A stretch of 64,000 nucleotides of DNA, from NCBI GenBank assembly GCA_002067895.1, contig MVRE01000011.1, positions 1 through 64,000 on the forward strand, read 5' to 3'. Source of the stretch: Methanoregula sp. PtaU1.Bin051 (GTDB taxonomy: Archaea > Halobacteriota > Methanomicrobia > Methanomicrobiales > Methanospirillaceae). The notes beneath the pieces are model-generated. The model searched no databases, had not been told where the DNA came from, and saw only the letters and a list, made by a program, of their open reading frames with translations. Below are positions 1 to 64,000 of this stretch, piece by piece (the stretch's first letter is position 1; the number at the start of each line of letters is the position of its first letter). The translations under genes and the position numbers were made by a program.

Positions 1-171
1 AGAGTAAGGAGGCACTGTACCTTAGATCTTTTGGTCACGGTTTTACTTCTGAGAACGTAGCTTTTCTACAGAGCCAATAGTTCAAGATTTCAAAGCAGGA
101 TGTCTACGGTCTGGGGGAGACTTCCACACCTGAAAAAGAGTGCCGGACTAATATATTTTAATAAAACAGGA
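1..171. other. No gene recognised
   Basis: This stretch lies downstream of ksgA. I see no convincing coding frame, RNA gene or repeat. An AT-rich patch at about 150-165 could be a promoter or terminator element, but nothing decides it. Confidence 0.4.
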
Positions 172-936
172 TCATGAAAAATTTGCTATCGATGCAAAAT
201 CCTCCAGATACAACTCCTCCGGTCGACTCTTGAGGATCTCTTCCGGCAACGCCCCAATCACCCGCTGCACCCATGCCTCACCGAGCATTCCTGTAGATCC
301 CTTCAGGCAGTTGCGCACGGTCTTCCTCCGGTGCGAGAAGAGCGCCCGAACAACGTCTGCATACCGCTTACGATCGTTTATAGGAAAGATCGGCGGGCGG
401 GGGACGAGCCAGACGACAGTCGAATGCACCTGTGGCTTGGGCGAGAAGCAGTTGGGCGAGAGATCGAAGCACTTCTTTACGGCAGCATAGGTCTGGACCA
501 TGATAGAGAGGCGTCCACAGTCCTTGGTGCCGGCGGGTGCCACCATCCGGTCTGCGAACTCGCTCTGGTACATGAGCACCGCCTCTTCAAACCCGGTCTC
601 AAGGAGCTGGAAGGTGATCTTCGACGAGATAGAGTAAGGAAGGTTCGATACGACGACAGAAAACTGGGGAAGCTCGCACCGTCCTGCATCTCCGTGCGTG
701 ATGGTGAGCCGGCCGGATGCGATCTCATTTGAAAAAGTATCGGCAAGGTCTTCGCAGAGCAGCCCATCCAGCTCGACGGCATGGACGGTTGCGCCCCTTG
801 CAAGCAGGGCCCGGGTCAGCGCTCCATTACCGGGCCCTATCTCCAGCACGACCCGGTCCTTCAGCGGAATGATATCGGCGATCCGATCGATCGCCCGCGG
901 GTCGATGAGGAAGTGCTGGTCGCGATGCGCTTTCAT
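172..936 (-). CDS. ksgA: 16S rRNA dimethyladenosine transferase KsgA/RsmA
   Basis: This is an SAM-dependent enzyme that dimethylates two adjacent adenines near the 3' end of 16S rRNA during small-subunit maturation. The 254-residue length is usual. Visible motifs are the SAM-binding loop EIGPGNGALT (about residues 33-42) and the catalytic NLPY motif of adenine N6-methyltransferases (about 98-101), followed by the C-terminal rRNA-binding part. Its ATG overlaps the stop of the upstream DUF655 gene by 4 bp, so the two are probably translationally coupled. It is the last gene of the long minus-strand translation cluster seen here. Dim1/KsgA identity is secure. Confidence 0.96.
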   Translation of the reverse strand: MKAHRDQHFLIDPRAIDRIADIIPLKDRVVLEIGPGNGALTRALLARGATVHAVELDGLLCEDLADTFSNEIASGRLTITHGDAGRCELPQFSVVVSNLPYSISSKITFQLLETGFEEAVLMYQSEFADRMVAPAGTKDCGRLSIMVQTYAAVKKCFDLSPNCFSPKPQVHSTVVWLVPRPPIFPINDRKRYADVVRALFSHRRKTVRNCLKGSTGMLGEAWVQRVIGALPEEILKSRPEELYLEDFASIANFS

Positions 937-1496
937 CGGGTCGTAAAGACGTGATACTTCACGTCCTTGTTCTGGAGCTCTTCCATGATCCGGGCGATAA
1001 TCATCTTCTCGGGGTGGGGGATGGACTTGATCCTGTGGGCGATATCGGCGAAACTCTCGAAAGGTTTCCGGCCCCGTGCGTCAAGGATCTCCCACATCAG
1101 CTTCTTGCCGATCCCGGGCAGCAGGTGGAGCATGTGCATCTTAGCCGTTATCGGGACCGCAGTATTGAAGAAGTTGACAAAATCGGCTTCCCGTTCCTTT
1201 ACGACTTTTTCCACAATGAACGGCAGCTCGCCTTTTGCCGTCTGCGTCAGCTCCTCGTACCCGATCCGGCGCTTCACCCGCTCGATCTTCTGCCGCTCGG
1301 CATCTCCGATATAAACCTTCTCGTATAGTTCTATTGTAACGTCCGGCTTGGGGACAAGTTCTAGAAGCTTGAACTGCTCGAGACCCATGGCCTGAACGAG
1401 GGGCTCGCGCTTGAACGGCGGGCGGGGATCGTCAGGGTGGCCTTTCAACAGGACGTCGAGTACCACCGCATTGACCTCTTTTTTTTCGGCCTTCAT
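933..1496 (-). CDS. DUF655 family putative RNA-binding protein
   Basis: This 187-residue protein belongs to the archaeal DUF655 family, which commonly sits between the Rpo4 and KsgA genes. The C-terminal half contains a helix-hairpin-helix-like segment (LLPGIGKKLMWEIL, about residues 125-138), consistent with nucleic-acid binding. The N-terminal half has a small beta-rich region around ELYEKVYIG. It starts 9 bp after the Rpo4 stop and overlaps ksgA by 4 bp. A role in ribosome assembly or translation is inferred only from this neighbourhood; the molecular activity is not known to me. Confidence 0.9.
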   Translation of the reverse strand: MKAEKKEVNAVVLDVLLKGHPDDPRPPFKREPLVQAMGLEQFKLLELVPKPDVTIELYEKVYIGDAERQKIERVKRRIGYEELTQTAKGELPFIVEKVVKEREADFVNFFNTAVPITAKMHMLHLLPGIGKKLMWEILDARGRKPFESFADIAHRIKSIPHPEKMIIARIMEELQNKDVKYHVFTTR

Positions 1497-1505
1497 CCGC
1501 GTACC

Positions 1506-1856
1506 TCAGAAGTGGCTCGCGACGATCTGCAGAATGGAATCGAGTTCTTCGGTCGTGAGCGTGAACCGCTCCTTTGCATAGATTGCCCGGAGTTCGTCGC
1601 GGGTTTTTGGCATGATATTTGCGATCCGGTAAGCGATCTCGGGCTTCATCTTCTCGAGCTTGATAAGCTCTTTTACGAGATCGACCGACTTTTCCGGTGT
1701 GGTCTTGGAGAGCGTGTTGGCATGCTCAAGGCTCCGGCGGAACTCGTAGGACATCTCCTTCTCCGCAGCGATCCGCTGCGCTTCGACGCCCTGCAGGATC
1801 TCGCGCACCTGGGGGAGGGTAACCTTCTCTTCGCTCGAAATAGCCTTCACTTTCAT
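1506..1856 (-). CDS. rpoF: DNA-directed RNA polymerase subunit Rpo4 (RpoF)
   Basis: This is the archaeal counterpart of eukaryotic Rpb4, which with Rpo7 forms the stalk of RNA polymerase. The 116-residue length and the C-terminal HRDC-like helical region with the MPKTRDELRAIYAKE segment are typical. It is encoded in the ribosomal protein/KsgA cluster and away from the main polymerase operon (51-59 kb here), as is normal in archaea. It follows rpl21e after 20 bp and precedes DUF655 by 9 bp, so it is co-transcribed with translation genes. Confidence 0.94.
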   Translation of the reverse strand: MKVKAISSEEKVTLPQVREILQGVEAQRIAAEKEMSYEFRRSLEHANTLSKTTPEKSVDLVKELIKLEKMKPEIAYRIANIMPKTRDELRAIYAKERFTLTTEELDSILQIVASHF

Positions 1857-1876
1857 GCCATCACCTGATAGTGGAT

Positions 1877-2167
1877 TTACTTTTGGGCTTTTAGGTGTTG
1901 TGGTCTTGCGATCACGATCTTTTCGGAATTGCCGTCAGGGATTGAGAGGATCCATGCCCTTCCCCGCTGGCCGACGACCGTTCCTGTCTTGCCATGGAAT
2001 CGGCGGTGTGGCATTCCTTTCTGGATGCTCGGTTCGCAGACGATGTGGACGTTCTGCCCTACCTCGAATTTCTGGATGACGGAGGTCACCGGCGGGAGCC
2101 CTCGGCGCCGGAGCTCTTTCTTGAACTTATAGCGTGTCTTCTTTCTTGGTCCGTTGTGATGTGCCAT
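1877..2167 (-). CDS. rpl21e: 50S ribosomal protein L21e
   Basis: This is a 96-residue basic large-subunit protein. The N-terminus ([17 protein letters not shown]), the [11 protein letters not shown] segment and the [15 protein letters not shown] core (an SH3-like barrel) are characteristic of archaeal and eukaryotic L21e. It begins 2 bp after the pus10 stop, indicating one transcript. The length is normal and no anomaly was seen. Confidence 0.97.
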
Positions 2168-2169
2168 GA

Positions 2170-3399
2170 TTATTCACCTTGTTTCTCTTCGACCAGTACC
2201 ACGTCAAGGCTGGTTACCCGTATGGGAAGTCCCAGAGCCTCTGACAGGCTCGGGCGGGTTCTCCCGTTATCCCCGGATATCAGCTCCTTGATATACAGCC
2301 CGGATTCGCCGGTCACCTCAACAATAAATCTGCCGGCTTCCATCCCGGTGCATTCGATATCAAGAACCCTGCGTTCGCGGATCTTGTCGGCGCGCCTGTG
2401 TGCGACCCGTTCCGGCGTGCGCTGGCTTATTTTAGCGCCGGATAAGGATTTTACGGCTTTTGCGAACGCGTCTGCCGATGGTGCACCATCAGCCTCGACT
2501 ACGATCCTGTATTTTTTATGCGCCTTGTTCGATTTAAGGGTTTCCACTTCAGAACGTTCGCTCCACCGTTCGAGTTCCACTTCTATACGTCCGGAGGCGC
2601 TTTTATTGATCGCCCCTTCCAGCTCCTTCAGGTCTGCAGAGCGCAGCCGGGGCGAGACAATCTCCAGCACGAACGGCCGGCCCGTCCCGACCATCCGGGC
2701 GTCGATGTCCTCCCTGCCCGCGCCATGGAGGACCGCATTCTCTGCCCTGAACATGGCGACCGACGGCCTGCCGATAAGCTCCTCGACGGAGTCCTGGTAC
2801 TGCTTGCCGGTAAAATTGCACCGCTCGCAGCCAGTCCCCCGGCACGCACGGCAGTCCCAGTGGGTCTGCGGGATGCCGCGCTCGAACTTCCGGTACCTGC
2901 CATACAAGAAGACCGGGTTGATCTGTACTTCAAGACTGTCCTGTGACGGGTCCAGCAGGATAACGACATCGGGCTTTTTGAAGTCAACAGTCTTCCCGGT
3001 CAGGGCGGCGACCGCTTTTCCCACCTCTCGATTTACCTCCGATTTAAACGGTTCAGACTCTGCAAGCGAGAGATCGGAGATCACCATCTCCTCGCTTTCT
3101 GAAATCATCGGGGGAACCCGGCACCCGATCAGGAATGTTGCGTACTCGATACCCTCAAGCGATCGGACAATCCGCCCGGCCCATGTCTCCACGTGTTCGA
3201 AGAAATTGCCGCAGATCCAGCAGGTGCCAGAGAACGGGTCGTACGGGATGTTCTGTTCAACCGAGCGCGCGATCCTGATCGCCACGCCCCGCTGGTCGTT
3301 GGTAAGACCATGTCCCCGTTTTCCGAAGAACCGGCCGAGGCAGTGGTCGCAACACGGCCCGTAAGAGAGTATTTTCTCCGCCGCTTCCGTCATCTCCAC
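2170..3399 (-). CDS. pus10: tRNA pseudouridine synthase Pus10
   Basis: Pus10 isomerises U54 and U55 in the T-loop of archaeal tRNAs. The 409-residue protein has an N-terminal cysteine-rich zinc module ([11 protein letters not shown] near 16-26 and CWICGNFF near 60-67), a THUMP-like middle, and the catalytic pseudouridine synthase domain. The catalytic aspartate lies in the [19 protein letters not shown] region (about 229-247). Its start overlaps the end of trmY by 10 bp. TrmY methylates the pseudouridine-54 that Pus10 makes, so this neighbour pair encodes two consecutive steps on one nucleotide. Confidence 0.95.
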
Positions 3400-3968
3400 C
3401 CGGCATTCCTCCGGTCGATCTCGTTTAAGAGGATCGTTATCGCATGATCGGCATGGAGCACGGCTGGCCCGACCGAGAAGCGCGGGCAGTCCTCGATCAA
3501 TGCCTTCTCATCATCCGTGAAATTCCTGTGATCGGAAAGGAGAAATGCTGACGGCAGCAGGTTCACATTCCTGATATCGGTCCCGTTTTCGTCGAGAACG
3601 GCATACGAGCCTTCCTGCAGCAGCCGGTTTAATCCTCCTTTCCTGACGGCCACCCCGGGCGCAGCCTCCCGGAACTCCGATCCGCAGGGGATTGCAAGCG
3701 CTTTCTTGAGAAATGCCGCAGGGCTTCGCTCGTCAGGGTTGAGCGACCGTACCGTGTTTCCCGAGAACTTCACCGTCTTTGGCGGACTCGGACTTCCCAG
3801 AAGCACGAGCGAACAGTCATTGTCCTCCCTTACCCCGTGGGAGAGGAGGAGAGATGCGTTCACACACCGGCAGAGGACGTCCATGCGGCCTGCCCCGCCC
3901 GCAAGATCGTTGAGGCTGAACGTACCGTCTGTCCGGGCAGTGTGCCCGATGACTACAAAAGATACCAT
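3390..3968 (-). CDS. trmY: tRNA (pseudouridine54-N1)-methyltransferase TrmY
   Basis: TrmY is a SPOUT-class methyltransferase that converts pseudouridine-54 of tRNA to N1-methylpseudouridine, the archaeal substitute for ribothymidine. The 192-residue protein shows the family features FVVIGHTARTDGTFSLNDL at the N-terminus and a knot-forming C-terminal region (SAFLLSDHRNFTDDEKALI). It starts 1 bp downstream of the ffh stop and overlaps pus10 by 10 bp in another frame. The juxtaposition with pus10 strongly supports the assignment. Confidence 0.93.
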   Translation of the reverse strand: MVSFVVIGHTARTDGTFSLNDLAGGAGRMDVLCRCVNASLLLSHGVREDNDCSLVLLGSPSPPKTVKFSGNTVRSLNPDERSPAAFLKKALAIPCGSEFREAAPGVAVRKGGLNRLLQEGSYAVLDENGTDIRNVNLLPSAFLLSDHRNFTDDEKALIEDCPRFSVGPAVLHADHAITILLNEIDRRNAGWR

Positions 3969-3969
3969 C

Positions 3970-5295
3970 TCACTGCATTCCTGAGAAGCGTTTCATCAGG
4001 CGTTGCATGTTAAACCTGCCGCCAGAAGCTCCCCGCAGCCCCTTGAGTGTCCGCTGCATCAGCTTGAAGTATTTCAGGAGTTCACGGACCTCGTCCTGCG
4101 TTGCGCCGGCCCCGTGGGCGATCCGCTGCATCCGGGAGCTGCTGATGAGTGAGGGGTCGTCCAGCTCGGCGCTCGTCATCGAATCCATGATGATCCGGTA
4201 CCGCACCATCTTGGTACTGGTAACGTCATAGACATCGGAGGGAAGTTCCATGTTGCCAAGCGGGAGCATGTTCATGATCTGCTTTAAGGGCCCCATCTTG
4301 TTCAGCGCTTCGAGCTGCTTGTACATGTCCCTTAGCGTGAACTTGCCCTTCATCATCGCGTTTACGTCGACCTCGTCCGCACGGATCGCCTCGGTTGCTT
4401 TTTCCATGAGCGCACGCATATCGCCCATGCCAAGCAGGCGGGAGATAAATCCGTCGGGATCAAACCGTTCAAGATCGTCGATTGTTTCGCCCTGCCCGAT
4501 GAAAACGATCCCGCTCTTGGTCTCTGCAACCGCAGAAAGGGCGCCTCCACCCTTTGCTGTTCCGTCCATCTTGGTGATGATGACCCCGTCGATGCCGATG
4601 GCTTCGTGGAACCGGCGCGCCTGTTCGCTAGCCGCCTGGCCAAGCGCCGCATCGATGACCAGCCAGCGGTGGGTCGCTTTTGTGAGCTTGTTGAGGTCGA
4701 TGATCTCCTGGATCAGAGCCGCTTCCAGCGCGTGGCGGCCCTGCGTATCCACGATTAAGACCTCGAATTCTTTCAGATCGGAGAGCCCTTTTTTCGTGAT
4801 AGCTAGCGCATCCTTTTCCTTAGTATCGCCGAAACAGGGGATATTGATCTTCTGGCACAGGGTTGCGAGCTGATCGTATGCACCGGGGCGGAAGGTATCA
4901 GCACAGATGACCGCGACCTTGAGCCCCTTCTTCTGGAAATACCTGGCAAGCTTCGCTGTGGTCGTCGTCTTGCCGCTACCCTGAAGGCCAGCCATCAGGA
5001 TTGTCTGGGCCTCAAGCTTCACATCTGTTGACGCCCAGATAAGACGGACAAGTTCCTGGTATACAATCCGGAGCACATGCTCGCGCACGCTCATGCCTTT
5101 TAGCGGCTGTTCGTCGAGCGACCGCATGCGGATGGCCTTAGAGAGCTCCATCACCAGCTTTACATTGACATCAGCGGAGAGGAGCGCCCGCTGGAGATCC
5201 TTGACCAGTTCATCGACTGCCGCCCGGTCGACAACGGTTTTGCCGGCCAGTTTCTTGAGCGCGTCCTTGAGCGAGGATGATAGCGTGTCAAGCAT
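3970..5295 (-). CDS. ffh: Signal recognition particle GTPase SRP54 (Ffh)
   Basis: This is the SRP protein that recognises signal sequences and delivers ribosomes to FtsY at the membrane. It is 441 residues long: N domain (1-85), G domain with P-loop [11 protein letters not shown] (about 104-114), DTQGR and [10 protein letters not shown] motifs, then the methionine-rich M domain (about 300-441) ending in [14 protein letters not shown]. The ATG overlaps the ftsY stop by 1 bp. Receptor and SRP54 are therefore made from one mRNA together with prefoldin. Length and motifs are normal. Confidence 0.97.
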
Positions 5296-6356
5296 CAGGC
5301 ATCACCAAGGAGTTCTTCCACCATCGCTTCCGGGGAGAACGGCAAGATGTCATCATAAGCCTGCCCGGTTCCGAGAAACATTAGAGGTTTTCCTATTGTG
5401 TGGGCTATTGAGATTGCAGCCCCGCCACGGGAGTCCATGTCAGCCTTAGTGAGCACGACGGCGTCTGCCCCGACAGTCCGGTCGAACTCGGCCGCGCGGA
5501 CGATCGCATCGTTACCTGCGACTGCCTCGTCCACATAGACGATGAGATCCGGTTTCATGACACGCCGGATTTTATCCAGCTGGCTCATAAGGTTTGCTTT
5601 GGTATGGAATCTTCCGGCCGTATCGGCGAGCACGACATCAATCTTGTGGGACTGGGCGTACTGGACGGCATCGAAGAGGACTGCCGAGGGATCTGCGCCC
5701 GGCTGGTGCTGGATGATACGGATCCCGAGCCGCTCGGCATGCACTTCGATCTGCTCGATCGCCCCGGCGCGGTAGGTATCCCCGGCACCGATAACGACAG
5801 TAAATCCCTGCTTCTTCAGGTACGCGCCGATCTTGGCGACCGTCGTCGTCTTCCCGGTGCCATTGACACCGGTGAACAGGATCTTAACCGGCCGCTTGCG
5901 GTTCCTGATATAATCGGAAAGATCGAAGCCTTCGCCCAGGACGTTGAGGAGCGCACCTTTAAGTGTCCCGACAACGAGAGCATCGACCGATTGCCCGATC
6001 TTCCGATGTTTGCCAATCAGGTTCTTCCTGACATGGGCAATAATCGCGTCGGTAACCGGTAGGGCAACATCGCTCTCGAGAAGCGTGATCTCGAGTTCCG
6101 AGAGGGCATCAGAGAGCTCCTTCTCGGTGATAATCAGCTCCCTATCGATGATAAATGTCTTTACTTTATTGACAAATGTTGTGTCTGATTGGAGAGTGCC
6201 TGCGGGCACCGGCCCGGATTGTATCGATACTTCCTGTGGAGATTTGACAGGGGCGTCCTTTTCCGGCATCGGAACCGGTGCTGACACAACAGCACCGATA
6301 CTGCTGCCGATGCGGGCGCGGGCCGCCTGCAGCCGTTCCTTGAGCCCCGCAAACAT
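5295..6356 (-). CDS. ftsY: Signal recognition particle receptor FtsY
   Basis: FtsY is the membrane-associated GTPase that docks SRP. The 353-residue protein has a short basic N-terminal helix ([17 protein letters not shown]) that could contact membrane lipids, then a proline-rich linker, N domain and G domain with P-loop [16 protein letters not shown] and TKAD motifs. It overlaps ffh by 1 bp and follows the prefoldin alpha gene by 14 bp. The acidic A domain of many bacteria is lacking, as in other archaea. Confidence 0.97.
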
Positions 6357-6370
6357 GGATCGCCGTACCT

Positions 6371-6859
6371 TTACTCGTCCTGTTCCCGTCCCGCACGAAC
6401 AGGTGGCATCCTTCCTGCCTGCTCCGCCGCTACCGCCTGCTGGTATCCCTGCTCGATCCTTTTTGCGATTTCATTCATCTGGGCACGCAGTTTCTCAAGG
6501 GTTTCGGCGACCTTCTTCTCAGAAGCTTCCATCTCGGTTATCCGGTCTTTTAGGAATTCGACAGCATCCTTGTTTGTACGTTCCACGATTACATCTGATC
6601 CGATATTGAGGAGGATCTTGTCCGTTTCAAGGATTTTTACCCGGACGCTTGCACCACCACCAATCTGGAGGAGGACGGTTCCGTCATCCGATTCAAGAAG
6701 TCCCTGCAGGGCTTCGACAGCGGCAAGTGCTTCCATCCGCCCGTTTTCAAGCAGTTCCAGCTGGCTTGCAAAAATTTCAGCCTGCTGTCCGTATTGCTTA
6801 AGATGCTGCTCAAGGGCGAGCAGTTCGCGCTGGTCGATTGCATCTGTGCTTGCTGGCAT
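6371..6859 (-). CDS. pfdA: Prefoldin subunit alpha
   Basis: This is a subunit of the hexameric archaeal prefoldin chaperone, which holds unfolded proteins in tentacle-like coiled coils. The 162 residues show an N-terminal heptad helix (about 10-55), a beta-hairpin core (VLLQIGGGASVRVKI to SDVIVERT) and a C-terminal coiled coil (about 105-145), then an unstructured charged tail. It is the first gene after a 191-bp gap containing a promoter-like sequence. It therefore probably leads a sub-operon with ftsY, ffh, trmY and pus10. Confidence 0.94.
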   Translation of the reverse strand: MPASTDAIDQRELLALEQHLKQYGQQAEIFASQLELLENGRMEALAAVEALQGLLESDDGTVLLQIGGGASVRVKILETDKILLNIGSDVIVERTNKDAVEFLKDRITEMEASEKKVAETLEKLRAQMNEIAKRIEQGYQQAVAAEQAGRMPPVRAGREQDE

Positions 6860-6924
6860 GCTCTCTTACCTCCGCTTGTTAACGTCTCTAAACGGTAATT
6901 CTGACTCCGGTTATGTATGCTGTC

Positions 6925-6945
6925 TGGTGCAATAAATACATCATT
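6925..6945 (-). promoter_or_regulatory. Probable promoter of pfdA-ftsY-ffh sub-operon
   Basis: On the minus strand a TATA-like element TATTTATT covers 6931-6938. This predicts a start of transcription near 6910, about 50 nt before the pfdA ATG. It lies in the 191-bp gap between the L18Ae gene and pfdA. Identified by eye only. Confidence 0.5.
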
Positions 6946-6993
6946 AGGAAGTTGTGCATCCCTGCCGGAGAGTTTAATGGCTCAGGTTATGCT

Positions 6994-7038
6994 TCCCTAT
7001 AGGGATTAAAAACACGACAATCCCGGTTATAACCGGGA
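6994..7038 (-). terminator. Hairpin pair downstream of L18Ae gene
   Basis: A perfect 18-bp palindrome TCCCGGTTATAACCGGGA lies at 7021-7038, starting 12 bp after the L18Ae stop. A second palindrome TCCCTATAGGGA is at 6994-7005, and a short T-run (minus strand) lies between them. This fits a transcription terminator or RNA processing site that separates the ribosomal-protein genes from pfdA. Confidence 0.55.
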
Positions 7039-7050
7039 AATACTGACTGC

Positions 7051-7242
7051 TTACTTGCCTGCGGCTGGTACAACCGCATCGATTTTAATATACCGCCGCT
7101 TCAGGTTATGCTTGCTGCCGATTGTGGCAAACGTGCGTTCACGCGCCTGTTTTTCATTGGGTGCCGCAACTATCCTCGTGTACGGCCTCCATTCTTCGCC
7201 CATCATGAATGTCCCTTTTACCTCAAACATCTTCTCTTCCAT
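7051..7242 (-). CDS. rplX: 50S ribosomal protein L18Ae (LX/L20a)
   Basis: This is a 63-residue archaeal large-subunit protein. The motifs KGTFMMGEEWRPYTR, NEKQARERTFATIGSKHNLKRR and the basic C-terminus match the L18Ae/LX family. It begins 6 bp after the aIF6 stop and is the last gene of the S19e-L39e-L31e-aIF6 segment before a hairpin pair. The assignment rests on sequence and conserved position next to aIF6 and prefoldin alpha. Confidence 0.93.
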   Translation of the reverse strand: MEEKMFEVKGTFMMGEEWRPYTRIVAAPNEKQARERTFATIGSKHNLKRRYIKIDAVVPAAGK

Positions 7243-7248
7243 GCAAAA

Positions 7249-7911
7249 TCACTCCAGAAATCCGAATACATCTTCAATCCTGCCAAGCTCGAACCCGCTC
7301 GTCTGCGCACCCGCGAGATAACCCCTTGTGCTGACGAGAAGGCCGGTGCCGATCAGGCCAGTGCCCATGTTGATGGTACCGGTCCCTACCGGGACGCCGC
7401 AGAATTCTGCGATCCGCTCAATCTCGCTATCGGTTGTGCGGGGATGGACGATGACCCCCTTTTCCGTTGCCGCACCGGCCATGCCGACAGTCTTGACCCC
7501 TCCAAGGGCTGTCGCCATGACCTTTACGCCAAGGAAACTGCCTATCTCTGCAACCATCTCTTTCTCCATTTCGGGATGAACAAATGCGACCCGGTCGTTT
7601 GTCAGAATCACGTTACCGGCAGCGTTCATTGAACCGGAGAGTGGCATCACCTCGCGATATTCGGAGAGCGCGTCTATCTCTTCAGGTGATGCAAGCCCGG
7701 ATACAACAATCCCCTTCCGGTTACCGGTCAGGAGTGACCCGATAATCACACTGCCCTGAATAGATGTTTCGACGAGTTCCGCATCTAGCGCTGCCTTCAC
7801 TGCATGCCTGAACTCATCCGGCGCTCCCGAAGGCACGATAACGATGTCCTCCAGAACCCTCGCAAAGACCCCGATGTTGGGGTCGCCGGCATACGTTATC
7901 GTCCGTTCCAT
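7249..7911 (-). CDS. eif6: Translation initiation factor aIF-6
   Basis: aIF6 binds the large ribosomal subunit and prevents premature joining with the small subunit. The 220 residues form the five-fold pentein repeat (for example [48 protein letters not shown]). Length is normal for the family. It starts 6 bp after the L31e stop and ends 6 bp before the L18Ae start, in the usual archaeal order L39e-L31e-aIF6-L18Ae. Confidence 0.97.
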
Positions 7912-7917
7912 GGTTGT

Positions 7918-8184
7918 CTATGATTCTTTGGCGAGCTCGGCCTGGACCTGCCCGTCTTCCATCTTCATGGCCCGGACCCGTATCTTGTTCGGGGGCTTCT
8001 CTGAACCCCGCTCCCAGACCTTCTCGTTGATGCTCCGGTCCAGCTTGATATCGTCACTTTTCATGTGCCGGGCCAGGTACTTCCGGATGTCCTTGATCGC
8101 GGCATTGCTCCGCTTCCAGCGCGGCGCCCTCCTCGTATCCCTTAAGGGAATGATGTAGATATGTTCCTCCAGATTCTCCGCCAT
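7918..8184 (-). CDS. rpl31e: 50S ribosomal protein L31e
   Basis: This is an 88-residue large-subunit protein located near the exit tunnel. Motifs [18 protein letters not shown] and [14 protein letters not shown], and the C-terminal beta strand with [11 protein letters not shown], are diagnostic. It starts 3 bp after the L39e stop, so the two are certainly co-transcribed. Confidence 0.97.
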
Positions 8185-8187
8185 TAC

Positions 8188-8340
8188 TCACACCTTCAGC
8201 GAGCTTCTGCGCCAGTGCCGGCGCTTAGGGTGCGCAACGACGTTGCGCTTTGTCCGAACCATAACCCACTGGGGCACGCGCCGGTTCTGGTCGCATGCCT
8301 TTGCCAGTCTTACTTTCCTTCCTTTACTAACAATGCTCAT
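8188..8340 (-). CDS. rpl39e: 50S ribosomal protein L39e
   Basis: This is a 50-residue very basic protein that lines the ribosomal exit tunnel. I translated it by hand: it begins [20 protein letters not shown] and ends [11 protein letters not shown], with the family motif [13 protein letters not shown] in the middle. The stop TGA is at 8188-8190 and the L31e start follows after 3 bp. Such a short gene is easily missed, but the match to L39e is unambiguous. Confidence 0.96.
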
Positions 8341-8359
8341 ATTCTTCACCGTTTATTAT

Positions 8360-8953
8360 TCAGGCCGGTTTCCTGCCGACGACCAGCGACTGATCATGGC
8401 CGGAGGGAAAGAGCGGCGCGGGATCCAAGCCGCGGGCACGGCAGGCCTCTCGTATCTCTGCCTCGTAATCGCCGTTCGGGATCGTGCCCGTCTCGCCATA
8501 ACTGACGAAAAGGAAGCGCTCCACGAGCCGGTCGACCTCTCTCTTCGTATAACCAAGCAGGGGGCGGATGTAAGAGCACCCGGTCCGGCCCTCCAGGCTC
8601 TGCACCTCGGCATGCGTAAGCATCGGGACGCGGTCGTTGAACCGCGTGCCATCGGCAACAACCTGATACTCGCTGCAGAGGGATTCAACAGCGGTATGAT
8701 GAACCAGGTTGATCGCCGAATTGGGAAAACCTTCCTGCTCCACCATATCTACCGCCTCATTCAGTAATCTGTCGGGAAACACCCGTCGTTTCAACGGAAA
8801 TCCAAGCGATCGTGCCGCAGCCTCCACAGAAGGAAGCGGGCGGGCGGGATCGAACATGAAGGTATTGAGTTCGACCTCGTAATACGTACCCAGCATGATT
8901 GCAGCAAGGGAACTGTCCTTTCCGCCGCTGTACAGCACTCCCGCATTCGTCAT
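8360..8953 (-). CDS. PP-loop ATP pyrophosphatase family protein (archaeal, next to L39e)
   Basis: This is a 197-residue protein of the N-type ATP pyrophosphatase (alpha-hydrolase/PP-loop) superfamily. The PP-loop YSGGKDSSLAAI is at residues 8-19, and a second conserved patch VADGTRFNDRVP lies around 98-109. Enzymes of this superfamily adenylate substrates such as tRNA bases or glutamine-dependent substrates; the substrate here is unknown. It overlaps the PDCD5-like gene by 4 bp and precedes L39e by 19 bp, so a role in translation or tRNA modification is a fair inference. Confidence 0.85.
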   Translation of the reverse strand: MTNAGVLYSGGKDSSLAAIMLGTYYEVELNTFMFDPARPLPSVEAAARSLGFPLKRRVFPDRLLNEAVDMVEQEGFPNSAINLVHHTAVESLCSEYQVVADGTRFNDRVPMLTHAEVQSLEGRTGCSYIRPLLGYTKREVDRLVERFLFVSYGETGTIPNGDYEAEIREACRARGLDPAPLFPSGHDQSLVVGRKPA

Positions 8954-9288
8954 TTCCGTGTAATGGTATAATTGCGCTTCGCCGGCGCAAGCTGGCGCAG
9001 CAGTTCTTTGAACTGTGCATCTGTGATCTTCTGACGCAGCCGCCCGCTCTGAGCGAGCATCACCAGCTGCTGTTCGATTGCGGCCGCAAACTCGGGTTTG
9101 GTGAGCTTGATGGTATTGAGCCGCTCCCGTGCATCGGGTTCAAGAACCTGCATCAGGATCATCTGGATCTGGGCTTTTGCCTGCTGCTGACGTTCGAGCT
9201 CTGCCTGCATGGCCTGCTGGTCGACAGCCTGCTGCTGCAGTTGCGCCATCTTCCGCTTCCGGATCTCTGCCAGCTCGTCGTCTCCCAT
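8950..9288 (-). CDS. PDCD5-family DNA-binding protein
   Basis: This archaeal homologue of human PDCD5 has 112 residues if it begins at MGDDELAEIRKRKMAQ. The open frame extends 21 codons further upstream, into the S19e 3' end, but that extension is arginine/proline-rich and unlike the family. The body is a long glutamine-rich helix followed by the compact three-helix core (ARERLNTIKLTKPEFAAAIE, residues about 60-79) and a basic tail. It overlaps the PP-loop gene by 4 bp and begins 10 bp after the S19e stop. Cellular function in archaea is not well established. Confidence 0.92.
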   Translation of the reverse strand: MGDDELAEIRKRKMAQLQQQAVDQQAMQAELERQQQAKAQIQMILMQVLEPDARERLNTIKLTKPEFAAAIEQQLVMLAQSGRLRQKITDAQFKELLRQLAPAKRNYTITRK

Positions 9289-9298
9289 ACCAATCCCT

Positions 9299-9910
9299 TC
9301 ACTCTTTTTTCTCGGCCTTATCGGCTTTCTTGCCCTCGGGCTTCTTCTCACTCTTGGGTGTCTCGGGCTTCTCGGCCTTATCGGCTTTCTTGCCCTCGCC
9401 CTTTTTTACAGCGGGTTTCTTATCGCCCTTCCCGGCCTCGGCTTTCTTAGGTTCGGCCTTCTGCGGCTGTACCTTTTTCGGTACCGGTGCTGGCGGGTTG
9501 GTCAGAGTCTCCTTTGCCATTGCATCGAGAAACGCCTGTCCTTCAGGCGAGATTTTCCTGCCAGCCTTATCCTTCAGGATGAACTTGCACGCTTCAAGCT
9601 GCTGGAGCGATTTCCGAAGAACCGAGCCGCTCCCCTTACGGAAAGCATTGGGTTTGGAACCCCGGTCCTTGATACCGCCGTAAAATGTCCGCATCCGCTG
9701 GACGCCGAGAGGACCGTCTACGTAGACGCGCCGTAAAACTGCTGCCGACCGGATATACCACCAGTCGGGATCCTCGGGCGGCATCTCTTTATGGACACCG
9801 GTCTTGGCAAAAGCGGCCCAGGCCGGCGGCTTGATCTCCTGCCGGGACTTGAGCGCCTCTGCAACCTTCCGGATAAGAAGGTCTGCCGGTACATCATATA
9901 CCGTTGTCAT
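9299..9910 (-). CDS. rps19e: 30S ribosomal protein S19e with long Lys/Ala-rich tail
   Basis: S19e is a small-subunit protein needed for late 18S/16S maturation. Residues 1-140 are a standard S19e fold (VYDVPADLLI, WWYIRSAAVLRRVYVDGP, RGSKPNAFRKGSGS). Residues about 143-203 are an extra lysine, alanine, glutamate and proline tail with a repeated GKKADKAEK unit, so the protein is about 60 residues longer than usual archaeal S19e. It leads the minus-strand supercluster, with a clear TATA element upstream. The tail is probably disordered and could contact RNA, but that is inference. Confidence 0.95.
   Translation of the reverse strand: MTTVYDVPADLLIRKVAEALKSRQEIKPPAWAAFAKTGVHKEMPPEDPDWWYIRSAAVLRRVYVDGPLGVQRMRTFYGGIKDRGSKPNAFRKGSGSVLRKSLQQLEACKFILKDKAGRKISPEGQAFLDAMAKETLTNPPAPVPKKVQPQKAEPKKAEAGKGDKKPAVKKGEGKKADKAEKPETPKSEKKPEGKKADKAEKKE
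9309..9398. repeat. 30-bp direct repeat inside the S19e tail
   Basis: Two identical 30-bp copies lie at 9309-9338 and 9369-9398, exactly 60 bp apart. They encode the duplicated KKADKAEK motif of the S19e C-terminal tail. Since the period is a multiple of three, the repeat can expand or contract without changing the frame. Confidence 0.9.
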
Positions 9911-9967
9911 GGTCTCAACTCTACTGTTCGTTCTAAATAACAGTCTTATGTTATTTGTGACGTGGGT

Positions 9968-9983
9968 TCATATATATTTCGAG
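9968..9983 (-). promoter_or_regulatory. TATA/BRE promoter of the S19e supercluster
   Basis: On the minus strand the sequence CGAAATATATATG carries a purine-rich BRE followed by a TATA box. It lies about 60-70 nt upstream of the S19e ATG and predicts a leader of roughly 40 nt. It is the only promoter-like element between the lipoprotein gene and S19e. Confidence 0.65.
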
Positions 9984-10107
9984 CGGGGGCACCGGCGAGG
10001 ATTGGGGTGCCGGTACGTTCTTTGAGTAACATCGGCCCCGGCAGGCGCATCATGTATGGTCGCTTTTTCCGGCCTTTCGGAAGAGTATCTTCTGAGTCAC
10101 GACAAAA

Positions 10108-11240
10108 TTATCGTACGATAACTGAGTTCGGATCGGCCGGTATCCGGGCGATGAGTTCATCGGTAAGAGGGGTAAGCGAGCGGGCGATCGTTATCATCTC
10201 CTCTTTATCAGGAGTCCCCATCAGCCAGAATGAACTGTTATCATCCTGCCAGTGGAGCTGGTTCCTGCCGTCACCCTCGATCCACTCTCCGTTCGTTCCA
10301 TTGATGACGACGATAACGGGGGTGCCGTTCAAGAGTGCGGGTGGTGGCGCGCCTTTTCCTGGAGTCTGGTAGAAACCAAGGAAGTCAGGGGAATCAGCTT
10401 TATGGAAGTGATAATTGATTTCAGGTTCTACCGTAAATTCGCATTCAGACAGGTTAAATCCCGGAGGGAGATATGCAGGGAATTTTGGATCCATATCAAC
10501 CTTTTTCCGGATAAACGAGATCTCGCACATATCTCTGGGAGTTGGATGGATCCACGGTTTATATTCCTGCGCACCTGTCGGAACTGTAAAGGCAAATTTG
10601 TTGTCCGGAATGCCGTTGTTGACTAAAATATTCCGGTAATCTATTGTCCGGTATTCATCCGGCCCGGCACTGGTTGCATTTTCCCGCACGAATGATATCC
10701 TTACAATCATCCAGCTGTCACAGTCGATCCAGATACGGCTCTTTCTGGGGTACGGATCGAAGCTCAATGAATGGGACACATCCAGAACGAATGTGGAATA
10801 CCCATCCACGATCTCATTTCCAACGAATTGTGGCGGATACTGTTTCAGGATCGTGCTGTATTTCAAGGGAAAGTCGATGGTATTAAGGAAAATCTGGTCT
10901 TCTGCAACAAATTGTGTATAGGTATTTGATTCGTTCGAATATTTCCAGCCTGTCGAACCATTTGATATCGTTATTCCTGTATGGTTGCCGGATCTGTCAA
11001 AGGATTCGATCCAGTATTTATCCGGCCTTTTGACTATGATATGACCGGTTTCAGATAGTAGGTAATTTCCGTCTGTACTGTTTTCCTGCACGGTCGCCGA
11101 ATAGTCAGTGACAGATTCCTGATGGCCGATGAACTTTGCCGATATTTCATCTGCCGTTATTTTTTTTCCTGTACTGTACTGCATCCTGTCACAATTACCA
11201 AAATAATAATACATATCAGGAAGCTTCGCATGTCCTTCAT
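10108..11240 (-). CDS. Predicted lipoprotein with LolA-like and DUF4367-like regions, frameshifted in an A8 run
   Basis: The body (10108 to about 11190) encodes a secreted-type protein of about 350 residues. Its N-terminal two thirds resemble LolA-like lipoprotein carriers (SRIWIDCDSWMIVRISF) and its C-terminal part resembles DUF4367 (LHWQDDNSSFWLMGT). An ATG at 11240 has a strong ribosome binding site (AAGGAG, 11 nt upstream) and encodes a lipoprotein signal peptide with lipobox VTGC. That frame reaches a stop directly after an A8 run (11160-11167). One extra A, or a -1 ribosomal slip, would join it to the body. The alternative in-frame ATG at 11214 lacks both signal peptide and binding site. 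The full gene is therefore probably 10108-11240; whether it is a mutation, phase variation or sequencing error cannot be told. Confidence 0.75.
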
Positions 11241-11309
11241 CGGTGATTATCTCCTTATTATTGATATTGCATCCATCTTGTTGGTATTATTTCATTCCAA
11301 AAAAAGGTA

Positions 11310-11504
11310 TTATCCCGGTGTTGTTAACCGGTAATCGTACCATGCACGGGTGATAAGCTGCAAATTGTTGTATCCTCCCCATTCTGAAGATACTCTGACA
11401 TACTGTTGCGGTTCTGTGGGCGGATCTTCACGCCAAGTATTATATGGGAAAATCCATACACCATACGCGTCAGCCTGAGGGGAATCGTGATATTCAGGGG
11501 CGTA
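11310..11504 (-). other. Start-less open frame, possible 3' remnant of a lost gene
   Basis: A 64-codon open frame without a start codon runs from just after a TGA at 11505-11507 to a TAA at 11310-11312. Its predicted peptide has a protein-like composition (VWIFPYNTWREDPPTEPQQY). It overlaps, in another frame, the decayed end of the HicA-like sequence. It may be the tail of a gene truncated by recombination. No family was recognised. Confidence 0.3.
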
Positions 11505-11620
11505 TCAGGAGTCTTTTTTTTCATGCGGACATGGCTGCCTTTCTGCCGGACAAAAGAGAATCCTGCCCGGGTCAGTGCCCGGATTGCATCTTTTCACGAA
11601 ACAACCGGGAGATGCTTCAA
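11470..11620 (-). pseudogene. hicA: Broken HicA-family toxin gene
   Basis: Reading from a TTG at 11620 that overlaps the hicB stop, the frame gives KHLPVVS, then a TGA stop (11594-11596) where the family has glycine. It then continues DAIRALTRAGFSFVRQKGSH, including the conserved GSH histidine, and KITIP-like residues (LNITIP). After about 11473 the similarity stops. The start (ATG to TTG), the premature stop and the lost 3' end all indicate an inactivated HicA mRNA-interferase. The TTGA overlap mirrors the usual coupled arrangement of a HicB/HicA pair. Confidence 0.75.
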
Positions 11621-11847
11621 ATCGCAACCTCAATGACACGCGCCCCTTTGCTAGGGACGATATCCTCGTCAGGTTCGAGATAGAGAGAGATTGCTTCCCG
11701 GATATTCTGCTTGGCTTCTTTAAGGTTCCTCCCCTGTGAGATGCAGCCGGGAAGAGCGGGGACGGTAACGACATACCAGCCGTCCTCTCCTTTTGTTATC
11801 ACGACTTTCAGGTTCATTCCTTTGCTCTCATCTGACTGAAGTTCCAT
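11617..11847 (-). CDS. hicB: HicB-family antitoxin (orphan)
   Basis: This is a short HicB/UPF0150 protein of 76 residues, or 66 if it starts at the internal ATG at 11817. The partial RNase-H-like fold is recognisable: LKVVITKGEDGWYVVTVPALPGCISQGRNLKEAKQNIREAI. It lacks the C-terminal DNA-binding extension of longer HicB proteins. Its presumed toxin partner downstream carries an early stop. The antitoxin is therefore an orphan that may remain because it neutralises other HicA toxins in the genome, or it may simply await loss. Confidence 0.85.
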   Translation of the reverse strand: MELQSDESKGMNLKVVITKGEDGWYVVTVPALPGCISQGRNLKEAKQNIREAISLYLEPDEDIVPSKGARVIEVAI

Positions 11848-11969
11848 TTCCGGCCGTCAGGGAATAATCTTTGTTGTAGAACGTTACGCGGGGTGAAAAA
11901 AACCTCACCGTCCCTTGCATTTCCCTTGCAGATCGCGCCGGCTGTTCCCGCGGGACCGGGCCCCGGTGC

Positions 11970-12221
11970 TCACCTCTTCCCCTTGTCCCGCCCCTTCTCC
12001 GCAAGCACGAGCGTCCTGCCCCGGACCTCGACAAGCGTCGCACCGGTCCGGGCCGCGATCGCCTGAGGGTCGATGTCCGTGCTCTGGAGCCACTTCACCT
12101 TCACGACTTTCCGCTTCTTGAGCTGCGCCTTTATCTCGCCAATCATCGTCTCCGAGCAGCCGGACTTGCCGATCCAGACCGTCGGCTTCAAGTCCTGCAT
12201 GGACCGGTCACTCTTCTCCAT
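11970..12221 (-). CDS. CRM/YhbY-domain RNA-binding protein
   Basis: This is an 83-residue single-domain protein of the YhbY/CRM family, which binds RNA in ribosome precursors. The GxxG loop is seen in WIGKSGCSETMIGEIKAQLKKR, followed by VKVKWLQSTDIDPQAIAARTGATLVEVRGRTLVL. Its ATG overlaps the stop of the RNase P gene by 1 bp (TAATG), so the two are coupled. The open frame continues upstream through the other gene, but only the MEKSDRSMQDLKPT start gives the family N-terminus. The tail is basic. Confidence 0.92.
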   Translation of the reverse strand: MEKSDRSMQDLKPTVWIGKSGCSETMIGEIKAQLKKRKVVKVKWLQSTDIDPQAIAARTGATLVEVRGRTLVLAEKGRDKGKR

Positions 12222-12541
12222 TATGCCTTTCTCCTCCCCTTCAGCGGGTAGCGCCGCCGGCTCTTGCAGGCAATGCAGGTGACGACCACGTACCCGTCGC
12301 GCACCCGCACCCGCGAGCTCTGGCCCGGGACGAGGAACGACGAGCAGCGCCGGCAGTACTGCCTGCTCATCGGCTTTTCGATCCGGACCCGCTGGCGCAT
12401 CGCGATCTTCCGGGCGATCTCCACGTACCGGTTTGAGAGTTCGGGGTGCTCCGCAAATTCCCCGCCGGCAAGCCCGAAGAGCCGGGCTATCCGCTCGCGG
12501 GCGGCCTTTCTTGTCTGCGGGGTTCTGGATCTCTCCTTCAT
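12221..12541 (-). CDS. rnp4: Ribonuclease P protein component 4 (Rpr2/Rpp21)
   Basis: This protein subunit of archaeal RNase P works with the catalytic RNA to remove 5' leaders of tRNA precursors. The 106-residue protein has the helical N-terminus (RKAARERIARLFGLA) and the zinc ribbon with cysteine pairs CRRC (about 63-66) and CIAC (about 89-92). Length and cysteine spacing match the family. It is coupled to a CRM-domain RNA-binding protein downstream. Confidence 0.94.
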   Translation of the reverse strand: MKERSRTPQTRKAARERIARLFGLAGGEFAEHPELSNRYVEIARKIAMRQRVRIEKPMSRQYCRRCSSFLVPGQSSRVRVRDGYVVVTCIACKSRRRYPLKGRRKA

Positions 12542-12600
12542 CTGTCTCGCTAACTGTCTGCATAACTGGTGATGGCCGGAATAAAAAGGATCGCCGTGAT

Positions 12601-13206
12601 TCAGTGAATAATAACCCGACGCCCGATTATTTCAAGCCGGCCCTCGCAGAAGAGCCGGATCGCTTCCGGCAGACACCGGTGCTCCTGTTTAAGGATACGG
12701 GCGGAAACAGCTTCCTCATCGTCACTCTCCAGAACGGGGACGCACCGCTGGACGATAATCGGGCCCCCATCGAGGCTCTCATCCACGAAATGGACGGTAC
12801 AGCCGGTCACCTTGACACCATGAAGCAGCGCCTGCCGCTGGCCGTGGAGGCCGGGGAATGACGGGAGGAGTGCGGGGTGGATGTTGATCATCCTGCCGGC
12901 AAAAGCGTTTACGATTTCCTTTCCCACAATTCTCATGTACCCGGCAAGCACAACGAGATCGGGGTCGCATTTCTGCATTGCGGAGAGCAGCATGCGTTCG
13001 TACGTTTCGCGCGACGGATATGAGGCGTAATCGATAACCGTGACTGGGATATTTGCTGCCTCTGCCCGCTTGATAGCATACGCTTTGGGGTTATCGGTAA
13101 AAAGCCCGGCACAGGTTGCCCGTACGCGGCCGTCCCGGACCGCATCTATTATCGCCTGGAAATTCGATCCACGCCCGGATGCGAGAACCGCAATGCGTCC
13201 TGTCAT
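12601..13206 (-). CDS. purN: Phosphoribosylglycinamide formyltransferase PurN
   Basis: PurN transfers a formyl group from 10-formyltetrahydrofolate (or an equivalent) to GAR in purine synthesis. The 201-residue protein begins MTGRIAVLASGRGSNFQAII. The catalytic region has VLAGYMRIVG and NIHPALLPSFPGLHGQ, with the conserved asparagine and histidine, followed by the GCTVHFVDESLDGGPIIVQ motif with the aspartate. The ATG at 13206 overlaps the TGA of the upstream CNNM/CBS gene by 4 bp, which fixes the start. Coupling to a membrane transporter-like gene is unusual. Confidence 0.95.
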   Translation of the reverse strand: MTGRIAVLASGRGSNFQAIIDAVRDGRVRATCAGLFTDNPKAYAIKRAEAANIPVTVIDYASYPSRETYERMLLSAMQKCDPDLVVLAGYMRIVGKEIVNAFAGRMINIHPALLPSFPGLHGQRQALLHGVKVTGCTVHFVDESLDGGPIIVQRCVPVLESDDEEAVSARILKQEHRCLPEAIRLFCEGRLEIIGRRVIIH

Positions 13207-14507
13207 GAGCCTGCTACCCCAGACATCCCCGTCATCTGGCAACCCCCCCCATTACGATCCGAGGGACGAACGATCATCTTCACCTTCACGATCCGGTGGC
13301 CGCGCATCTGAATCACGACAAGTGTCACCCTGCCTTCTTCGATCTCCACCTTCTCTCCCGGATGCTGGGGGATGTGCCCAATCCGGTCGATCAGCAGTCC
13401 GCCAATTGTCTCATAGGACTCGCCCGTTGGCAGGTTGATCCCAAGCTGTTCGTTGATGTCCTCGATCCACATCTGGGCATCGACGACATAGACGCCTTCA
13501 CTGAGCTTTATCACCTCGGGCTCCTCCTTATCAAACTCATCCTGAATATCCCCGACAAGCTCTTCGAGGATATCCTCAACGGTGACGATGCCGGCAAAAC
13601 TGCTGTATTCGTCGATTACGATTGCGATCTGCAACCGGCGGACCCGGAGCTCCTTTAAAAGGTCATCGATTTTCTTGCTCTCCGGGACGAAATACGGATC
13701 GTACATGATCTCGGAGATGGCCTCCTTACGGTTGGAGACCATCGCGGAAAATACGTCCTTGACATTCAGGACACCGGTGATGTTGTCGGTCTTGCCATGG
13801 TAAACCGGGATCCGCGAGAAGCCCGTGTCGTTGAAAAGGCGGACTGCTGCATCAAACGAGGTTATATCCTCCATTATGATGACGTCAACTCTTGGCGTCA
13901 TGATCTCACGGACCGTCGTATCCCCGAATTCTAGTACCGAGTAGAGCATGTCCTGTTCCTCCTCCTCGATCGTCCCCTCCTCGGTTCCGACATCGATCCA
14001 TTCTTTGATCTCCTCCTCGGTGACAGATGCCTCGGCCGAGTGACGGTGGATCTTGAGGGAGTGGGTTATACAATCAACGACCCAGATTGCAGGTGAGAAG
14101 AGAAACGAGAGATACAGGATCGGGCGGGCAATAGCAAGAGCGTAATGTTCAGATACCCGTGCTGCATAGACCTTTGGCCCGATCTCACCAAAAACGAGCA
14201 GGATGATTACAACAACCCCTGTGGCTATACCCACTCCGACATCCCCGAAGATCTGGATGGCAATCGCCGTTGCAATCGCTGCTGCCGCGATATTAAATAT
14301 ATTATTGCCGATGAGGATGGTAGTCAGTAATTTATTCGGGGACTCCTTAAGACGGGCCAGTGCATCAGCACCGGGCCTCTTTTCATTCAAAAGCGTCCTG
14401 ACCTTGGCTTTCGTAATCGAAATGAGGGCTACTTCCGCACTGGAAAAAAAAGCGGAGAGCAGGACGCAGAGAAGGAAAAGCGCGATGTTCAGAGAATCGA
14501 CAATCAT
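13203..14507 (-). CDS. CNNM/CorC-HlyC family membrane protein with CBS pair
   Basis: This 434-residue protein has the CNNM (DUF21) transmembrane domain (about 1-140, starting MIVDSLNIALFLLCVLLSAF), a paired CBS domain (about 195-325, MTPRVDVIIMEDI and YSSFAGIVTVEDILEELVGD), and the C-terminal CorC_HlyC transporter-associated domain (about 340-415). Relatives are implicated in Mg2+ or Na+ transport; the old name hemolysin is misleading. It overlaps purN by 4 bp. The CBS pair suggests control by adenine nucleotides or Mg-ATP, which would make a link to purine synthesis plausible but unproven. Confidence 0.9.
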   Translation of the reverse strand: MIVDSLNIALFLLCVLLSAFFSSAEVALISITKAKVRTLLNEKRPGADALARLKESPNKLLTTILIGNNIFNIAAAAIATAIAIQIFGDVGVGIATGVVVIILLVFGEIGPKVYAARVSEHYALAIARPILYLSFLFSPAIWVVDCITHSLKIHRHSAEASVTEEEIKEWIDVGTEEGTIEEEEQDMLYSVLEFGDTTVREIMTPRVDVIIMEDITSFDAAVRLFNDTGFSRIPVYHGKTDNITGVLNVKDVFSAMVSNRKEAISEIMYDPYFVPESKKIDDLLKELRVRRLQIAIVIDEYSSFAGIVTVEDILEELVGDIQDEFDKEEPEVIKLSEGVYVVDAQMWIEDINEQLGINLPTGESYETIGGLLIDRIGHIPQHPGEKVEIEEGRVTLVVIQMRGHRIVKVKMIVRPSDRNGGGCQMTGMSGVAGS

Positions 14508-14594
14508 CTGCGTCCACGCCGGAAACCGGCAATAAAATTAACAGTTTTCATACAGCACTAGACAGTAAAGTTAGGGAGGGGAAATAAGATAAAA

Positions 14595-15437
14595 TTAGCG
14601 GGATTGCTGAAGCGTGCGGTAAATGAAGGCACTATCCCCTGCGAGGATCTCGATCTTCTCGTGCGATGTCAGCGGACGGGCAAAATTCAGGTCATCAATC
14701 TCAAACGTGAGCGGGCCGTCGTATCCTGTCTTCGAAAGCAATGTGATGACCCCGGCCATCGCAGGGTTGTTGTCCAGCGGGAGATGCAGGCGTTCTGCTT
14801 CCACCCTGCTCAGATGTACGTTGATAAGCCGGTCACCGCAGAGACGGATATATTCCGTAAGATCATCCGGACGTCCTGCAAGGGCGTGGGAGACATCAAG
14901 GGTGAACGAGAGCCATGGTTCCATATCCAGAAGATCCCTCATCCGCTCAGGGGTGCAAAGCAGGGAATTGACTATCGGCTCCATATTTTCCATTCCGATC
15001 CTGACATGGGTCTTTTGTGCTGCCTCACGAATGGTGGCGATATACCGGTCGAACCGTTCGAAATCTGCATCTGACGGGGGACGTTTTGCAGTCCTCCTCC
15101 CGGGGTGGACGGTCAGAATGTCTGCACCAAGCCGTTCCGCAAGCCGGATCGACTTTACAGCATATCCGACGGATACTGCGGAGACCTCAGGATTGATGGA
15201 ACAGGGATTTAGATCCAGTATCGGTGCATGAATGGTAAAACTGCTAATCGCCGGATAATCGTGCCGGTACTGGAGTATTTCATCAACCGGGCAGTTACGG
15301 AGCCAGAAATCCGGGGTCTCGATCCAGAACTCCATACCGGTCAGGCCTGAAGCATTCACGAACGAAAAGATCTCATTGCAGGAATATTCATGGAAAAACA
15401 TTGTGGAAACGGCGGGAACAGGCATGGTAATACTCAT
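14595..15437 (-). CDS. TIM-barrel sugar phosphate isomerase/epimerase-like protein
   Basis: This is a 280-residue AP-endonuclease-2/xylose isomerase-like TIM barrel. Metal-ligand style motifs are visible: FTIHAPILDL, ILTVHPGR, GMENMEP, FTLDVSHALAG, INVHLSR and TFEIDD. Together they give the His, Glu and Asp set typical of this fold. The chosen ATG at 15437 has GGAG 9 nt upstream; another ATG lies 12 bp further in, and the open frame extends upstream into xseA without a good start. The substrate is unknown. It is transcribed divergently from xseA across a 30-bp gap. Confidence 0.8.
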   Translation of the reverse strand: MSITMPVPAVSTMFFHEYSCNEIFSFVNASGLTGMEFWIETPDFWLRNCPVDEILQYRHDYPAISSFTIHAPILDLNPCSINPEVSAVSVGYAVKSIRLAERLGADILTVHPGRRTAKRPPSDADFERFDRYIATIREAAQKTHVRIGMENMEPIVNSLLCTPERMRDLLDMEPWLSFTLDVSHALAGRPDDLTEYIRLCGDRLINVHLSRVEAERLHLPLDNNPAMAGVITLLSKTGYDGPLTFEIDDLNFARPLTSHEKIEILAGDSAFIYRTLQQSR

Positions 15438-15467
15438 TAATATTGGCTCCGTGCAAAATAGTTGTTG

Positions 15468-16718
15468 ATGGACTGGTTCAACAGCAGAGAGACCCCGCAG
15501 GCCGGTAAGACAACCCCGATGAGCGTCTCCGAGGTCTCGGCCATCATTGAAGAACTCCTTGACGATTACCGCCTGCAGGAAATCTGGGTGAAGGGCGAGA
15601 TCACCAATTACACACATCATTCGCGGGGCCACCGGTATTTCTCCCTCTCGGAAAAGGGGGGCGGGACAACTGCCGCAGTCATCCGGTGCGTCATGTGGCG
15701 CTCGTCTGCTGACTGTCTTTCATTTACTCCGGAGGATGGAATGGAAGTGATCGTTTCCGGTTCTGTCCGCCATTACGCCCCCCACGGGGTTTACCAGCTG
15801 CAGGTCCAAGAGATGCTCCAGGCAGGCCTTGGGGAGAAATACCTTCTCGTGGAGCAGTGGAAGAAGGATCTTACAAAAGAGGGTTGCTTTGATTCCGGAC
15901 GCAAGCGTCCGCTGCCACGGTTTCCAGGAAAAGTCGGGGTTGTCACTTCAGAAACCGGTGCTGTCATCCATGATATTCGGAATGTTATCTCTCGCAGGTT
16001 TCCTGTCGAGATCGTCATCTCACCTACTGCGGTACAGGGCGAGGGCGTGCATGCCGATATAGCGCATGCGATCCAGAGCATAGCAGGTTGTGTTGATGTC
16101 GTCATCGTCGCCCGGGGTGGCGGGAGCTTCGAGGATCTCTTCCCGTTCAACCACCCCGAGGTCGTCCGGGCTATCGCGCATTGCACGGTACCGGTTGTCG
16201 CTGCCATTGGGCACGAAGTGGACGTTACTCTTGCCGATCTTGCGGCAGATATCCGGGCGCCGACACCTTCAGCAGCAGCCGAACTTGTCGTGCCGGACCG
16301 GCAGGCACTCTTCGAATGGCTGATAAATCTCAGGAGCCGGATGGCAACAGCACTAGATACTCGCTTTATACGGGCCCGTGAGATGACCGGGGATCTGCGT
16401 GACCGGTTACGTCCCCAGCGCCTGATCCGGAGGATCGAGGATAAGAGGCAGGGAATTGTGGATCTGGCCGACCGGTTAGAGCGGGAATTCTCGGTTCGGA
16501 TCGAGCGGGAACGCCATCTCCTGTCAGAACTTGGAGGAACCCTTGAGGCAGGAAACCCGAAACAGATACTTGAGCGGGGATATTGCGTTGTCGAAAAAGA
16601 TGGGAAAGTCGTGAAACGAATTGCCGGGATCATAAAGGATGATCGCTTGAACATACGGTTTATCGATGGAAATGGCCAAGTTATCGTGGAGCGTGTTGAA
16701 CATGACGGAAACGTATGA
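15468..16718 (+). CDS. xseA: Exodeoxyribonuclease VII large subunit
   Basis: XseA is the catalytic subunit of exonuclease VII, which degrades single-stranded DNA. The 416-residue protein has an N-terminal OB-fold (SVSEVSAIIEELLDD to YQLQVQEM) and the catalytic domain with VARGGGSFEDLFPFNHPEVVRAI and the conserved GHEVDVTLADLAADIRAPTPS motif. It ends with a long alpha-helical region that binds XseB. Two TTG codons precede the ATG, so the start could lie 6 bp upstream. It overlaps xseB by 17 bp. ExoVII is mainly bacterial, so an old transfer into this methanogen lineage is likely. Confidence 0.94.
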   Translation: MDWFNSRETPQAGKTTPMSVSEVSAIIEELLDDYRLQEIWVKGEITNYTHHSRGHRYFSLSEKGGGTTAAVIRCVMWRSSADCLSFTPEDGMEVIVSGSVRHYAPHGVYQLQVQEMLQAGLGEKYLLVEQWKKDLTKEGCFDSGRKRPLPRFPGKVGVVTSETGAVIHDIRNVISRRFPVEIVISPTAVQGEGVHADIAHAIQSIAGCVDVVIVARGGGSFEDLFPFNHPEVVRAIAHCTVPVVAAIGHEVDVTLADLAADIRAPTPSAAAELVVPDRQALFEWLINLRSRMATALDTRFIRAREMTGDLRDRLRPQRLIRRIEDKRQGIVDLADRLEREFSVRIERERHLLSELGGTLEAGNPKQILERGYCVVEKDGKVVKRIAGIIKDDRLNIRFIDGNGQVIVERVEHDGNV

Positions 16719-16887
16719 AGAGAAGATTGAGAAAGTAAAGAGTATTATCGAAAAAATTGAAGACAGCGAGACCAGTCTTGAGGAAAGCATCCGCCTCTAT
16801 GAGCAGGGTGCAGCCCTGATCAAACAATGCGAAACCCTGCTAGGCGAGGCTGAGATGAAGATTACGAGGCTCAGCCGGGACGCATAG
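16702..16887 (+). CDS. xseB: Exodeoxyribonuclease VII small subunit
   Basis: This is a 61-residue helical partner of XseA. The motif EEKIEKVKSIIEKIEDSETSLEESIRLYEQGAALIKQCE is the classic XseB signature (a helical hairpin; cited here as separate parts EEKIEKVKSIIEKIED and SLEESIRLYEQG). The ATG at 16702 gives the family-length protein. It lies inside the end of xseA, so expression is coupled. Its 3' end overlaps the convergent DUF371 gene by 17 bp. Confidence 0.93.
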   Translation: MTETYEEKIEKVKSIIEKIEDSETSLEESIRLYEQGAALIKQCETLLGEAEMKITRLSRDA

Positions 16888-17299
16888 CAGTCATCGTCAC
16901 AGTCAGTTCCTCCCCGCCCCTCAGGTGGCTGACAAGATCCCTTGGGAGCGAAATCGCAACGTGATCTGAGCATATACCGATTGTCCTCCCGCAGACAAAT
17001 GTACTTTTTCGCCAAACCAGGTCTGTCGGATGCGTAAGGGTCATTGCAGCACTTCCTCTTGAACTGATCGTTACGAGAATATCGCCGCAGGCAAGTGTTG
17101 TTAAGAGTCTCGCACCATCATCACAGAGCACCCTTTTAAACTCTGCAGACAGCCCTGCTGCTCCCTTGTCAGAATAAACGCCGATGATGCAATGGCCATG
17201 GGTAGTGAGATTGCCATCTGTGGTTATCTCGAATGTTGTCGGATGGATCGCGGAAACCAGCGGGTGGCCGCGACAGCGGATGATTTCGGTTGCCTCCAT
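16871..17299 (-). CDS. DUF371 family archaeal protein
   Basis: This 142-residue protein is of the archaeal DUF371 family. It has a beta-rich sequence with conserved patches IIRCRGHPLVSAIHPTTFEIT, GDNLTTHG-like (DGNLTTHGHCIIGV) and LTHPTDLVWRKSTFVCGRTIGI. No catalytic motif or membrane segment was recognised. It converges on xseB with a 17-bp overlap and is divergent from the HVO_0476-type zinc protein. Function unknown. Confidence 0.85.
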   Translation of the reverse strand: MEATEIIRCRGHPLVSAIHPTTFEITTDGNLTTHGHCIIGVYSDKGAAGLSAEFKRVLCDDGARLLTTLACGDILVTISSRGSAAMTLTHPTDLVWRKSTFVCGRTIGICSDHVAISLPRDLVSHLRGGEELTVTMTAMRPG

Positions 17300-17333
17300 G
17301 CCTTTAATACGTGAAGATCGCTATTGAATATCA

Positions 17334-17909
17334 ATGTTGATCACCGCCTACTGCCCGGAATGCGCTGAGGAGTGCGAACATGAGGTCCTTGCAGAGTTAA
17401 GGGAACAGACGGTGCGTTGTACATGTTGTAATCATGTCCGGAGACAGAAAAAGGAGAAAGTGCCCGGGCCTGTCCTTCTCAAGACCATCGTTAGCCACGA
17501 AGGAGGTTCGGCAGTCTGCGGGATAGAGATGCTGCCTGAGGACGATTGTTCTGTCGATGACCGCCTGGTGGCCGAATGCGGCGAGGAGGCATTCGGTGTA
17601 CAGGTGACTGCGATCGAGTGCGGGCAGAAGAGGGTTTCCCGTGCGAAAGCAAGAGACATTACAGCGCTCTGGACTAGGGTAATCGATGAGGTCGTAGTCA
17701 GGTTCTCGGTCCACGCGGGCAGACAGACCATCCCGCTCTATAAAGTCTTTGATGGCGAAGAGTTTTTTACCGTCGGCGAGATCTGCACTGTCGGTGGGAA
17801 ACGATTCAGGATAACTCACCTGAAACTCCGTGACGGCCCGCTGATGCGCAAGGAGGGCTGGAAAACCGTCGCTCACCGCATAAAAAGGGTATACGGGAAC
17901 CGGTTATAG
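17334..17909 (+). CDS. HVO_0476 family zinc-finger protein
   Basis: This 191-residue archaeal protein begins with a zinc ribbon, CPECAEECEHE and CTCC (cysteines at about 8, 11, 30 and 33). A beta-rich domain follows, with LTITGIECG-like (VQVTAIECGQKRVSRAKA) and a C-terminal LKLRDGPLMRKEGWKTVAHRIKRVYG. These features match the HVO_0476 family described in haloarchaea and methanogens. Its role is unknown, though the zinc ribbon and basic C-terminus suggest nucleic-acid contact. It converges on the thioredoxin-like gene with a 6-bp overlap. Confidence 0.85.
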   Translation: MLITAYCPECAEECEHEVLAELREQTVRCTCCNHVRRQKKEKVPGPVLLKTIVSHEGGSAVCGIEMLPEDDCSVDDRLVAECGEEAFGVQVTAIECGQKRVSRAKARDITALWTRVIDEVVVRFSVHAGRQTIPLYKVFDGEEFFTVGEICTVGGKRFRITHLKLRDGPLMRKEGWKTVAHRIKRVYGNRL

Positions 17910-18164
17910 GTATTTTTTTATTGCTGACTCAAGCAGCTCGCGGTGGACCATCCCCTCGAACCGTTCCCTGACTGCGCCATCAACGAGGACTATTGTCGTT
18001 GGAGTAACTTTAAGGGAGTACTGTTTGATATACTTGGGCTCTTTTGTTGCATCGATCTCTTCAATCTTCAGCTTGAGCGCTTTTGAAACCTCGTTGTTGA
18101 TTGGACTCTGCTCCATACAGCCCATGCATCCGGGCTGGAAAAAACAGATCACTGACAATGCCAT
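17904..18164 (-). CDS. Thioredoxin-fold protein with CMGC motif
   Basis: This is an 86-residue thioredoxin-like protein starting MALSVICFFQPGCMGCMEQSP. The active-site position has C-M-G-C in place of the usual CGPC or CPYC. The cis-proline region VTPTTIVLVDG and the C-terminal helix are present. An upstream ATG would add eight residues but gives a less usual N-terminus. It probably acts as a small cytosolic disulfide reductase. Reductant and target are not evident from the context. Confidence 0.82.
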   Translation of the reverse strand: MALSVICFFQPGCMGCMEQSPINNEVSKALKLKIEEIDATKEPKYIKQYSLKVTPTTIVLVDGAVRERFEGMVHRELLESAIKKYL

Positions 18165-18217
18165 AGTTACAGAATCGGGATGGGGCAATAAAAAAGATGC
18201 GGTTATATTTACCGATA

Positions 18218-18904
18218 TCAGCCTATACCGACAGAGAGAACTTTAATTTCGATAACCGGGTAACCGAAATCGATTGTAAGACCCTGTGCTGTCTTCTGGG
18301 TGACTTCTCCAATCCGCACGGAGTAGGAGGATTCGGTTGCGTTCTTTGCGAGTGTCGGGCTGTCAGATACCCCCATTCTGATCATGTCACCAATATGAAC
18401 ATCGGTCACATTGATGCCCTGCTGGATAAGGTTTTCAGATGAAAAAAATTGGGTCATGGAATCTGCAAACGGCAGTTGTATTGATTTTTGTTCGTTCAGC
18501 TTCATCCCGACAATTCCTTGACTGATTGCATCATGTTCTCCTCCAAAAAGAGCAAACGATGATGTCCAGCCGTTTTCTGCAGAATACACTGGAAGGGGTA
18601 TGACTGATTTCGTCGAACTCTGGTTTGCCAATAACTGGAGCTGTTTCGAATAAAAAGTACCGTAGCCGGCCCCTGCGTACTGCCTGTAAAGCTGCTGGTC
18701 AGTGGTTACCAGCGGATTTCCGCTCTTATCCCTGATCGTATAATCGATGGTTACGATATTGCCGGGCTTGATTGCATTAAATGCTGTGATCCAACCAGTA
18801 CCCAGCGAAGATACGACCATAAGCACGACAAAGAGCACGCACCCGATAATCGCAAGAATCTTGTAAATTGACTTGACAGATTGTTTAGATTTCTTCTCAG
18901 CCAT
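18218..18904 (-). CDS. Membrane-anchored FKBP-type peptidyl-prolyl isomerase-like protein
   Basis: This 228-residue protein has a lysine-rich cytoplasmic N-terminus and one transmembrane segment (about 15-38, YKILAIIGCVLFVVLMVVSS), then an extracytoplasmic FKBP-like domain. FKBP signatures are GNIVTIDYTIRDKSGNPLVTT at its start and ISQGIVGMKLNEQKSIQLPF, corresponding to the usual G-aL-GM..GE motif. A long insert (about 75-115) interrupts the fold. It likely assists folding of exported proteins. The final residues (DFGYPVIEIKVLSVGIG) complete the sheet. Confidence 0.82.
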   Translation of the reverse strand: MAEKKSKQSVKSIYKILAIIGCVLFVVLMVVSSLGTGWITAFNAIKPGNIVTIDYTIRDKSGNPLVTTDQQLYRQYAGAGYGTFYSKQLQLLANQSSTKSVIPLPVYSAENGWTSSFALFGGEHDAISQGIVGMKLNEQKSIQLPFADSMTQFFSSENLIQQGINVTDVHIGDMIRMGVSDSPTLAKNATESSYSVRIGEVTQKTAQGLTIDFGYPVIEIKVLSVGIG

Positions 18905-18975
18905 CGCTGTAATCCTCCTTCATAGTACGATCCTGAACGATGATAAACCATTGTGCTTTTCTCAAAAGTCCCTCC

Positions 18976-19011
18976 AACGCATCAGAACCTTCTTGAGGGT
19001 TCTGATGCGTT
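18976..19011. repeat. Perfect 14-bp inverted repeat at the outer left edge of the transposon
   Basis: AACGCATCAGAACC (18976-18989) and GGTTCTGATGCGTT (18998-19011) are exact reverse complements separated by TTCTTGAG. The right arm is the start of the left transposon end. The left arm looks like the outermost 14 bp of a second, otherwise deleted, transposon end sharing the same 8-bp target sequence. Confidence 0.85.
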
Positions 19012-19056
19012 CTCGGTTGATTGATGCGTACTGACTTCGCTGATGCGTGGCGGTTG
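18998..19056 (+). repeat. Left terminal inverted repeat of transposon
   Basis: It aligns without gaps to the reverse complement of 22187-22245. Identical blocks are at repeat positions 1-11 (GGTTCTGATGC), 17-20 (CGGT), 22-24 (GAT), 44-49 (TGATGC) and 51-57 (TGGCGGT). The inner TGATGC repeats the outer one, suggesting two transposase-binding sites per end. The 8-bp TTCTTGAG target copy abuts it at 18990-18997. Confidence 0.85.
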
Positions 19057-19109
19057 ATCGCGGGGTGTATCCGAGTGAGTTATGAACACCCGCGCATAAT
19101 AATTCATGG

Positions 19110-19232
19110 ATGCCGAACTCTTCCAAGAACAAGAAATCAAAGAAACCTGTACCAGTCAAGGATCAGGACAAGATCGTTGACCGGATAATCAAGCGGGACA
19201 GAAAAGCACTGGAAGAGTTAAGCAATCTCTGA
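19110..19232 (+). CDS. Small basic protein (40 residues) of the transposon
   Basis: This short frame begins MPNSSKKNKKSKKPVPVKDQ and continues with a charged helix (KIVDRIIKRDRKALEEL). The composition is protein-like, with a lysine-rich head and an amphipathic helix, and the 3' end overlaps the convergent transposase gene by 15 bp. No ribosome binding site was seen, and no family was recognised. It may be an accessory DNA-binding factor or not be expressed. Confidence 0.4.
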   Translation: MPNSSKNKKSKKPVPVKDQDKIVDRIIKRDRKALEELSNL

Positions 19233-20435
19233 CGTGCTTGCAGGACTCTTTTTTGAATCCGCTGCCAGTCCGATCATTGTCATCCAACGGTTGCCGGTCA
19301 GGTCAATTGGGATATTTGCCATCTGTGCCGGTGTCATGCCGCCGATACCCTGATGCGGTCTGATGTAGTTGTAATACGTCTGCATCCCGGTGGCAAACTC
19401 TTCAGCGTCGCAGGAACTATCAAAACTCCGGACAACCTTTGTCCTCTCCCTGAATGTCCCGTTCAACCGTTCGAGGATGTTGTTGTTCGGCTTAGTTTCA
19501 AAGTCTTTCAGCCGGATGTGCGGGTTCTGGATTCGTCCGAGTCCGAAAAATTCTGCCCTGATTGCACTGCTGTAAGCCTGAAGGCCATCGGTCACAATGG
19601 CGTCCGGTGCTTTATTGGCGGCGTTCTTGGCCTTGCGGAGCGGCTGGCGTGCATCTTCTTTGTACCGGGTTTCCGTCACTTCGCAAGCAAGAAGATACCG
19701 GGTCTTTGCATCCATGACGTTCCAAATCCACTCATAGTATTTTTTCTGCCCTTCCTTTTTGATGAAGATCGTCGTCTCGTCAGAGTGCCAGATGTTGCCG
19801 ACATCCGCTTTGTATTTCTCTGCATACCTTCCGAGAAGCGAGAGGTACTTCTTGATCCACCGGAGAATTGTTGTCTGGTTGACTGATACTTCCTCGAATT
19901 GTTTCAAGTGATCCGCGATCTTCCTCTGCGAGACTCCCTTGAAGTAAAGATCAAGAGTCTGCGTCACGGTCTTGGGGCTGTGCTTCATCCGGCAGAAGCC
20001 CTTATCGACAACAAATGTATGGTTGCAGTCCTGACAGGAATATCTCTGGTTCGTGCCGTAGACGGTCTTCCGGCTTCCCCACTTCCTGATATTCTCGGAC
20101 TTGCAGACCGGACAGGTAATCTTCGGTTCGACTTCTTCCAGGTACGCCGGTGCACTGTGTTCCTCTACGTCACCGGCTATCTTTATTGAGAGTTGTACAG
20201 CGTGGATGTGTTTGCACGGTAACTGCCTCTTCTGAAAATCGGGACAGGTGCAGAACCAGTCGTGCATGTGGGTGGGATCTCGGCCTTTGACGAACTTCCG
20301 GGTAACCTGATATGTCCCGTTCCCGCTCTGTGACTTGACATTCCATTCATTCTTGCTGACCTGGCAGACGGTATCCGGCTGCGAGAGTATCGCCAGCCCC
20401 CTTAACTCCCGTGGATCGTTGAGTTGTCGGATCAT
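19218..20435 (-). CDS. SWIM/zinc-ribbon DDE transposase, IS6-like
   Basis: With the ATG at 20435 the protein has 405 residues. An upstream GTG-GTG would add four, but GGTGAT lies 4 nt before this ATG as a ribosome binding site. Domains in order: SWIM zinc finger (CTCPDFQKRQLPCKH, about 63-77), zinc ribbon (CPVC and CQDC, about 108-137), HTH-like segment (VSQRKIADHL), and DDE catalytic core. Likely catalytic residues are Asp in WHSDET (219), Asp in VTDGLQAY (283) and Glu in NNILERLNGT (322). The core resembles IS6/IS240 transposases, while the N-terminal zinc modules make it larger than the roughly 230-residue norm. All catalytic residues are present, so it may be active. Confidence 0.9.
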   Translation of the reverse strand: MIRQLNDPRELRGLAILSQPDTVCQVSKNEWNVKSQSGNGTYQVTRKFVKGRDPTHMHDWFCTCPDFQKRQLPCKHIHAVQLSIKIAGDVEEHSAPAYLEEVEPKITCPVCKSENIRKWGSRKTVYGTNQRYSCQDCNHTFVVDKGFCRMKHSPKTVTQTLDLYFKGVSQRKIADHLKQFEEVSVNQTTILRWIKKYLSLLGRYAEKYKADVGNIWHSDETTIFIKKEGQKKYYEWIWNVMDAKTRYLLACEVTETRYKEDARQPLRKAKNAANKAPDAIVTDGLQAYSSAIRAEFFGLGRIQNPHIRLKDFETKPNNNILERLNGTFRERTKVVRSFDSSCDAEEFATGMQTYYNYIRPHQGIGGMTPAQMANIPIDLTGNRWMTMIGLAADSKKSPASTSEIA

Positions 20436-20459
20436 TATTATCACCACATTTCCTTTTAC

Positions 20460-20589
20460 AAATCGTACGATTTATTCTATGAATCTCTATCATATTAAAC
20501 ATATCGGTTATTAATCGTACGAACAATTAGAGGAACATTTATTATATCGTACGCAACATAGTTGTAATTATAGTAGTGGTGCGTACGCA
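20460..20589. promoter_or_regulatory. Divergent promoters with four CGTACG palindromes
   Basis: CGTACG-centred sites are at 20460-20473 (AAATCGTACGATTT), 20515-20522 (TCGTACGA), 20547-20553 (TCGTACG) and 20580-20589 (TGCGTACGCA). TTTATTATAT (20538-20547, plus) is a TATA box for the AbrB-like gene; TTTAATATG (20499-20491, minus) is one for the transposase. Each promoter is bracketed by two sites, near TATA/BRE and near the start of transcription. This is what an autorepressor of both directions would need. The AbrB-like or winged-helix protein is the obvious candidate binder. Confidence 0.7.
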
Positions 20590-20828
20590 TGACCGAGACT
20601 GAAGAAGCGGTATCCGACGTGATACCGGAACTTGATGGGGATACTATCACTAAACAGGTGAAGCTCAGCTATGATGGGCGACAACTCATGATCCGTATCC
20701 CCCGCGAGATTGCGGAGTTTTACGACCTTAAAAAAGGCGACCGGATCGATATGACAGTGAACATTCCGGCGCAGATGGAATCAACTAGGGAGATCCCTCT
20801 GATGGTGAAAATCGCGGAGGCGGAATAG
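20589..20828 (+). CDS. AbrB/SpoVT-type DNA-binding protein
   Basis: This is a 79-residue protein. Residues about 22-58 match the swapped-hairpin AbrB fold: KQVKLSYDGRQLMIRIPREIAEFYDLKKGDRIDMTV (cited in part as RQLMIRIPREIAEFYDLKKGD). Such proteins dimerise and bind palindromic DNA, often near their own promoters or as antitoxins. The last palindrome of the divergent promoter overlaps its start codon. It overlaps the next gene by 1 bp (TAGTG), so it leads a three-gene coupled operon. No toxin domain was recognised next to it. Confidence 0.82.
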   Translation: MTETEEAVSDVIPELDGDTITKQVKLSYDGRQLMIRIPREIAEFYDLKKGDRIDMTVNIPAQMESTREIPLMVKIAEAE

Positions 20829-21025
20829 TGACGGAATTGAATGTCTACGAACAGGCCATTCTCCGGTTACTGAAAGTCGCCCGCCGCGCTTTAACTACTT
20901 CACAGATTGCCGATAAAACCGGAATCGCGTGGGAGACTGCCAAGAAATATCTCGATAAACTTCACCGGAAACGGTTCATCTCCAAAGAGGATACGGGGAA
21001 CCGGATCTACTGGAAGATAAAATGA
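20828..21025 (+). CDS. Winged-helix DNA-binding protein
   Basis: This is a 65-residue single-domain protein starting at GTG, which overlaps the preceding TAG by one base. The sequence YEQAILRLLKVARRALTTSQ then IADKTGIAWETAKKYLDKLH is a canonical winged helix, with the wing RFISKEDTGNRIYWKI. It overlaps the next ATG by 4 bp. It is probably a transcription regulator of the transposon, working with or beside the AbrB-like protein. Confidence 0.8.
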   Translation: MTELNVYEQAILRLLKVARRALTTSQIADKTGIAWETAKKYLDKLHRKRFISKEDTGNRIYWKIK

Positions 21026-21264
21026 AATCAGGAAAATCTTCACGGAAACAAAGTCAATGCATTTACGACGGTGACGATTCCTGTGCCTTCAGTGGGTTTG
21101 GTGTCGGGCATCACGGAGAAGCGTGTTATTGTGAACACTTCAATTCAGCGGTCTATTGTCCGTACTTCAATAAGATGAGAGATAATCGAATCGCCGCCAA
21201 ACGCGAGAAAAACAAGCAGAAGCACTCTCTTCTCTCTCGATTACGACGAAAGATATTCGGATAA
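21022..21264 (+). CDS. Small cysteine-rich protein of the transposon
   Basis: This is an 80-residue protein of unknown family. The N-terminal half holds cysteines in CIYDGDDSCAF, EACYCEHF and AVYCPYF, with a nearby histidine, suggesting a compact zinc-binding module. The C-terminal third is strongly basic (RIAAKREKNKQKHSLLSRLRRK). The design suggests a DNA- or RNA-binding factor. It is translationally coupled to the winged-helix gene by an ATGA overlap. Confidence 0.6.
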   Translation: MKSGKSSRKQSQCIYDGDDSCAFSGFGVGHHGEACYCEHFNSAVYCPYFNKMRDNRIAAKREKNKQKHSLLSRLRRKIFG

Positions 21265-21345
21265 TTGTTACAGGTCATTTCACATTCAAATAACTATTTT
21301 TAAGACCCCTCAAATTGATGTCATTTTATCAGAAAGGGTGTTACT

Positions 21346-21786
21346 TTGGTGAAAAAACGTAGTGGCCTCGTTGAATCTTCCTTTGAAGTCGGTCAGAATA
21401 TTTGGAATAACAACGATCAAAAGGACGACCGGGAACGGAAGTTGACAGCAGCTCAAATAACGAAAATTAAGGTAGCTGCTGGTAAATGTGAGATCCCAAG
21501 TTGCCCAAAAGGGGCATATAAAGTCCATCACATCAATGGGGATAGAACAGATGATTCGTATGAGAATTTAATTGTCCTTTGTAGTAATCATCACGATGAA
21601 GCTGAAGGGAAATACATAGCGGGAAATGATCGCCGGGTAGATACATCAATACCTCGTTTGAAAAAACTCGTTAAAGATCGCAAAAAAGGGATCAAAGATG
21701 ATATTATGAATGCATTATCTCGAAAAGCCACTAAACCAACACAGAGAAAAAAACCGTTTGCATCGTGGGATGACGTTCGATATTAA
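21346..21786 (+). CDS. HNH endonuclease domain protein
   Basis: This protein of about 146 residues starts at TTG 21346 or GTG 21349, with AAGGG about 10 nt upstream. It has a classical HNH motif: CEIPSC for structural zinc, then KVHHINGDRTDDSYENLIVL (catalytic HH and Asn) and CSNHHDEAEG. The C-terminus is basic. HNH proteins are nicking or cleaving nucleases found in mobile elements and restriction systems. Its place inside the transposon suggests a mobility or defence role, but the target is unknown. By eye the region is more AT-rich than the core genes. Confidence 0.85.
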   Translation: MVKKRSGLVESSFEVGQNIWNNNDQKDDRERKLTAAQITKIKVAAGKCEIPSCPKGAYKVHHINGDRTDDSYENLIVLCSNHHDEAEGKYIAGNDRRVDTSIPRLKKLVKDRKKGIKDDIMNALSRKATKPTQRKKPFASWDDVRY

Positions 21787-21792
21787 AAATAG

Positions 21793-22059
21793 TTAGAAGT
21801 TTACCCCTTTCCAGTCTTTAGGCTCGCCCGTGCGATAAACCAGCCAAGTTTTTCCACTGGGGCTTTTTACAACACGCGCCTTTTCTCCAATAGCCCCGAT
21901 ACCTTTCGGGTAGGGTGTGCGAATTTCCTTTGCAAATTTCATCGCAGTTTGTTGTTTTCTGAAAGTTGTTCCGATGAGGAAATATCTCTCTCCATCGAAT
22001 CTTCGATAAAGGGGGATATGATCCTTCGTGTAATATTTCTGGGATTGCGCCGATTGCAT
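21793..22059 (-). CDS. Hypothetical protein of the transposon right end
   Basis: The likely start is the ATG at 22059, since GGAGG lies 8 nt upstream; this gives 88 residues beginning MQSAQSQKYYTKDHIPLYRR. An earlier ATG at 22113 has no binding site. The protein mixes aromatic and basic residues (RYFLIGTTFRKQQTAMKFAK, ARVVKSPSGKTWLVYRTGEP), reminiscent of small beta-alpha nucleic-acid-binding folds. No family was recognised. It converges on the HNH gene with a 6-bp gap and is the last gene before the right inverted repeat. Confidence 0.55.
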   Translation of the reverse strand: MQSAQSQKYYTKDHIPLYRRFDGERYFLIGTTFRKQQTAMKFAKEIRTPYPKGIGAIGEKARVVKSPSGKTWLVYRTGEPKDWKGVNF

Positions 22060-22186
22060 TTTCATTTCCTCCATTTTGTTCCAGGATCGAGACCTACGGC
22101 CTGTCATCTCCATTACTCACAAAACCTTTCAAAACGGCAATTATCGTAACCGCTCTGGATCGCAAAAACGTCAGCAGATTCACCGC

Positions 22187-22245
22187 CCACCGCCATGCAT
22201 CACCAACCGTTTGCGCGGTTGATCCACCGTAGATGCATCAGAACC
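22187..22245 (-). repeat. Right terminal inverted repeat of transposon
   Basis: The reverse complement aligns gaplessly with 18998-19056, with matching outer GGTTCTGATGC and inner TGATGC-TGGCGGT blocks. The 8-bp target copy TTCTTGAG follows at 22246-22253. The next bases lead into the hsp20 promoter. Confidence 0.85.
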
Positions 22246-22267
22246 TTCTTGAGCAAACCTCAAATAC

Positions 22268-22333
22268 TATTAAAACTAACTCGAGGTGATCCCAAGCAGT
22301 TGAATCCGTGAGGGGATCCGGAGAAAGGAGGGA
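22268..22333 (+). promoter_or_regulatory. hsp20 promoter and strong ribosome binding site
   Basis: A TATA-like TATTAAAA is at 22268-22275, and AAAGGAGGGA (22324-22333) ends 5 nt before the ATG. The latter is one of the strongest Shine-Dalgarno sequences in the window. The transposon target duplication ends only 14 bp upstream of the TATA box, so any upstream control sites of this promoter now lie in transposon DNA or were displaced. Confidence 0.65.
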
Positions 22334-22338
22334 TCAGA

Positions 22339-22812
22339 ATGGTATGGAGACGTTATCCGTTTGATTCGATTTGGCGTGATATGGAAGAGATGCGCTCTGA
22401 TCTGGAGAACCTGTTCCAGCAGACGTACGCCGGGGCCAAGCTGCTCCCGCCGGGCGGCGTTGCCGACCGCATGCTACCGGCAATACGAGGGGAATTCCGC
22501 GTGGATGTCCGCGAACACGATGACGAGGTTATCGTAGTTGCCGATTTACCAGGGGTGGAAAAGGAAGACATCTCCCTACAGCTTGTGAATCCGAGAGCAC
22601 TGGAGGTTGCCTGCGAGCGGAAGGGCAAGAAGGAGGAAAAATCTGAGGGGTACTACATGCGCGAGCGGGTGTACGGTTCGCTGAGACGTATTATCACCCT
22701 GCCTGCAGATGTGAGCGAGGACGGTTCGACTGCCAGCTTCAAGAACGGAGTCCTTGAAGTCCGCCTGAAAAAGACAATAATATCTCCCAAAACCCGTATC
22801 CAGATCGAATAA
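22339..22812 (+). CDS. hsp20: Small heat-shock protein Hsp20
   Basis: This is a 157-residue alpha-crystallin-type chaperone that holds unfolding proteins. The N-terminal arm is MVWRRYPFDSIWRDMEEMRS. The alpha-crystallin domain runs from about 50 to 145 (EFRVDVREHDDEVIVVADLP, GVEKEDISLQL, then VYGSLRRIITLPADV and FKNGVLEVRLKK). The C-terminal anchoring motif appears as TRIQIE. A T9 run directly after the stop is a plausible terminator. A transposon end lies about 90 bp upstream of the ATG. Confidence 0.95.
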   Translation: MVWRRYPFDSIWRDMEEMRSDLENLFQQTYAGAKLLPPGGVADRMLPAIRGEFRVDVREHDDEVIVVADLPGVEKEDISLQLVNPRALEVACERKGKKEEKSEGYYMRERVYGSLRRIITLPADVSEDGSTASFKNGVLEVRLKKTIISPKTRIQIE

Positions 22813-22827
22813 CTTTCTTTTTTTTTA
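22813..22827 (+). terminator. Oligo-T terminator after hsp20
   Basis: CTTTC followed by nine Ts (22818-22826) begins right after the hsp20 stop. Archaeal RNA polymerase commonly terminates at such U-rich tracts without a hairpin. Confidence 0.6.
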
Positions 22828-22865
22828 TCGATGATTTCAAGATATCTGCACAACAAGCTTTAGTG

Positions 22866-23654
22866 ATGGATAAAAAAAAGGTCAGGGATTACATGACTTA
22901 TGATGTCGTGAGCGTAGCTCATGACGGTATTGTTAAAAATGTCATGGATAAGATCCAGACCACAAATCATGACGGGTTCCCGGTCCTTGAAGGCAACAAG
23001 GTTGTCGGGTACATATCCGCACGCGACCTCCTGTTCGTTCCCCCGGATACGCAGGTTGATAAGGTGATGTCCAAAGATCTTATCGTCGCTGATCCTGATA
23101 TGAGCATCACGGATGCAGCACGGGTCATTTTCCGGTCAGGGATCCAGAAGCTACCAGTTGTCGATGAGAAGACACATTTGATCGGGATCATATCCAATTC
23201 TGATGTAATACGGTCGCAGATCGAACGCGTTTCCCCGGAAAAAGTCTTCAATTTTATGACAACATTGAAGAAATTGTATAACGTTGATTCGACCCTGAAC
23301 AGGGGAACGATTCCCATCTCAGACCTGCTCCCAACCCAGTCAAAAATTTACGAGGATGAACTGGAAGGAAGGATTTACGAGATCAGGAAAGGGCTTGCCG
23401 AGCCCATCATTGTCGTCCGAAGGCCGGGAAAAACCATCCTTGTCGACGGCCACCACCGTGCTGTCGCAGCGAAACGAATGGGGATAACAGCACTTGATGC
23501 ATATATTATCGATATCACACAGGATATTGAGCTCGGCATGGAAAGAACAGCCCATGCGATGAATCTGCATACGCTGGATGATATCCAGATACTTGATTAT
23601 GCCCGGCATCCTCTTGTCGCACTCACCCACCGCATGGCTAAGAAAAGCGGCTAG
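22866..23654 (+). CDS. CBS-pair protein with ParB-like nuclease domain
   Basis: This is a 262-residue soluble protein; a GTG one codon upstream is an alternative start. Residues about 5-120 form two CBS motifs (MTYDVVSVAHDGIVKNVMDK and MSKDLIVADPDMSITDAARV, IGIISNSDVI). Residues about 155-225 form a ParB/sulfiredoxin-type domain, with VVRRPGKTILVDGHHRAVAA carrying the GHHR signature. Similar CBS-ParB fusions occur in methanogens. The CBS part probably senses adenine nucleotides. The activity of the ParB part, nuclease or phosphotransfer, is not known. Confidence 0.87.
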   Translation: MDKKKVRDYMTYDVVSVAHDGIVKNVMDKIQTTNHDGFPVLEGNKVVGYISARDLLFVPPDTQVDKVMSKDLIVADPDMSITDAARVIFRSGIQKLPVVDEKTHLIGIISNSDVIRSQIERVSPEKVFNFMTTLKKLYNVDSTLNRGTIPISDLLPTQSKIYEDELEGRIYEIRKGLAEPIIVVRRPGKTILVDGHHRAVAAKRMGITALDAYIIDITQDIELGMERTAHAMNLHTLDDIQILDYARHPLVALTHRMAKKSG

Positions 23655-23717
23655 GTTTCAGACTGTATTACTGTGATCGAAAGAAGGGATAGATCAGGAT
23701 TTTTAAAAACTTAGCGG

Positions 23718-23820
23718 GTGCGTTGCACTCCGGATGTCAGGAGGATTCCATCAGGAACCTTCGCAAACGGAGGAGTGAGAAGCACTCCGAACGTAAAGAA
23801 AGTTCCGTCAGGAACCTTCG
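23718..23820. repeat. Duplicated gene-end sequence between two convergent genes
   Basis: The sequence around TTCCGTCAGGAACCTTCGCA (23803-23822), at the end of the nucleotidyltransferase gene, recurs imperfectly at 23746-23765 as TTCCATCAGGAACCTTCGCA. GCACTCC-related blocks alternate with it. It looks like a local tandem duplication of the gene's last codons. GTTCC-GGAAC pairs could form small hairpins that serve as a bidirectional transcript end. Confidence 0.6.
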
Positions 23821-24986
23821 CACCGGATGTCAAATTTATCATTAAGCACATGTTCCTTTACAACAGTTCCATCAGGAACAACAACTTCCGGCCACAGCCG
23901 GGTCTTGGAGTGCACCACAACATTGTCCCGTAACACGACCCGTGGCCCGATTACGGTATCGTTCTCGATGCTGCAGCCATCCCCGATATGCGTATCGTTA
24001 TCAATAATACTTCCAGAGATCGTCGTATTTATGCCGGTAATCACACGATTATAAAGCGAGGAGGAGAAAATTTTCACGTTGTTGCGTATGATGCACTTTT
24101 CACCGATACTGGTATAAGGGCCGATCAACACGCTGTCCCCGATTATTGTACCGGCACCGATCGCGACGGGCCCGATAATCCGGGAATTCTTCCCGAGGGC
24201 AACGGAATCCCCCAGTTCGACAGGTCCTTTGATGTGCGATCCCCGCATGGATAAATCCCCGTTGATGGCTGTCGATGCCATGCCGGCTAGCATCCAGTGC
24301 TCTGCCTGACGAAGGGAGTGCGGGCTGCCCACATCGGTCCAGTTCCCCCGGGCTAGCCACCCTTTCAGTGTTAGCCCCTCTTCCATCATCTGCGGAAAAA
24401 GATCACGGGCAAAATCACATTTTTTACCTGAGGGGATGTAATCAAACACTGCCGGGTTGCAGACATACATTCCCGTGCTTGCGAGATTCGAGAAGATCTC
24501 ACCTGGAGCGGGCTTCTCCTTGAACCGTTTTATCGCATAGTTCACGTCAATCTCGGCAATACCGTACTCGCAGGGGTCGTCAATGCTGAGCAGGCCGATC
24601 GAGACTATTGCTTTCTCCTTCCTGTGCGCACGGTAGAACTCCAGCACGTTGAGATCCGTGACATGGTCGCCCCCGACAACAAGAAAATCAGATCCCTCAA
24701 GATACTTCTGGGCATTTTTCACACTTCCTGCCGTGCCGAGCTTGGACTTCTCCTTTACATAAGTAATTGTAGTCCCATAAAGTGAGCCGTCGCCCAATGC
24801 CTCCTCGATCGCCGTGCCCATATACCCGAGCGTGATGACAATATCACGGAATCCCATGTTCGAAAGGTGTGCGACAAGGTGTTCTATCGAGGGACGGTTG
24901 ACTATCGGGATACAGGGTTTGGGCCGTTCGAACGTGAGGGGACGAAGGCGAGTTCCCTCCCCCCCGCACATAATGCACACCTTCAT
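23808..24986 (-). CDS. Sugar-phosphate nucleotidyltransferase with left-handed beta-helix
   Basis: This 392-residue enzyme activates a sugar phosphate with an NTP. Residues about 1-235 are the nucleotidyltransferase domain (MKVCIMCGGEGTRLRPLTFE, RPKPCIPIVNRP, VVGGDHVTDLN). Residues about 250-385 are hexapeptide repeats (IIGPVAIGAGTIIGDSVLIG) forming a left-handed helix. This layout fits GDP-mannose pyrophosphorylase or GlmU-like enzymes; without acetyltransferase residues in view, the precise sugar is uncertain. The start at 24986 is chosen because the signature GGEGTRLRP then sits near the N-terminus. It probably serves glycan or lipid sugar synthesis. Confidence 0.9.
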   Translation of the reverse strand: MKVCIMCGGEGTRLRPLTFERPKPCIPIVNRPSIEHLVAHLSNMGFRDIVITLGYMGTAIEEALGDGSLYGTTITYVKEKSKLGTAGSVKNAQKYLEGSDFLVVGGDHVTDLNVLEFYRAHRKEKAIVSIGLLSIDDPCEYGIAEIDVNYAIKRFKEKPAPGEIFSNLASTGMYVCNPAVFDYIPSGKKCDFARDLFPQMMEEGLTLKGWLARGNWTDVGSPHSLRQAEHWMLAGMASTAINGDLSMRGSHIKGPVELGDSVALGKNSRIIGPVAIGAGTIIGDSVLIGPYTSIGEKCIIRNNVKIFSSSLYNRVITGINTTISGSIIDNDTHIGDGCSIENDTVIGPRVVLRDNVVVHSKTRLWPEVVVPDGTVVKEHVLNDKFDIRCEGS

Positions 24987-25045
24987 ACAGAGTTTTTTGT
25001 ACTGGATCGTTTTAACAGTAATGATAGGCAGGATCTGCATCTTCC

Positions 25046-25312
25046 ATGGACAACAATAAATACCGGATGATTCGCGTAACCAATGGGAAGGTTCGTTGCC
25101 TTCCCGAAAAGGATGAACCTGTCGAACACTGCCGGCTTTGTATTCATGCCCGGGAGTTCCGGGTTAATGGAAAATTTGTCAGATCTCCTTCGCTCGCATA
25201 TTGTGTCGCCTGCCGGGTCACGGAAGATGTCGATGTAAAAAAGGCGGATGCGGTACTTTGTGCAGACCGCCGGGGCGAAGGATTCCATAATATTGCCGGT
25301 ATCATCAGTTAA
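25046..25312 (+). CDS. Small conserved cysteine-containing protein, unknown function
   Basis: This is an 88-residue protein beginning [20 protein letters not shown]. Cysteines occur in [19 protein letters not shown] and VLCADRR, a pattern suited to a zinc or iron-sulfur site. The 3' end overlaps the convergent cobQ gene by 8 bp. The length and composition look like a genuine gene, divergent from the nucleotidyltransferase. No family name was recognised. Confidence 0.65.
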
Positions 25313-26759
25313 AAGGATCTGAGACAAGGATCCTGATCAGCTCGTCAACCCTAACATGCTCTTCGAAGAGTTCTGCAAGCTGGTCAAAGGGATCGTTCTC
25401 ACCATCAGGTACAAGTGAAATGTTCACGCCTTTCCTTGCCGCAAGAAACGCGAGGAGTGCGTTCACCGCATGAGGATTCAGAAAGAGTCCGTGCATATAG
25501 GTGCCAAAGACCAGTCCATCAGACGAAACTGCCCCGTCACCGTCAAAAGCCTGCCGTGACGTTTTAAGATCCGTTTCTCCCATATGGATCTCATAGCCTT
25601 TTACTTCACCCATTGAGGCAAGAATTGGGGGGATATCACATGCAATCCTGACTATCTGGCGGGTATTCTTCTCGTACGCTCCAAAACGGGTTACGCAGTC
25701 CAGAAGACCCAGTCCCGGGTAAATTCCGGCCTCTGATTCCACTCCTGAGTCGATGACTGATGTGCCCAGCATCTGGTACCCCCCGCAAATTCCGATCACA
25801 GGGACTCCGCGGTCCCGTGCTTCCTTTACTTTTTCGCCGGTGCCGCTCCGGATCAGTGACCTGAGATCTTCGACTGTGTTTTTTGTCCCCGGGATAATGA
25901 TGCAATCGTAACCTATGAGGGGGGATCCAAGAGGAACATAGCTGACTGCAGCATACCGCTCCAATAGCTCAAAATCCGTGAAGTTCGAGATGCGGGGGAG
26001 GCGGATCACAGCGATCCGTATCGCCTGATCCCGGGTCTTTTTATCAGCAATTGATAGGGAGTCCTCGCTCGGCAGCGGGATATCGAAATAAGGTACGACT
26101 CCAAGTACCGGGACACCCGTTCGCTCTTCAATCAGCCGGATACCTTTGTTGAAAATATTCGGATCCCCCCGGAATTTATTGATGATAACACCCCGTACCA
26201 GCGGACGGATGTCTTCGGGAAGAAGATCCAGTGTCCCGAAAATCTGGGCAAACACGCCCCCACGCTCAATATCGGCAACAAGAACGATCGGGATCTTCAG
26301 CGCCCGGGCAAGCCTGATATTAGCGATATCGCGGTCGTACAGGTTGAGCTCCGCAGCACCGCCGGCACCCTCTACAATAACCTGCCCATGTTGTTTTCTC
26401 AGGTTTTGATAGGCATCGATTGCCTGTTCCAGCAACTGATCGGTCTCATGGTAATAATCTGCAATCGGTACATCCTTGTAGGCATGTCCCATAAGTACAA
26501 TCTGGGAGACGCACTCTCCTTTCGGTTTCAAGAGAACCGGGTTCATCTCCGTCTGAGGATCGAGCCGTGCTGCAATAGCCTGCATCGCTTGCGCTATCCC
26601 GATTTCCCCGCCATCCCGTGTCACATAAGAGTTCAGGCTCATATTCTGCGATTTGAATGGTGCGACACAGATGCCGCGGTTCACAAGGCAGCGACAGATT
26701 GCAGCAACGGTAGTACTCTTTCCAACATGAGATGCCGTGCCGACAATGAATAGCGACAT
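25305..26759 (-). CDS. cobQ: Cobyric acid synthase CobQ/CbiP
   Basis: CobQ amidates four side chains of adenosylcobyrinic acid diamide in cobamide synthesis, a cofactor essential to methanogenesis. The 484-residue protein has an N-terminal synthetase domain with P-loop-like [27 protein letters not shown] and [12 protein letters not shown]. The C-terminal class-I glutamine amidotransferase domain has the nucleophile cysteine in [10 protein letters not shown] and the histidine in TYMHGLF. It stands alone, without other cobalamin genes nearby. Length and motifs are standard. Confidence 0.96.
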
Positions 26760-26884
26760 GTATGCAGTAGTTTAAGATAAGAGGTCATAAAAAGGACACC
26801 CGTCAGTATATGCATTCCAATATGGAGATTTGTTTTCTGTAAGGTAAAGGCATAAATAACCAGAAACAATAAAAAGTATCCATA

Positions 26885-27190
26885 ATGATTGGTGGGATTT
26901 GCCCGACGTGTGGTCTACCCAAAGAGCTATGTATCTGTGAGGAGGTAGCAAAGGAACAGCAGAGGATCAATGTCAAGGTCAATAAACGCCGGTATGGCAA
27001 AGAGGTAACGGTAATTGAAGGGCTCGACCCGACCGATATCGACCTTGAAGATCTCTCGAAATTCATGAAAGGAAAGCTGGCCTGCGGCGGAACTGTCAAA
27101 GGCAACTCGATCGAGTTGCAAGGCAATCACCGCGACCGCGTCAAAGAGCTTCTCACCATCAAAGGTTACAGCGTGGATAATATCTCCTGA
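26885..27190 (+). CDS. Translation initiation factor aIF1 (SUI1)
   Basis: This is a 101-residue protein of the SUI1/eIF1 family, which monitors start-codon selection. A short N-terminal zinc-knuckle-like segment, [13 protein letters not shown], precedes the SUI1 domain ([40 protein letters not shown]). The cysteine-containing extension is typical of archaeal members. A TATA-like ATAAATAA lies about 30-40 bp upstream of the ATG, and a T8 run follows the stop. Confidence 0.95.
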
Positions 27191-27317
27191 CTTTTTTTTC
27201 AATATTTGATATCCGGTCTCTTTTAGCCTGATCATAACTCCGGATGGACTTTCATTCAATGTTTGTTCAAAAGGATCATTCTCGATCGCGACGAGGCAAT
27301 GCAATAAGGAAAAAAGA

Positions 27318-28355
27318 TCAGATGAAGAACCGGAACGTAACCCATGCGATGATGAGCATAGCCGCGGAGTACTTCAGTCCTGCAATCACTCTGCCCTCGC
27401 CCATCTGCCCTGCCATTAGCCCCGAACAGAACCCCTGAATCATTGCAGCATGGGAAAAGAGGCGCTTATATGAGGGGATATCAATCCTTCCCATGAACTG
27501 AGTTGAGGCACCAGCTGATTGTGCTGCTGCACCAGCAGTTGCCATGGTGGCAAGAAACGTGCTTACAAGAATTGCGATTACAAAGAGGAAAACAGCAAAT
27601 GAAACCAGCACGATGATAACATAGATCATCATGTTATTGCGCCGTTCCTGTGCCAGATTGACGACCTCAAACGTATCGTTTGCCGCAGCCCGCAGGACTT
27701 CGCTGACGTCCCCCCCCGCCCTGCTTGCTTTGGCAATCAGGTCGACGCTCCGGTCTGCAAGTTTCGTGCCAAGACTGCTACCAAAATGGTGGAGCGCTTC
27801 GACAAATCCCACACCCCAAGACATCTCGTTGTCAAGTTTGCGAATATGGGGGGAGAGTGTGCCGTATTCGGAGTTGGCAACGAGGTGCACCGCATTGGGA
27901 AGTGTCATTCCGCTGTCATTCATACCGGCAAGATCGCGGAAAAAGTTCGGCAGCGCTTCTTCAAGCAGGCGTACGCGTCGCTCCTCTTTAAAATCCAGAA
28001 TCGCAAGAGGAATGATTGCAATTAAAATCGCAAAGACGGTATAGTCATCGATAATCGTTGATGTAAAAAGCACCTGAACGCCATAAATCTGGATAGTCGT
28101 CAGGAACCCTACAAAGAACAGGATAAATGCAAAGGGGATACTGATAATCAGAATATTGACCGGCTGCTCGGTAAGAACCTTGACCGGATGTTTAAAGAAC
28201 CGTCCTATTCCCTCGCGGTTCCTGCGTTCGATCTCCAGTTTCTTTGTGATCTCGTGAACCTCTGCTTCAGATTTTGTAAGATCTTTTCCAGCCAGTTCCT
28301 GCTGGCGAAACCCCCCGCGGTTGAACAGGTTATTGATGAGATCCCTCACGCCCAT
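27318..28355 (-). CDS. Type II/IV secretion (TadC/FlaJ-like) membrane protein
   Basis: This is a 345-residue GspF-family integral membrane protein. It has paired N-terminal transmembrane segments (about 75-130, PVNILIISIPFAFILFFVGF), a cytoplasmic GspF domain (about 145-255, EEALPNFFRDLAGMNDSGMT, SRAGGDVSEVLRAAANDTFE) and C-terminal segments. It is the second of two adjacent GspF-type proteins, 1 bp from the other. With the ATPase upstream they form the core of an archaeal type IV pilus-like or adhesion filament assembly platform. No pilin gene is adjacent. Confidence 0.88.
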   Translation of the reverse strand: MGVRDLINNLFNRGGFRQQELAGKDLTKSEAEVHEITKKLEIERRNREGIGRFFKHPVKVLTEQPVNILIISIPFAFILFFVGFLTTIQIYGVQVLFTSTIIDDYTVFAILIAIIPLAILDFKEERRVRLLEEALPNFFRDLAGMNDSGMTLPNAVHLVANSEYGTLSPHIRKLDNEMSWGVGFVEALHHFGSSLGTKLADRSVDLIAKASRAGGDVSEVLRAAANDTFEVVNLAQERRNNMMIYVIIVLVSFAVFLFVIAILVSTFLATMATAGAAAQSAGASTQFMGRIDIPSYKRLFSHAAMIQGFCSGLMAGQMGEGRVIAGLKYSAAMLIIAWVTFRFFI

Positions 28356-28356
28356 G

Positions 28357-29280
28357 TCATGTCTCCGGTGTCATGGAACTGATCATGATTACAAACATCA
28401 CCGTACCAAATGGAATCATCATGTAAATCACGATATACAGGAAAAAAGGTGTCTTCTCTCCAGAGAGAACCGACATGATCGACTGAAGGATAATGAGAAA
28501 GAGCATACCGGCCACGATTGCCGTTACATAAGACTCAGCAATCAATCCGAGAGTGTCAAGGAACATTTTCTGGGTCTGGCGGTTCTCAAGTGCATACTGG
28601 TTTGCCTTGGTCCGGAAGTATTCGGTCAGATTCCCGCCGGACGAGACGCTTGCCATTGCCCCCTGCAGGAACTCCTTCATTCGTGCGCTCGGTGTGCTTG
28701 CAGATACGAGACGCATGGCATCGATAAGATCCCGGCCGAATATATCGATCTCCCGGGCAATAAACCGGGCTTCAACAGAACTCTCCCCATAAATCGGACT
28801 GTCCCCAAGCAACCGGAACACTTCGGCCGGAGTGATACCGGCAGTAGACATCGACGTGATATAGTTGATTGCATACGGCAGCGTCGCATCGATGTTGCGG
28901 CGACGGTTTCCTGCAAGGACATTCGGGTAGACGAGGAATGCTGCATATGTCATTCCTCCGAAAAAGACGAGGGAGAACAGCACGACAAAGATCGTACCAA
29001 GGAGTAGGTTGTATTGGGAAAGCGGAACGAGGGATTCGGGGACGTGTCCCCTGTAAATAAGCAGACTGGGAATATTGAGGATAAATGTGATGAGACCCAG
29101 TACAATTGCCATGCTCAGCCCGACAATTGCTGAGCTGACAAGCGCAGTTGAGAGATATACCTCGAATGGCGTCTTTGAGCGGGCAGAGACAAGATCGCTT
29201 CTCAGCTGGGCATATTGTTCCCGTTTCGCCTTCATCCTCGCGCCAAGGAGGTTAAAGCAGAATCGTTCATAACTATTCAT
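28357..29280 (-). CDS. Type II/IV secretion (TadB/FlaJ-like) membrane protein
   Basis: This is a 307-residue GspF-family protein. It has transmembrane stretches near 45-70 and 90-125, a GspF domain (about 130-245, RRRNIDATLPYAINYITSMS, RLVSASTPSARMKEFLQGAM), and two terminal segments (about 250-305). It overlaps the ATPase gene by 8 bp and precedes the second GspF protein by 1 bp. The two proteins together give the platform for the ATPase. The split into two genes is common for Tad-like and archaeal pilus systems. Confidence 0.88.
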   Translation of the reverse strand: MNSYERFCFNLLGARMKAKREQYAQLRSDLVSARSKTPFEVYLSTALVSSAIVGLSMAIVLGLITFILNIPSLLIYRGHVPESLVPLSQYNLLLGTIFVVLFSLVFFGGMTYAAFLVYPNVLAGNRRRNIDATLPYAINYITSMSTAGITPAEVFRLLGDSPIYGESSVEARFIAREIDIFGRDLIDAMRLVSASTPSARMKEFLQGAMASVSSGGNLTEYFRTKANQYALENRQTQKMFLDTLGLIAESYVTAIVAGMLFLIILQSIMSVLSGEKTPFFLYIVIYMMIPFGTVMFVIMISSMTPET

Positions 29281-31681
29281 AAAGATCTTTTCTCACCGTT
29301 TCGATGACGGTCTCCGGATCCCGATGGTACGATATCAGGATTTTCGCGACGTCCTTGTAGTGCCGGATCTTCTTGATGCGCATCCATTCCAGAACTTCCT
29401 GCCTTCTCTTTAACTCCTCCCGCATCCGGTTCTCGTTCCAGCCCTTTGCCTCCATAATCTCTTCGAGAACGTAGGATTTTCCTGAGTAATTGATCTCATC
29501 AGTTGCCGATCGCCATTTGAAGACCTCGTTCGTTATCAGTTCATTTGTCCTTGGATCGATGTCAAGGATCTCGATGATCTGCTTGTTTCTGCGTATCCTC
29601 TTGCCACCAACCCGCGCCTGCACCTGAATGCAGACGATATCGAGAGCCGAGAGCATATTCCTCGGAACATCCATGGGCGGGTTCTCGATACGGTGAACAA
29701 CACTTGATACCGAATCGGCATGTATTGTGGAGTATGTAACATGGCCGGTACTCATTGCCTGGAAAAGAGTCTGGCATTCCTTGCCACGTACTTCTCCGAC
29801 GATGATATATTCGGGGCGCTGACGCATCGCAGCGCGGAGCAGTTCATACATATTGATCTCCCCCCGGCCTGCTGCGTCAAAAGAGTCACGGGTCACGCTT
29901 GGAATCCAGTTTGGATGCGGGAGTTTGACCTCGCGAGTGTCCTCAAGGGACACAACTTTCGCAAGAGGAGGGATGAAGAGTGAGATCGCATTTAACGAAG
30001 TGGTCTTCCCTGATGCAGTACCCCCGGCAAAAATTGCAGACTTGCCGTTCTCTACTGCCAGCCAGATGTAGGCTATCGACAGCGGGGCAAAAGTACGCCA
30101 CTCAATGAGATCAGTTGGCGTTATAGGTTCGTCCTTGAACTTACGAATAGTGAACGTCGAGCCATGGGCGGTTACTTCCTGCCCCAGCGTCATCTGGATA
30201 CGGGAACCGTCACTCATTGTTGCATCGAGGATTGGTTCAGCAATCGAGATGTACTTCCCAGCACGCTGAGCGAGCTTGGTGACGAATGAATCAAGTTCTG
30301 CAGCGTCATGGTACAGGAGGCTGGTCTTCATCGATTCGTAGCTGGAGTGATAAGCAAAGATCGGATTGTTGACGCCGTCGCATGATATATCCTCGATATA
30401 TTTATCATGCATGATTGCATCGATCAGGCCGTCACCAAGGAAATCCTTGTACATATTATAGAGGATCTTCTCCCGCTCGATGGGTGACAGGTGAATCCCA
30501 TAATCCTGCATGATACTGTCTGCAGCAGCGCGAAGCTTAAGACGCGCCTCTTCTTTCGAAATATCCTTGGTATTGATGTCGAGCGTCTCGAAAAGCCGTT
30601 CTTTGAGTTCCTTTAAGAGATCTTTTTCCGGCTCACTCAAGAGAGGTTCGATGACCTGGTAGGTGTATTCATGAGTGGCATGATCATATATGATCCTGAT
30701 ATATGCATAAGGTTCATTGACCGGGTATACTTCGATCTCCTCGAGCCCGGGTTTTTGCTGGAAGGTCAGATCGACAAGGGGGCCATGTAACTTGGGATTA
30801 TACTCTTCTGTCTCATGACGGATAGCTTTGAATATGCCGGACAGGCCAATTTTTTTACTGGAGGTGATCCCAGTTTTCTTCTCAAGATCAGGTTCTTCTT
30901 CAAGATCAAATTCCTTAAAAATGCCGCTTGGAAATTGCTGCTGCCAGATCTTGTTAATCTCGGAAGGCAACGTACCAGAGCCTCTGCCTTCATAGACATT
31001 GACACGTCCGTGAATCCTGATTTCTTCAACGCTGAACGTAGCACTCTTGGGCAGGATCCGGGCCGAGAGATCGGAGATCTGGTCTACAGAAACAATCTTT
31101 TCATCCAGATCTGTCGGCTGACCAACTTGAGGGGTCCTCAGTGCTTCTAGCTCATCCGGCAATCGTCCAGATTCATAAAGTTGTTCAGTTTGTTTCACTT
31201 GAGGAGTTTCCGGGGGCAGTGTAGTTTTTTTTGCAGCGGCAATCGATCTTTTGCGATCTTCTTCTCCTGTAGGTGATTGGGACCCAATCTCCGCCATAAT
31301 CCTATTCAGGGACCAACGTACATCATCAGCATCAGCCTCCTTCGTCCTGTCGGGGGGGGTCTCCTTACTAATGGAACCTGCGGATGCCGCCGCATCACTT
31401 GGAGAAACATATTCCGGTGCTCCGACTGTAAGATCCGGTCTCTGAACAGGTTCTACTGGCGATCCTGACTGTATCGCTGAAGAGGAATTTTCTTTTTTTG
31501 CAGACATTATTTTTTTAAGAATGGCATTCAGATCACCTTTACCGGCATCATTTGTTGATGTTTCCTCCTCGTCGGTATACTGACGCCCCCCCGGTTCCTG
31601 TATTTTTTTGGACTTCTTTTGAGATCCCAGGATCTTCATCATCATGGTTTCTTCAGATTCTGTATCTTCCTTATCACTCAT
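29273..31681 (-). CDS. Type II/IV secretion system ATPase (TadA/FlaI-like)
   Basis: This is an 802-residue motor ATPase for filament assembly. Residues about 1-260 are a low-complexity, charged, presumably disordered N-terminus, much longer than in FlaI. The catalytic part includes the Walker A FAGGTASGKTTSLN (about 553), Asp box SLEDTREVKLPHPNW, Walker B region IIVGEVRGKECQTLFQAMST and His box THVTYSTIHADS-like (GHVTYSTIHADS). It overlaps the first GspF gene by 8 bp. The long N-terminus may regulate the motor or bind a partner, an unusual addition. Confidence 0.92.
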   Translation of the reverse strand: MSDKEDTESEETMMMKILGSQKKSKKIQEPGGRQYTDEEETSTNDAGKGDLNAILKKIMSAKKENSSSAIQSGSPVEPVQRPDLTVGAPEYVSPSDAAASAGSISKETPPDRTKEADADDVRWSLNRIMAEIGSQSPTGEEDRKRSIAAAKKTTLPPETPQVKQTEQLYESGRLPDELEALRTPQVGQPTDLDEKIVSVDQISDLSARILPKSATFSVEEIRIHGRVNVYEGRGSGTLPSEINKIWQQQFPSGIFKEFDLEEEPDLEKKTGITSSKKIGLSGIFKAIRHETEEYNPKLHGPLVDLTFQQKPGLEEIEVYPVNEPYAYIRIIYDHATHEYTYQVIEPLLSEPEKDLLKELKERLFETLDINTKDISKEEARLKLRAAADSIMQDYGIHLSPIEREKILYNMYKDFLGDGLIDAIMHDKYIEDISCDGVNNPIFAYHSSYESMKTSLLYHDAAELDSFVTKLAQRAGKYISIAEPILDATMSDGSRIQMTLGQEVTAHGSTFTIRKFKDEPITPTDLIEWRTFAPLSIAYIWLAVENGKSAIFAGGTASGKTTSLNAISLFIPPLAKVVSLEDTREVKLPHPNWIPSVTRDSFDAAGRGEINMYELLRAAMRQRPEYIIVGEVRGKECQTLFQAMSTGHVTYSTIHADSVSSVVHRIENPPMDVPRNMLSALDIVCIQVQARVGGKRIRRNKQIIEILDIDPRTNELITNEVFKWRSATDEINYSGKSYVLEEIMEAKGWNENRMREELKRRQEVLEWMRIKKIRHYKDVAKILISYHRDPETVIETVRKDLYE

Positions 31682-31826
31682 GCCGGATTCCCCGTATTTA
31701 ATATTGGATATCGGATGGTCAGGATGTTTACATGAAACATCTTTCTAGTCCCATATCTATTCTCTGGATATTTAGCAGTCTGTATAAACGGTTTAACCCA
31801 GTTTATCCTGAATAGTTTGTTCATCG

Positions 31827-32540
31827 TTACATCCTCTCTGTACCCCATTGTTCCGATTGGAGTCCCCTGATCGATACCCGCAAGAGACCAAGCTGAGCGT
31901 CATTCAGCGTGAATACACAGAGGAACAGATCACCGCAGGGAGCAATGATGATTTTATGAGTGGCGGTTTCTAGAATAAGTTGGTTGAGATTCCCGATTTC
32001 CATCTCCCGGGTGATCTTGATCCCTTCGCGGAGCAGATCTTCAGCAAGGGCGGCAACATGTTCAAAATCAGCTTCACCAAACGACTGGACAGGGAATCCT
32101 TCAAAAAATGCTGAGACTGCAACGACACCAGGGAGCGAAAGGATCTTCTTAAGCTTCGCTTCGTCAAGAAGGTTTGGGATTCGTGCAACGGAGCCCTTCT
32201 TTTGTTCAGGGAGGGTCAGCCCCTCGGCATCACAGATTGATACCGCTTGTAAATACTCGTTGTCATTATAGGAGTACAGATTGAATTCCAGCCGGAATCC
32301 GTCTTCATCTGCCTGCACATGACCCATATGATCAAAGGCCGCTTTTCCCCTGAACGTTCCATAACCGTCTTTAAAATATGCCGCAATCAATGCCCCGTGA
32401 TCGGCAAGGATAAGCCCCTGCCCAACAGATGTGTCGATCCAGATTACCCCGCGGAAAGACATCAGCTTCCTGATAGCGCCTTCTTCCTGCGGGTTGGTCA
32501 TAACCCCGGCCCAGGTCCCTGCTGGTAATTCCATGATCAA
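31827..32540 (-). CDS. Two-domain signalling protein: DUF2226-like plus roadblock-like
   Basis: This 237-residue protein has two parts. The N-terminal part (MELPAGTWAGVMTNPQEEGA, VGQGLILADHGALIAAYFKD, GYGTFRGKAAF) resembles the N-terminus of the gene at 33159. This may be the archaeal DUF2226-type effector domain, an assignment from memory. The C-terminal part (about 125-232, LKKILSLPGVVAVSAFFEGF, GNLNQLILETATHKIIIAPC) has a roadblock/LC7-like pattern. It overlaps the preceding roadblock gene by 4 bp. A regulatory partner for the adjacent secretion system or MinD-like ATPase is inferred from location only. Confidence 0.7.
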   Translation of the reverse strand: MIMELPAGTWAGVMTNPQEEGAIRKLMSFRGVIWIDTSVGQGLILADHGALIAAYFKDGYGTFRGKAAFDHMGHVQADEDGFRLEFNLYSYNDNEYLQAVSICDAEGLTLPEQKKGSVARIPNLLDEAKLKKILSLPGVVAVSAFFEGFPVQSFGEADFEHVAALAEDLLREGIKITREMEIGNLNQLILETATHKIIIAPCGDLFLCVFTLNDAQLGLLRVSIRGLQSEQWGTERM

Positions 32541-32884
32541 AGCGCGGCGATGATCCGTTCTTTGTTTTTCTTGAGCTCGTACCGGATTCTTCCAATGTTT
32601 GATGAGCTGTCTGCAACGATCGCAATCAACTCATCTGCCGAGAGAGGGGAAAGGATAATGGGACCTTTCTCCAGTTCGACAAGCATCTGTTGGAGATCCC
32701 CTTTTCCCAGCGTTGTTCCCATTGCCTCTGATGTACCCAGACCAGTGGATGCCATCGCCCCCAGTGCCTCAATATCAACTTTTCCGGAGACTGCACTTTC
32801 AATGACAAATCCATCTCTGCCGACTACCACTGCTGCAGATACACCCTCCACTTTCAAAAATTCCTCAAGTAAAGGTTTTAGCAT
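32537..32884 (-). CDS. Roadblock/LC7 domain protein
   Basis: This is a 115-residue single-domain protein. The sequence VEGVSAAVVVGRDGFVIESA, followed by GAMASTGLGTSEAMGTTLGK and LSADELIAIVADSSSNIGRI, fits the roadblock/LC7 fold. Members of this family dimerise and often act on small Ras-like GTPases such as MglA, which is not present nearby. It overlaps the two-domain gene downstream by 4 bp. Its promoter lies in the 274-bp gap to the divergent gene at 33159. Confidence 0.88.
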   Translation of the reverse strand: MLKPLLEEFLKVEGVSAAVVVGRDGFVIESAVSGKVDIEALGAMASTGLGTSEAMGTTLGKGDLQQMLVELEKGPIILSPLSADELIAIVADSSSNIGRIRYELKKNKERIIAAL

Positions 32885-33158
32885 TTGCTCACCCGATTAT
32901 AAATGTATTGTGATAACCACAGTCTATTAAATCTTTAGGCTTATGAGAAAAACAGGTTGTAAAACAGGCATATGGGTCAGGGGGGCATTCTTGAGCTTTT
33001 TCCGAACCTGCTGATTGGAGATGCCATTTCACGTATCCATGATTGATAAGAAGGATTGAATTTTTCCAATTATTGCTTTTTTATTTCAGCACTAGGATAT
33101 CATACCTTAAGTATAAACCAAGAAAATTTAAACTTAAAATGGAGAGAATAACAGTATC

Positions 33159-33803
33159 ATGCAGCTCCCGCGAGGCAAGTTCCGCTCGATAAAGAAAGGA
33201 GTCAGGCTCAGGGAGATCCTTGATGACAGTCGTTCATCTCGCTTAACCTGTACCTGTAGCTTCTCTTCTGGCCCCATTCATGGCATACTTGTATTTGAAG
33301 AGGGCGTCTGCATTCTCGCCAAGGTTCAGGATCGTTATGGTATTCCGGGATGGAAAGAGGCATGTTCGCTGGCTGATCAGGTTATGGATATCGCAATTTC
33401 CGATCTTGACACTGCCCAGATCCAGCTTGCACTTGAGTTCAATAAAAAGGCTTATACCGGACAGAGAGGCAGACCCCCTGCAGATCGATCGGAAGAAAGC
33501 CGGACAGGTCAAAAACGGCATCGGGAGAGGGAGAATGATTTTATTAAAATAACCCCGGCCCGCCCAATCGTCTCTGCTCAGAAAAGCCCCTTGGATCAGG
33601 AGTTAATATCTATTGATAAGGATCGGGAGAGTGTGACGCCCCGAAAGGAGCCCGGCAGCACTGTTGCACGGGATTCAGCTGGCACTCACGACGATTTTGA
33701 TGTATTCGATGAGACAGATCTTGACGATATTGAACGGAAGATGCGTAAGGATTGCAAGACCATTTTAAAACACCTCCAGCTGGATCATCTGACAGAAAAA
33801 TAA
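33159..33803 (+). CDS. Soluble protein with DUF2226-like N-terminus and disordered linker
   Basis: This is a 214-residue protein. Residues about 1-95 resemble the N-terminal domain of the product encoded at 31827: both start M-x-LP-x-G and share a pattern GILVFEEGVCILAKVQDRYG / GLILADHGALIAAYFKDGYG. Residues about 100-190 are polar and likely disordered. The C-terminal helix is acidic then basic (DVFDETDLDDIERKMRKDCK). It leads a plus-strand operon with a membrane roadblock protein and a MinD-like ATPase. Function unknown. Confidence 0.65.
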   Translation: MQLPRGKFRSIKKGVRLREILDDSRSSRLTCTCSFSSGPIHGILVFEEGVCILAKVQDRYGIPGWKEACSLADQVMDIAISDLDTAQIQLALEFNKKAYTGQRGRPPADRSEESRTGQKRHRERENDFIKITPARPIVSAQKSPLDQELISIDKDRESVTPRKEPGSTVARDSAGTHDDFDVFDETDLDDIERKMRKDCKTILKHLQLDHLTEK

Positions 33804-33815
33804 TTACCCGGGGGA

Positions 33816-34421
33816 ATTGTCATCGCAATCACCATTCCAGGGAATACAGATATTACAACCCTTGCCATTATCTGCTCTGTAATTACCCTCGTTATTCTTT
33901 TGGCCGGTTATTACATTCTCAAACACGTAAGAAGCCACATAAGTGTTGCAGAAAAAGCATCATCTGCTAAGGCTACACAACTTGTCTCACAGGTGAGATC
34001 CGCCCAGCAACCGGCTATTGAAGGGGCAAGAGAGACGAGAAGTGAAGACAATGGTTCTCTCGTTGATCAGGAGCCGGGTATACCACCGAATACGATCGAA
34101 CTTGTCAGAACGAAGGAAACTATTACAGCAAGTCTCAAGGCGCTCGCTAAGAAATATTCGCTCGCCGAAATTACGCTTGCTACCGATGATGGCCTTCTCA
34201 TCGCCTCCTCTTCGGATCGCGATGTCATGGCCGATGTTGCCAAGTTCAGCCAGATCGCGATGGAGAAATCTATACCGGATGAACCAGAAGTAACCTTGTT
34301 TGAACTTGATCACAAAGGTTCGCATCTGGTCGGGATAATCCGGACAAAAAATAAGCTCCGGCAGAATTGGAAAACCGGGATACAGGAAGATACAAAAGGT
34401 ATTTTACAGTGGTGGTTATAA
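33816..34421 (+). CDS. Membrane-anchored roadblock-like protein, start codon unclear
   Basis: In frame, the sequence from about 33816 encodes a hydrophobic segment (TDITTLAIICSVITLVILLA) before the soluble part. No ATG, GTG or TTG precedes that segment in frame after the stop of the upstream gene. Only ATT (33816) or ATC (33822) stand near the GGGGGA sequence. A TTG at 33900 would remove most of the membrane helix. The soluble C-terminal domain (about residues 100-190, KETITASLKALAKKYSLAEI, LATDDGLLIASSSDRDVMAD) looks like roadblock/LC7. It lies between the DUF2226-like gene (12 bp) and the MinD-like gene (73 bp). Confidence 0.6.
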   Translation: MVIAITIPGNTDITTLAIICSVITLVILLAGYYILKHVRSHISVAEKASSAKATQLVSQVRSAQQPAIEGARETRSEDNGSLVDQEPGIPPNTIELVRTKETITASLKALAKKYSLAEITLATDDGLLIASSSDRDVMADVAKFSQIAMEKSIPDEPEVTLFELDHKGSHLVGIIRTKNKLRQNWKTGIQEDTKGILQWWL

Positions 34422-34494
34422 AACAGTCATGAGAATAAATTGAAAGAGCATATATAAATTTTACAAAAAACTCAAACCACATTACAGGTGACTG

Positions 34495-35280
34495 ATGGTC
34501 AAAGTTTATACGATTGCTTCCGGTAAAGGAGGTACTGGAAAGACCACCGTTTCAGTTAATCTTGGCACGATGCTTTCTCAGCTGGGGAAAGAGACGTTTC
34601 TTATGGATGCCGATATCGGGATGGCAAATGTCGGACTCGTTCTCGGTCTTCAGGATGCACCGGTTACCCTTCACGAGATCCTTGCAGGGAAGGGTGCGCT
34701 TAACGATGCAATTTACAACGGCCCGGCAGGACTCAAGATCATCCCCAGCGGTTTGTCGCTGCAGGGTTTCCAGCAGGCTGACCCTTTCCGTATCCAGGAT
34801 GTCATGAGCGAGATCGTCAACAGGTGCGAATTCCTTTTGATCGATGCACCTGCTGGAATCAGCAAGGACGGGGTTGTTCCTCTTGCTGTTGCAGACGAGG
34901 TAATTCTTGTCGTAAATCCGGAGCTTCCGTCCATTGTGGACGCGCTCAAGACCAAAATACTCACCGAGGTGGTCGGTGGCCATGTCCTCGGAACCGTCGT
35001 CAACCGTGTCGATCAGGACAAAGCCGGTGTCATAACAAAAAAGATGGAGAAGAGCCTTGGAGTTAAAGTAATCGGGATCATCCCTGAAGATGCCAATGTC
35101 CGCAGGGCAGCTTCAGCAAAAACCCCAATCGTTATAAAATACCCGGCATCCCCGGCATCACTTGCATTCAAACGGATCGCATCCGGCCTTATCGGAGCTG
35201 CCTATAAAGAGGAGAGTGCTCCTGTCAGGAAAGAAGGATTTATCGAACGGTTCTCAAAAGCACTATTCAAGAGGAAATAG
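34495..35280 (+). CDS. minD: MinD/ParA-like P-loop ATPase
   Basis: This is a 261-residue ATPase of the MinD family. The deviant Walker A is YTIASGKGGTGKTTVSVNLG (about 5-24), and the switch regions are MDADIGMANVGLVLGL and LLIDAPAGISKDGV. The C-terminus RKEGFIERFSKALFKRK is amphipathic, fitting membrane targeting as in MinD. Archaeal MinD-like proteins position motility and chemosensory machinery and do not select division sites. Adjacency to roadblock proteins and the filament ATPase fits such a role. GGTGA is placed just before the ATG as binding site. Confidence 0.92.
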   Translation: MVKVYTIASGKGGTGKTTVSVNLGTMLSQLGKETFLMDADIGMANVGLVLGLQDAPVTLHEILAGKGALNDAIYNGPAGLKIIPSGLSLQGFQQADPFRIQDVMSEIVNRCEFLLIDAPAGISKDGVVPLAVADEVILVVNPELPSIVDALKTKILTEVVGGHVLGTVVNRVDQDKAGVITKKMEKSLGVKVIGIIPEDANVRRAASAKTPIVIKYPASPASLAFKRIASGLIGAAYKEESAPVRKEGFIERFSKALFKRK

Positions 35281-35307
35281 GGCCGGAGTCTTCATCTTTT
35301 AAGGATA

Positions 35308-36102
35308 TTACTTCACTTTCGGCATAACAGATCCGGCTGCCCCCTTCTCCGTAATCCGGAGGATCACCCCGATCATCTCACCACGGTCGTCCCTCATGGG
35401 GCCGGCGTTAAAAACAACAAATTTTCGTTTCCCGGACTTTGTGATGAGAAATGAATGGAAGTCGTTGATCATGACCAGTGTCTGGCGTACAACTTCTGGC
35501 ACCATATCCCTGATCGGCTCGCCGGTCTTTTCATTGATAAGCGATATCGCCTCTCTGGAAGGTTTCATCATCAGCTCGTTCCGGGACGATTCAAGCATGC
35601 GGAGGGCGGGGGGATTGAAAAAAACGATCCTGCCGCTGAGATCGGTGACAAGGATTGACTCTTTTGCAGACATGATCGTATCGATGTCCCCAAGAACCGA
35701 CTTGTTAAGATACTGTTTCCGGATCGAATGGTTGTGTAAAGCAATCTCGATATTGGAGATAAGTTCCTTCTCGGTGAATGGCTTTAAGAGGTAACCATAG
35801 GGCTCGGCAGATTTCGCCCGTTCCAGAAGGTGATCGTCACATAAACCGGTGAGGAAAATGATGGGGAGATGGAAGAGCGAGAAGATGAACCGTGCTGCCG
35901 TAATACCATCCATCTGTCCGCTGAGATCGATGTCCATGAGGATAAGGTCGGGACGAACCTCGGAAGCCTTCAGGACGGCCTCTTCACCTGAAGCGACTTT
36001 TGCCGCGATATGGTAACCCTTCATTTCGAGCTGGAGGAAAAGGAGGTCAACGACAGTCTCGTTGTCCTCGACAATCATGATCTGGCGGGCGGCAGCGTCC
36101 AT
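35308..36102 (-). CDS. Response regulator with PAS domain
   Basis: This 264-residue protein starts MDAAARQIMIVEDNETVV; an ATG four codons upstream is possible. Receiver domain at about 8-125, with acidic pocket IVEDN, phospho-acceptor aspartate in PDLILMDIDLSG and the lysine in YLLKPFTEKEL. PAS domain at about 140-250 (ILVTDLSGRIVFFNPPALRM, GEPIRDMVPEV, MRDDRGEMIGVILRITE). No kinase or output domain is present. Its partner kinase is not in the window. Archaea often use such receiver-PAS proteins in branched signalling. Confidence 0.9.
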   Translation of the reverse strand: MDAAARQIMIVEDNETVVDLLFLQLEMKGYHIAAKVASGEEAVLKASEVRPDLILMDIDLSGQMDGITAARFIFSLFHLPIIFLTGLCDDHLLERAKSAEPYGYLLKPFTEKELISNIEIALHNHSIRKQYLNKSVLGDIDTIMSAKESILVTDLSGRIVFFNPPALRMLESSRNELMMKPSREAISLINEKTGEPIRDMVPEVVRQTLVMINDFHSFLITKSGKRKFVVFNAGPMRDDRGEMIGVILRITEKGAAGSVMPKVK

Positions 36103-36163
36103 GAGTATCTGCAAATCTCCATTGTTAACTTATATTATGACTAAAAATACTTTGGTTTCCGGA

Positions 36164-37744
36164 TTAATCGGCCTTCTCTTGTTTATTGGTGATCGTAAAG
36201 ACACAGTGTTCGTCGCCTTTCGACCGGCACTTGATCTCACGGCCCTGCACCCTGATGCCGAAAGCTCCCTCTACAATACCGGTCAAAAGGCCGGCAGTAC
36301 AGTAACAGGTATTTTTCCCGGTGTTGCCGAAGGATTCGGATTCGACGGTATGGGAGAGGGTAATCGTCTTAGTCTTGGTCTTCTCGTCCCATTCCTCCTT
36401 GACAAAGTTGAACCAGCCCATCTGGGAATAGAAGGCAAACGCCATGTCGGCGAGGATCTTAGGGTTGGTCTTTCGCTTGATCTCTTCCTTTAACGGGCCG
36501 TAGACAATATCCTCAGGAGTTCCGACAAAAAGGATTCCGATGATCTCTCCTGCGGAATTCCTGATTGGCTCATACGCCACAACAAACTTTTTACCAACCA
36601 CATCTGCAGTGCCGTAATAGGTCTGCCCTTTGTTGATCACGACTTCATAGACAACACTGGAAATCTCGGTCCCGACAGCCCGCTTGCCGTCAGCGCCGAC
36701 AACGTTCGTCGATATACGGATTGCCTTGTTGCCGACTTTCTGGAAGACGGTGGCCTTGCTGCCAACCTCCTTTTCAATGGAATCAACAACCTCGAAGTTG
36801 TTGTTGACGATATGGTCGCCATAAGCAAGCTGGCCTCCGGAAACTGAAGGAGTCCCGTATGCTGCGAAACGGCTGTGCAGCAACTTGAGATCCGCATCTA
36901 GTTTTGTCCTGGAGAGGTCATACAGGAAAATCATCTTCTTATAGTGCTCCACATTTTCCTTTCCCATGTCCATGTAGGCACGGTAGTTGACCCCGCTTGC
37001 CGGTGCCTCTCCCATGGTCTTCTTGAGCGAATTGGTCATGGACGTGAAGATGAACCGGGGCATCATGACAACCGGTTCATCCATGAGAGAGATCTTCCCC
37101 TGAAGGGGTTTGTGCTCGATGAATTCGGTGATGGCGGATTCGCCCTTGACCACCGCTTCTGCCTTGAACTTCCAGCTCGGAGAGACCTGATCTGCCTGGA
37201 ACGTACAGTATTCGTCACCCTTCGCATGGCAGGTCTTTTCAAGACAGAACCATGTCTTGCCGGTCACTGAGGTGAGGACACCTTCGATCCAGCCCTGGTG
37301 GATACCGCAGACTGCCATGTTCCAGTCCTTGAGTACCTGGGACTCAAAAGTGTGTTTGGTCCTGATGACAATCCGCTTCTCGGATGCCTCGACCAGCTCA
37401 AACGGCGCACCCCAGCCCTGCTGGTGCTGGAGCTTGAAGACCAAGATTAAGAACTCTGCGGGTTTTAAGTCCATGCCGAGTTTCTTTAACAGGTTGTTGA
37501 GCCCGACAGAGCCCTGACCTACCGAACGGAAGAGTTTGCGCACTGCCTTGACAGCGAGTTTCTTGTCGAGGTTCGCCTCGTACATCTCATAGATGGCCTT
37601 GATGAGATAATTCGGGTTGCTCGCCGTCTTCACACCAAAGACCGAATACGTTCCGCCCGCCGGATCGATCTCAAGATAGGAAGTAATGTCCTTTTCACCC
37701 TTCAGGAGGGCCTCAAAATCTTCACGGCCGATCTTCTTTTCCAT
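36164..37744 (-). CDS. Soluble sensor with V4R-Cache-V4R architecture
   Basis: This 526-residue protein carries two V4R (4-vinyl reductase) domains. The first ends in CLEKTCHAKGDEYCTF (about 168-183), the last in REIKCRSKGDEHCVF (about 505-519), each with the metal- or ligand-binding cysteines. Between them (about 290-425) lies a Cache_3-like domain (GDHIVNNNFEVVDSIEKEVG, VYEVVINKGQTYYGTADVVG, YEPIRNSAGEIIGILFVGTP). Cache domains are normally outside the cell, yet no signal peptide or transmembrane segment is visible here. It may sense an intracellular ligand and act on nearby signalling proteins. Confidence 0.85.
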   Translation of the reverse strand: MEKKIGREDFEALLKGEKDITSYLEIDPAGGTYSVFGVKTASNPNYLIKAIYEMYEANLDKKLAVKAVRKLFRSVGQGSVGLNNLLKKLGMDLKPAEFLILVFKLQHQQGWGAPFELVEASEKRIVIRTKHTFESQVLKDWNMAVCGIHQGWIEGVLTSVTGKTWFCLEKTCHAKGDEYCTFQADQVSPSWKFKAEAVVKGESAITEFIEHKPLQGKISLMDEPVVMMPRFIFTSMTNSLKKTMGEAPASGVNYRAYMDMGKENVEHYKKMIFLYDLSRTKLDADLKLLHSRFAAYGTPSVSGGQLAYGDHIVNNNFEVVDSIEKEVGSKATVFQKVGNKAIRISTNVVGADGKRAVGTEISSVVYEVVINKGQTYYGTADVVGKKFVVAYEPIRNSAGEIIGILFVGTPEDIVYGPLKEEIKRKTNPKILADMAFAFYSQMGWFNFVKEEWDEKTKTKTITLSHTVESESFGNTGKNTCYCTAGLLTGIVEGAFGIRVQGREIKCRSKGDEHCVFTITNKQEKAD

Positions 37745-37835
37745 GAGGCAAAGATCTGTTGTAATACTTTAAAGTTGTTCGTTACGAAAAATACAGGAGA
37801 ACGCGATTTTAAGGTTTTTCAGGGATCTTAACCAA

Positions 37836-38447
37836 TCAGATCTCCAGACATACTGATAGATGAGATTCATCGAAAGTAACCGAGTATTTTAAGATCTGCA
37901 ACGCCTTATCCTGCAGGATGCAGTCATAATCTCCGTACTCTATCCTGAACCTGGCAGTGCCATCAAGGGTTGTAGTATCGCTTGCAAGGATCTTGCCGTC
38001 TTTGCGGATTGAGACGCGGATACCGTTCTGCGGTGCCCCGTCCTTTATGACAGTAACAGAGATGTTACCGATCCTGCTCCCGGTTACCTTAATTTCCGGC
38101 ACTTTATAGGACAGATTCTTTTTTAACCGGTTCTTATCGAAGATCCTGCTGCTCATCATGAGGGCTTCAACAATATCCGCCCGGACCTCGGCCAGATCGA
38201 ACATCTCTTTCCCACCGCTCATGAGCACGGCCTTGTCACCGAAAAGTATCCCTTTTTCATCCACGTAGACGGCACCTTCCGGCTCACCCTCGAGGATAGC
38301 GAGATACAACTCCTGGCCGTCCCATCGTGCGACCGCAATACCATTAATCCGTCGCGTGTTGGAGAACTGGAGCAGGGACTCAAGATCGAATGTTCCCAGG
38401 TTCTGGGATTCCCTGAGAATATTCCCGATCAGCTCGGTAATCTTCAT
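37836..38447 (-). CDS. Two-domain protein of unknown function next to V4R sensor
   Basis: This is a 203-residue protein. The N-terminal part (about 1-105) has the pattern INGIAVARWDGQELYLAILE, GAVYVDEKGILFGDKAVLMS, similar in style to ligand-free effector domains that sit near roadblock proteins. The C-terminal part (about 118-203, GNISVTVIKDGAPQNGIRVS, DTTTLDGTARFRIEYGDYDC) resembles a carboxypeptidase-regulatory-like beta-sandwich. There is no signal peptide. It is divergent from the A24 peptidase gene. Function unknown. Confidence 0.6.
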   Translation of the reverse strand: MKITELIGNILRESQNLGTFDLESLLQFSNTRRINGIAVARWDGQELYLAILEGEPEGAVYVDEKGILFGDKAVLMSGGKEMFDLAEVRADIVEALMMSSRIFDKNRLKKNLSYKVPEIKVTGSRIGNISVTVIKDGAPQNGIRVSIRKDGKILASDTTTLDGTARFRIEYGDYDCILQDKALQILKYSVTFDESHLSVCLEI

Positions 38448-38571
38448 ACAGATTATTCCTTTAATGGATATGCACTGGTCTGATATGCAGTTTATTCATA
38501 TATGATCGGAATATTCTTTTTAAACTTAATATAGTATATTGGCGAAAAAAGGCTTTTCTTCCATTTGAATT

Positions 38572-38613
38572 TAAGGCGTGTAATTGCAAAGCTAAGGCGT
38601 GTAATTGCAAAGC
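38572..38613. repeat. Tandem 21-bp repeat, two copies
   Basis: TAAGGCGTGTAATTGCAAAGC occurs twice in direct succession (38572-38592 and 38593-38613), in the gap between the divergent genes at 37836 and 38689. The copies are identical. They lie about 75-115 bp upstream of the A24 peptidase start, where a regulator might bind. Confidence 0.9.
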
Positions 38614-38688
38614 GGGATGAATGCACGAACCAGAAAACATTGCTATCGTCACGCATAAGTGGTACGACAAAACAAGTACAATGGACTT

Positions 38689-39873
38689 ATGATCATATAC
38701 CCGATGGTAATATCGTCGGCAGCGGTTGTTATTACCCTCATCTATGCCTCGTACCTCGATATCAGGGATCGTCGTGTACCGTTCATTTACTGGCTCCCGA
38801 TGCTCGTAATCGGCGTGTGTTGCACAGGTGTAATGCTCTGGCAGTCTACAGGTAATGCCGGTCTCATCATAGGGTATGTTTCCCTCGTAACCAGTTTTCT
38901 ATATGCGGACTATCTGGATAACCGCGGCAGGACCGATTCACCCAGTTTAACATTATATTACCGAAAGGATTCTGTCTTTTATTACCTCATCTTTGTCCTT
39001 GCCCTCCCCGCCGTGTCCTGGTTCCTCCTGACCCCTGCTGTGAAATTACAGCTCGTTACCACGTATGCATTGTTTGCTGGTACCTTCTTGTACGTAACCT
39101 GGCTGGAATGTACTGGAAAGTTCGATCCGCCAGATAATATGAAAAGAACACTCAGTGGATCCAGAACTATTGAGGCCATCGGTCGCTGGTATTTTATCCC
39201 TGTTATATTGATATACGTAATCTCTTCAATTTTCCTGATATCAAACGGGGTATGGGACATTAACGGGGGTATCCTCATCCTCTTGCCGGCGGTTTTCTGT
39301 GGCATATTTTATACCTTTGGCAGGATGCACCTGTTTGGCGGAGCTGATGCATGGGCGCTGATATTCATCTCACTCTGCGTCCCCGTCTTTCCAATCCCCC
39401 CGCTCCTGGGTGTTCCTCCAATAGGATTCTTGGCCTTCTCAGCCCTGGTTAACGCCCTGTTGCTGAACCTTGCAGCCCCGCTTGGGATCTTTATTATCAA
39501 TATCCTCCATAGGAACAGGGCCCCGCTTATGTTTATGTTCTTTGGCTTCCCGGTAAAAGGTGATGCAATAGAGAAAACGTGGGGATTTGTGATGGAGGAA
39601 TTTGAGGAAAAAGACGGCAGGGTAATGAGGAAATTCATCGGATTCTGGGACGCAATCCGACGTATGTACTCAGGGACGGGCCGGGTTTACACTAAGGATC
39701 TTAGGGAGCAGCCAAAAAAATATACAAGGGAGCTTGCGATCTACAAAAAAGCAGGGACGGTCTGGATCTCCTATGCAGTCCCGTTCATAATCCCGATTAC
39801 AGCCGGGTTTGTAACGGCCGTTCTCTTCGGGGATTTCCTGCTTGCAGGGATGACTATGATTTTAAGGGGGTAA
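38689..39873 (+). CDS. A24-family prepilin/preflagellin-type peptidase
   Basis: This 394-residue integral membrane aspartyl protease is of the type that removes the signal peptide from archaeal pilins and archaellins. The first catalytic Asp is in [13 protein letters not shown] (about 16-28). The second is in the GxGD-like [11 protein letters not shown] (about 222-232), where GGAD replaces the usual GxGD. Eight or more hydrophobic segments are present. It is much longer than FlaK (about 230 residues) because of a central hydrophobic insert and a C-terminal extension ([20 protein letters not shown]). A GTG 30 bp upstream is an alternative start. It probably serves the filament genes at 27-32 kb. 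Confidence 0.87.
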
Positions 39874-39877
39874 ATGT

Positions 39878-40270
39878 ATGCTTAACTTGAAATTTTCAAA
39901 CGGGCTTATACCGGTTATTGTACAGGAGGCAAGATCAAAGGCAGTACTCATGCTCGCATACGCTAATGGCGAAGCAGTTCAGAGGACGCAGGAGTCAGGC
40001 TTTGCCCACTATTATAGCAGGACCCGTAAAAAGATCTGGAAAAAAGGGGAGGAGAGCGGGCATATTCAGAAGGTTGTACGGATCCTGAAGGATTGTGACG
40101 AGGACTGCCTGATCTATGAAGTAGAGCAAACCGGTGCTGCCTGCCATACTGGTTATCCGAGCTGCTTTTTCCGGACAATCGATGGGACAATCATCGCACA
40201 GAGGGTTTTTGATCCGGAAAAGGTTTACAAGAAGGCGCACGAACACCGGCAAGTATCCAAAGAGGATTAG
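39878..40270 (+). CDS. hisI: Phosphoribosyl-AMP cyclohydrolase HisI
   Basis: HisI opens the purine ring of phosphoribosyl-AMP in histidine synthesis. The 130-residue protein shows the family motifs [39 protein letters not shown] and the zinc-binding [20 protein letters not shown]. It starts 4 bp after the A24 peptidase stop, so the two are probably co-transcribed although functionally unrelated. No HisE domain is fused. Length normal for archaeal HisI. Confidence 0.96.
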
Positions 40271-40428
40271 TAAATAATCGTGTTGATCCGGAAACGATAG
40301 CACGCCTTAGAGGCACTTATCAAATCATTTCATACTACTTTCAGATACCAACACTTCCTAAAAGACAGCTGTGTCGCTGCTGGCCCCAAACCTATCACCG
40401 GTCTAAAAAAACTTCGGTCTACCTCGCG

Positions 40429-40485
40429 TATTATATAAATGTTTGCAACACACAACAGTACCGTATCAACGATCATGATCGTTGA
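40429..40485 (+). promoter_or_regulatory. Promoter with 20-bp perfect palindrome upstream of PIN-ATPase gene
   Basis: TATTATATAAAT (40429-40440) is a clear TATA box. The perfect palindrome TCAACGATCATGATCGTTGA (40466-40485) begins a few bases after the predicted start of transcription. This position suits a repressor operator or an RNA hairpin in the leader, which would be about 90 nt long before the ATG at 40549. The sequence is not repeated elsewhere in the window that I noticed. Confidence 0.65.
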
Positions 40486-40548
40486 CATCAGGAATAGAAT
40501 AGCGAACAATAAGATGGAATAACAATACCGAAAGGGAACGGAATTTTT

Positions 40549-42495
40549 ATGAAGATGGTACCAGATACAAGCGTCCTGATCGATGGACGCATAACCTCGA
40601 TGATCAAGACCGGGGAGTATAAGGATGCAACAATAATCATTCCTGAAGCTGTTATCGCAGAGCTTGAGGCCCAGGCAAACCAAGGCCGGGAGATAGGGTT
40701 TTCAGGGCTGAATGAATTACAGGCGCTCTGCAAACTGGCAGAAGAGAAGGTTATCGAGCTGAAGTTCTCGGGAACGAGGCCCTCGCTCGAACAGGTGAAG
40801 CTGGCGAGCGGCGGCGAGATCGATGCGATGATCCGTAACATTGCAATCGAGAACTCTGCGCAGTTCATCACAAGCGATAATGTTCAGGCCGAAGTTGCAC
40901 GGGCGAAAGGGCTTAATGTTATCTATTTAAAACCCCAAGTGACCGATTTTGTCCCGCTCGCCATAGATCAATTTTTCGATGAGCATACAATCGCGGTTTA
41001 CCTGAAGGAACGCGTCTGCCCGGTTGCAAAAAAAGGGACGATCAATGCGATGAAGCTTGTGCAGATCCGTGAAGTTCCAGCCACCGAGTTCGAGCTGCGG
41101 GCCATGGCGCAGGAGATTCTCGAACGGGCCAAACGGGATCCTGACGGCTTCATTGAAGTGGAGAAACGAGGGATCACGGTTGTCCAGATAGGTTCGATGC
41201 GGATTGCAATCGCGCGACGGCCTTTCTCGGACGGTATGGAGATTACAGCAGTCCGTCCGATTGTGGATGTAACCCTCAAGGATTACGCCAAGGCGGATGT
41301 AATCAGGACACGCCTTTCCGGTGAAAAACGCGGACTTATCATTGCCGGTGCGCCGGGATCCGGCAAAACAACTCTTGCCCAGAGCATTGCTACATATCTT
41401 GCCGACAGCGGTTTTGTCGTAAAGACGATGGAAGCACCCCGTGAACTTCAGGTTCCCGACCAGATCACGCAGTATTCAATGCTGGATGGCAGCATGGAAA
41501 ATACTGCAGATGTCCTTATGCTGGTTCGCCCGGACTTCGTTATATTCGATGAACTGCGAAAAACAGAGGATTTCAAGACCTTTGCTGACATGCGCCTTGC
41601 CGGCATGGGGATGGTGGGTGTTGTACATGCAACAGATGTTCGGGACGCCCTTCAGCGGTTCTCATACCGCGTCGATTACGGGGTACTTTCGCAGGTTATC
41701 AACACAATCGTATTTGTCAAGGGGGGTATAATCACAAAGATTTTCGATGTCGGCTTTACCATTAAAGTTCCGGAAGGTATGGAAAATGAGATCCATACAC
41801 GGCCAGTGACGACCGTGACTGATTATGAGACCGGCATGCTCACCTACGATGTCTTCCGGTATGACGGCGAGACGATTATTATGCCAGTCGCACAGGTCAG
41901 GGAGCAAAAAGCCGACAGCCCGTATGCAACATCCCGAAGCCCCCATGTAACAGCGATCCCCACTCTGCCGGCCGGATTACGATCTCCGGTTCAGGAACCC
42001 GCGCAGAGCAGAGATACGGAACCACGGACCGGCATAAGAGTTGCCGAGAAAGAGATCCAACGTGAGATTGGAAGATACACTGATGGGCCGGTCGATGTAC
42101 AGATGATCAGCGATACCAAGGCCGTTGTTTATATCGATGACAAGGATGTACCTGCAGCAATCGGAAAAGGCGGCAAGAACATCTCGGCGATCGTTAACAA
42201 AATCGGAGTCGGGATCGATATCAAACCAAACAGTGAGAGGGAGAAAGCGAAGAAGGAGGAGGAGGAATTCAGCCTCGGGGAAGGGGTTAAGATCCAGACG
42301 GATAAGAAACAGCTGACTATCGTCGCACCTGACCATTCAGGGAAGATCGTGGATGTCTTTGCAGGAAAGGAGTACCTATTCACTGCAACGGTGGATGATA
42401 ACGGTGAGATCCATCTTGCCAAGAACAGCAGCATTGCACAGGAGATGATCCGACGTTCCACGTTAGGCGAGATCATCAAGCTGCGGCCGGTATGA
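40549..42495 (+). CDS. PIN-domain/secretion-type ATPase/KH fusion protein
   Basis: This is a 648-residue archaeal PINc/VapC-family ATPase. N-terminal PIN nuclease domain (about 1-130) has acidic residues in MVPDTSVLIDG, IIPEAVIAELEAQ, GGEIDAMI and FITSDN. The ATPase core has Walker A IIAGAPGSGKTTLAQS (about 264-279), Walker B-like DFVIFDELRKTEDF and VVHATDVRDA. A KH domain (about 540-570, IGKGGKNISAIVNKIG) lies near the C-terminus, followed by an OB-like tail. Homologues are wide-spread in archaea; an RNA-processing role is suggested by PIN plus KH, but the substrate is unknown. A palindrome sits in its leader. Confidence 0.9.
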   Translation: MKMVPDTSVLIDGRITSMIKTGEYKDATIIIPEAVIAELEAQANQGREIGFSGLNELQALCKLAEEKVIELKFSGTRPSLEQVKLASGGEIDAMIRNIAIENSAQFITSDNVQAEVARAKGLNVIYLKPQVTDFVPLAIDQFFDEHTIAVYLKERVCPVAKKGTINAMKLVQIREVPATEFELRAMAQEILERAKRDPDGFIEVEKRGITVVQIGSMRIAIARRPFSDGMEITAVRPIVDVTLKDYAKADVIRTRLSGEKRGLIIAGAPGSGKTTLAQSIATYLADSGFVVKTMEAPRELQVPDQITQYSMLDGSMENTADVLMLVRPDFVIFDELRKTEDFKTFADMRLAGMGMVGVVHATDVRDALQRFSYRVDYGVLSQVINTIVFVKGGIITKIFDVGFTIKVPEGMENEIHTRPVTTVTDYETGMLTYDVFRYDGETIIMPVAQVREQKADSPYATSRSPHVTAIPTLPAGLRSPVQEPAQSRDTEPRTGIRVAEKEIQREIGRYTDGPVDVQMISDTKAVVYIDDKDVPAAIGKGGKNISAIVNKIGVGIDIKPNSEREKAKKEEEEFSLGEGVKIQTDKKQLTIVAPDHSGKIVDVFAGKEYLFTATVDDNGEIHLAKNSSIAQEMIRRSTLGEIIKLRPV

Positions 42496-42532
42496 GGGAT
42501 AAATCCGGTAGTATACAGGAGCAGGAAGATCC

Positions 42533-45313
42533 ATGGATGAATTTAACTGTGCTGCATTTGAGAGACGGGCGCATGATCGGTGGATCCATGCATTTGAATC
42601 CAACCCCTCTGAAAAGGAAAAGTTTTACTTAAACGTTGCGTACCCGTACCCAAGCGGGGCAATGCATGTCGGACATGGAAGGACATATATTGTCCCGGAT
42701 GTCATTGCCCGGTTCTGGAGGATGCGGGGGCGACAGGTTCTGTACCCGATGGCCTTCCACGTGACCGGAGCACCCGTGATAGGTATATCAAAGCGAATAG
42801 CCCGCGGTGATGAGAAGACAATCCGGCTCTACAGGGATCTATACAAGGTTCCCCCTACAGTTCTGGAAAAGTTTACCGACCCTCTTACAATTGTCAGGCA
42901 TTTTTCTGACGAATACCAGCGTGTCATGACGGCATGCGGCTTATCGATCGACTGGCGGCGGCGGTTCACGACAGTCGATCCGACGTATTCGAAGTTCATC
43001 GAATGGCAGTGGAAGCACCTCTATGAGGCGGGGCACGTGATTAAAGGAGCCCACCCGGTCCGCTACTGTACTGTTGATGAGAACCCGGTCGGCGACCATG
43101 ACCTGCTCGAGGGGGACAAGGCAGAAGTGATCAGGTTCACTCTCGTCATGTTCAGGTACGGCGATGCATTTATCCCGACCGCGACGCTCAGACCGGAAAC
43201 CATCCACGGGGTTACCAACCTGTGGGTGAACCCGAACGTGACCTATGTCCGTGCTCTTGTTGACGGTAAAGCCTGGATCGTCAGCCGGGAGGCAGCAGAA
43301 AAAATCCAGTTGCAGGATCATACGGTCTCCATCGAACGCGAGATTCCCGGCGGGAATCTTATCGATGAGAAGGTATCCCACCCTCTCTGCGGGGAAGTCC
43401 CGATCCTTCCGGCAGGCTTCGTGGACCCGGACATGGCATCGGGCATCGTGATGAGCGTTCCCGCCCATGCGCCGTTCGACTATATAGCACTCCGCGACCT
43501 CCAGCAGCAGGGGAAGTATACGACAATCAAACCTGTCCCCATCATCACGGTAGACGGCTATGGGAAGATCCCGGCGCAGGAAGCCGTTGAGAAGGCGGGT
43601 ATCAAAAATCAGCTGGACCCCCGCATGGACGCGCTTACACAGGAAATTTACAGCGCTGAATTTGCAAAAGGGAAACTCTTCGAAAAATTCGGGGGACAGC
43701 CTGTCCGGGTCGCCCGTGACGATGTCGCTGAACTCATGACCGAGAAGTACGATTCGGTCGCTATGTACGAGTTCGACAGCCGGCCCGTTGTCTGCCGGTG
43801 CGGGAACAAGGTCAAGGTTAAGATCCTGCATGACCAGTGGTTCCTGAAGTACAGCGACCCGGCCTGGAAAGCACAGGTATCAAAGCATCTGAAAGACATG
43901 TCGCTTGTACCTCCTGAGGTACGGGTAGAGTTCGACCGGACGGTAGACTGGCTCAAGGACTGGGCCTGCACCCGCCGCGTCGGGTTAGGCACGCGGTTCC
44001 CGTGGGACACCGCACAGTTGATTGAGCCGCTCTCAGACTCGACGGTATACATGGCATACTATACGATCGCCCACCGGATCCGGGAGTTTGCGCCAGAGAA
44101 TCTGACGCCGGCCGTCTTCGATTATATTTTCCTCGGAAAAGAGTCCCCCAGCCTTCCAGAACGTGCAAGGCTGGATGAGATGAGGAAGGAGTTCCTGTAC
44201 TGGTACCCGTACAACTTCAGGTTCTCCGCAAAAGATCTCATTTCCAATCACCTGACTTTCCAGATCTTCCACCACGTGGCGATCTTTCCTAGGGAAAAGC
44301 TCCCGCAGGGGATGGTCGTTTTCGGTATGGGGCTTTTGAACGGCGCCAAGATGTCCTCGTCCAAGGGCAACGTCTTCCTGCTCGAGGATGCGGTCAACGA
44401 GTTCGGAGCCGATACGGTCCGGATGTTCCTGATGGGAAGCGCCGAGCCCTGGCAGGACTTTGACTGGAGGAACGAGCTCGTCATCTCGACAAAGAAGCAG
44501 ATCGAGCGGTTTTACAACGCGATTCTGGAGATGAAAGATACCGGCGGCGAACCCGGGGATATCGATCTCTGGCTGATGAGCCGGCTGCAGGATCACATCG
44601 CAAAGACCACAACCGCCCTCGATAACTTCCAGACCCGTCAGGCCCTCCAGGAGGCATATTTCGGGATCGATAACGACCTGAAGTGGTACCGGCGCCGCCT
44701 CCCTGAAGGCCGCGACGGAAGCCGGATGCTCCGGCAGCTCTGCTCGGCGTGGATCCGGCTGCTCGCCCCGTTCATCCCGTTCACTGCAGAGAAGCTCTGG
44801 CAGGATGTCGGAGGTCAGGGGCTGGTCTCGTTTGCCGACTGGCCGGTTGTCGATGAAAACCTGCTCAGCAACCGGATCGAACTTGCGGAAGAACTCCTTC
44901 TGCGCACCGTGGAAGATATCGAATCCATCCGGAAGCTGATCCAGATTACGCCGAAGTCGATCACGATCGCACTCGCTCCGCCATGGAAGCACGAGATTTT
45001 TGCTACTATCGCCAAAGCCCCGGACAGGAACCTCGCAATACGGGAAGTTATGAAGAACGATGCGATGAAAAAGCGTGGGAAGGAGGCAACGGACGCTGCA
45101 AAACAGTGCACGACCCTGATCCACAAGCTCCCGCCGCAGGTTGTCACCCTTATCGCTGCCAATGGCGTAAACGAACGGATGGTCTTTGAATCGGCAAAGG
45201 CATTCCTCGAAAAGGAGTTTGGAGTACCGTTCCACGTTACTGAAGCGGAGGGCAGTGGGCATGCCAAGGCGGTAACAGCGCTGCCATTCAAACCGGCAAT
45301 TGTGATCGAGTAA
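42533..45313 (+). CDS. leuS: Leucyl-tRNA synthetase (archaeal type)
   Basis: This 926-residue class I synthetase charges tRNA-Leu. The HIGH motif is HVGH in [18 protein letters not shown] (about 36-53), and KMSKS is KMSSSKGN (about 606-613). The CP1 editing domain is inserted between them (about 150-400, [19 protein letters not shown] with the conserved threonine-rich region). The C-terminal region is the archaeal/eukaryotic type. It starts 37 bp after the PIN-ATPase stop. A long antisense frame (44033-45373) is a codon-bias artefact, and a GC-rich hairpin follows downstream. Confidence 0.97.
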
Positions 45314-45390
45314 AACCGGCTTTCCAGAAACGGAGTTAATCGAAGACTCAATTGCACAGGATGAAAAAAACAAATAGTTTCATGATAATC

Positions 45391-45454
45391 CGGGAGAGTC
45401 CCCGCCCAGCGCGACGCCGGGGGGGCGCGCGGCGGGCTAGCGAGAGATCTCCCG
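45391..45454 (+). ncRNA. GC-rich nested hairpin downstream of leuS (structured RNA or terminator)
   Basis: Three nested stems can be drawn: CGGGAGA (45391-45397) with TCTCCCG (45448-45454); CCCGCC (45401-45406) with GGCGGG (45431-45436); GCGCG (45409-45413) with CGCGC (45426-45430). The loop contains a G7 run. GC content is far above the flanks. It is followed by a pyrimidine stretch (ATTTCTTCT), so it may be the leuS terminator. It could also be a small RNA gene. No known RNA family was recognised. Confidence 0.45.
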
Positions 45455-45577
45455 ATTTCTTCTGAATGCCTGGTGGCTCTTATTCGGCAATCGCCTTTTT
45501 TTTCTTACACTGCTGCTGTGGCGCCTGGCCGGGAAAACTCCCCGGATTGAAAGGACCGGTCGGCCAGCAGCCCCCGG

Positions 45578-45930
45578 CTACTTCCCGGCCTCCAGCCGGG
45601 CATCGTGCTCTTCCTGCAGCCCGCGCCGGTGCCGGAAGTCTGCGACCATGACGTAGAAGAGGTACATCCCCACGGCATTGGCAACGAGCATCAGGACGTA
45701 GACCTGCATGACGACCGAGACTGCCGTGGAGAACGGGATGAGAGGAGGAGGGCAAGCGTCATGTGGAAGCTCTCCATTACGACCGTGAGGGCAACGGCCA
45801 CCGTCGGGCCCGCGAACTGCTTGTTCTTCCAGAGCCATACGATCCCGCCGAAGGGGCCGGCTCCGACGCCGGGAGGGTCTGTGTGCCCCGGGACATTGCC
45901 GGCCGGCACCGGCATACCGGTCCTCATCAT
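45578..45930 (-). pseudogene. Frameshifted small membrane protein gene
   Basis: From the ATG at 45930 one frame encodes MMRTGMPVPAGNVPG, then a hydrophobic segment GPTVAVALTVVMESFHMTLALLL. At a CTC repeat near 45745 the hydrophobic pattern jumps to another frame (LIPFSTAVSVVMQVYVLMLV, ANAVGMYLFYVMVADF) ending RLEAGK at the TAG 45578-45580. The two together make a protein of about 115 residues with two membrane spans. A change of one or two bases in the CTC repeat explains the break. The family was not recognised. Confidence 0.6.
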
Positions 45931-46111
45931 CTCGTTTTTTTCAAAGCTGGCTGCATTGCTCTGATGAGCCAAGGCCGGAATAACCGGCGCTTGCGGGTCC
46001 GCAGCAGAAATTACCGTCCCCTCATGGGGGGGCAATAAACGTACTACGTCCACCGGGTGCCGGCTCAATCCCGCATGCTTCACCGCCCGACCCCCGCATG
46101 CGGATGCAGGA

Positions 46112-47000
46112 TCACTGCGGGAAACCGGTAAAAAAGGCACTCACTCCGGTGCGGGCAGAGAATTGAGAATAATTGAGATTATATGCCAGCATGAAGAGGA
46201 GGATGCCGTTCGCAAAGAGGATGACCGCCACGGCCATGCCGGGGACGAGGCCGGGGAGGAGCATCGAGAAACCGAAAAGGATCCCCATGATGTTGAGCAT
46301 GGTCTGGGTGATGAGCTGTTTTGAGCAACAGGGGGATCGCAACCGGCTGTGCCGGGGGATTTCTCGTGGCCAGCAGCATCGGAAGGAAACGCAGCGTCAG
46401 CGGGACGATGCCCCGAGAATGTTCAGGATCGCGAGGAGCACGACGGTAATGCCGGTCAGGAGCCCCGGGATAATGCAGGAGATAACGCCAAGGGAGACAA
46501 AGGCAAGCCCGACCGAGACCGCGGGCTACGAGCGCCGGAACTGGCCGACCGGCGTCTCGCCCATGGCAAGGAACTGGATGGACATGATAACCAGGAGCAG
46601 CCCCAGCTGGCCGTCCAGGGAGAACGGGATCACGCCGAGGTTCAGCGGGACCCGCAGGACGGCAAGGAGCGCGAGCAGGACGCCGAGGAAGACCAGCAGT
46701 GCCGTGGTGAACGGCAGGGGGGGTTTCCTGGAAGAGGAAGAAGGTCTCCTCTGCCGAAAGGGATGCCGAGCTCTCCGCCGGGTTCCGGGCACGGATCCGG
46801 GCTGCCCGCTGGACGCACGTTGCAAGCCAGATAAGGGCGAGACCGTTTACGATGAGCAGCACCGCGGTGAGCGGGTCGGTCGTGAGGACGGGCAGGAGCG
46901 TGATGAGGCCGAGGAGCACCGCCATGAGGTACACGAGAGCGCTGGCGAGCGTTACCTGCCGCAGGAGACCGGGCGTCCGGATCCGTGTTGCGGCTTTCTC
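46112..47000 (-). pseudogene. Decayed C-terminal part of a multi-pass membrane protein
   Basis: The coding signal continues in the same frame as the 47001-47408 gene after its TAG (VYLMAVLLGLITLLPVLTTD at about 46935-46870). It shifts frame at a C7 run near 46720 and continues as FTTALLVFLGVLLALLAVLR. It meets a TAG at 46526-46528 after GETPVGQFRRS, then continues with further frame changes to MLNIMGILFGFSMLLPGLVP and a stop at 46112. The copy GKTPFGDVRRSW in the N-terminal part shows that the TAG replaces a TGG tryptophan codon. The module is thus duplicated, possibly HdeD/DUF308-like. Multiple lesions mark it as dead. Confidence 0.7.
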
Positions 47001-47408
47001 CTAGATCATCACCAGCAGCAGGAAAAGCACCCCGCCGCCACAGAGAAGGACCGCTCCCACGAGGTCGTGGATGACGGAACTCATGGCCCCGGGGATGAAA
47101 CAGGCCGTCATCCCGAGGACAGCTGCTATGATACCGATGACGATAACCATCCACGAGCGGCGGACATCGCCGAATGGGGTCTTGCCCATCGTGATGACCA
47201 AGAGCGCGACAATGACCAGGAAGAGCCTGTACGTGCTGTCCGGGCTGTACGGGAGGCTGGCGGTGGGGATAGCAAAAAGGAGGACCAGCCCGAACAGGAG
47301 CATGAACGCCGCGAGAACGTGGAGGATGACCTCCTCCAGGGTGAAATCGAATTCGCTGCTCGCTGCGGTGACGGTTGACGGGGGCTGGTCGCCGGGTTCT
47401 GATGCCAT
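47001..47408 (-). CDS. Multi-pass membrane protein, N-terminal fragment (HdeD/DUF308-like)
   Basis: This is a 135-residue open frame with four predicted membrane spans: VILHVLAAFMLLFGLVLLFA, YRLFLVIVALLVITMGKTPF, MVIVIGIIAAVLGMTACFIP and LVGAVLLCGGGVLFLLLVMI. It ends in an in-frame TAG after VMI, while hydrophobic coding sequence continues beyond it in the same frame. It is therefore probably the first third of a larger gene whose remainder is decayed. It may still be translated as a short protein. Resemblance to HdeD-type proteins is weak and from composition only. Confidence 0.5.
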   Translation of the reverse strand: MASEPGDQPPSTVTAASSEFDFTLEEVILHVLAAFMLLFGLVLLFAIPTASLPYSPDSTYRLFLVIVALLVITMGKTPFGDVRRSWMVIVIGIIAAVLGMTACFIPGAMSSVIHDLVGAVLLCGGGVLFLLLVMI

Positions 47409-47704
47409 GGTTTCACTTCACATCTGGCACGATTCCGGCCGGGTTGCCTGCACAACAAACGCCCCTGCCCGATACCGGTTGCTAATCAAATCCTTTAGTT
47501 TCAGGGTACTATAACAGGATTTCGAAATTCTGCGGTTGCAGGGCGGTTTTTCCTGCATGGCCTGCACAGCCCGGAAGGGCCGGGTCCGGTGCGGGGGATT
47601 GGACTGCGGACAGCCAGACCGAATAATTTACTGTGATGGAAAAGAGAGTACTATCCGGATACGGCCGGCGCACACTATTCACGGGGCGCCGATGAGGTCA
47701 GATC

Positions 47705-48496
47705 ATGGCAGAAGAAAAAACCACCACTCCCGCATATGCAGTGCCAGCCAACGACGAAGAGTTTAAAAAACGCTATGGCGAACGGGTCGGCCTTGGCCAG
47801 TCCGCAGCCGTATATGCAAGAAACGGCGTTGCCGCAAAGGTGTACCGGGAGAACCAGCCGCACTACCAGCCGTTCATGGAGGCCTTCTACATCGCGATGG
47901 TCGGGGAACTGGGCATCCCCGTGCCGAAGATCTATGCCGTTGAGACCTTCATGAACCAGGTCGCCGTTGTCATGGATCAGGTGAAGGGAAAAAGTCTCTA
48001 TGACATTGCCAGGGAGGACCCGTCCCGGCTCGAAGAGACGCTTGACAAGGTCGTTGAGATGCAGACCGCGATGCACAAGGTGAGCGCCGGGGTCTTCCGG
48101 CCGCTGAGGATGGTCCTTGGTGCAAACATCGCCGCAAGCCCGGGCCTGACTCCTAAAGAGAAAGACCGCCTGAACAAAGATCTCGCCCGGCTCCCGGACG
48201 GCCTTGCGATCTGCCATGGGGACTTCCATGGGGGGAACATCCTCTTTGACGGGAAGACGTACATCATCATCGACTGGGCAGAAGTGGCCTGCGGCGCCCC
48301 TGCCGGCGATGCCTGCCGGACCTACCTGGACTATTACATGGGGAACCGCGAGATTGCCGAGGCATACCTGAAAAAGTACTGCGCCGCATCGGGGCTGACC
48401 CGCGAAGAGATCCTGGCCTGGCTCCCGGTAACCGCGGGGTCCATCTACGGGTTCATGACGGACGAGTGGAAGAAGCAGATCCGGCACCTGTTCTGA
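47705..48496 (+). CDS. APH-family phosphotransferase (kinase-like protein)
   Basis: This is a 263-residue small-molecule kinase of the aminoglycoside phosphotransferase fold. The N lobe has VGLGQSAAVYARNGVAAKVY with the ATP-binding lysine. The catalytic loop is AICHGDFHGGNILFDGKTY (about 168-186), and the metal-binding aspartate is in IIIDWAEVACG (about 188-198). Families of this type phosphorylate antibiotics, choline, sugars or nucleosides; nothing here decides among them. It is transcribed from its own promoter, convergent with an MNT-type gene. It lies in a decaying accessory region. Confidence 0.87.
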   Translation: MAEEKTTTPAYAVPANDEEFKKRYGERVGLGQSAAVYARNGVAAKVYRENQPHYQPFMEAFYIAMVGELGIPVPKIYAVETFMNQVAVVMDQVKGKSLYDIAREDPSRLEETLDKVVEMQTAMHKVSAGVFRPLRMVLGANIAASPGLTPKEKDRLNKDLARLPDGLAICHGDFHGGNILFDGKTYIIIDWAEVACGAPAGDACRTYLDYYMGNREIAEAYLKKYCAASGLTREEILAWLPVTAGSIYGFMTDEWKKQIRHLF

Positions 48497-48813
48497 CCGG
48501 TTCCATCCATTTTCTCTCTTCTGCATGTGCACCAGGAGAACGTATTTGCAATCCGAAACCGAACTTCACGGATCTGCCGGAAGAGCTCTTCGAGGCAATC
48601 GCAGAGGCCGATGAAATTTCTCATGTTCGCGTAGCCGGGCGCGAAGTCCGCGAGCACGTCCACGTCGCTTTTCTTTGTCTGTTCGCCCCGTGCACAGGAG
48701 CCAAAGATGCCGATCCGGGTCACACCGAACCGGGAACGGATGGCCGGGGCCTGCGCGGCGAGCTTTTTCAGTACCGGGCTCCTCCCCGGATCCTTCGCGG
48801 CCTGCCGCTGCAT
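48445..48813 (-). CDS. MNT-type nucleotidyltransferase with altered C-terminus
   Basis: This is a 122-residue protein. Residues about 1-75 are a normal minimal nucleotidyltransferase domain: FGVTRIGIFGSCARGEQTKK, SDVDVLADF with the two catalytic aspartates. After LEELF the usual end (GRxVDLVTxxxLSPYIRPYI) is missing and replaced by an unrelated Arg/Cys-rich stretch (RQIREVRFRIANTFSWCTCR), as expected after a frameshift or deletion. The 3' end runs 52 bp into the convergent kinase gene. MNT proteins are antitoxins of HEPN toxins; no HEPN gene is adjacent, so this is likely a remnant. Confidence 0.6.
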   Translation of the reverse strand: MQRQAAKDPGRSPVLKKLAAQAPAIRSRFGVTRIGIFGSCARGEQTKKSDVDVLADFAPGYANMRNFIGLCDCLEELFRQIREVRFRIANTFSWCTCRREKMDGTGQNRCRICFFHSSVMNP

Positions 48814-49151
48814 AGTATTTCTTTCTTGACTCCGGTGGAGGGCGATTGCGGTCAGTACGGATATGGTGGGGTTCTCCCGTGCCGGTGCGGGGATGGTCTG
48901 CGAGCTTGCGGGACGGGACGAAACGGGCGGCGAGCCGGCCGGCCGGTGGAAGATCCGGCCGGGGGTTCCGGTACGATCGCGTTGCCGGCCGATCTGCTCC
49001 CGTACATAATTCCCTGCCAATCGTTGCCTTACCGGTGCCGTCAAGCGTGCATCATAAAAAAAAGGGGTCGTTGATCTCCGCAGGCAGGCTGCCTGCAGAA
49101 TTATTGTTGCTAAATACGAATTTCCGTACGAGCTCGGTACCGGTACCCGGT
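48814..49151. other. Non-coding gap with terminator-like run
   Basis: I see no supported gene in these 338 bp. On the minus strand a T8 run (49056-49063) lies downstream of the DUF5611 gene. A GCAGGCA-GGC-TGCCTGC hairpin (49080-49096) precedes it, together a plausible terminator. The palindrome-rich GAGCTCGGTACC at 49130-49141 is adjacent to the gene end. Confidence 0.5.
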
Positions 49152-49466
49152 CTACGTCACTTCCCCCTTTGCCCGCTTCACACGTTCCTTGGTCGAGAAC
49201 CCGGTGACCACATCGAGATACTTCCGGAACCTCTTGTTCGTATCGATGATCACTTCGTCAGTAACGGTCATGTCGGACTCGGTATCGATGATGACCGTCT
49301 TTCCTCCCGCCCCGGCCTTCACGTCCAGCCGCTTTAGGGCACCATACGCGATACGGTACGTGCCGCCCGATTCGGTCGGCTCTACCCCGAAACAGTTCTT
49401 CAGCTCGGCAACTATGCGTGCGGGAAGGTCTTTAGTCAGCCCCCGCTTGATCGGATACTCCTGCAT
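49152..49466 (-). CDS. DUF5611 family protein
   Basis: This 104-residue archaeal protein starts MQEYPIKRGLTKDLPARIVA and ends KRFRKYLDVVTGFSTKERVK and a basic tail. The pattern AYGALKRLDVKAGAGGKTVI and DTESDMTVTDEVIIDTNKRF matches what I recall of the methanogen DUF5611 family. It is not ribosomal protein S24e, which has another N-terminus. It is divergent from the PAC2 gene across 38 bp. Function unknown. Confidence 0.75.
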   Translation of the reverse strand: MQEYPIKRGLTKDLPARIVAELKNCFGVEPTESGGTYRIAYGALKRLDVKAGAGGKTVIIDTESDMTVTDEVIIDTNKRFRKYLDVVTGFSTKERVKRAKGEVT

Positions 49467-49504
49467 AATACTTTTTTAGATCCGTAGACTATGTTAACCT
49501 AATT

Positions 49505-50227
49505 ATGTCGGACTCAGAAAAAGACCTGAAGATTTACTCAAAACCGCTGCCCAGCCCGGATACATCCGTGCTTGTAGGTTTTCCAGGCAGCGGGCTTGTT
49601 GGGAGTATCGCACTCCAGTACATGGTCGATCAGCTCGAGTTTGACCTGATCGGAACTATGACCTCTAAATACTTCCCCCCGCTCGCTATGATGAACAAGG
49701 GCATCATCAACGATCCGGTCCGGATGTACGCAAAGGGCAATCTGGCCGTAATCGTTGCCGACATCCCAATCCACCCTATGATCTGCTACGAGGTAAGCAA
49801 CGGGATCATGGACTGGCTGACACCGTTCAAGCCTAAGGAAGTGGTCGCGATCGCCGGTATCGTAACCAATGAACCGGAAAAAAGGGTCTTTGGAGTTGCA
49901 ACAACCGCCGAAGCGCTCCCGCGGATCGCTGACCTCGCACTTATCCTTCCTATCGGCAGTATCTCGGGCATAGCAAGCAGCATTCTTACGGAATGCAAGA
50001 TCCGGAATATTCCGGCCTTCGGTCTTCTTGGAGAGACCATCAATGCCCCCGACCCGCGTTCCTCGGCCGCGACCATCGAGGTTTTGAATAAAATGTACGA
50101 TCTCGGGCTCGATATCAATCCGCTCATTGAGCAGGCAGTCGAGATTGAGCAGAGCATGCAGAAAGTTGCAGAAGAAGTCCAGTCAGCCGAGCAGGCGCCA
50201 AAGAAAGACCTGCCGATGTATGGGTGA
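49505..50227 (+). CDS. PAC2-family protein (proteasome assembly chaperone-like)
   Basis: This is a 240-residue archaeal protein of the PAC2/PbaB-like family. Signatures are LVGFPGSGLVGSIALQYMVD (about 22-41), DIPIHPMICYEVSNGIMDWL, AIAGIVTNEPEKRVFGVATT and SAATIEVLNKMYDLGLDINP. Homologues assist proteasome assembly or act as ATP-independent chaperones. The C-terminal coiled segment (EQAVEIEQSMQKVAEEVQS) is typical. Its stop overlaps a GTG of the DUF473 gene, indicating coupling. Confidence 0.9.
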   Translation: MSDSEKDLKIYSKPLPSPDTSVLVGFPGSGLVGSIALQYMVDQLEFDLIGTMTSKYFPPLAMMNKGIINDPVRMYAKGNLAVIVADIPIHPMICYEVSNGIMDWLTPFKPKEVVAIAGIVTNEPEKRVFGVATTAEALPRIADLALILPIGSISGIASSILTECKIRNIPAFGLLGETINAPDPRSSAATIEVLNKMYDLGLDINPLIEQAVEIEQSMQKVAEEVQSAEQAPKKDLPMYG

Positions 50228-50232
50228 ATACC

Positions 50233-50631
50233 ATGCAATGTCCAGCCCTTACCAGCATTTCCCCTGATGTGATCCGTGACCTGAAATCAGGACGCCCCAG
50301 AACTCTCGAGCTCCAGTCAACTCATAACATCATAACCGTTGCCAATATCAAACCCGGCCCTGAAACACATCTCTTCATGACTTCAATTGATATGGACGAC
50401 CTCGCACCGGGCGATGCGGGCATCTGCGTCTATGTTCTTGCTGTGAATATTACGATGAAGAGGATGGTTGAGTTCATGCAGGGCGTTCATTATGAGGAAA
50501 GGGAACGTGTATCAGCGCGTGTACAGGTACGGTACTGTGCTTCATCGGTAGTCAAGGCAGTGTACCACGAGGGTCTTGTCCGGCCGACATCAGTAGAAAT
50601 CCTCAAATCATCGTGCTATCATGCGGTATAA
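50233..50631 (+). CDS. DUF473 family methanogen protein
   Basis: This is a 132-residue protein starting MQCPALTSISPDVIRDLKSG; a GTG at 50224, overlapping the PAC2 stop by 4 bp, would add three residues. Conserved stretches are NIITVANIKPGPETHLFMTS, DMDDLAPGDAGICVYVLAVN and ERVSARVQVRYCASSVVKAV. DUF473 is common in methanogens and has no assigned function. The beta-rich sequence and close coupling to the PAC2 gene suggest a small protein-quality or RNA role, but this is speculation. Confidence 0.85.
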   Translation: MQCPALTSISPDVIRDLKSGRPRTLELQSTHNIITVANIKPGPETHLFMTSIDMDDLAPGDAGICVYVLAVNITMKRMVEFMQGVHYEERERVSARVQVRYCASSVVKAVYHEGLVRPTSVEILKSSCYHAV

Positions 50632-50812
50632 ATACGATTCCATACCTTCTTTTTCCGATATAGTAGAACGTCATAGCAGGTCATTGTCTTCCGGATTGTT
50701 CCACAAGCAAGGTCAGTTACAGCTTAATCTCCGTTAACCTGCAAGCCTTACCTAAAAATCGTGAATCGGCCTCTAGTAGATGATCAAACTGTGTGTCCGG
50801 ATCCAGAATTCC

Positions 50813-50852
50813 TGTCGCGGGACACTTTTGTCGCGGGACACTTTAAATATGG
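50813..50852 (+). promoter_or_regulatory. tRNA-Arg promoter with tandem 16-bp repeat
   Basis: TGTCGCGGGACACTTT is present twice head-to-tail (50813-50828 and 50829-50844). Each copy contains the inverted pair TGTC-GACA. The second runs directly into the TATA-like CTTTAAATATGG (50841-50852), about 35 bp upstream of the tRNA. The repeat may duplicate the BRE or act as a regulator site. Confidence 0.7.
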
Positions 50853-50881
50853 CGGATTGAATACCTAAGAGGCGCGAGCAG

Positions 50882-50956
50882 GGGCTTGTGGCTTAGCTTG
50901 GACATAGCGCCGGGCTTCTAACCCGGATGTCGGGGGTTCAAATCCCCCCAGGCCCG
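50882..50956 (+). tRNA. tRNA-Arg (anticodon TCT)
   Basis: This is a 75-nt tRNA. The acceptor stem is GGGCTTG paired with CAGGCCC plus discriminator G. The anticodon stem CCGGG/CCCGG encloses the loop CTTCTAA, so the anticodon is TCT, reading AGA/AGG. The T arm is TTCAAAT within CGGGGG/CCCCC-type stem. No intron was seen and CCA is not encoded. A TATA box lies about 35 bp upstream. Confidence 0.95.
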
Positions 50957-51027
50957 TTCAACACCCGGTGAATTTTTCTCCTATCGTAGTTTCCCGATAT
51001 AATAACAGAAGGGAGAATGTTAAAAAG

Positions 51028-51489
51028 TTACGCACCCTTATCGCCGGTCACCGGTTTCTGCAGGATCTGGATGTCAGCAATATCGTACTGCCGCAGGGCT
51101 AGCTTTTTTGCCTTGAAGATGTTTTTTCCTTCCTTCCCGATCGCGATACCCCGGTCCTCGTCACGAACTTCAACGATGACTGTCTGCTGGCCGGGTTCAC
51201 CTTCGAATTTCATCGAAGTGATTTGGGCGGGAAGGAAACAGTTCCTGATGAACTGCTCGACATTGTTGTTATATTCTACAACCTCAATCTTCTTGCCCAT
51301 TGTATCGGAAGCTTTCTTAATACTGGCACCCTTCTTGCCGATAGCAAGCCCCATATCACCAGGATTCACGACAAATATCAGCCGGTTGTTGCGTTCATCA
51401 ACGACACAATCGCGGCTTCCGGCGCCGGTCAGACTCTCGAATTGTGAGATCAGGCGCATACAGTCTTCGGTAAGTTTCACTTCCGGCAT
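51028..51489 (-). CDS. nusA: NusA-like KH-domain transcription factor
   Basis: This 153-residue archaeal NusA lacks the bacterial N-terminal and S1 domains. Two KH motifs are visible: DMGLAIGKKGASIKKASDTM (about 45-64) and RGIAIGKEGKNIFKAKKLAL (about 113-132). The start MPEVKLTEDCMRLISQFE at 51489 follows the L30e stop by 1 bp, while the longer frame begins inside that gene. It is the last gene of the RNA polymerase operon in this window. In many archaea S12, S7 and EF-2 genes follow here, but they do not. Confidence 0.93.
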   Translation of the reverse strand: MPEVKLTEDCMRLISQFESLTGAGSRDCVVDERNNRLIFVVNPGDMGLAIGKKGASIKKASDTMGKKIEVVEYNNNVEQFIRNCFLPAQITSMKFEGEPGQQTVIVEVRDEDRGIAIGKEGKNIFKAKKLALRQYDIADIQILQKPVTGDKGA

Positions 51490-51490
51490 A

Positions 51491-51781
51491 TCATGCCCTC
51501 TTGAGGGTAAGAATGTCGGATTCACCGGGATCCACAATGGCGAGAGCACTTACCATGAATGGTTTACCGCAGGCTTTTCCGAGTGCTACGCTTGAACCAT
51601 CGAAAGTATGGACGTACAGGTTCTTCTCGCTAATAATCCGGTTCCTGAAATTTTCCGGGCAGTTCCGCGCGGTCACGACGACCTGCGCTTTGCCTTCTTT
51701 GATGCATTGTTCGGTTTCGTTCTGGCCTAGAACGACATTTCCGGTCTTTATCGCTCTGCGCAGAGATGCATTAAAATCCAT
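51491..51781 (-). CDS. rpl30e: 50S ribosomal protein L30e
   Basis: This is a 96-residue protein of the L7Ae/L30e fold. The ATG at 51781 is preceded by AGGTGA 7 nt upstream; a TTG six bases earlier is less likely. Motifs: MDFNASLRRAIKTGNVVLGQ, VVVTARNCPENFRNRI, and VALGKACGKPFMVSALAIVD. The L30e gene between rpoA2 and nusA is the standard archaeal order. Confidence 0.95.
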   Translation of the reverse strand: MDFNASLRRAIKTGNVVLGQNETEQCIKEGKAQVVVTARNCPENFRNRIISEKNLYVHTFDGSSVALGKACGKPFMVSALAIVDPGESDILTLKRA

Positions 51782-51810
51782 TTCCAATTCACCTGTTTTT
51801 GTACAATTAC

Positions 51811-55616
<3,806 letters not shown>

Positions 55617-55626
55617 GGCACACCTC

Positions 55627-57444
55627 CTACACCACGTCCTCGAGCTTGAGACGAGGTGCTATTCCCATGCTTTTCATTTCATCCAGCAACAGCTTGAAAG
55701 CATAACTCATCTCGACCGGGTAGATATCCGTCTCATTACCGCAAGCAAGGCAGCGTGTCATGTTCCGTTTCCGGTCCAGCATCGCGACCATGCCACAGTG
55801 GGCACAGACGTATTCCTGCACCTTATCGGATTCGTCAAGCAGGCGTTCTTTCAACGCCATCGCCGCACCATGTCCGATCATAACGTCCCGTTCCATTTCG
55901 CCGAATCGCAGGCCTCCCTCGCGGGCCCTGCCTTCTGTCGGCTGGCGTGTCAGAACCTGCACCGGGCCCCGTGAGCGGGCATGCATCTTGGAGCTGACCA
56001 TATGGTACAGCTTCTGGTAATAGATCACTCCGACATAGATATCGGCCTTGAACGGTTTGCCGGTAATACCGTCATACATGACCTCACGGCCGGTATGGGA
56101 GAATCCAAGCTTCTTGAGAGACTGCCGGATTGAGCCTTCCAGCTCCCCTCCAAAAGCGGTCCCGTTGATCCTATGGCCTTCAAGTGCTCCGACTTTACCG
56201 CCCAGCATTTCAAGCATATGCCCGATCGTCATCCGGCTCGGAATGGCATGCGGGTTGATGACGAGATCGGGGGTCATCCCAATCTCGGTGAACGGCATGT
56301 CTTCCTGCCGGGTTATCAGGCCTATGACTCCTTTCTGTCCGTGCCGGGAAGCGAACTTGTCACCGACTTCGGGGATGCGCAGGTCACGAGTTCTGACCTT
56401 GACCAGCCGTGAGCTGTTCTCACCCTCTGTGATGATAACCGTGTCTACGATCCCATGTTCGTTGCTGCGCATAGTGACAGAGGTGTCACGGCGTTTCTCG
56501 ACAGTAATCAGGTCACTTGTCGGTTCTTCAAGGAATCTTGGAGGAGATGTCTTGCCGATCAGCACGTCCTTTTCCATCACGACGGTTTCCGGATTGATTA
56601 CACCATCCTCGTCCAAGTTCTTATAAGCCTCGGTACCATGGGCGCCGGAAACGTCCTCATCCGGTATCTGGATCCGGTCCACCTGCCCACCAGGATACCG
56701 GCGCTCTTCGCCTTCATACGTCCGGAAGAAATGGGAGCGGCCAAGACCTCGATCAATGGAGGCCTTGTTGAAAATGAGCGCATCTTCAATGTTGTAACCT
56801 TCATACGAGAGAATTGCCACGACGAAATTTTGACCTGCGGGCCGGTCATCTGATCCAATCAGTTCGGAGGTCTGGGTATTGGTCAGTGGCTTCTGCACAT
56901 AATGGAGCAGGTGGCCGCGGGTATCCGGGCGCAGTTTCATGTTGGCCGCACCGAATCCGAGTGCCTGCTTGACCATGCCTGCCCCCATCGTGACACGCGG
57001 GCTGGCATTGTGCTCCGGGAAGGGCACGTGTGCCGCCCCGATGCCGAGGATAAGTGACGGGTCGATCTCAAGATGGGTATGTTCCGGTGTCGCGTCCTCT
57101 GGATTCATAGCGATAAAAAGGTCCTCTTCCTCCTCTGCATCGATAAACTCGATCATTCCGTTGCGGACAAAGTGCTCGAACCCGATTTCCCTGTTTGAGA
57201 GTTTTTCCAGATCATTGTCGCTGATTAAGGGGTTCCCGTCTTTCAGGACAATAAGCGGGCGCCTCGCACGACCCCGGTCGGTCAGGATAACCACGTCCCC
57301 ATTATATTCCTTATAGGATACGTTGATCTCTGTCGGGATTGTTCCCTGCCGGCGCATTGACCGGATTGTCGATACCATCTCTGAGGGATTATCAACGAGT
57401 CCGATGAGTGCACCGTCAACGAATACCCGCGATTTCTTGGTCAT
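55627..57444 (-). CDS. rpoB1: DNA-directed RNA polymerase subunit B' (Rpo2C)
   Basis: This is a 605-residue C-terminal part of the second-largest subunit. Motifs: [60 protein letters not shown] and [19 protein letters not shown]. The zinc ribbon is [19 protein letters not shown] with the following CGNE. It overlaps rpoB2 by 4 bp. B is split into B'' and B' in methanogens, in agreement with the proposed lineage. Confidence 0.97.
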
Positions 57445-59006
57445 CGGATTTCACCCCGGATCTTCTCGACACCAAGCGAATAAAGGATCCTCATTAAGTC
57501 CTCCTCGTTATCCACACCTTTGCTGATCTCGACCATCTGGGCAAAATTCTTAACAAGGCCGCAGTTCGGACCTTCAGGGGTCTCACTCGGGCAGATACGG
57601 CCCCACTGGGTCGGGTGCAGGTCACGTGCCTCGAAATGGGGCTGCGAGCGCGAGAGCGGTGAGATTACCCTTCGCAGGTGGGAGAGAACACTCATGTGAT
57701 CGACACGGTCGAGGAGTTGCGATACGCCGGTCCTCCCGCCGACCCAGTTGCCTGTGGCGAGCGGATGGAGGAGCCTTTCAGTCAGAACATCAGCACGTAC
57801 CGCAGTTGCAATCGAGAGGTCGCGGTGGCGCATGCTTGCCCGCTCGAGCTGGTATTTTATATCGCGGGTAAGCCGGTTGAGTGAAATCCTGAAAAGGTCT
57901 TCCATCAGGTCTCCGGCGAGTTTCAAGCGCTTATTCGAATAATGATCCTTGTCATCTATCCGCCGCTTGTCTAGCACAAGATCGAAACACGCCTCAGCCA
58001 TACGCCCGAGGAAATGCCCCTTGGCAAGGCGCTCGCTCTGGATAGCTTCGAGATACCCCTCATCGCCCTCCTTGAGATCGCCGTGCTGGTAGTTGAGATG
58101 AGGTAAAAGATAGTTATCAAGGACAAATTCGGCACGCTTACGCTGGTAATCCTTGGTCTGGTTGGGCGCAAGCTTCTTGCCCACATACATGATACCCCCA
58201 TCAACTGAATCACACTCGCTCTCCTCGAGGTTCTGCATCATGAAGGTCAGGATCTCTTCATCCGTAGATACTGCATTTACGACTTCCTGGTCGTTTGTCA
58301 TGCCCAGCGCCCGCATCAGGTCAACGAATTTCAGATGCCCGGCAACCGATGGGAACGAGACTTCCAACAGATTCTTCTTGTTGCGTTCGACAACAACAAG
58401 AGCACGGTACCCGCGAAACTGGGAGAACACTTTCGCAACGTAGATTCGCTCGTTATACCTCTCGGTATACTCGGTCATGATCTTGTTCGATGCCAGATCC
58501 TCAAGCGTCATCAGCACACGCTCGGTGCCATTTACAATAAAATAACCACCCGGGTCATAGGCATCTTCCCCATGGGAAACCCGCTCGGCATCGTTCATGC
58601 CATACAGGTTACAGGATACCGATCCGACCATGATAGGCAGCTGGCCGATGGTCGTGACGACAGGTTCCTGCCGGTCTTCACCATGGACGAGTGTGAGGTC
58701 AAGCTGTATCGGAGCCGCATAGGTCAGGTTGCGCAACCGGGCTTCGCTCGGAAAGAGATCCCCCTGCGAACCGTCCGCTTCCCGCACCAGCGGTTTTTTT
58801 ACCTCGATCTTGCCCAGTTCCACCCAGACTGGATCGTTGTTCCTGCCACGATTCTCGATGTCGGTTTCAATGACCCGCTGTTCATCCACGACCTTCTGGA
58901 GATTGTGGGTTAGGAAATAGTTGAAGGAGTCAAGCTGGTGGCGCGCAACATGCTCCCGTGAAAAATATGCCCGAGATAAAATACTTCTGTCAATCAGAAC
59001 GATCAA
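57441..59006 (-). CDS. rpoB2: DNA-directed RNA polymerase subunit B'' (Rpo2N)
   Basis: This is a 521-residue N-terminal part of the second-largest subunit. Features: [60 protein letters not shown] and [20 protein letters not shown] near the end. The start is TTG at 59006, 7 bp after the rpoH stop; no ATG or GTG is placed well. It overlaps rpoB1 by 4 bp. Confidence 0.96.
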
Positions 59007-59013
59007 TCCTGAA

Positions 59014-59265
59014 TTACTTCTTCGGCCTTCTGATCACAAGACGGTACGATTCGGCCTTACCCGCGGTATGACTTTTCCTGACAATGCGGATGACGTCGTC
59101 GACTTTTGCCCCGACCGATTTTACTGCCGGATCATCATGGTAAATTTTTGGCAATTGTTCGGTTGTAATGTTGTATAAAGAAAGTAACGTCCCTACGTCA
59201 CTCTCGCTCATAATAGTATGTTCTGGCACCATATCGTGCTCAAGGACTTTTAATTTGGTGCTCAA
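59014..59265 (-). CDS. rpoH: DNA-directed RNA polymerase subunit H (Rpo5)
   Basis: This is an 83-residue archaeal Rpb5 C-terminal domain. [40 protein letters not shown] and [11 protein letters not shown] are characteristic. The likely start is TTG at 59265 ([10 protein letters not shown]), since the frame upstream runs into the tRNA-Lys gene and codes nothing family-like. GGGGG lies about 10 nt before. It leads the polymerase operon. Both it and rpoB2 then use TTG, which would lower their initiation. Confidence 0.92.
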
Positions 59266-59339
59266 GGAAAAACCCCCATTACGATCATGATTCCTCTCTG
59301 GTGCATTACCTGGAAAAATTCCACGATTCCTCGTGGCAG

Positions 59340-59413
59340 CGGGCCCGGAGGGATTTGAACCCCCGACCACCTGGTTAAAAGCCAGGCGCTCTACCGGACT
59401 GAGCTACGAGCCC
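59340..59413 (-). tRNA. tRNA-Lys (anticodon TTT)
   Basis: This is a 74-nt tRNA on the minus strand. The acceptor GGGCTCG pairs with CGGGCCC, with discriminator G. The anticodon stem CCTGG/CCAGG encloses CTTTTAA, so the anticodon is TTT. D arm AGCTCAGTCCGGTAGAGC and T loop TTCAAAT are normal. It lies 74 bp upstream of the rpoH start on the same strand. A TATA box TTTATATAG (59461-59454, minus) lies about 40 bp upstream and could drive both. Confidence 0.95.
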
Positions 59414-59511
59414 CCAAGGTAAGATGTACAGCATTATTACAATGCAATAAGACTATATAAATATTCTTACTATATCAGAAAAAATGATCGGAACCCAGTT
59501 TGATCCTGTGA

Positions 59512-60147
59512 TCAAGCCGGGGAATTTTCCCCAAACCGGTTAGTGATCTCCTTAAGTCGCACCTCAGCGATCTGGATTTTCTCTTTTAGTTTTGTAATTG
59601 CGGCCCGGTCTGATTCAGCAACGGTTTTACCAAGTACGTCCATGCCGCTTGAGGATATCAGAACAGATAGCAGGTTTTTGTCAACATTGATGTTCCTGAG
59701 CAGCGTATAATATTCCCTGAGAGTCTCTGCATCGAGTCCCGCATCCTGAGCGCGGAGCATCTCCCTTACCAGAGCCTTGCGCCGTTCGAACACCCGTTCG
59801 ATCGCCCCGAGAAGCTCAGCCGTGTTCACCGGTTTTGAGACAAAATCGTCGATGCACATACTATGCTCAAAAGCTTCTTCAGGTGTGATCTTCTTGGCAG
59901 AGAACATCAGGATCGGTATGTCGCTGGTTTCAGGATTCCTCCTGATCTGCTCCAATGCCTCCCACCCGTCTACGGGTTCCATCATGATGTCAAGAAGGAT
60001 CAGGTCGGGTCTCGAAGAGGAGAGGAGGGTGAGGCATTCATTACCGTCATGCGCTGCGATTGGCTTATACCCTTTCCGTTTCAGCAGTGTAACGAGCCCA
60101 TCAACAATATAAGGGCTGTCATCTACAATCATGATGGTTTCATTCAT
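59512..60147 (-). CDS. Response regulator with helical C-terminal region (copy 1)
   Basis: This is a 211-residue protein. Receiver domain (about 1-120): IMIVDDSPYIVDGLVTLLKR, phospho-acceptor aspartate in LILLDIMMEPVDGWEALEQI, and lysine in DFVSKPVNTAELL. The C-terminal about 85 residues are helical (DAETLREYYTLLRNINVDKN, ITKLKEKIQIAEVRLKEITN) with no known output domain. It is a clear paralogue of the gene at 60294 and lies 146 bp away. No kinase is adjacent. Confidence 0.92.
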   Translation of the reverse strand: MNETIMIVDDSPYIVDGLVTLLKRKGYKPIAAHDGNECLTLLSSSRPDLILLDIMMEPVDGWEALEQIRRNPETSDIPILMFSAKKITPEEAFEHSMCIDDFVSKPVNTAELLGAIERVFERRKALVREMLRAQDAGLDAETLREYYTLLRNINVDKNLLSVLISSSGMDVLGKTVAESDRAAITKLKEKIQIAEVRLKEITNRFGENSPA

Positions 60148-60293
60148 AACATCCCGACTCCTGCAATCCGCTTCATCCCGTGACGATCGTATTCGAACCG
60201 GAAGCCCGGGTACTCAGAAAAATGAGAGTCCGTTTGCCAGGTTCCGCACTTTCCTTACCTAGATGCTACTGCAAAGATACTACTGCAACGATT

Positions 60294-60941
60294 TCAACCT
60301 GTAGGCGTATTCGACAGGTTGCCCGACAACTCATCCCGTATCTGCTGCAGACGGCCTTCCTGGAACCGGATATTTGTCTCCATGCTCTTGATTGCACGGG
60401 ATATCTCGTCGGATACACGTGCCTTGGTATCGTTGAGGTTATAGGTAGTTTCAAGGATCTTCAAAAGCCGCCGGTTCACATCGATGCTCTTGCTCAGCCG
60501 GGCGTATTCACTGATAATCTGGGCATCAAATCCGGACTGGCGTGCAACGTCAACATCAGTTTTTATCGTCTGCCGTCGGTTCAGGACATGTTCGATCGCA
60601 TCGTAGAGCTCGCGGTGAGTGATTGGCTTTAAGACATAGTCTTCGATATAGATCCCATACTCCTGGGCTTCAGCAGGAGTCAGCTGCTTTGCCGTAAGCA
60701 TAAGCACAGGTATCTCTTTTGTCTGGGGGTTCTCTTTGATCCGCTCCAGCGTCTCCCAGCCGTCCATGGGCTCCATCATGATGTCCAGCAGGATCAGGTC
60801 AGGAGAGACCGTCTTGAGAATGTCAAGACACTCTTCCCCGCCGTATGCTGCAACTGTCCGGTATCCGCCCCGTTCCAGCATGGTAACAAATACATCGACA
60901 ATGAACGGGCTGTCGTCAACCACCATGATCGTATACATCAC
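60294..60941 (-). CDS. Response regulator with helical C-terminal region (copy 2)
   Basis: This 215-residue paralogue of copy 1 has the same layout: receiver (about 1-120, IMVVDDSPFIVDVFVTMLER, LILLDIMMEPMDGWETLERI, YVLKPITHRELYDAIEHVLN) and a helical tail (ISEYARLSKSIDVNRRLLKI). Its ATG overlaps the stop of the roadblock gene by 4 bp. The coupling to a roadblock protein suggests a common output that may involve a small GTPase or ATPase elsewhere. Confidence 0.92.
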   Translation of the reverse strand: MMYTIMVVDDSPFIVDVFVTMLERGGYRTVAAYGGEECLDILKTVSPDLILLDIMMEPMDGWETLERIKENPQTKEIPVLMLTAKQLTPAEAQEYGIYIEDYVLKPITHRELYDAIEHVLNRRQTIKTDVDVARQSGFDAQIISEYARLSKSIDVNRRLLKILETTYNLNDTKARVSDEISRAIKSMETNIRFQEGRLQQIRDELSGNLSNTPTG

Positions 60942-61297
60942 TTCACCTCACCGATATTTTTCGCAATGGATAGGATCTTATCACTGATCTGTCCTGAACC
61001 CGTCCTGTTGTTCAGAATAGATGTTACCAGAAAATTATCGCCGGCTCCTACCACCATGATGGTTGTATCAGAGCCCCGGATTGTCACCAGATCCATTGAA
61101 TGCATCCGGATGATGTTAGCTGCGGATTCCGCAGATGCAAGGACTGTTGCCATGAGTGCACAAAACCACGCCACGTTTAGATCGCGGTCAAAGGATTTGC
61201 CCGCAACAACCCCGTCCCGGGATACGACTGCGCACGCTGTTACCCCTTCGATAGTTCGGATCCTGTCAATAAAACCGGCGATCCTATCCTTCAGCAT
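60938..61297 (-). CDS. Roadblock/LC7 domain protein coupled to response regulator
   Basis: This is a 119-residue protein beginning MLKDRIAGFIDRIRTIEGVT. The core ACAVVSRDGVVAGKSFDRDL, ASAESAANIIRMHSMDLVTI and IMVVGAGDNFLVTSILN matches the roadblock/LC7 fold, with the usual strand-helix order. It is followed by two tandem response regulators. A TATA-like ATATATATTTAAAG (minus) near 61355-61368 can drive all three. No GTPase gene was found nearby. Confidence 0.87.
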   Translation of the reverse strand: MLKDRIAGFIDRIRTIEGVTACAVVSRDGVVAGKSFDRDLNVAWFCALMATVLASAESAANIIRMHSMDLVTIRGSDTTIMVVGAGDNFLVTSILNNRTGSGQISDKILSIAKNIGEVK

Positions 61298-61606
61298 GGA
61301 ATCTACACCTGATGTACTATCCTTAAATTATTCATAATGCCTGTGACAACTTTAAATATATATTGTTTTCACCCCTCCACGGGAACCTTCACCAACGTAA
61401 AAACAGGCAACGGTTAATCCTGCAATAGCGTCCGGGTACATTCCTTTCACCCCGGTAATATTACTTGGCGGACATTTGATGAATATCCGCCCAAATGCAA
61501 TACGTATACCAATATTCTTCAATACGAAGTTTTAACATAGTCCTGCGGACAACAAGAACATTCCTGCCGGCATTCAGGATCTTTCCGGTTCGCGTTCGGT
61601 GGAACC
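61298..61606. other. Intergenic promoter region
   Basis: This 309-bp stretch between divergent genes holds an AT-rich TATA element around 61352-61370 for the roadblock operon. I see no gene in the rest. The region before the small membrane protein carries a weak TATA candidate. Confidence 0.4.
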
Positions 61607-61828
61607 ATGGCATATGAAGCACTCATCCTCGTAATCTTCGGTCTTGCTATCTTTTTCCAGCAGTTCATCATGTATCTGATGTATGTCAGGATCCGGCAGC
61701 TGCTGCGTGAGCTGGATGAAATCAGCGGGAAGGTTAAAATCAACGATACAGAGCTGGAAAACCTGATCCGGCGACTCGAGGAATTCAAACGCTCTGATAA
61801 CAACAATGAATGGCACAAATCGTCATGA
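61607..61828 (+). CDS. Small single-span membrane protein with coiled coil
   Basis: This is a 73-residue protein starting MAYEALILVIFGLAIFFQQF. One transmembrane segment (about 4-27) is followed by a charged helical region (RIRQLLRELDEISGKVKIND, LENLIRRLEEFKR) with heptad spacing. It is plausible as a genuine small protein because the composition changes from hydrophobic to amphipathic and the ATG follows GGAACC. No family is recognised. It stands alone, just upstream of tRNA-Pro. Confidence 0.6.
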   Translation: MAYEALILVIFGLAIFFQQFIMYLMYVRIRQLLRELDEISGKVKINDTELENLIRRLEEFKRSDNNNEWHKSS

Positions 61829-61891
61829 TTTTGATATATTTTTCCTGATATGGCAAGATAGATAAGCCATCCGGACGTATAGTATGAGCGC

Positions 61892-61965
61892 GGGGCCATA
61901 GGGTAGCCTGGCCATCCTAGGAGACTGGGGGTCTTCTGACTCGCGTTCAAATCGCGATGGCCCCA
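61892..61965 (+). tRNA. tRNA-Pro (anticodon GGG)
   Basis: This is a 74-nt tRNA. Acceptor GGGGCCA pairs with TGGCCCC, with discriminator A. The anticodon stem GGAGA/TCTTC (one wobble) encloses CTGGGGG, so the anticodon is GGG. T arm TCGCG-TTCAAAT-CGCGA is perfect. CCA is not encoded. A TATA-like GATATATTTT (61833-61842) lies about 50 bp upstream, next to the end of the small membrane protein gene. Confidence 0.93.
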
Positions 61966-61990
61966 TCGTTTTTGAAATCCCGGTGGAAAA

Positions 61991-62845
61991 ATGAAACTCA
62001 CGAAGACCTGCGAGCACTGCCTTCTTTCCCGGGTTGAACTCGAATGTTCACTTTCAGGGGCTTCGCCGGACCTAACCTCCTGTATCAGGCAGGAGTGCAC
62101 TCATATTCTCTCTGACCTTTGGAATTCCGAGCTTTTACACCCCCAGATCGCGAGCTGCATTCACCGCCATGCCTGCCGGAGATTGGGAGATCCGGACCCG
62201 TTCCGTCATCTCAAGACCGAAGGGAACCGGCAGGCACTGGAAGTATGCCGGAAAAAACGGGTGGAGCTGGAGACATTTCGTGACCGTGTTCTTGCAAGTG
62301 TGATCGCCAACACATTCGATTACGGGGTTCATAACCATACCGTTGACTGCGATTTTTTTGCATTTTTCGAACGCGAATTCTCCAAAGGACTGACCGTCGA
62401 CCATACGGACCGGATTCTTTCAAAGGCAAAACAGGTTGTTTACCTGACCGATAACTGCGGAGAAATCGTGTTCGACCGCCTCGTAATTGAGTTCCTGAAA
62501 AAACATGGATCGCATATCACGCTTGCCGTACGGGATGCCCCGATCCTGAACGATGCAACCTTGGAGGATGCGAGATCCCTCCTTTTCAACAAATATGTCG
62601 ATAACCTTACAACGACGGGAGCCGGGGCAGAGATCGGTATCGACCTGTATAAGATGCCTGCGGATCTGACCGATGCCATCGACAGCTGCACTATCATCAT
62701 CGCAAAAGGAATGGCCAACTACGAATCCCTTTCGATGTACAGGGATCTTCCCCCGGTTGCGTACCTGATGGCGGTGAAGTGCCAGCCGGTGGCGGATGAT
62801 GTCGGGATTCCTGTCGGTTCACGGATTGCTTTACTAAGGGATTAG
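61991..62845 (+). CDS. DUF89/ARMT1-like metal-dependent phosphatase
   Basis: This is a 284-residue archaeal DUF89 protein. The N-terminal part has cysteines in CEHCLLSRVELEC and a helical bundle. The C-terminal metal-binding core shows VVYLTDNCGEIVFDRLVIEF (with the Asp-Asn pair), VRDAPILNDATLEDAR and IIIAKGMANYESLS. DUF89 proteins hydrolyse sugar phosphates and related damaged metabolites in a metal-dependent way. The specific substrate is unknown. It begins 26 bp after tRNA-Pro. Confidence 0.9.
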   Translation: MKLTKTCEHCLLSRVELECSLSGASPDLTSCIRQECTHILSDLWNSELLHPQIASCIHRHACRRLGDPDPFRHLKTEGNRQALEVCRKKRVELETFRDRVLASVIANTFDYGVHNHTVDCDFFAFFEREFSKGLTVDHTDRILSKAKQVVYLTDNCGEIVFDRLVIEFLKKHGSHITLAVRDAPILNDATLEDARSLLFNKYVDNLTTTGAGAEIGIDLYKMPADLTDAIDSCTIIIAKGMANYESLSMYRDLPPVAYLMAVKCQPVADDVGIPVGSRIALLRD

Positions 62846-63000
62846 GCAGGTTGCTTCCAGTTACCTTCCTGATGTTATCCTCCTTATCTTCAGAAAGGGC
62901 CAGCCGGTTATGAGATGTAGGTAACATCGAGATCATCGTAATACCGGCAAGCTCAGAATGCTCCCAATATGCTTTTCTTTGCATACACTGATCTCTAACT

Positions 63001-63459
63001 ATGGTACTGCTGGAAGGGATGACACTCGGTTGGCTGCTCATCGTAGCCGGCGCCGTGCTGCTCCTTGTCGAAGTGCATAGTCCGGGTTTTTTTGCAACAG
63101 TTCCGGCGACCGTGATGATCGCGCTCGGCATCATGCTCCTGCTCGGCATTGACATTTACAATTCAGGGTGGGGTGCAATCGTCGGTGTTTCAGCTGCAAT
63201 CATCGCAGGTGGGATAACGGTTTATGCCTACAGCCGGATAACCCCTAACGAGAGCCCAACGACCATCAGCCGGGATTCGCTGATCGGGCGTGAGGGCATC
63301 GTGACAAAAGAGGTGGACCCCCAAAGCCTCAACGGGAAGGTAAATGTCAGCAGCGCCGAGTGGAGTGCCCATTCCACCGGTGCGACCATCCCGGCTGGCA
63401 GGAAAGTGCGGGTCGTAGACTCCGAAGGCGTACACATAGTAGTAGAAGAGGTTGCGTAA
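63001..63459 (+). CDS. NfeD-like membrane protein
   Basis: This is a 152-residue short-form NfeD. N-terminal membrane segments (about 8-65, WLLIVAGAVLLLVEVHSPGF, ATVMIALGIMLLLGI, IVGVSAAIIAGGITVYAY) precede an OB-fold (about 88-152, SLIGREGIVTKEVDPQSLNG, GRKVRVVDSEGVHIVVEEVA). NfeD proteins are encoded with stomatin-like proteins, as here (1 bp apart), and influence membrane microdomains. The N-terminal protease domain of long NfeD is absent. Confidence 0.93.
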   Translation: MVLLEGMTLGWLLIVAGAVLLLVEVHSPGFFATVPATVMIALGIMLLLGIDIYNSGWGAIVGVSAAIIAGGITVYAYSRITPNESPTTISRDSLIGREGIVTKEVDPQSLNGKVNVSSAEWSAHSTGATIPAGRKVRVVDSEGVHIVVEEVA

Positions 63460-63460
63460 C

Positions 63461-64000
63461 ATGCCATTCATTGACACGATAATCACAATATTCCTGATCC
63501 TTGTTGTCGTCGCCATCTTTGCACGGGGCGTCGTGATCATCCAGCCTTACGAGCAGGGCCTGCAGATCCGGCTCGGCAAGTATGTCGGGCGTATGAACCC
63601 GGGATTCCGCTGGATCGTCCCGTTCGTTTCCGAAGTGATCAAGCTGGATCTGCGCACACAGGTGATGGACGTCCCGAGCCAGGAGGTGATTACCAAGGAC
63701 AACTCGCCGACCAACGTAGATGCGATTGTCTACGTACGGGTAATCGATCCGGAGAAGGCCTATTTCGAAGTCTCCAACTACCGGATGGCGACCGTTGCAC
63801 TTGCGCAGACGAGCCTGCGTGGGATTATCGGCGACATGGAGCTCGACGAAGTCCTGTACAACCGTGACATTATCAACATGAAACTGCGCGATATTCTCGA
63901 CCGCGAGACCGATCAGTGGGGGGTCAAGGTCGAACGGGTAGAGATCAAGGAGGTCGACCCGGTCGAGGCGGTCAAGAACGCCATGACCGAACAGACGGCG
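63461..64000 (+). CDS. Stomatin/prohibitin (SPFH) family protein, 3' end outside window
   Basis: The first 180 residues are visible. N-terminal membrane anchor MPFIDTIITIFLILVVVAIF, then the SPFH domain: VVIIQPYEQGLQIRLGKYVG, MNPGFRWIVPFVSEVIKLDL, TQVMDVPSQEVITKDNSPTN, SLRGIIGDMELDEVLYNRDI. It starts 1 bp after the nfeD stop and is thus co-transcribed with it. The gene continues past position 64000. It is probably a membrane scaffold, in partnership with NfeD. Confidence 0.94.
   Translation, partial: MPFIDTIITIFLILVVVAIFARGVVIIQPYEQGLQIRLGKYVGRMNPGFRWIVPFVSEVIKLDLRTQVMDVPSQEVITKDNSPTNVDAIVYVRVIDPEKAYFEVSNYRMATVALAQTSLRGIIGDMELDEVLYNRDIINMKLRDILDRETDQWGVKVERVEIKEVDPVEAVKNAMTEQTA

Follow-up and report, generated by a model that had tools for sequence, protein, structure and literature searches.

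The minus strand of this archaeal contig carries, at ATG 11240, a lipoprotein signal that ends in a stop codon right after a run of eight As, and a long open frame for a secreted protein lies just beyond it in another register. Are these the two pieces of a single gene, and if so, what does the break between them represent? The question was addressed in the window, i.e. the whole stretch of 64,000 nucleotides of Methanoregula sp. PtaU1.Bin051 that was analysed, with comparisons to other sequence of the same genome and to other genomes.

A lipoprotein gene in two frames

The elements of the locus are as follows.

11249..11256 (place approximate), minus strand: Shine-Dalgarno-like AAGGAG, about 10 nt ahead of ATG 11240
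11157..11240, minus strand: short ORF encoding a lipoprotein signal with lipobox VTGC; relatives carry an in-frame signal at the same point
11160..11167, minus strand: A8 tract (T8 on the plus strand) at the frame break; the signal frame reads GAA AAA AAA TAA
10108..11156, minus strand: secreted body, read in the -1 frame, with DUF2092 and DUF4367; ATG 11214 is its mechanical ORF start

Preceded by AATAAGGAGATAATCACCG, with AAGGAG ahead of the start codon, ATG 11240 opens a frame of 27 codons for MKDMRSFLICIIILVIVTGCSTVQEKK, and its stop (TAA 11159-11157) directly adjoins the A8 (11167-11160). A pattern and hydropathy scan found the n-region, the hydrophobic stretch and the Cys-bearing lipobox all present (MKDMRSFLICIIILVIVTGC). 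The signal is not in frame with the mature protein: the body frame, offset by -1 at the A8, is open from 11286 to 10111 (392 codons), with its stop at 10110-10108. It is the top coding frame in 9 of the 9 windows scored, although its codon score as a whole is low at 0.107, close to the 0.084 that marks the 5th percentile in conserved genes. Beyond the break it runs undisturbed for about 350 codons, with no second lesion seen. The first-pass annotation had described a strong ribosome binding site, a VTGC lipobox signal, a stop right after A8 and a body frame reached by a -1 slip or one added A, and all of this is borne out by the sequence.

When 177 kb (the window plus contig C2 of the same genome) were scanned for short ORFs that combine a Shine-Dalgarno motif with a lipoprotein signal and adjoin an open frame of 150 codons or more, the ATG 11240 locus was the sole case. 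Second-order Markov controls gave one case in 5 x 177 kb, a figure that may understate chance as the controls contain no real genes. Split signal peptides were also scanned for more widely, again with a Shine-Dalgarno motif required: 577 kb of the source genome gave 15 split candidates and 57 intact signal genes, and 260 kb of the congener G004 gave 3 and 17, respectively. Only the ATG 11240 gene is taken as real among the 15; for the remaining 14, inspection, rather than an individual homology check, points to antisense frames or overlapping genes.

Homology is a stronger argument than the chance scan, because the in-frame signal peptides of relatives end just ahead of the point where homology to the body starts. 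The body matches DUF2092 (residues 28-216; 27.9 bits, Pfam cut-off 21.2) and DUF4367 (residues 246-347; 36.4 bits, cut-off 22.1), and a LolA-like match stays below threshold. Matches to the body occur in 30 of 101 genomes, its own included, and in none of the seven other genus members among them; the body alone, searched against the genome_contigs collection, gave no match. Most full-length alignments begin at query residue 17-23, just past the tract, and that with L020 at residue 10. Thirteen relatives among the loci fetched have a readable N-terminus. All 13 carry an in-frame hydrophobic signal ahead of the body, with a clear lipobox in 12 and an ambiguous one in L017, and none has a run of at least six between lipobox and body, two of them having A5. 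Since these signals sit just ahead of the body homology, the comparison identifies the signal ORF and the body as one lipoprotein gene in two frames, split by one base as first proposed. It resembles the DUF2092/LolA-like and DUF4367 lipoproteins of related archaea of the same family and order in both domains, their order and the signal-peptide junction, but identity reaches about 30% at best and the signal is here in another frame. Single-sequence structure prediction of the body had a mean pLDDT of 32.7, and nothing was concluded from the model.

A private island with decayed neighbours

The split gene lies in a 2.0-kb island with the following features.

9986..12000, no strand: island private to the source genome
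11617..11847, minus strand: intact hicB-like antitoxin gene (PF15919, E 1.1e-10), with relatives elsewhere in the genus
11478..11613, minus strand: hicA remnant (PF07927, E 7.8e-10), lacking a start, with a nonsense TGA ahead of KDAIRAL and its C-terminal part lost near 11478 (comparison with L046)
11328..11504, minus strand: headless C-terminal gene fragment of 58 amino acids, lacking a start

Save for some unmatched stretches, the window runs colinear with G004, a congener assembled as a single contig, and in G004 positions 9985 and 12001 are neighbours. The island is lacking in all seven congeners: its flanks are 62 bases apart in five of them, about 280 in G007 and about 530 in G003, in which the flank is also partly unmatched. 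The 58-residue fragment has matches of 34-36% identity in G074, G086 and G050 (101 genomes searched, its own included). The setting of the gene is one of acquisition and decay.

Two further observations were made in the window. A 14-nt inverted repeat (10082-10095 / 11383-11396; 93% complementary) flanks the lipoprotein gene and is near chance, with about 0.4 expected by our own estimate. Elsewhere, 79 bases at 50881-50959 are 98.7% identical to G004 against a background of about 75%, and are probably a tRNA gene.

A probable authentic frameshift

The first-pass annotation recognised the one-base split and offered phase variation, slippage or sequencing error to explain it; gene decay and a simple, authentic frameshift were not among its options. 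It is this omitted reading that the island context now favours, given the broken hicA, the gene fragment and the absence of the island from the seven congeners. We consider it probable, with some reserve, that the locus is a real, acquired lipoprotein gene carrying an authentic one-base frameshift, and that it is off or nearly off, as the body is out of frame and translation from ATG 11240 ends at 27 residues.

The ancestral gene would have encoded a lipoprotein signal in frame with a secreted DUF2092 and DUF4367 (LolA-like) body, and would have been gained, most likely by horizontal transfer, within the 2-kb island found in one Methanoregula genome only. Strand slippage in the A-run just past the lipobox, most simply the loss of one A, may then have put the body out of frame. 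Normal translation would now yield the 27-residue peptide, although -1 slippage at A AAA AAA could still let some of the full-length product be made, and replication slippage could allow reversion. The break is presumably recent or tolerated, since the body is otherwise undisturbed over about 350 codons.

In favour of an authentic frameshift are the in-frame signals of the 13 readable relatives, the absence of the island from all congeners, the remnant state of hicA and another neighbour, the absence of frameshifts in 145 conserved genes (see below) and a tract that is not conserved in the family. Against it stand the lack of a second lesion in the body, which would equally be expected of a recoded or switching gene, and a further gene for a secreted protein that is likewise interrupted at an A-run close to its signal, which hints at something more systematic. 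As to pseudogene status, the body has no second lesion, its neighbours are decayed, and a close orthologue for a comparison of selection is lacking.

Accuracy of the assembly

An error of sequencing or assembly would make this a plain lipoprotein gene whose true tract is in frame. Homopolymers are a classic site of error, the body is otherwise intact and the genome is a draft of 23 contigs. We compared the genes of G004 with the window (64 genes) and with contig C2 (81), i.e. 145 conserved genes and 37,836 aligned residues; earlier versions of the survey had used 61-66 genes and slightly different cut-offs. Eighteen genes were flagged (14 of 81 in C2, 4 of 64 in the window), and by our reading they are explained by starts set too far upstream, a divergent intergenic region, the tail of a neighbour, loss of a domain in frame, paralogues or the end of the window; one 14-residue match at E 0.036 was taken as chance. 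After this inspection no frameshift remained among the 145 genes. All 35 runs of at least seven in conserved aligned coding sequence, 11 of them of exactly eight, are unbroken, and 47 of 48 simulated single-base deletions were detected. The assembly is thus accurate at homopolymer runs in general, and a single error at this A8 is unlikely in view of the unshifted genes and intact runs of eight. These results lower the standing of the error first suggested, which we regard as an unlikely source of the break.

Possible phase variation and a second broken gene

Replication slippage might instead toggle the lipoprotein within a population, the assembly having caught the off state. The gene does code for a surface protein and has the tract at its 5' end, as in homopolymer phase variation at 5' poly(A) runs such as that of the Mycoplasma fermentans surface lipoprotein P78 (PMC3711429; survey in PMC2831843), where the run is likewise near the 5' end and one base off frame; here, a single tract length is known, from one assembly, and the tract is not kept in relatives. 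Of the 18 archaeal genomes in the survey, 'Candidatus Methanoregula' alone had more poly(A)/(T) tracts of 8 and 9 in its coding genes than expected (PMC2831843). In 177 kb of the source genome, A/T runs of 7 and 8 number 57 and 24 against 20.7 and 5.6 expected under a second-order Markov model, and in 260 kb of G004 they number 149 and 45 against 78.2 and 28.2. In the 177 kb, runs drop sharply past length 8, with 2 of length 9 against 24 of length 8. Over the whole genome, which has 182 runs of exactly 8 and 110 overlapping 9-mer matches, this cut-off is less marked, and it was not relied on.

A second secreted-protein gene is broken in a similar place.

G000:C2:33675-32505 (L065:13675-12505), minus strand: secreted-protein gene broken at A6 right past the signal peptide

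ATG 33675 of C2, missed by the wider scan, encodes MKGNLIPLAILVLCLILVSPALAQD, and the body (NPYRNAG...) continues in another frame past the A6. The gene has no Pfam match. In a tandem paralogue downstream, the corresponding junction has two As only and stays in frame. One could imagine a set of Methanoregula secreted-protein genes switched by A-run slippage at the junction of export signal and mature protein, with the lipoprotein and the C2 gene as two members caught off, a proposal that we hold to be improbable.

Several results speak against switching at the lipoprotein gene. No tract of at least six is kept at the junction in the 13 relatives, the neighbourhood is decaying, and with 182 A/T runs of exactly eight genome-wide, the A8 itself is not rare in the source genome. 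MutS and MutL normally repair slippage loops. Both have matches in all eight genus genomes, in none of which NucS was matched; a defect in repair is therefore unsupported as the source of tract instability. Moreover, the evidence comes from one assembly, and the gene is in no other genome compared. A search on archaeal homopolymer phase variation and Methanoregula frameshifts, most subscription journals lying outside it, found no study of a lipoprotein that switches in the genus. Taken with the points in its favour, phase variation of this gene seems quite doubtful.

Possible recoding and internal initiation

It is also improbable that the full-length lipoprotein is made in a fixed small amount through transcript slippage or a programmed -1 frameshift at the A8. 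A slippery heptamer, A AAA AAA, is present at the break directly ahead of the stop, and similar runs are known to shift: reporter tests of poly-A cassettes of magnesium chelatase genes, from a cluster that includes methanogens, gave frameshifting of 10% with 7 As, 40% with 9 and 63% with 11 (PMC3711429). In archaea, -1 frameshifting at an A-rich site has been proven for fucA1 of Saccharolobus (Sulfolobus) solfataricus (PMC8211752), which is, like our gene, broken by -1 at a slippery stretch rich in A and one base off its full-length relatives. However, fucA1 has rare codons, a putative stem-loop and a proven product, whereas the split lipoprotein gene has no significant fold and is known from sequence alone. 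No stimulatory RNA fold was found around the A8, where folding is no better than that of shuffles (z -0.39 and -0.32), and the site is not kept by the family. Furthermore, recoding that yields a full-length export form and nothing else brings no gain, and a singleton frame break is as a rule an indel or an error (PMC3711429). Programmed slippage, raised by the first-pass annotation, is accordingly unsupported. Leaky expression through A AAA AAA then TAA is plausible, as the run is slippery and similar runs shift by at least 10% in reporter tests.

Finally, it is very improbable that the body is translated alone as a cytoplasmic protein from ATG 11214 or 11184: both are in the body frame, but neither has a clear ribosome-binding site, the first 16-22 residues that they open are without homology and the relatives are exported, in keeping with the early doubt about 11214 as a true start.

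Implications

Automated gene calling would pick ATG 11214 and overlook the lipoprotein nature of the product, an annotation that can now be corrected. As it stands, the locus represents one more authentic frameshift. The literature found on homopolymer phase variation in methanogens offers a statistical hint only (PMC2831843). If several secreted genes of the genus were to switch at A-runs by their signals, this would be direct evidence of homopolymer phase variation in a methanogen, and such a switching set, if true, would be an archaeal, non-pathogen counterpart of contingency loci.

Follow-up and report, generated by a model that had tools for sequence, protein, structure and literature searches.

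Four CGTACG palindromes at the divergent promoters of an archaeal IS6/IS240-like transposon: a putative repressor switch that may be exchanged among related elements

We analyzed a 64,000-nucleotide stretch of contig MVRE01000011.1 from Methanoregula sp. PtaU1.Bin051 (here called the window), which contains an IS6/IS240-like element with cargo genes (Table 1). The limits of the element follow from its inverted ends and from the 8-bp target duplication on either side. Its tips start with GG and have a G at position 7, which, like the 8-bp duplication, are IS6 traits; two sister elements for which both ends were found (L119 and L121) have the same traits and enclose their regulator gene between 8-bp duplications. 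A lone 24-bp terminal repeat of the L117/L114-end type (AAGTCCCTCCAACGCATCAGAACC, 18966 to 18989) directly adjoins the left target duplication. An “end−8 bp−end” junction of this kind was also seen at G139:C1:1322442 (L133) and twice, with identical 8 bp, in G134:C154 (L132), which suggests either insertion right at the ends of older elements or tandem arrays with later deletion.

The leftward transposase combines an additional N-terminal part, with SWIM and zinc ribbon motifs, with an IS240/IS6-type DDE domain (PF13610, 8.8e-15, above the cut-off), whose catalytic residues D223, D287, and E326 (numbered from GTG 20447) were identified by inspection of conserved columns. The NCBIfam IS6 equivalog is the best match among all IS models but, at 116.2 bits, stays below its cut-off of 125, and the element is therefore labeled IS6/IS240-like rather than a member of IS6. 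It also departs from the IS6 format of a single transposase open reading frame (ORF) in an element of about 0.8 to 0.9 kb, as it carries a regulator operon and cargo. No transposase relatives were found in viral contigs, and the plasmid search returned only distant IS6 transposases. This element and sister L034, which have only distantly related transposases, carry HNH cargo genes that look related to each other (HHIN..D..Y.NLIVLC), while the cargo of L015, L016, and L032 is DNA-methyltransferase-like rather than HNH.

The rightward operon comprises three genes, encoding an AbrB/MazE-like protein, a winged-helix (wHTH) protein that is probably cotranscribed with it, and a Cys-rich ORF. The PF04014 (MazE) match of the AbrB-like protein reaches 23.3 bits, just under the curated cut-off of 24.7, and the protein matched no AbrB model in NCBIfam; its AlphaFold model, of low confidence (mean pLDDT of 60), has a hairpin and a short helix. 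The wHTH protein weakly resembles Sso10a-type archaeal chromatin proteins (2e-6, below the cut-off). No toxin family was recognized in the operon by Pfam or NCBIfam, and no resolvase was found in the element by Pfam. AbrB relatives were not found in phages, and AbrB homologs outside the transposon family (L076 to L087) have no CGTACG array beside them (no 3-kb locus has more than one copy).

Table 1. Features of the element and of its divergent promoter region (window coordinates)
Feature	Position	Strand	Remarks
IS6/IS240-like element with cargo	18998..22245		Ends GGTTCTGATGC, inverted, 16/20 identical; 3248 bp
8-bp target duplication, left copy	18990..18997		TTCTTGAG
8-bp target duplication, right copy	22246..22253		TTCTTGAG
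Transposase (SWIM + zinc ribbon + DDE)	19218..20435	-	ORF list start GTG 20447; sisters favor ATG 20435
CGTACG site 1	20464..20469		Center of AAATCGTACGATTT (20460-20473), a 14-bp perfect palindrome; at predicted transposase start site
Putative transposase TATA box	20490..20499	-	TTTAATATGA; placed by eye
CGTACG site 2	20516..20521		Contexts ATCGTACGAA / TCGTACGA; directly upstream of putative transposase BRE/TATA
Putative AbrB operon TATA box	20538..20547	+	TTTATTATAT; placed by eye
CGTACG site 3	20548..20553		Context ATCGTACGCA; between putative TATA box and start site of AbrB operon
CGTACG site 4	20582..20587		Within TGCGTACGCA (20580-20589); leader, touches AbrB start codon
AbrB/MazE-like protein, 79 aa, proposed repressor	20589..20828	+	PF04014, 6e-5; homolog in L019
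Winged-helix protein, 65 aa	20828..21025	+	Overlaps AbrB stop codon; homolog adjoins AbrB in L019
Cys-rich ORF, 80 aa	21022..21264	+	ATGA overlap with wHTH gene; no Pfam/NCBIfam family
HNH endonuclease-like cargo gene	21346..21786	+	PF13392, 4.7e-6; TTG start; own AT-rich upstream region
Cargo ORF without recognized family	21793..22113	-	ORF list, Pfam, NCBIfam

Transposase and operon are separated by a gap of 153 bp (20436 to 20588; 31% G+C), in which four copies of CGTACG, itself a GC-rich word relative to the gap, match exactly at the places given in an earlier note on this DNA (Table 1). None of 5000 dinucleotide-preserving shuffles of the gap reached four copies (mean of 0.12, maximum of 3), and with the 13 copies elsewhere in the 64-kb window taken as the background rate, the Poisson probability of at least four copies in 130 bp is 2e-8. 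When any of the 64 six-base palindromes is allowed, at least four copies of some palindrome occur in 2.5% of shuffles. The chance rate given earlier, one copy per ~4 kb, is too high: 8.55 copies are expected in 64 kb, or roughly one every 7.5 kb. With 17 copies observed against about 8.6 expected, the word is not avoided in the window. Across the 2.31-Mb genome, 8 places have CGTACG pairs spaced by 20 to 50 bp; 3 of these belong to the array and 5 are isolated pairs, and no second array was found. The only other cluster in the window with four copies of one 6-bp palindrome consists of CGGCCG (48936 to 48991).

Consistently with the earlier proposal that two pairs of sites bracket two promoters, the sites fit the TATA boxes that we placed by eye. 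Judged from the sequence, transcription of the transposase from the minus-strand TATA box would begin near 20470, at site 1, and that of the AbrB operon near 20567, with site 3 immediately after the putative TATA box and site 4 in the leader. One site had been described as overlapping the AbrB start codon (ATG at 20589); the core of site 4 ends 2 bp before it, and only the 10-bp extension touches its A. The center-to-center spacings of sites 1 to 4 are 52, 32, and 34 bp. Since 52 bp and 32 bp correspond to a computed 4.95 and 3.05 turns, near whole helical turns, sites 1 to 3 are expected to lie on one face of the helix.

We searched the order, the phylum, and GTDB contigs and obtained 25 full sisters whose upstream gap could be read. 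All 25 have a small divergent first gene, which belongs to one of at least four folds: AbrB/MazE, ribbon-helix-helix (RHH), DUF2080, or zinc ribbon. Most types tested have Pfam support, while the RHH proteins of L053 and L110 and the zinc ribbons of L092, L094, and L109 were assigned by eye. A DUF2080 gene is divergent to the transposase in L032, L033, L046, and L108. DUF2080-type genes were also seen in L037 and L040, upstream of a transposase family with only 27% similarity, so these small regulators can accompany more than one transposase. Within the order searched, a wHTH gene stands beside AbrB only in the window's element and in L019, whose AbrB and wHTH proteins are 31 to 39% identical to those described here.

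The earlier note had made conservation of the sites in sister elements a check on its reading, and here the result was negative: CGTACG is absent from the divergent gap in all 25 sisters, the one copy in L032 being inside the regulator gene, and the word itself thus has no comparative support. We consider this criterion to be the wrong one, because what is conserved is the layout (transposase, gap with repeated words, small divergent DNA-binding gene), whereas words and regulators vary in step. Many sister gaps have dyads or repeats of their own, such as ATAGGTATATATACCTAT (L093), AGTTGGTATATACCAACT (L095), GTAACTACAATGTAGTTAC (L046), TTAGGTACCTAA (L101), and TTTTTGGCTCCAAAAA (L034). In L019, the nearest sister with both AbrB and wHTH, two TTCTTAAGA palindromes lie ~47 bp apart before the transposase, where the window's element has sites 1 and 2.

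In 15 of 26 gaps, 7-mers are repeated more than in dinucleotide shuffles (p<0.05); the other 11 show no significant excess. When the window's element and near-copies are left out, 13 of 22 gaps reach p<0.05 (Fisher 7e-14). Among the controls, 3 of 16 ordinary upstream regions do so, as do 2 of 40 AT-rich segments; set against the ordinary upstream regions by themselves, the gaps differ modestly (p=0.02). Because 11 of 26 gaps are null and 3 of 16 upstream regions also show an excess, these class-wide figures are suggestive but not decisive. The length of perfect palindromes is a weaker measure than repeated words (4 of 24 at p<0.05, Fisher 0.008).

Regulator class switches at least 8 times across a 21-element transposase tree, and a 24-element tree that includes three doubtful long rows gives 10 switches. 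Unrelated regulators are frequent even where two transposases are 75 to 90% identical. The transposases of L015 and L016 are 77% identical and stand beside AbrB and RHH regulators, respectively, and those of L096 and L108 (80% identical) beside RHH and DUF2080. Regulators of the same class are 32% identical in L020 and L034 (transposases, 89%) and 42% in L093 and L109 (transposases, 90%); the operator words are largely different in both pairs, with word sharing between the L093 and L109 gaps slightly above chance (12 of 300 shuffles as high). Where the regulator is shared, the gaps of L015 and L017 have 25 common 8-mers (shuffle maximum, 10) and those of L032 and L033 have 26 (shuffle maximum, 9), with weaker sharing for L015/L018 and L017/L018 (8 and 5 of 300 shuffles as high). 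In an alignment of their gaps, L015, L017, and L018, which share AbrB and have no wHTH, have a TACRTTAT-type word in common. Gaps with different regulators share words no more than expected by chance; L014, L015, and L016, with transposases 75 to 77% identical and different regulators, share only 1 to 3 8-mers. No shared operator word was found between L014 and L019, which have the AbrB-plus-wHTH pair in common at only 31 to 39% identity.

Since transposases that are 89 to 90% identical (L020/L034 and L093/L109) are accompanied by different words, the transposase does not appear to be the reader; the words follow the neighboring regulator, which is therefore the probable reader. We thus favor, with a probability of roughly 70%, a reading in which the four CGTACG sites are operators of the AbrB/MazE-like protein, which would repress both the transposase and itself, possibly in joint action with the wHTH protein. 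AbrB-like dimers at sites 1 and 2 would cover the transposase start site and the stretch directly upstream of its TATA box and BRE, and dimers at sites 3 and 4 would sit just downstream of the operon's TATA box and in its leader. The bound protein could then keep out TFB, TBP, and RNA polymerase, which would hold transposase levels low and make the operon autorepressed. When the element enters a cell that lacks the repressor, both promoters may fire, causing a burst of transposase followed by shut-off. In this reading, regulator gene and operators would make up a cassette that elements of this transposase family swap and evolve anew, giving each a private switch. Comparison with the sisters, in which the layout is kept, gives good support to the earlier suggestion of an operator array over divergent promoters, for which binding and repression are predicted. 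Of the two readers suggested at that time, the AbrB-like protein is favored, because AbrB fills the regulator slot to which wHTH is an addition, and because sisters with operator-like repeats carry a single AbrB, RHH, DUF2080, or zinc ribbon gene and no wHTH.

That same absence bears on two alternatives that we consider unlikely, each to a similar degree. The wHTH protein might itself read CGTACG, and the AbrB-like protein would then be an accessory or a partner resembling an antitoxin. Short palindromes are common targets of wHTH dimers, the wHTH gene and the AbrB stop codon overlap, and L019 has retained the two genes side by side, but L015, L017, and L018 share AbrB and operator words without any wHTH. 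Both proteins could instead be required, as a hetero-complex or through cooperative occupancy, as in antitoxin/toxin corepression. The overlap of the gene pair and the near-helical phasing of the four sites, which permits looping or cooperative binding, fit this idea; the operon, however, has no recognized toxin-like gene, and single-gene regulators seem to be enough in the sisters.

Non-operator roles for CGTACG, as transposase-binding, res-like recombination, or restriction/methylation sites, are very improbable. Some sisters do have methyltransferase-like cargo genes, and Tn3 res sites overlap divergent promoters (PMC7157771), but the element has no resolvase, CGTACG is not avoided in the window, and the words differ between sisters with transposases that are 89 to 90% identical. 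We give even less credence to a functionless chance clustering. Palindromes gather in AT-rich promoter regions, and some 6-bp palindrome occurs four times in a few shuffles (see above), but a GC-rich word in this gap, the shuffle and Poisson results for CGTACG, and the class-wide repeats in the same gap all stand against it.

Extending the AbrB-operator reading to the whole group is tentative, and we put it at slightly under even odds: archaeal IS240/SWIM transposons, a widespread group, may carry exchangeable immunity-like cassettes, in which a single slot divergent to the transposase holds small DNA-binding proteins of four or more unrelated folds and each protein has a separate operator array in the shared gap, so that related co-resident elements would be controlled independently. 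We also looked for heteroimmunity of co-resident elements in every genome looked at with at least two elements; the regulators differ in G000, G139, G167, G245, and G522, which is expected by chance given the many types, and this candidate was set aside. If the proposal is right, it describes a specific switch that can be tested and implies a general rule, in which the transposase stays while repressor and operator swap together, as well as putative roles for tiny archaeal “transposon-associated” families (DUF2080, solo AbrB, RHH, and zinc ribbons) and a natural collection of matched repressor-operator pairs.

Several known systems resemble parts of this arrangement. MazE/AbrB-type autorepressors of toxin-antitoxin operons bind palindromic sites over their own promoter, and the window's AbrB-like protein, which may form a swapped-hairpin dimer, has palindromes over its putative promoter as well; here, in contrast, the divergent transposase is proposed to be controlled too, and no toxin partner was recognized. 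Phage immunity regions have divergent promoters, operator arrays, and repressor-operator pairs swapped as modules between relatives. The present case resembles them in layout and in the proposed module swapping, but is a transposon with single small regulators of several unrelated folds. The IS6 family (IS26/IS240), including long zinc-finger clades and archaeal members, has been reviewed (PMC7986276, PMC6807381); a 2021 review listed just one member that carries a passenger gene and described the control of transposase expression as little known (PMC7986276), and another found no experimental data on archaeal members (PMC6807381). The element shares the DDE_Tnp_IS240 domain, tips, and target duplication with IS6, but differs in its transposase of 405 to 409 aa with SWIM and zinc ribbon, its divergent regulator operon, and its cargo. 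DUF2080 proteins (PF09853; NCBIfam “DUF2080 family transposase-associated protein”) are likewise small and divergent to the transposase in sisters, but are one of several interchangeable slot genes, the window's element carrying AbrB and wHTH there. In the Tn3 family, element-encoded DNA-binding proteins, including AbrB/MazE antitoxins, lie beside divergent transposition promoters, and the regulators vary among members (PMC7157771). The toxin-antitoxin modules of Tn3 and TnpR control at res thus share element-encoded DNA-binding proteins at divergent promoters with the present element, which differs in having an archaeal promoter, neither toxin nor resolvase, and a regulator that appears to be a stand-alone repressor. 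While the transposase association of DUF2080 (from its NCBIfam name) and the varied antitoxins beside Tn3 divergent promoters (PMC7157771) were already known, what appears to be new here, relative to the open papers covered with limited search terms, is the pattern of one slot, many regulators, and private operators in an archaeal family.
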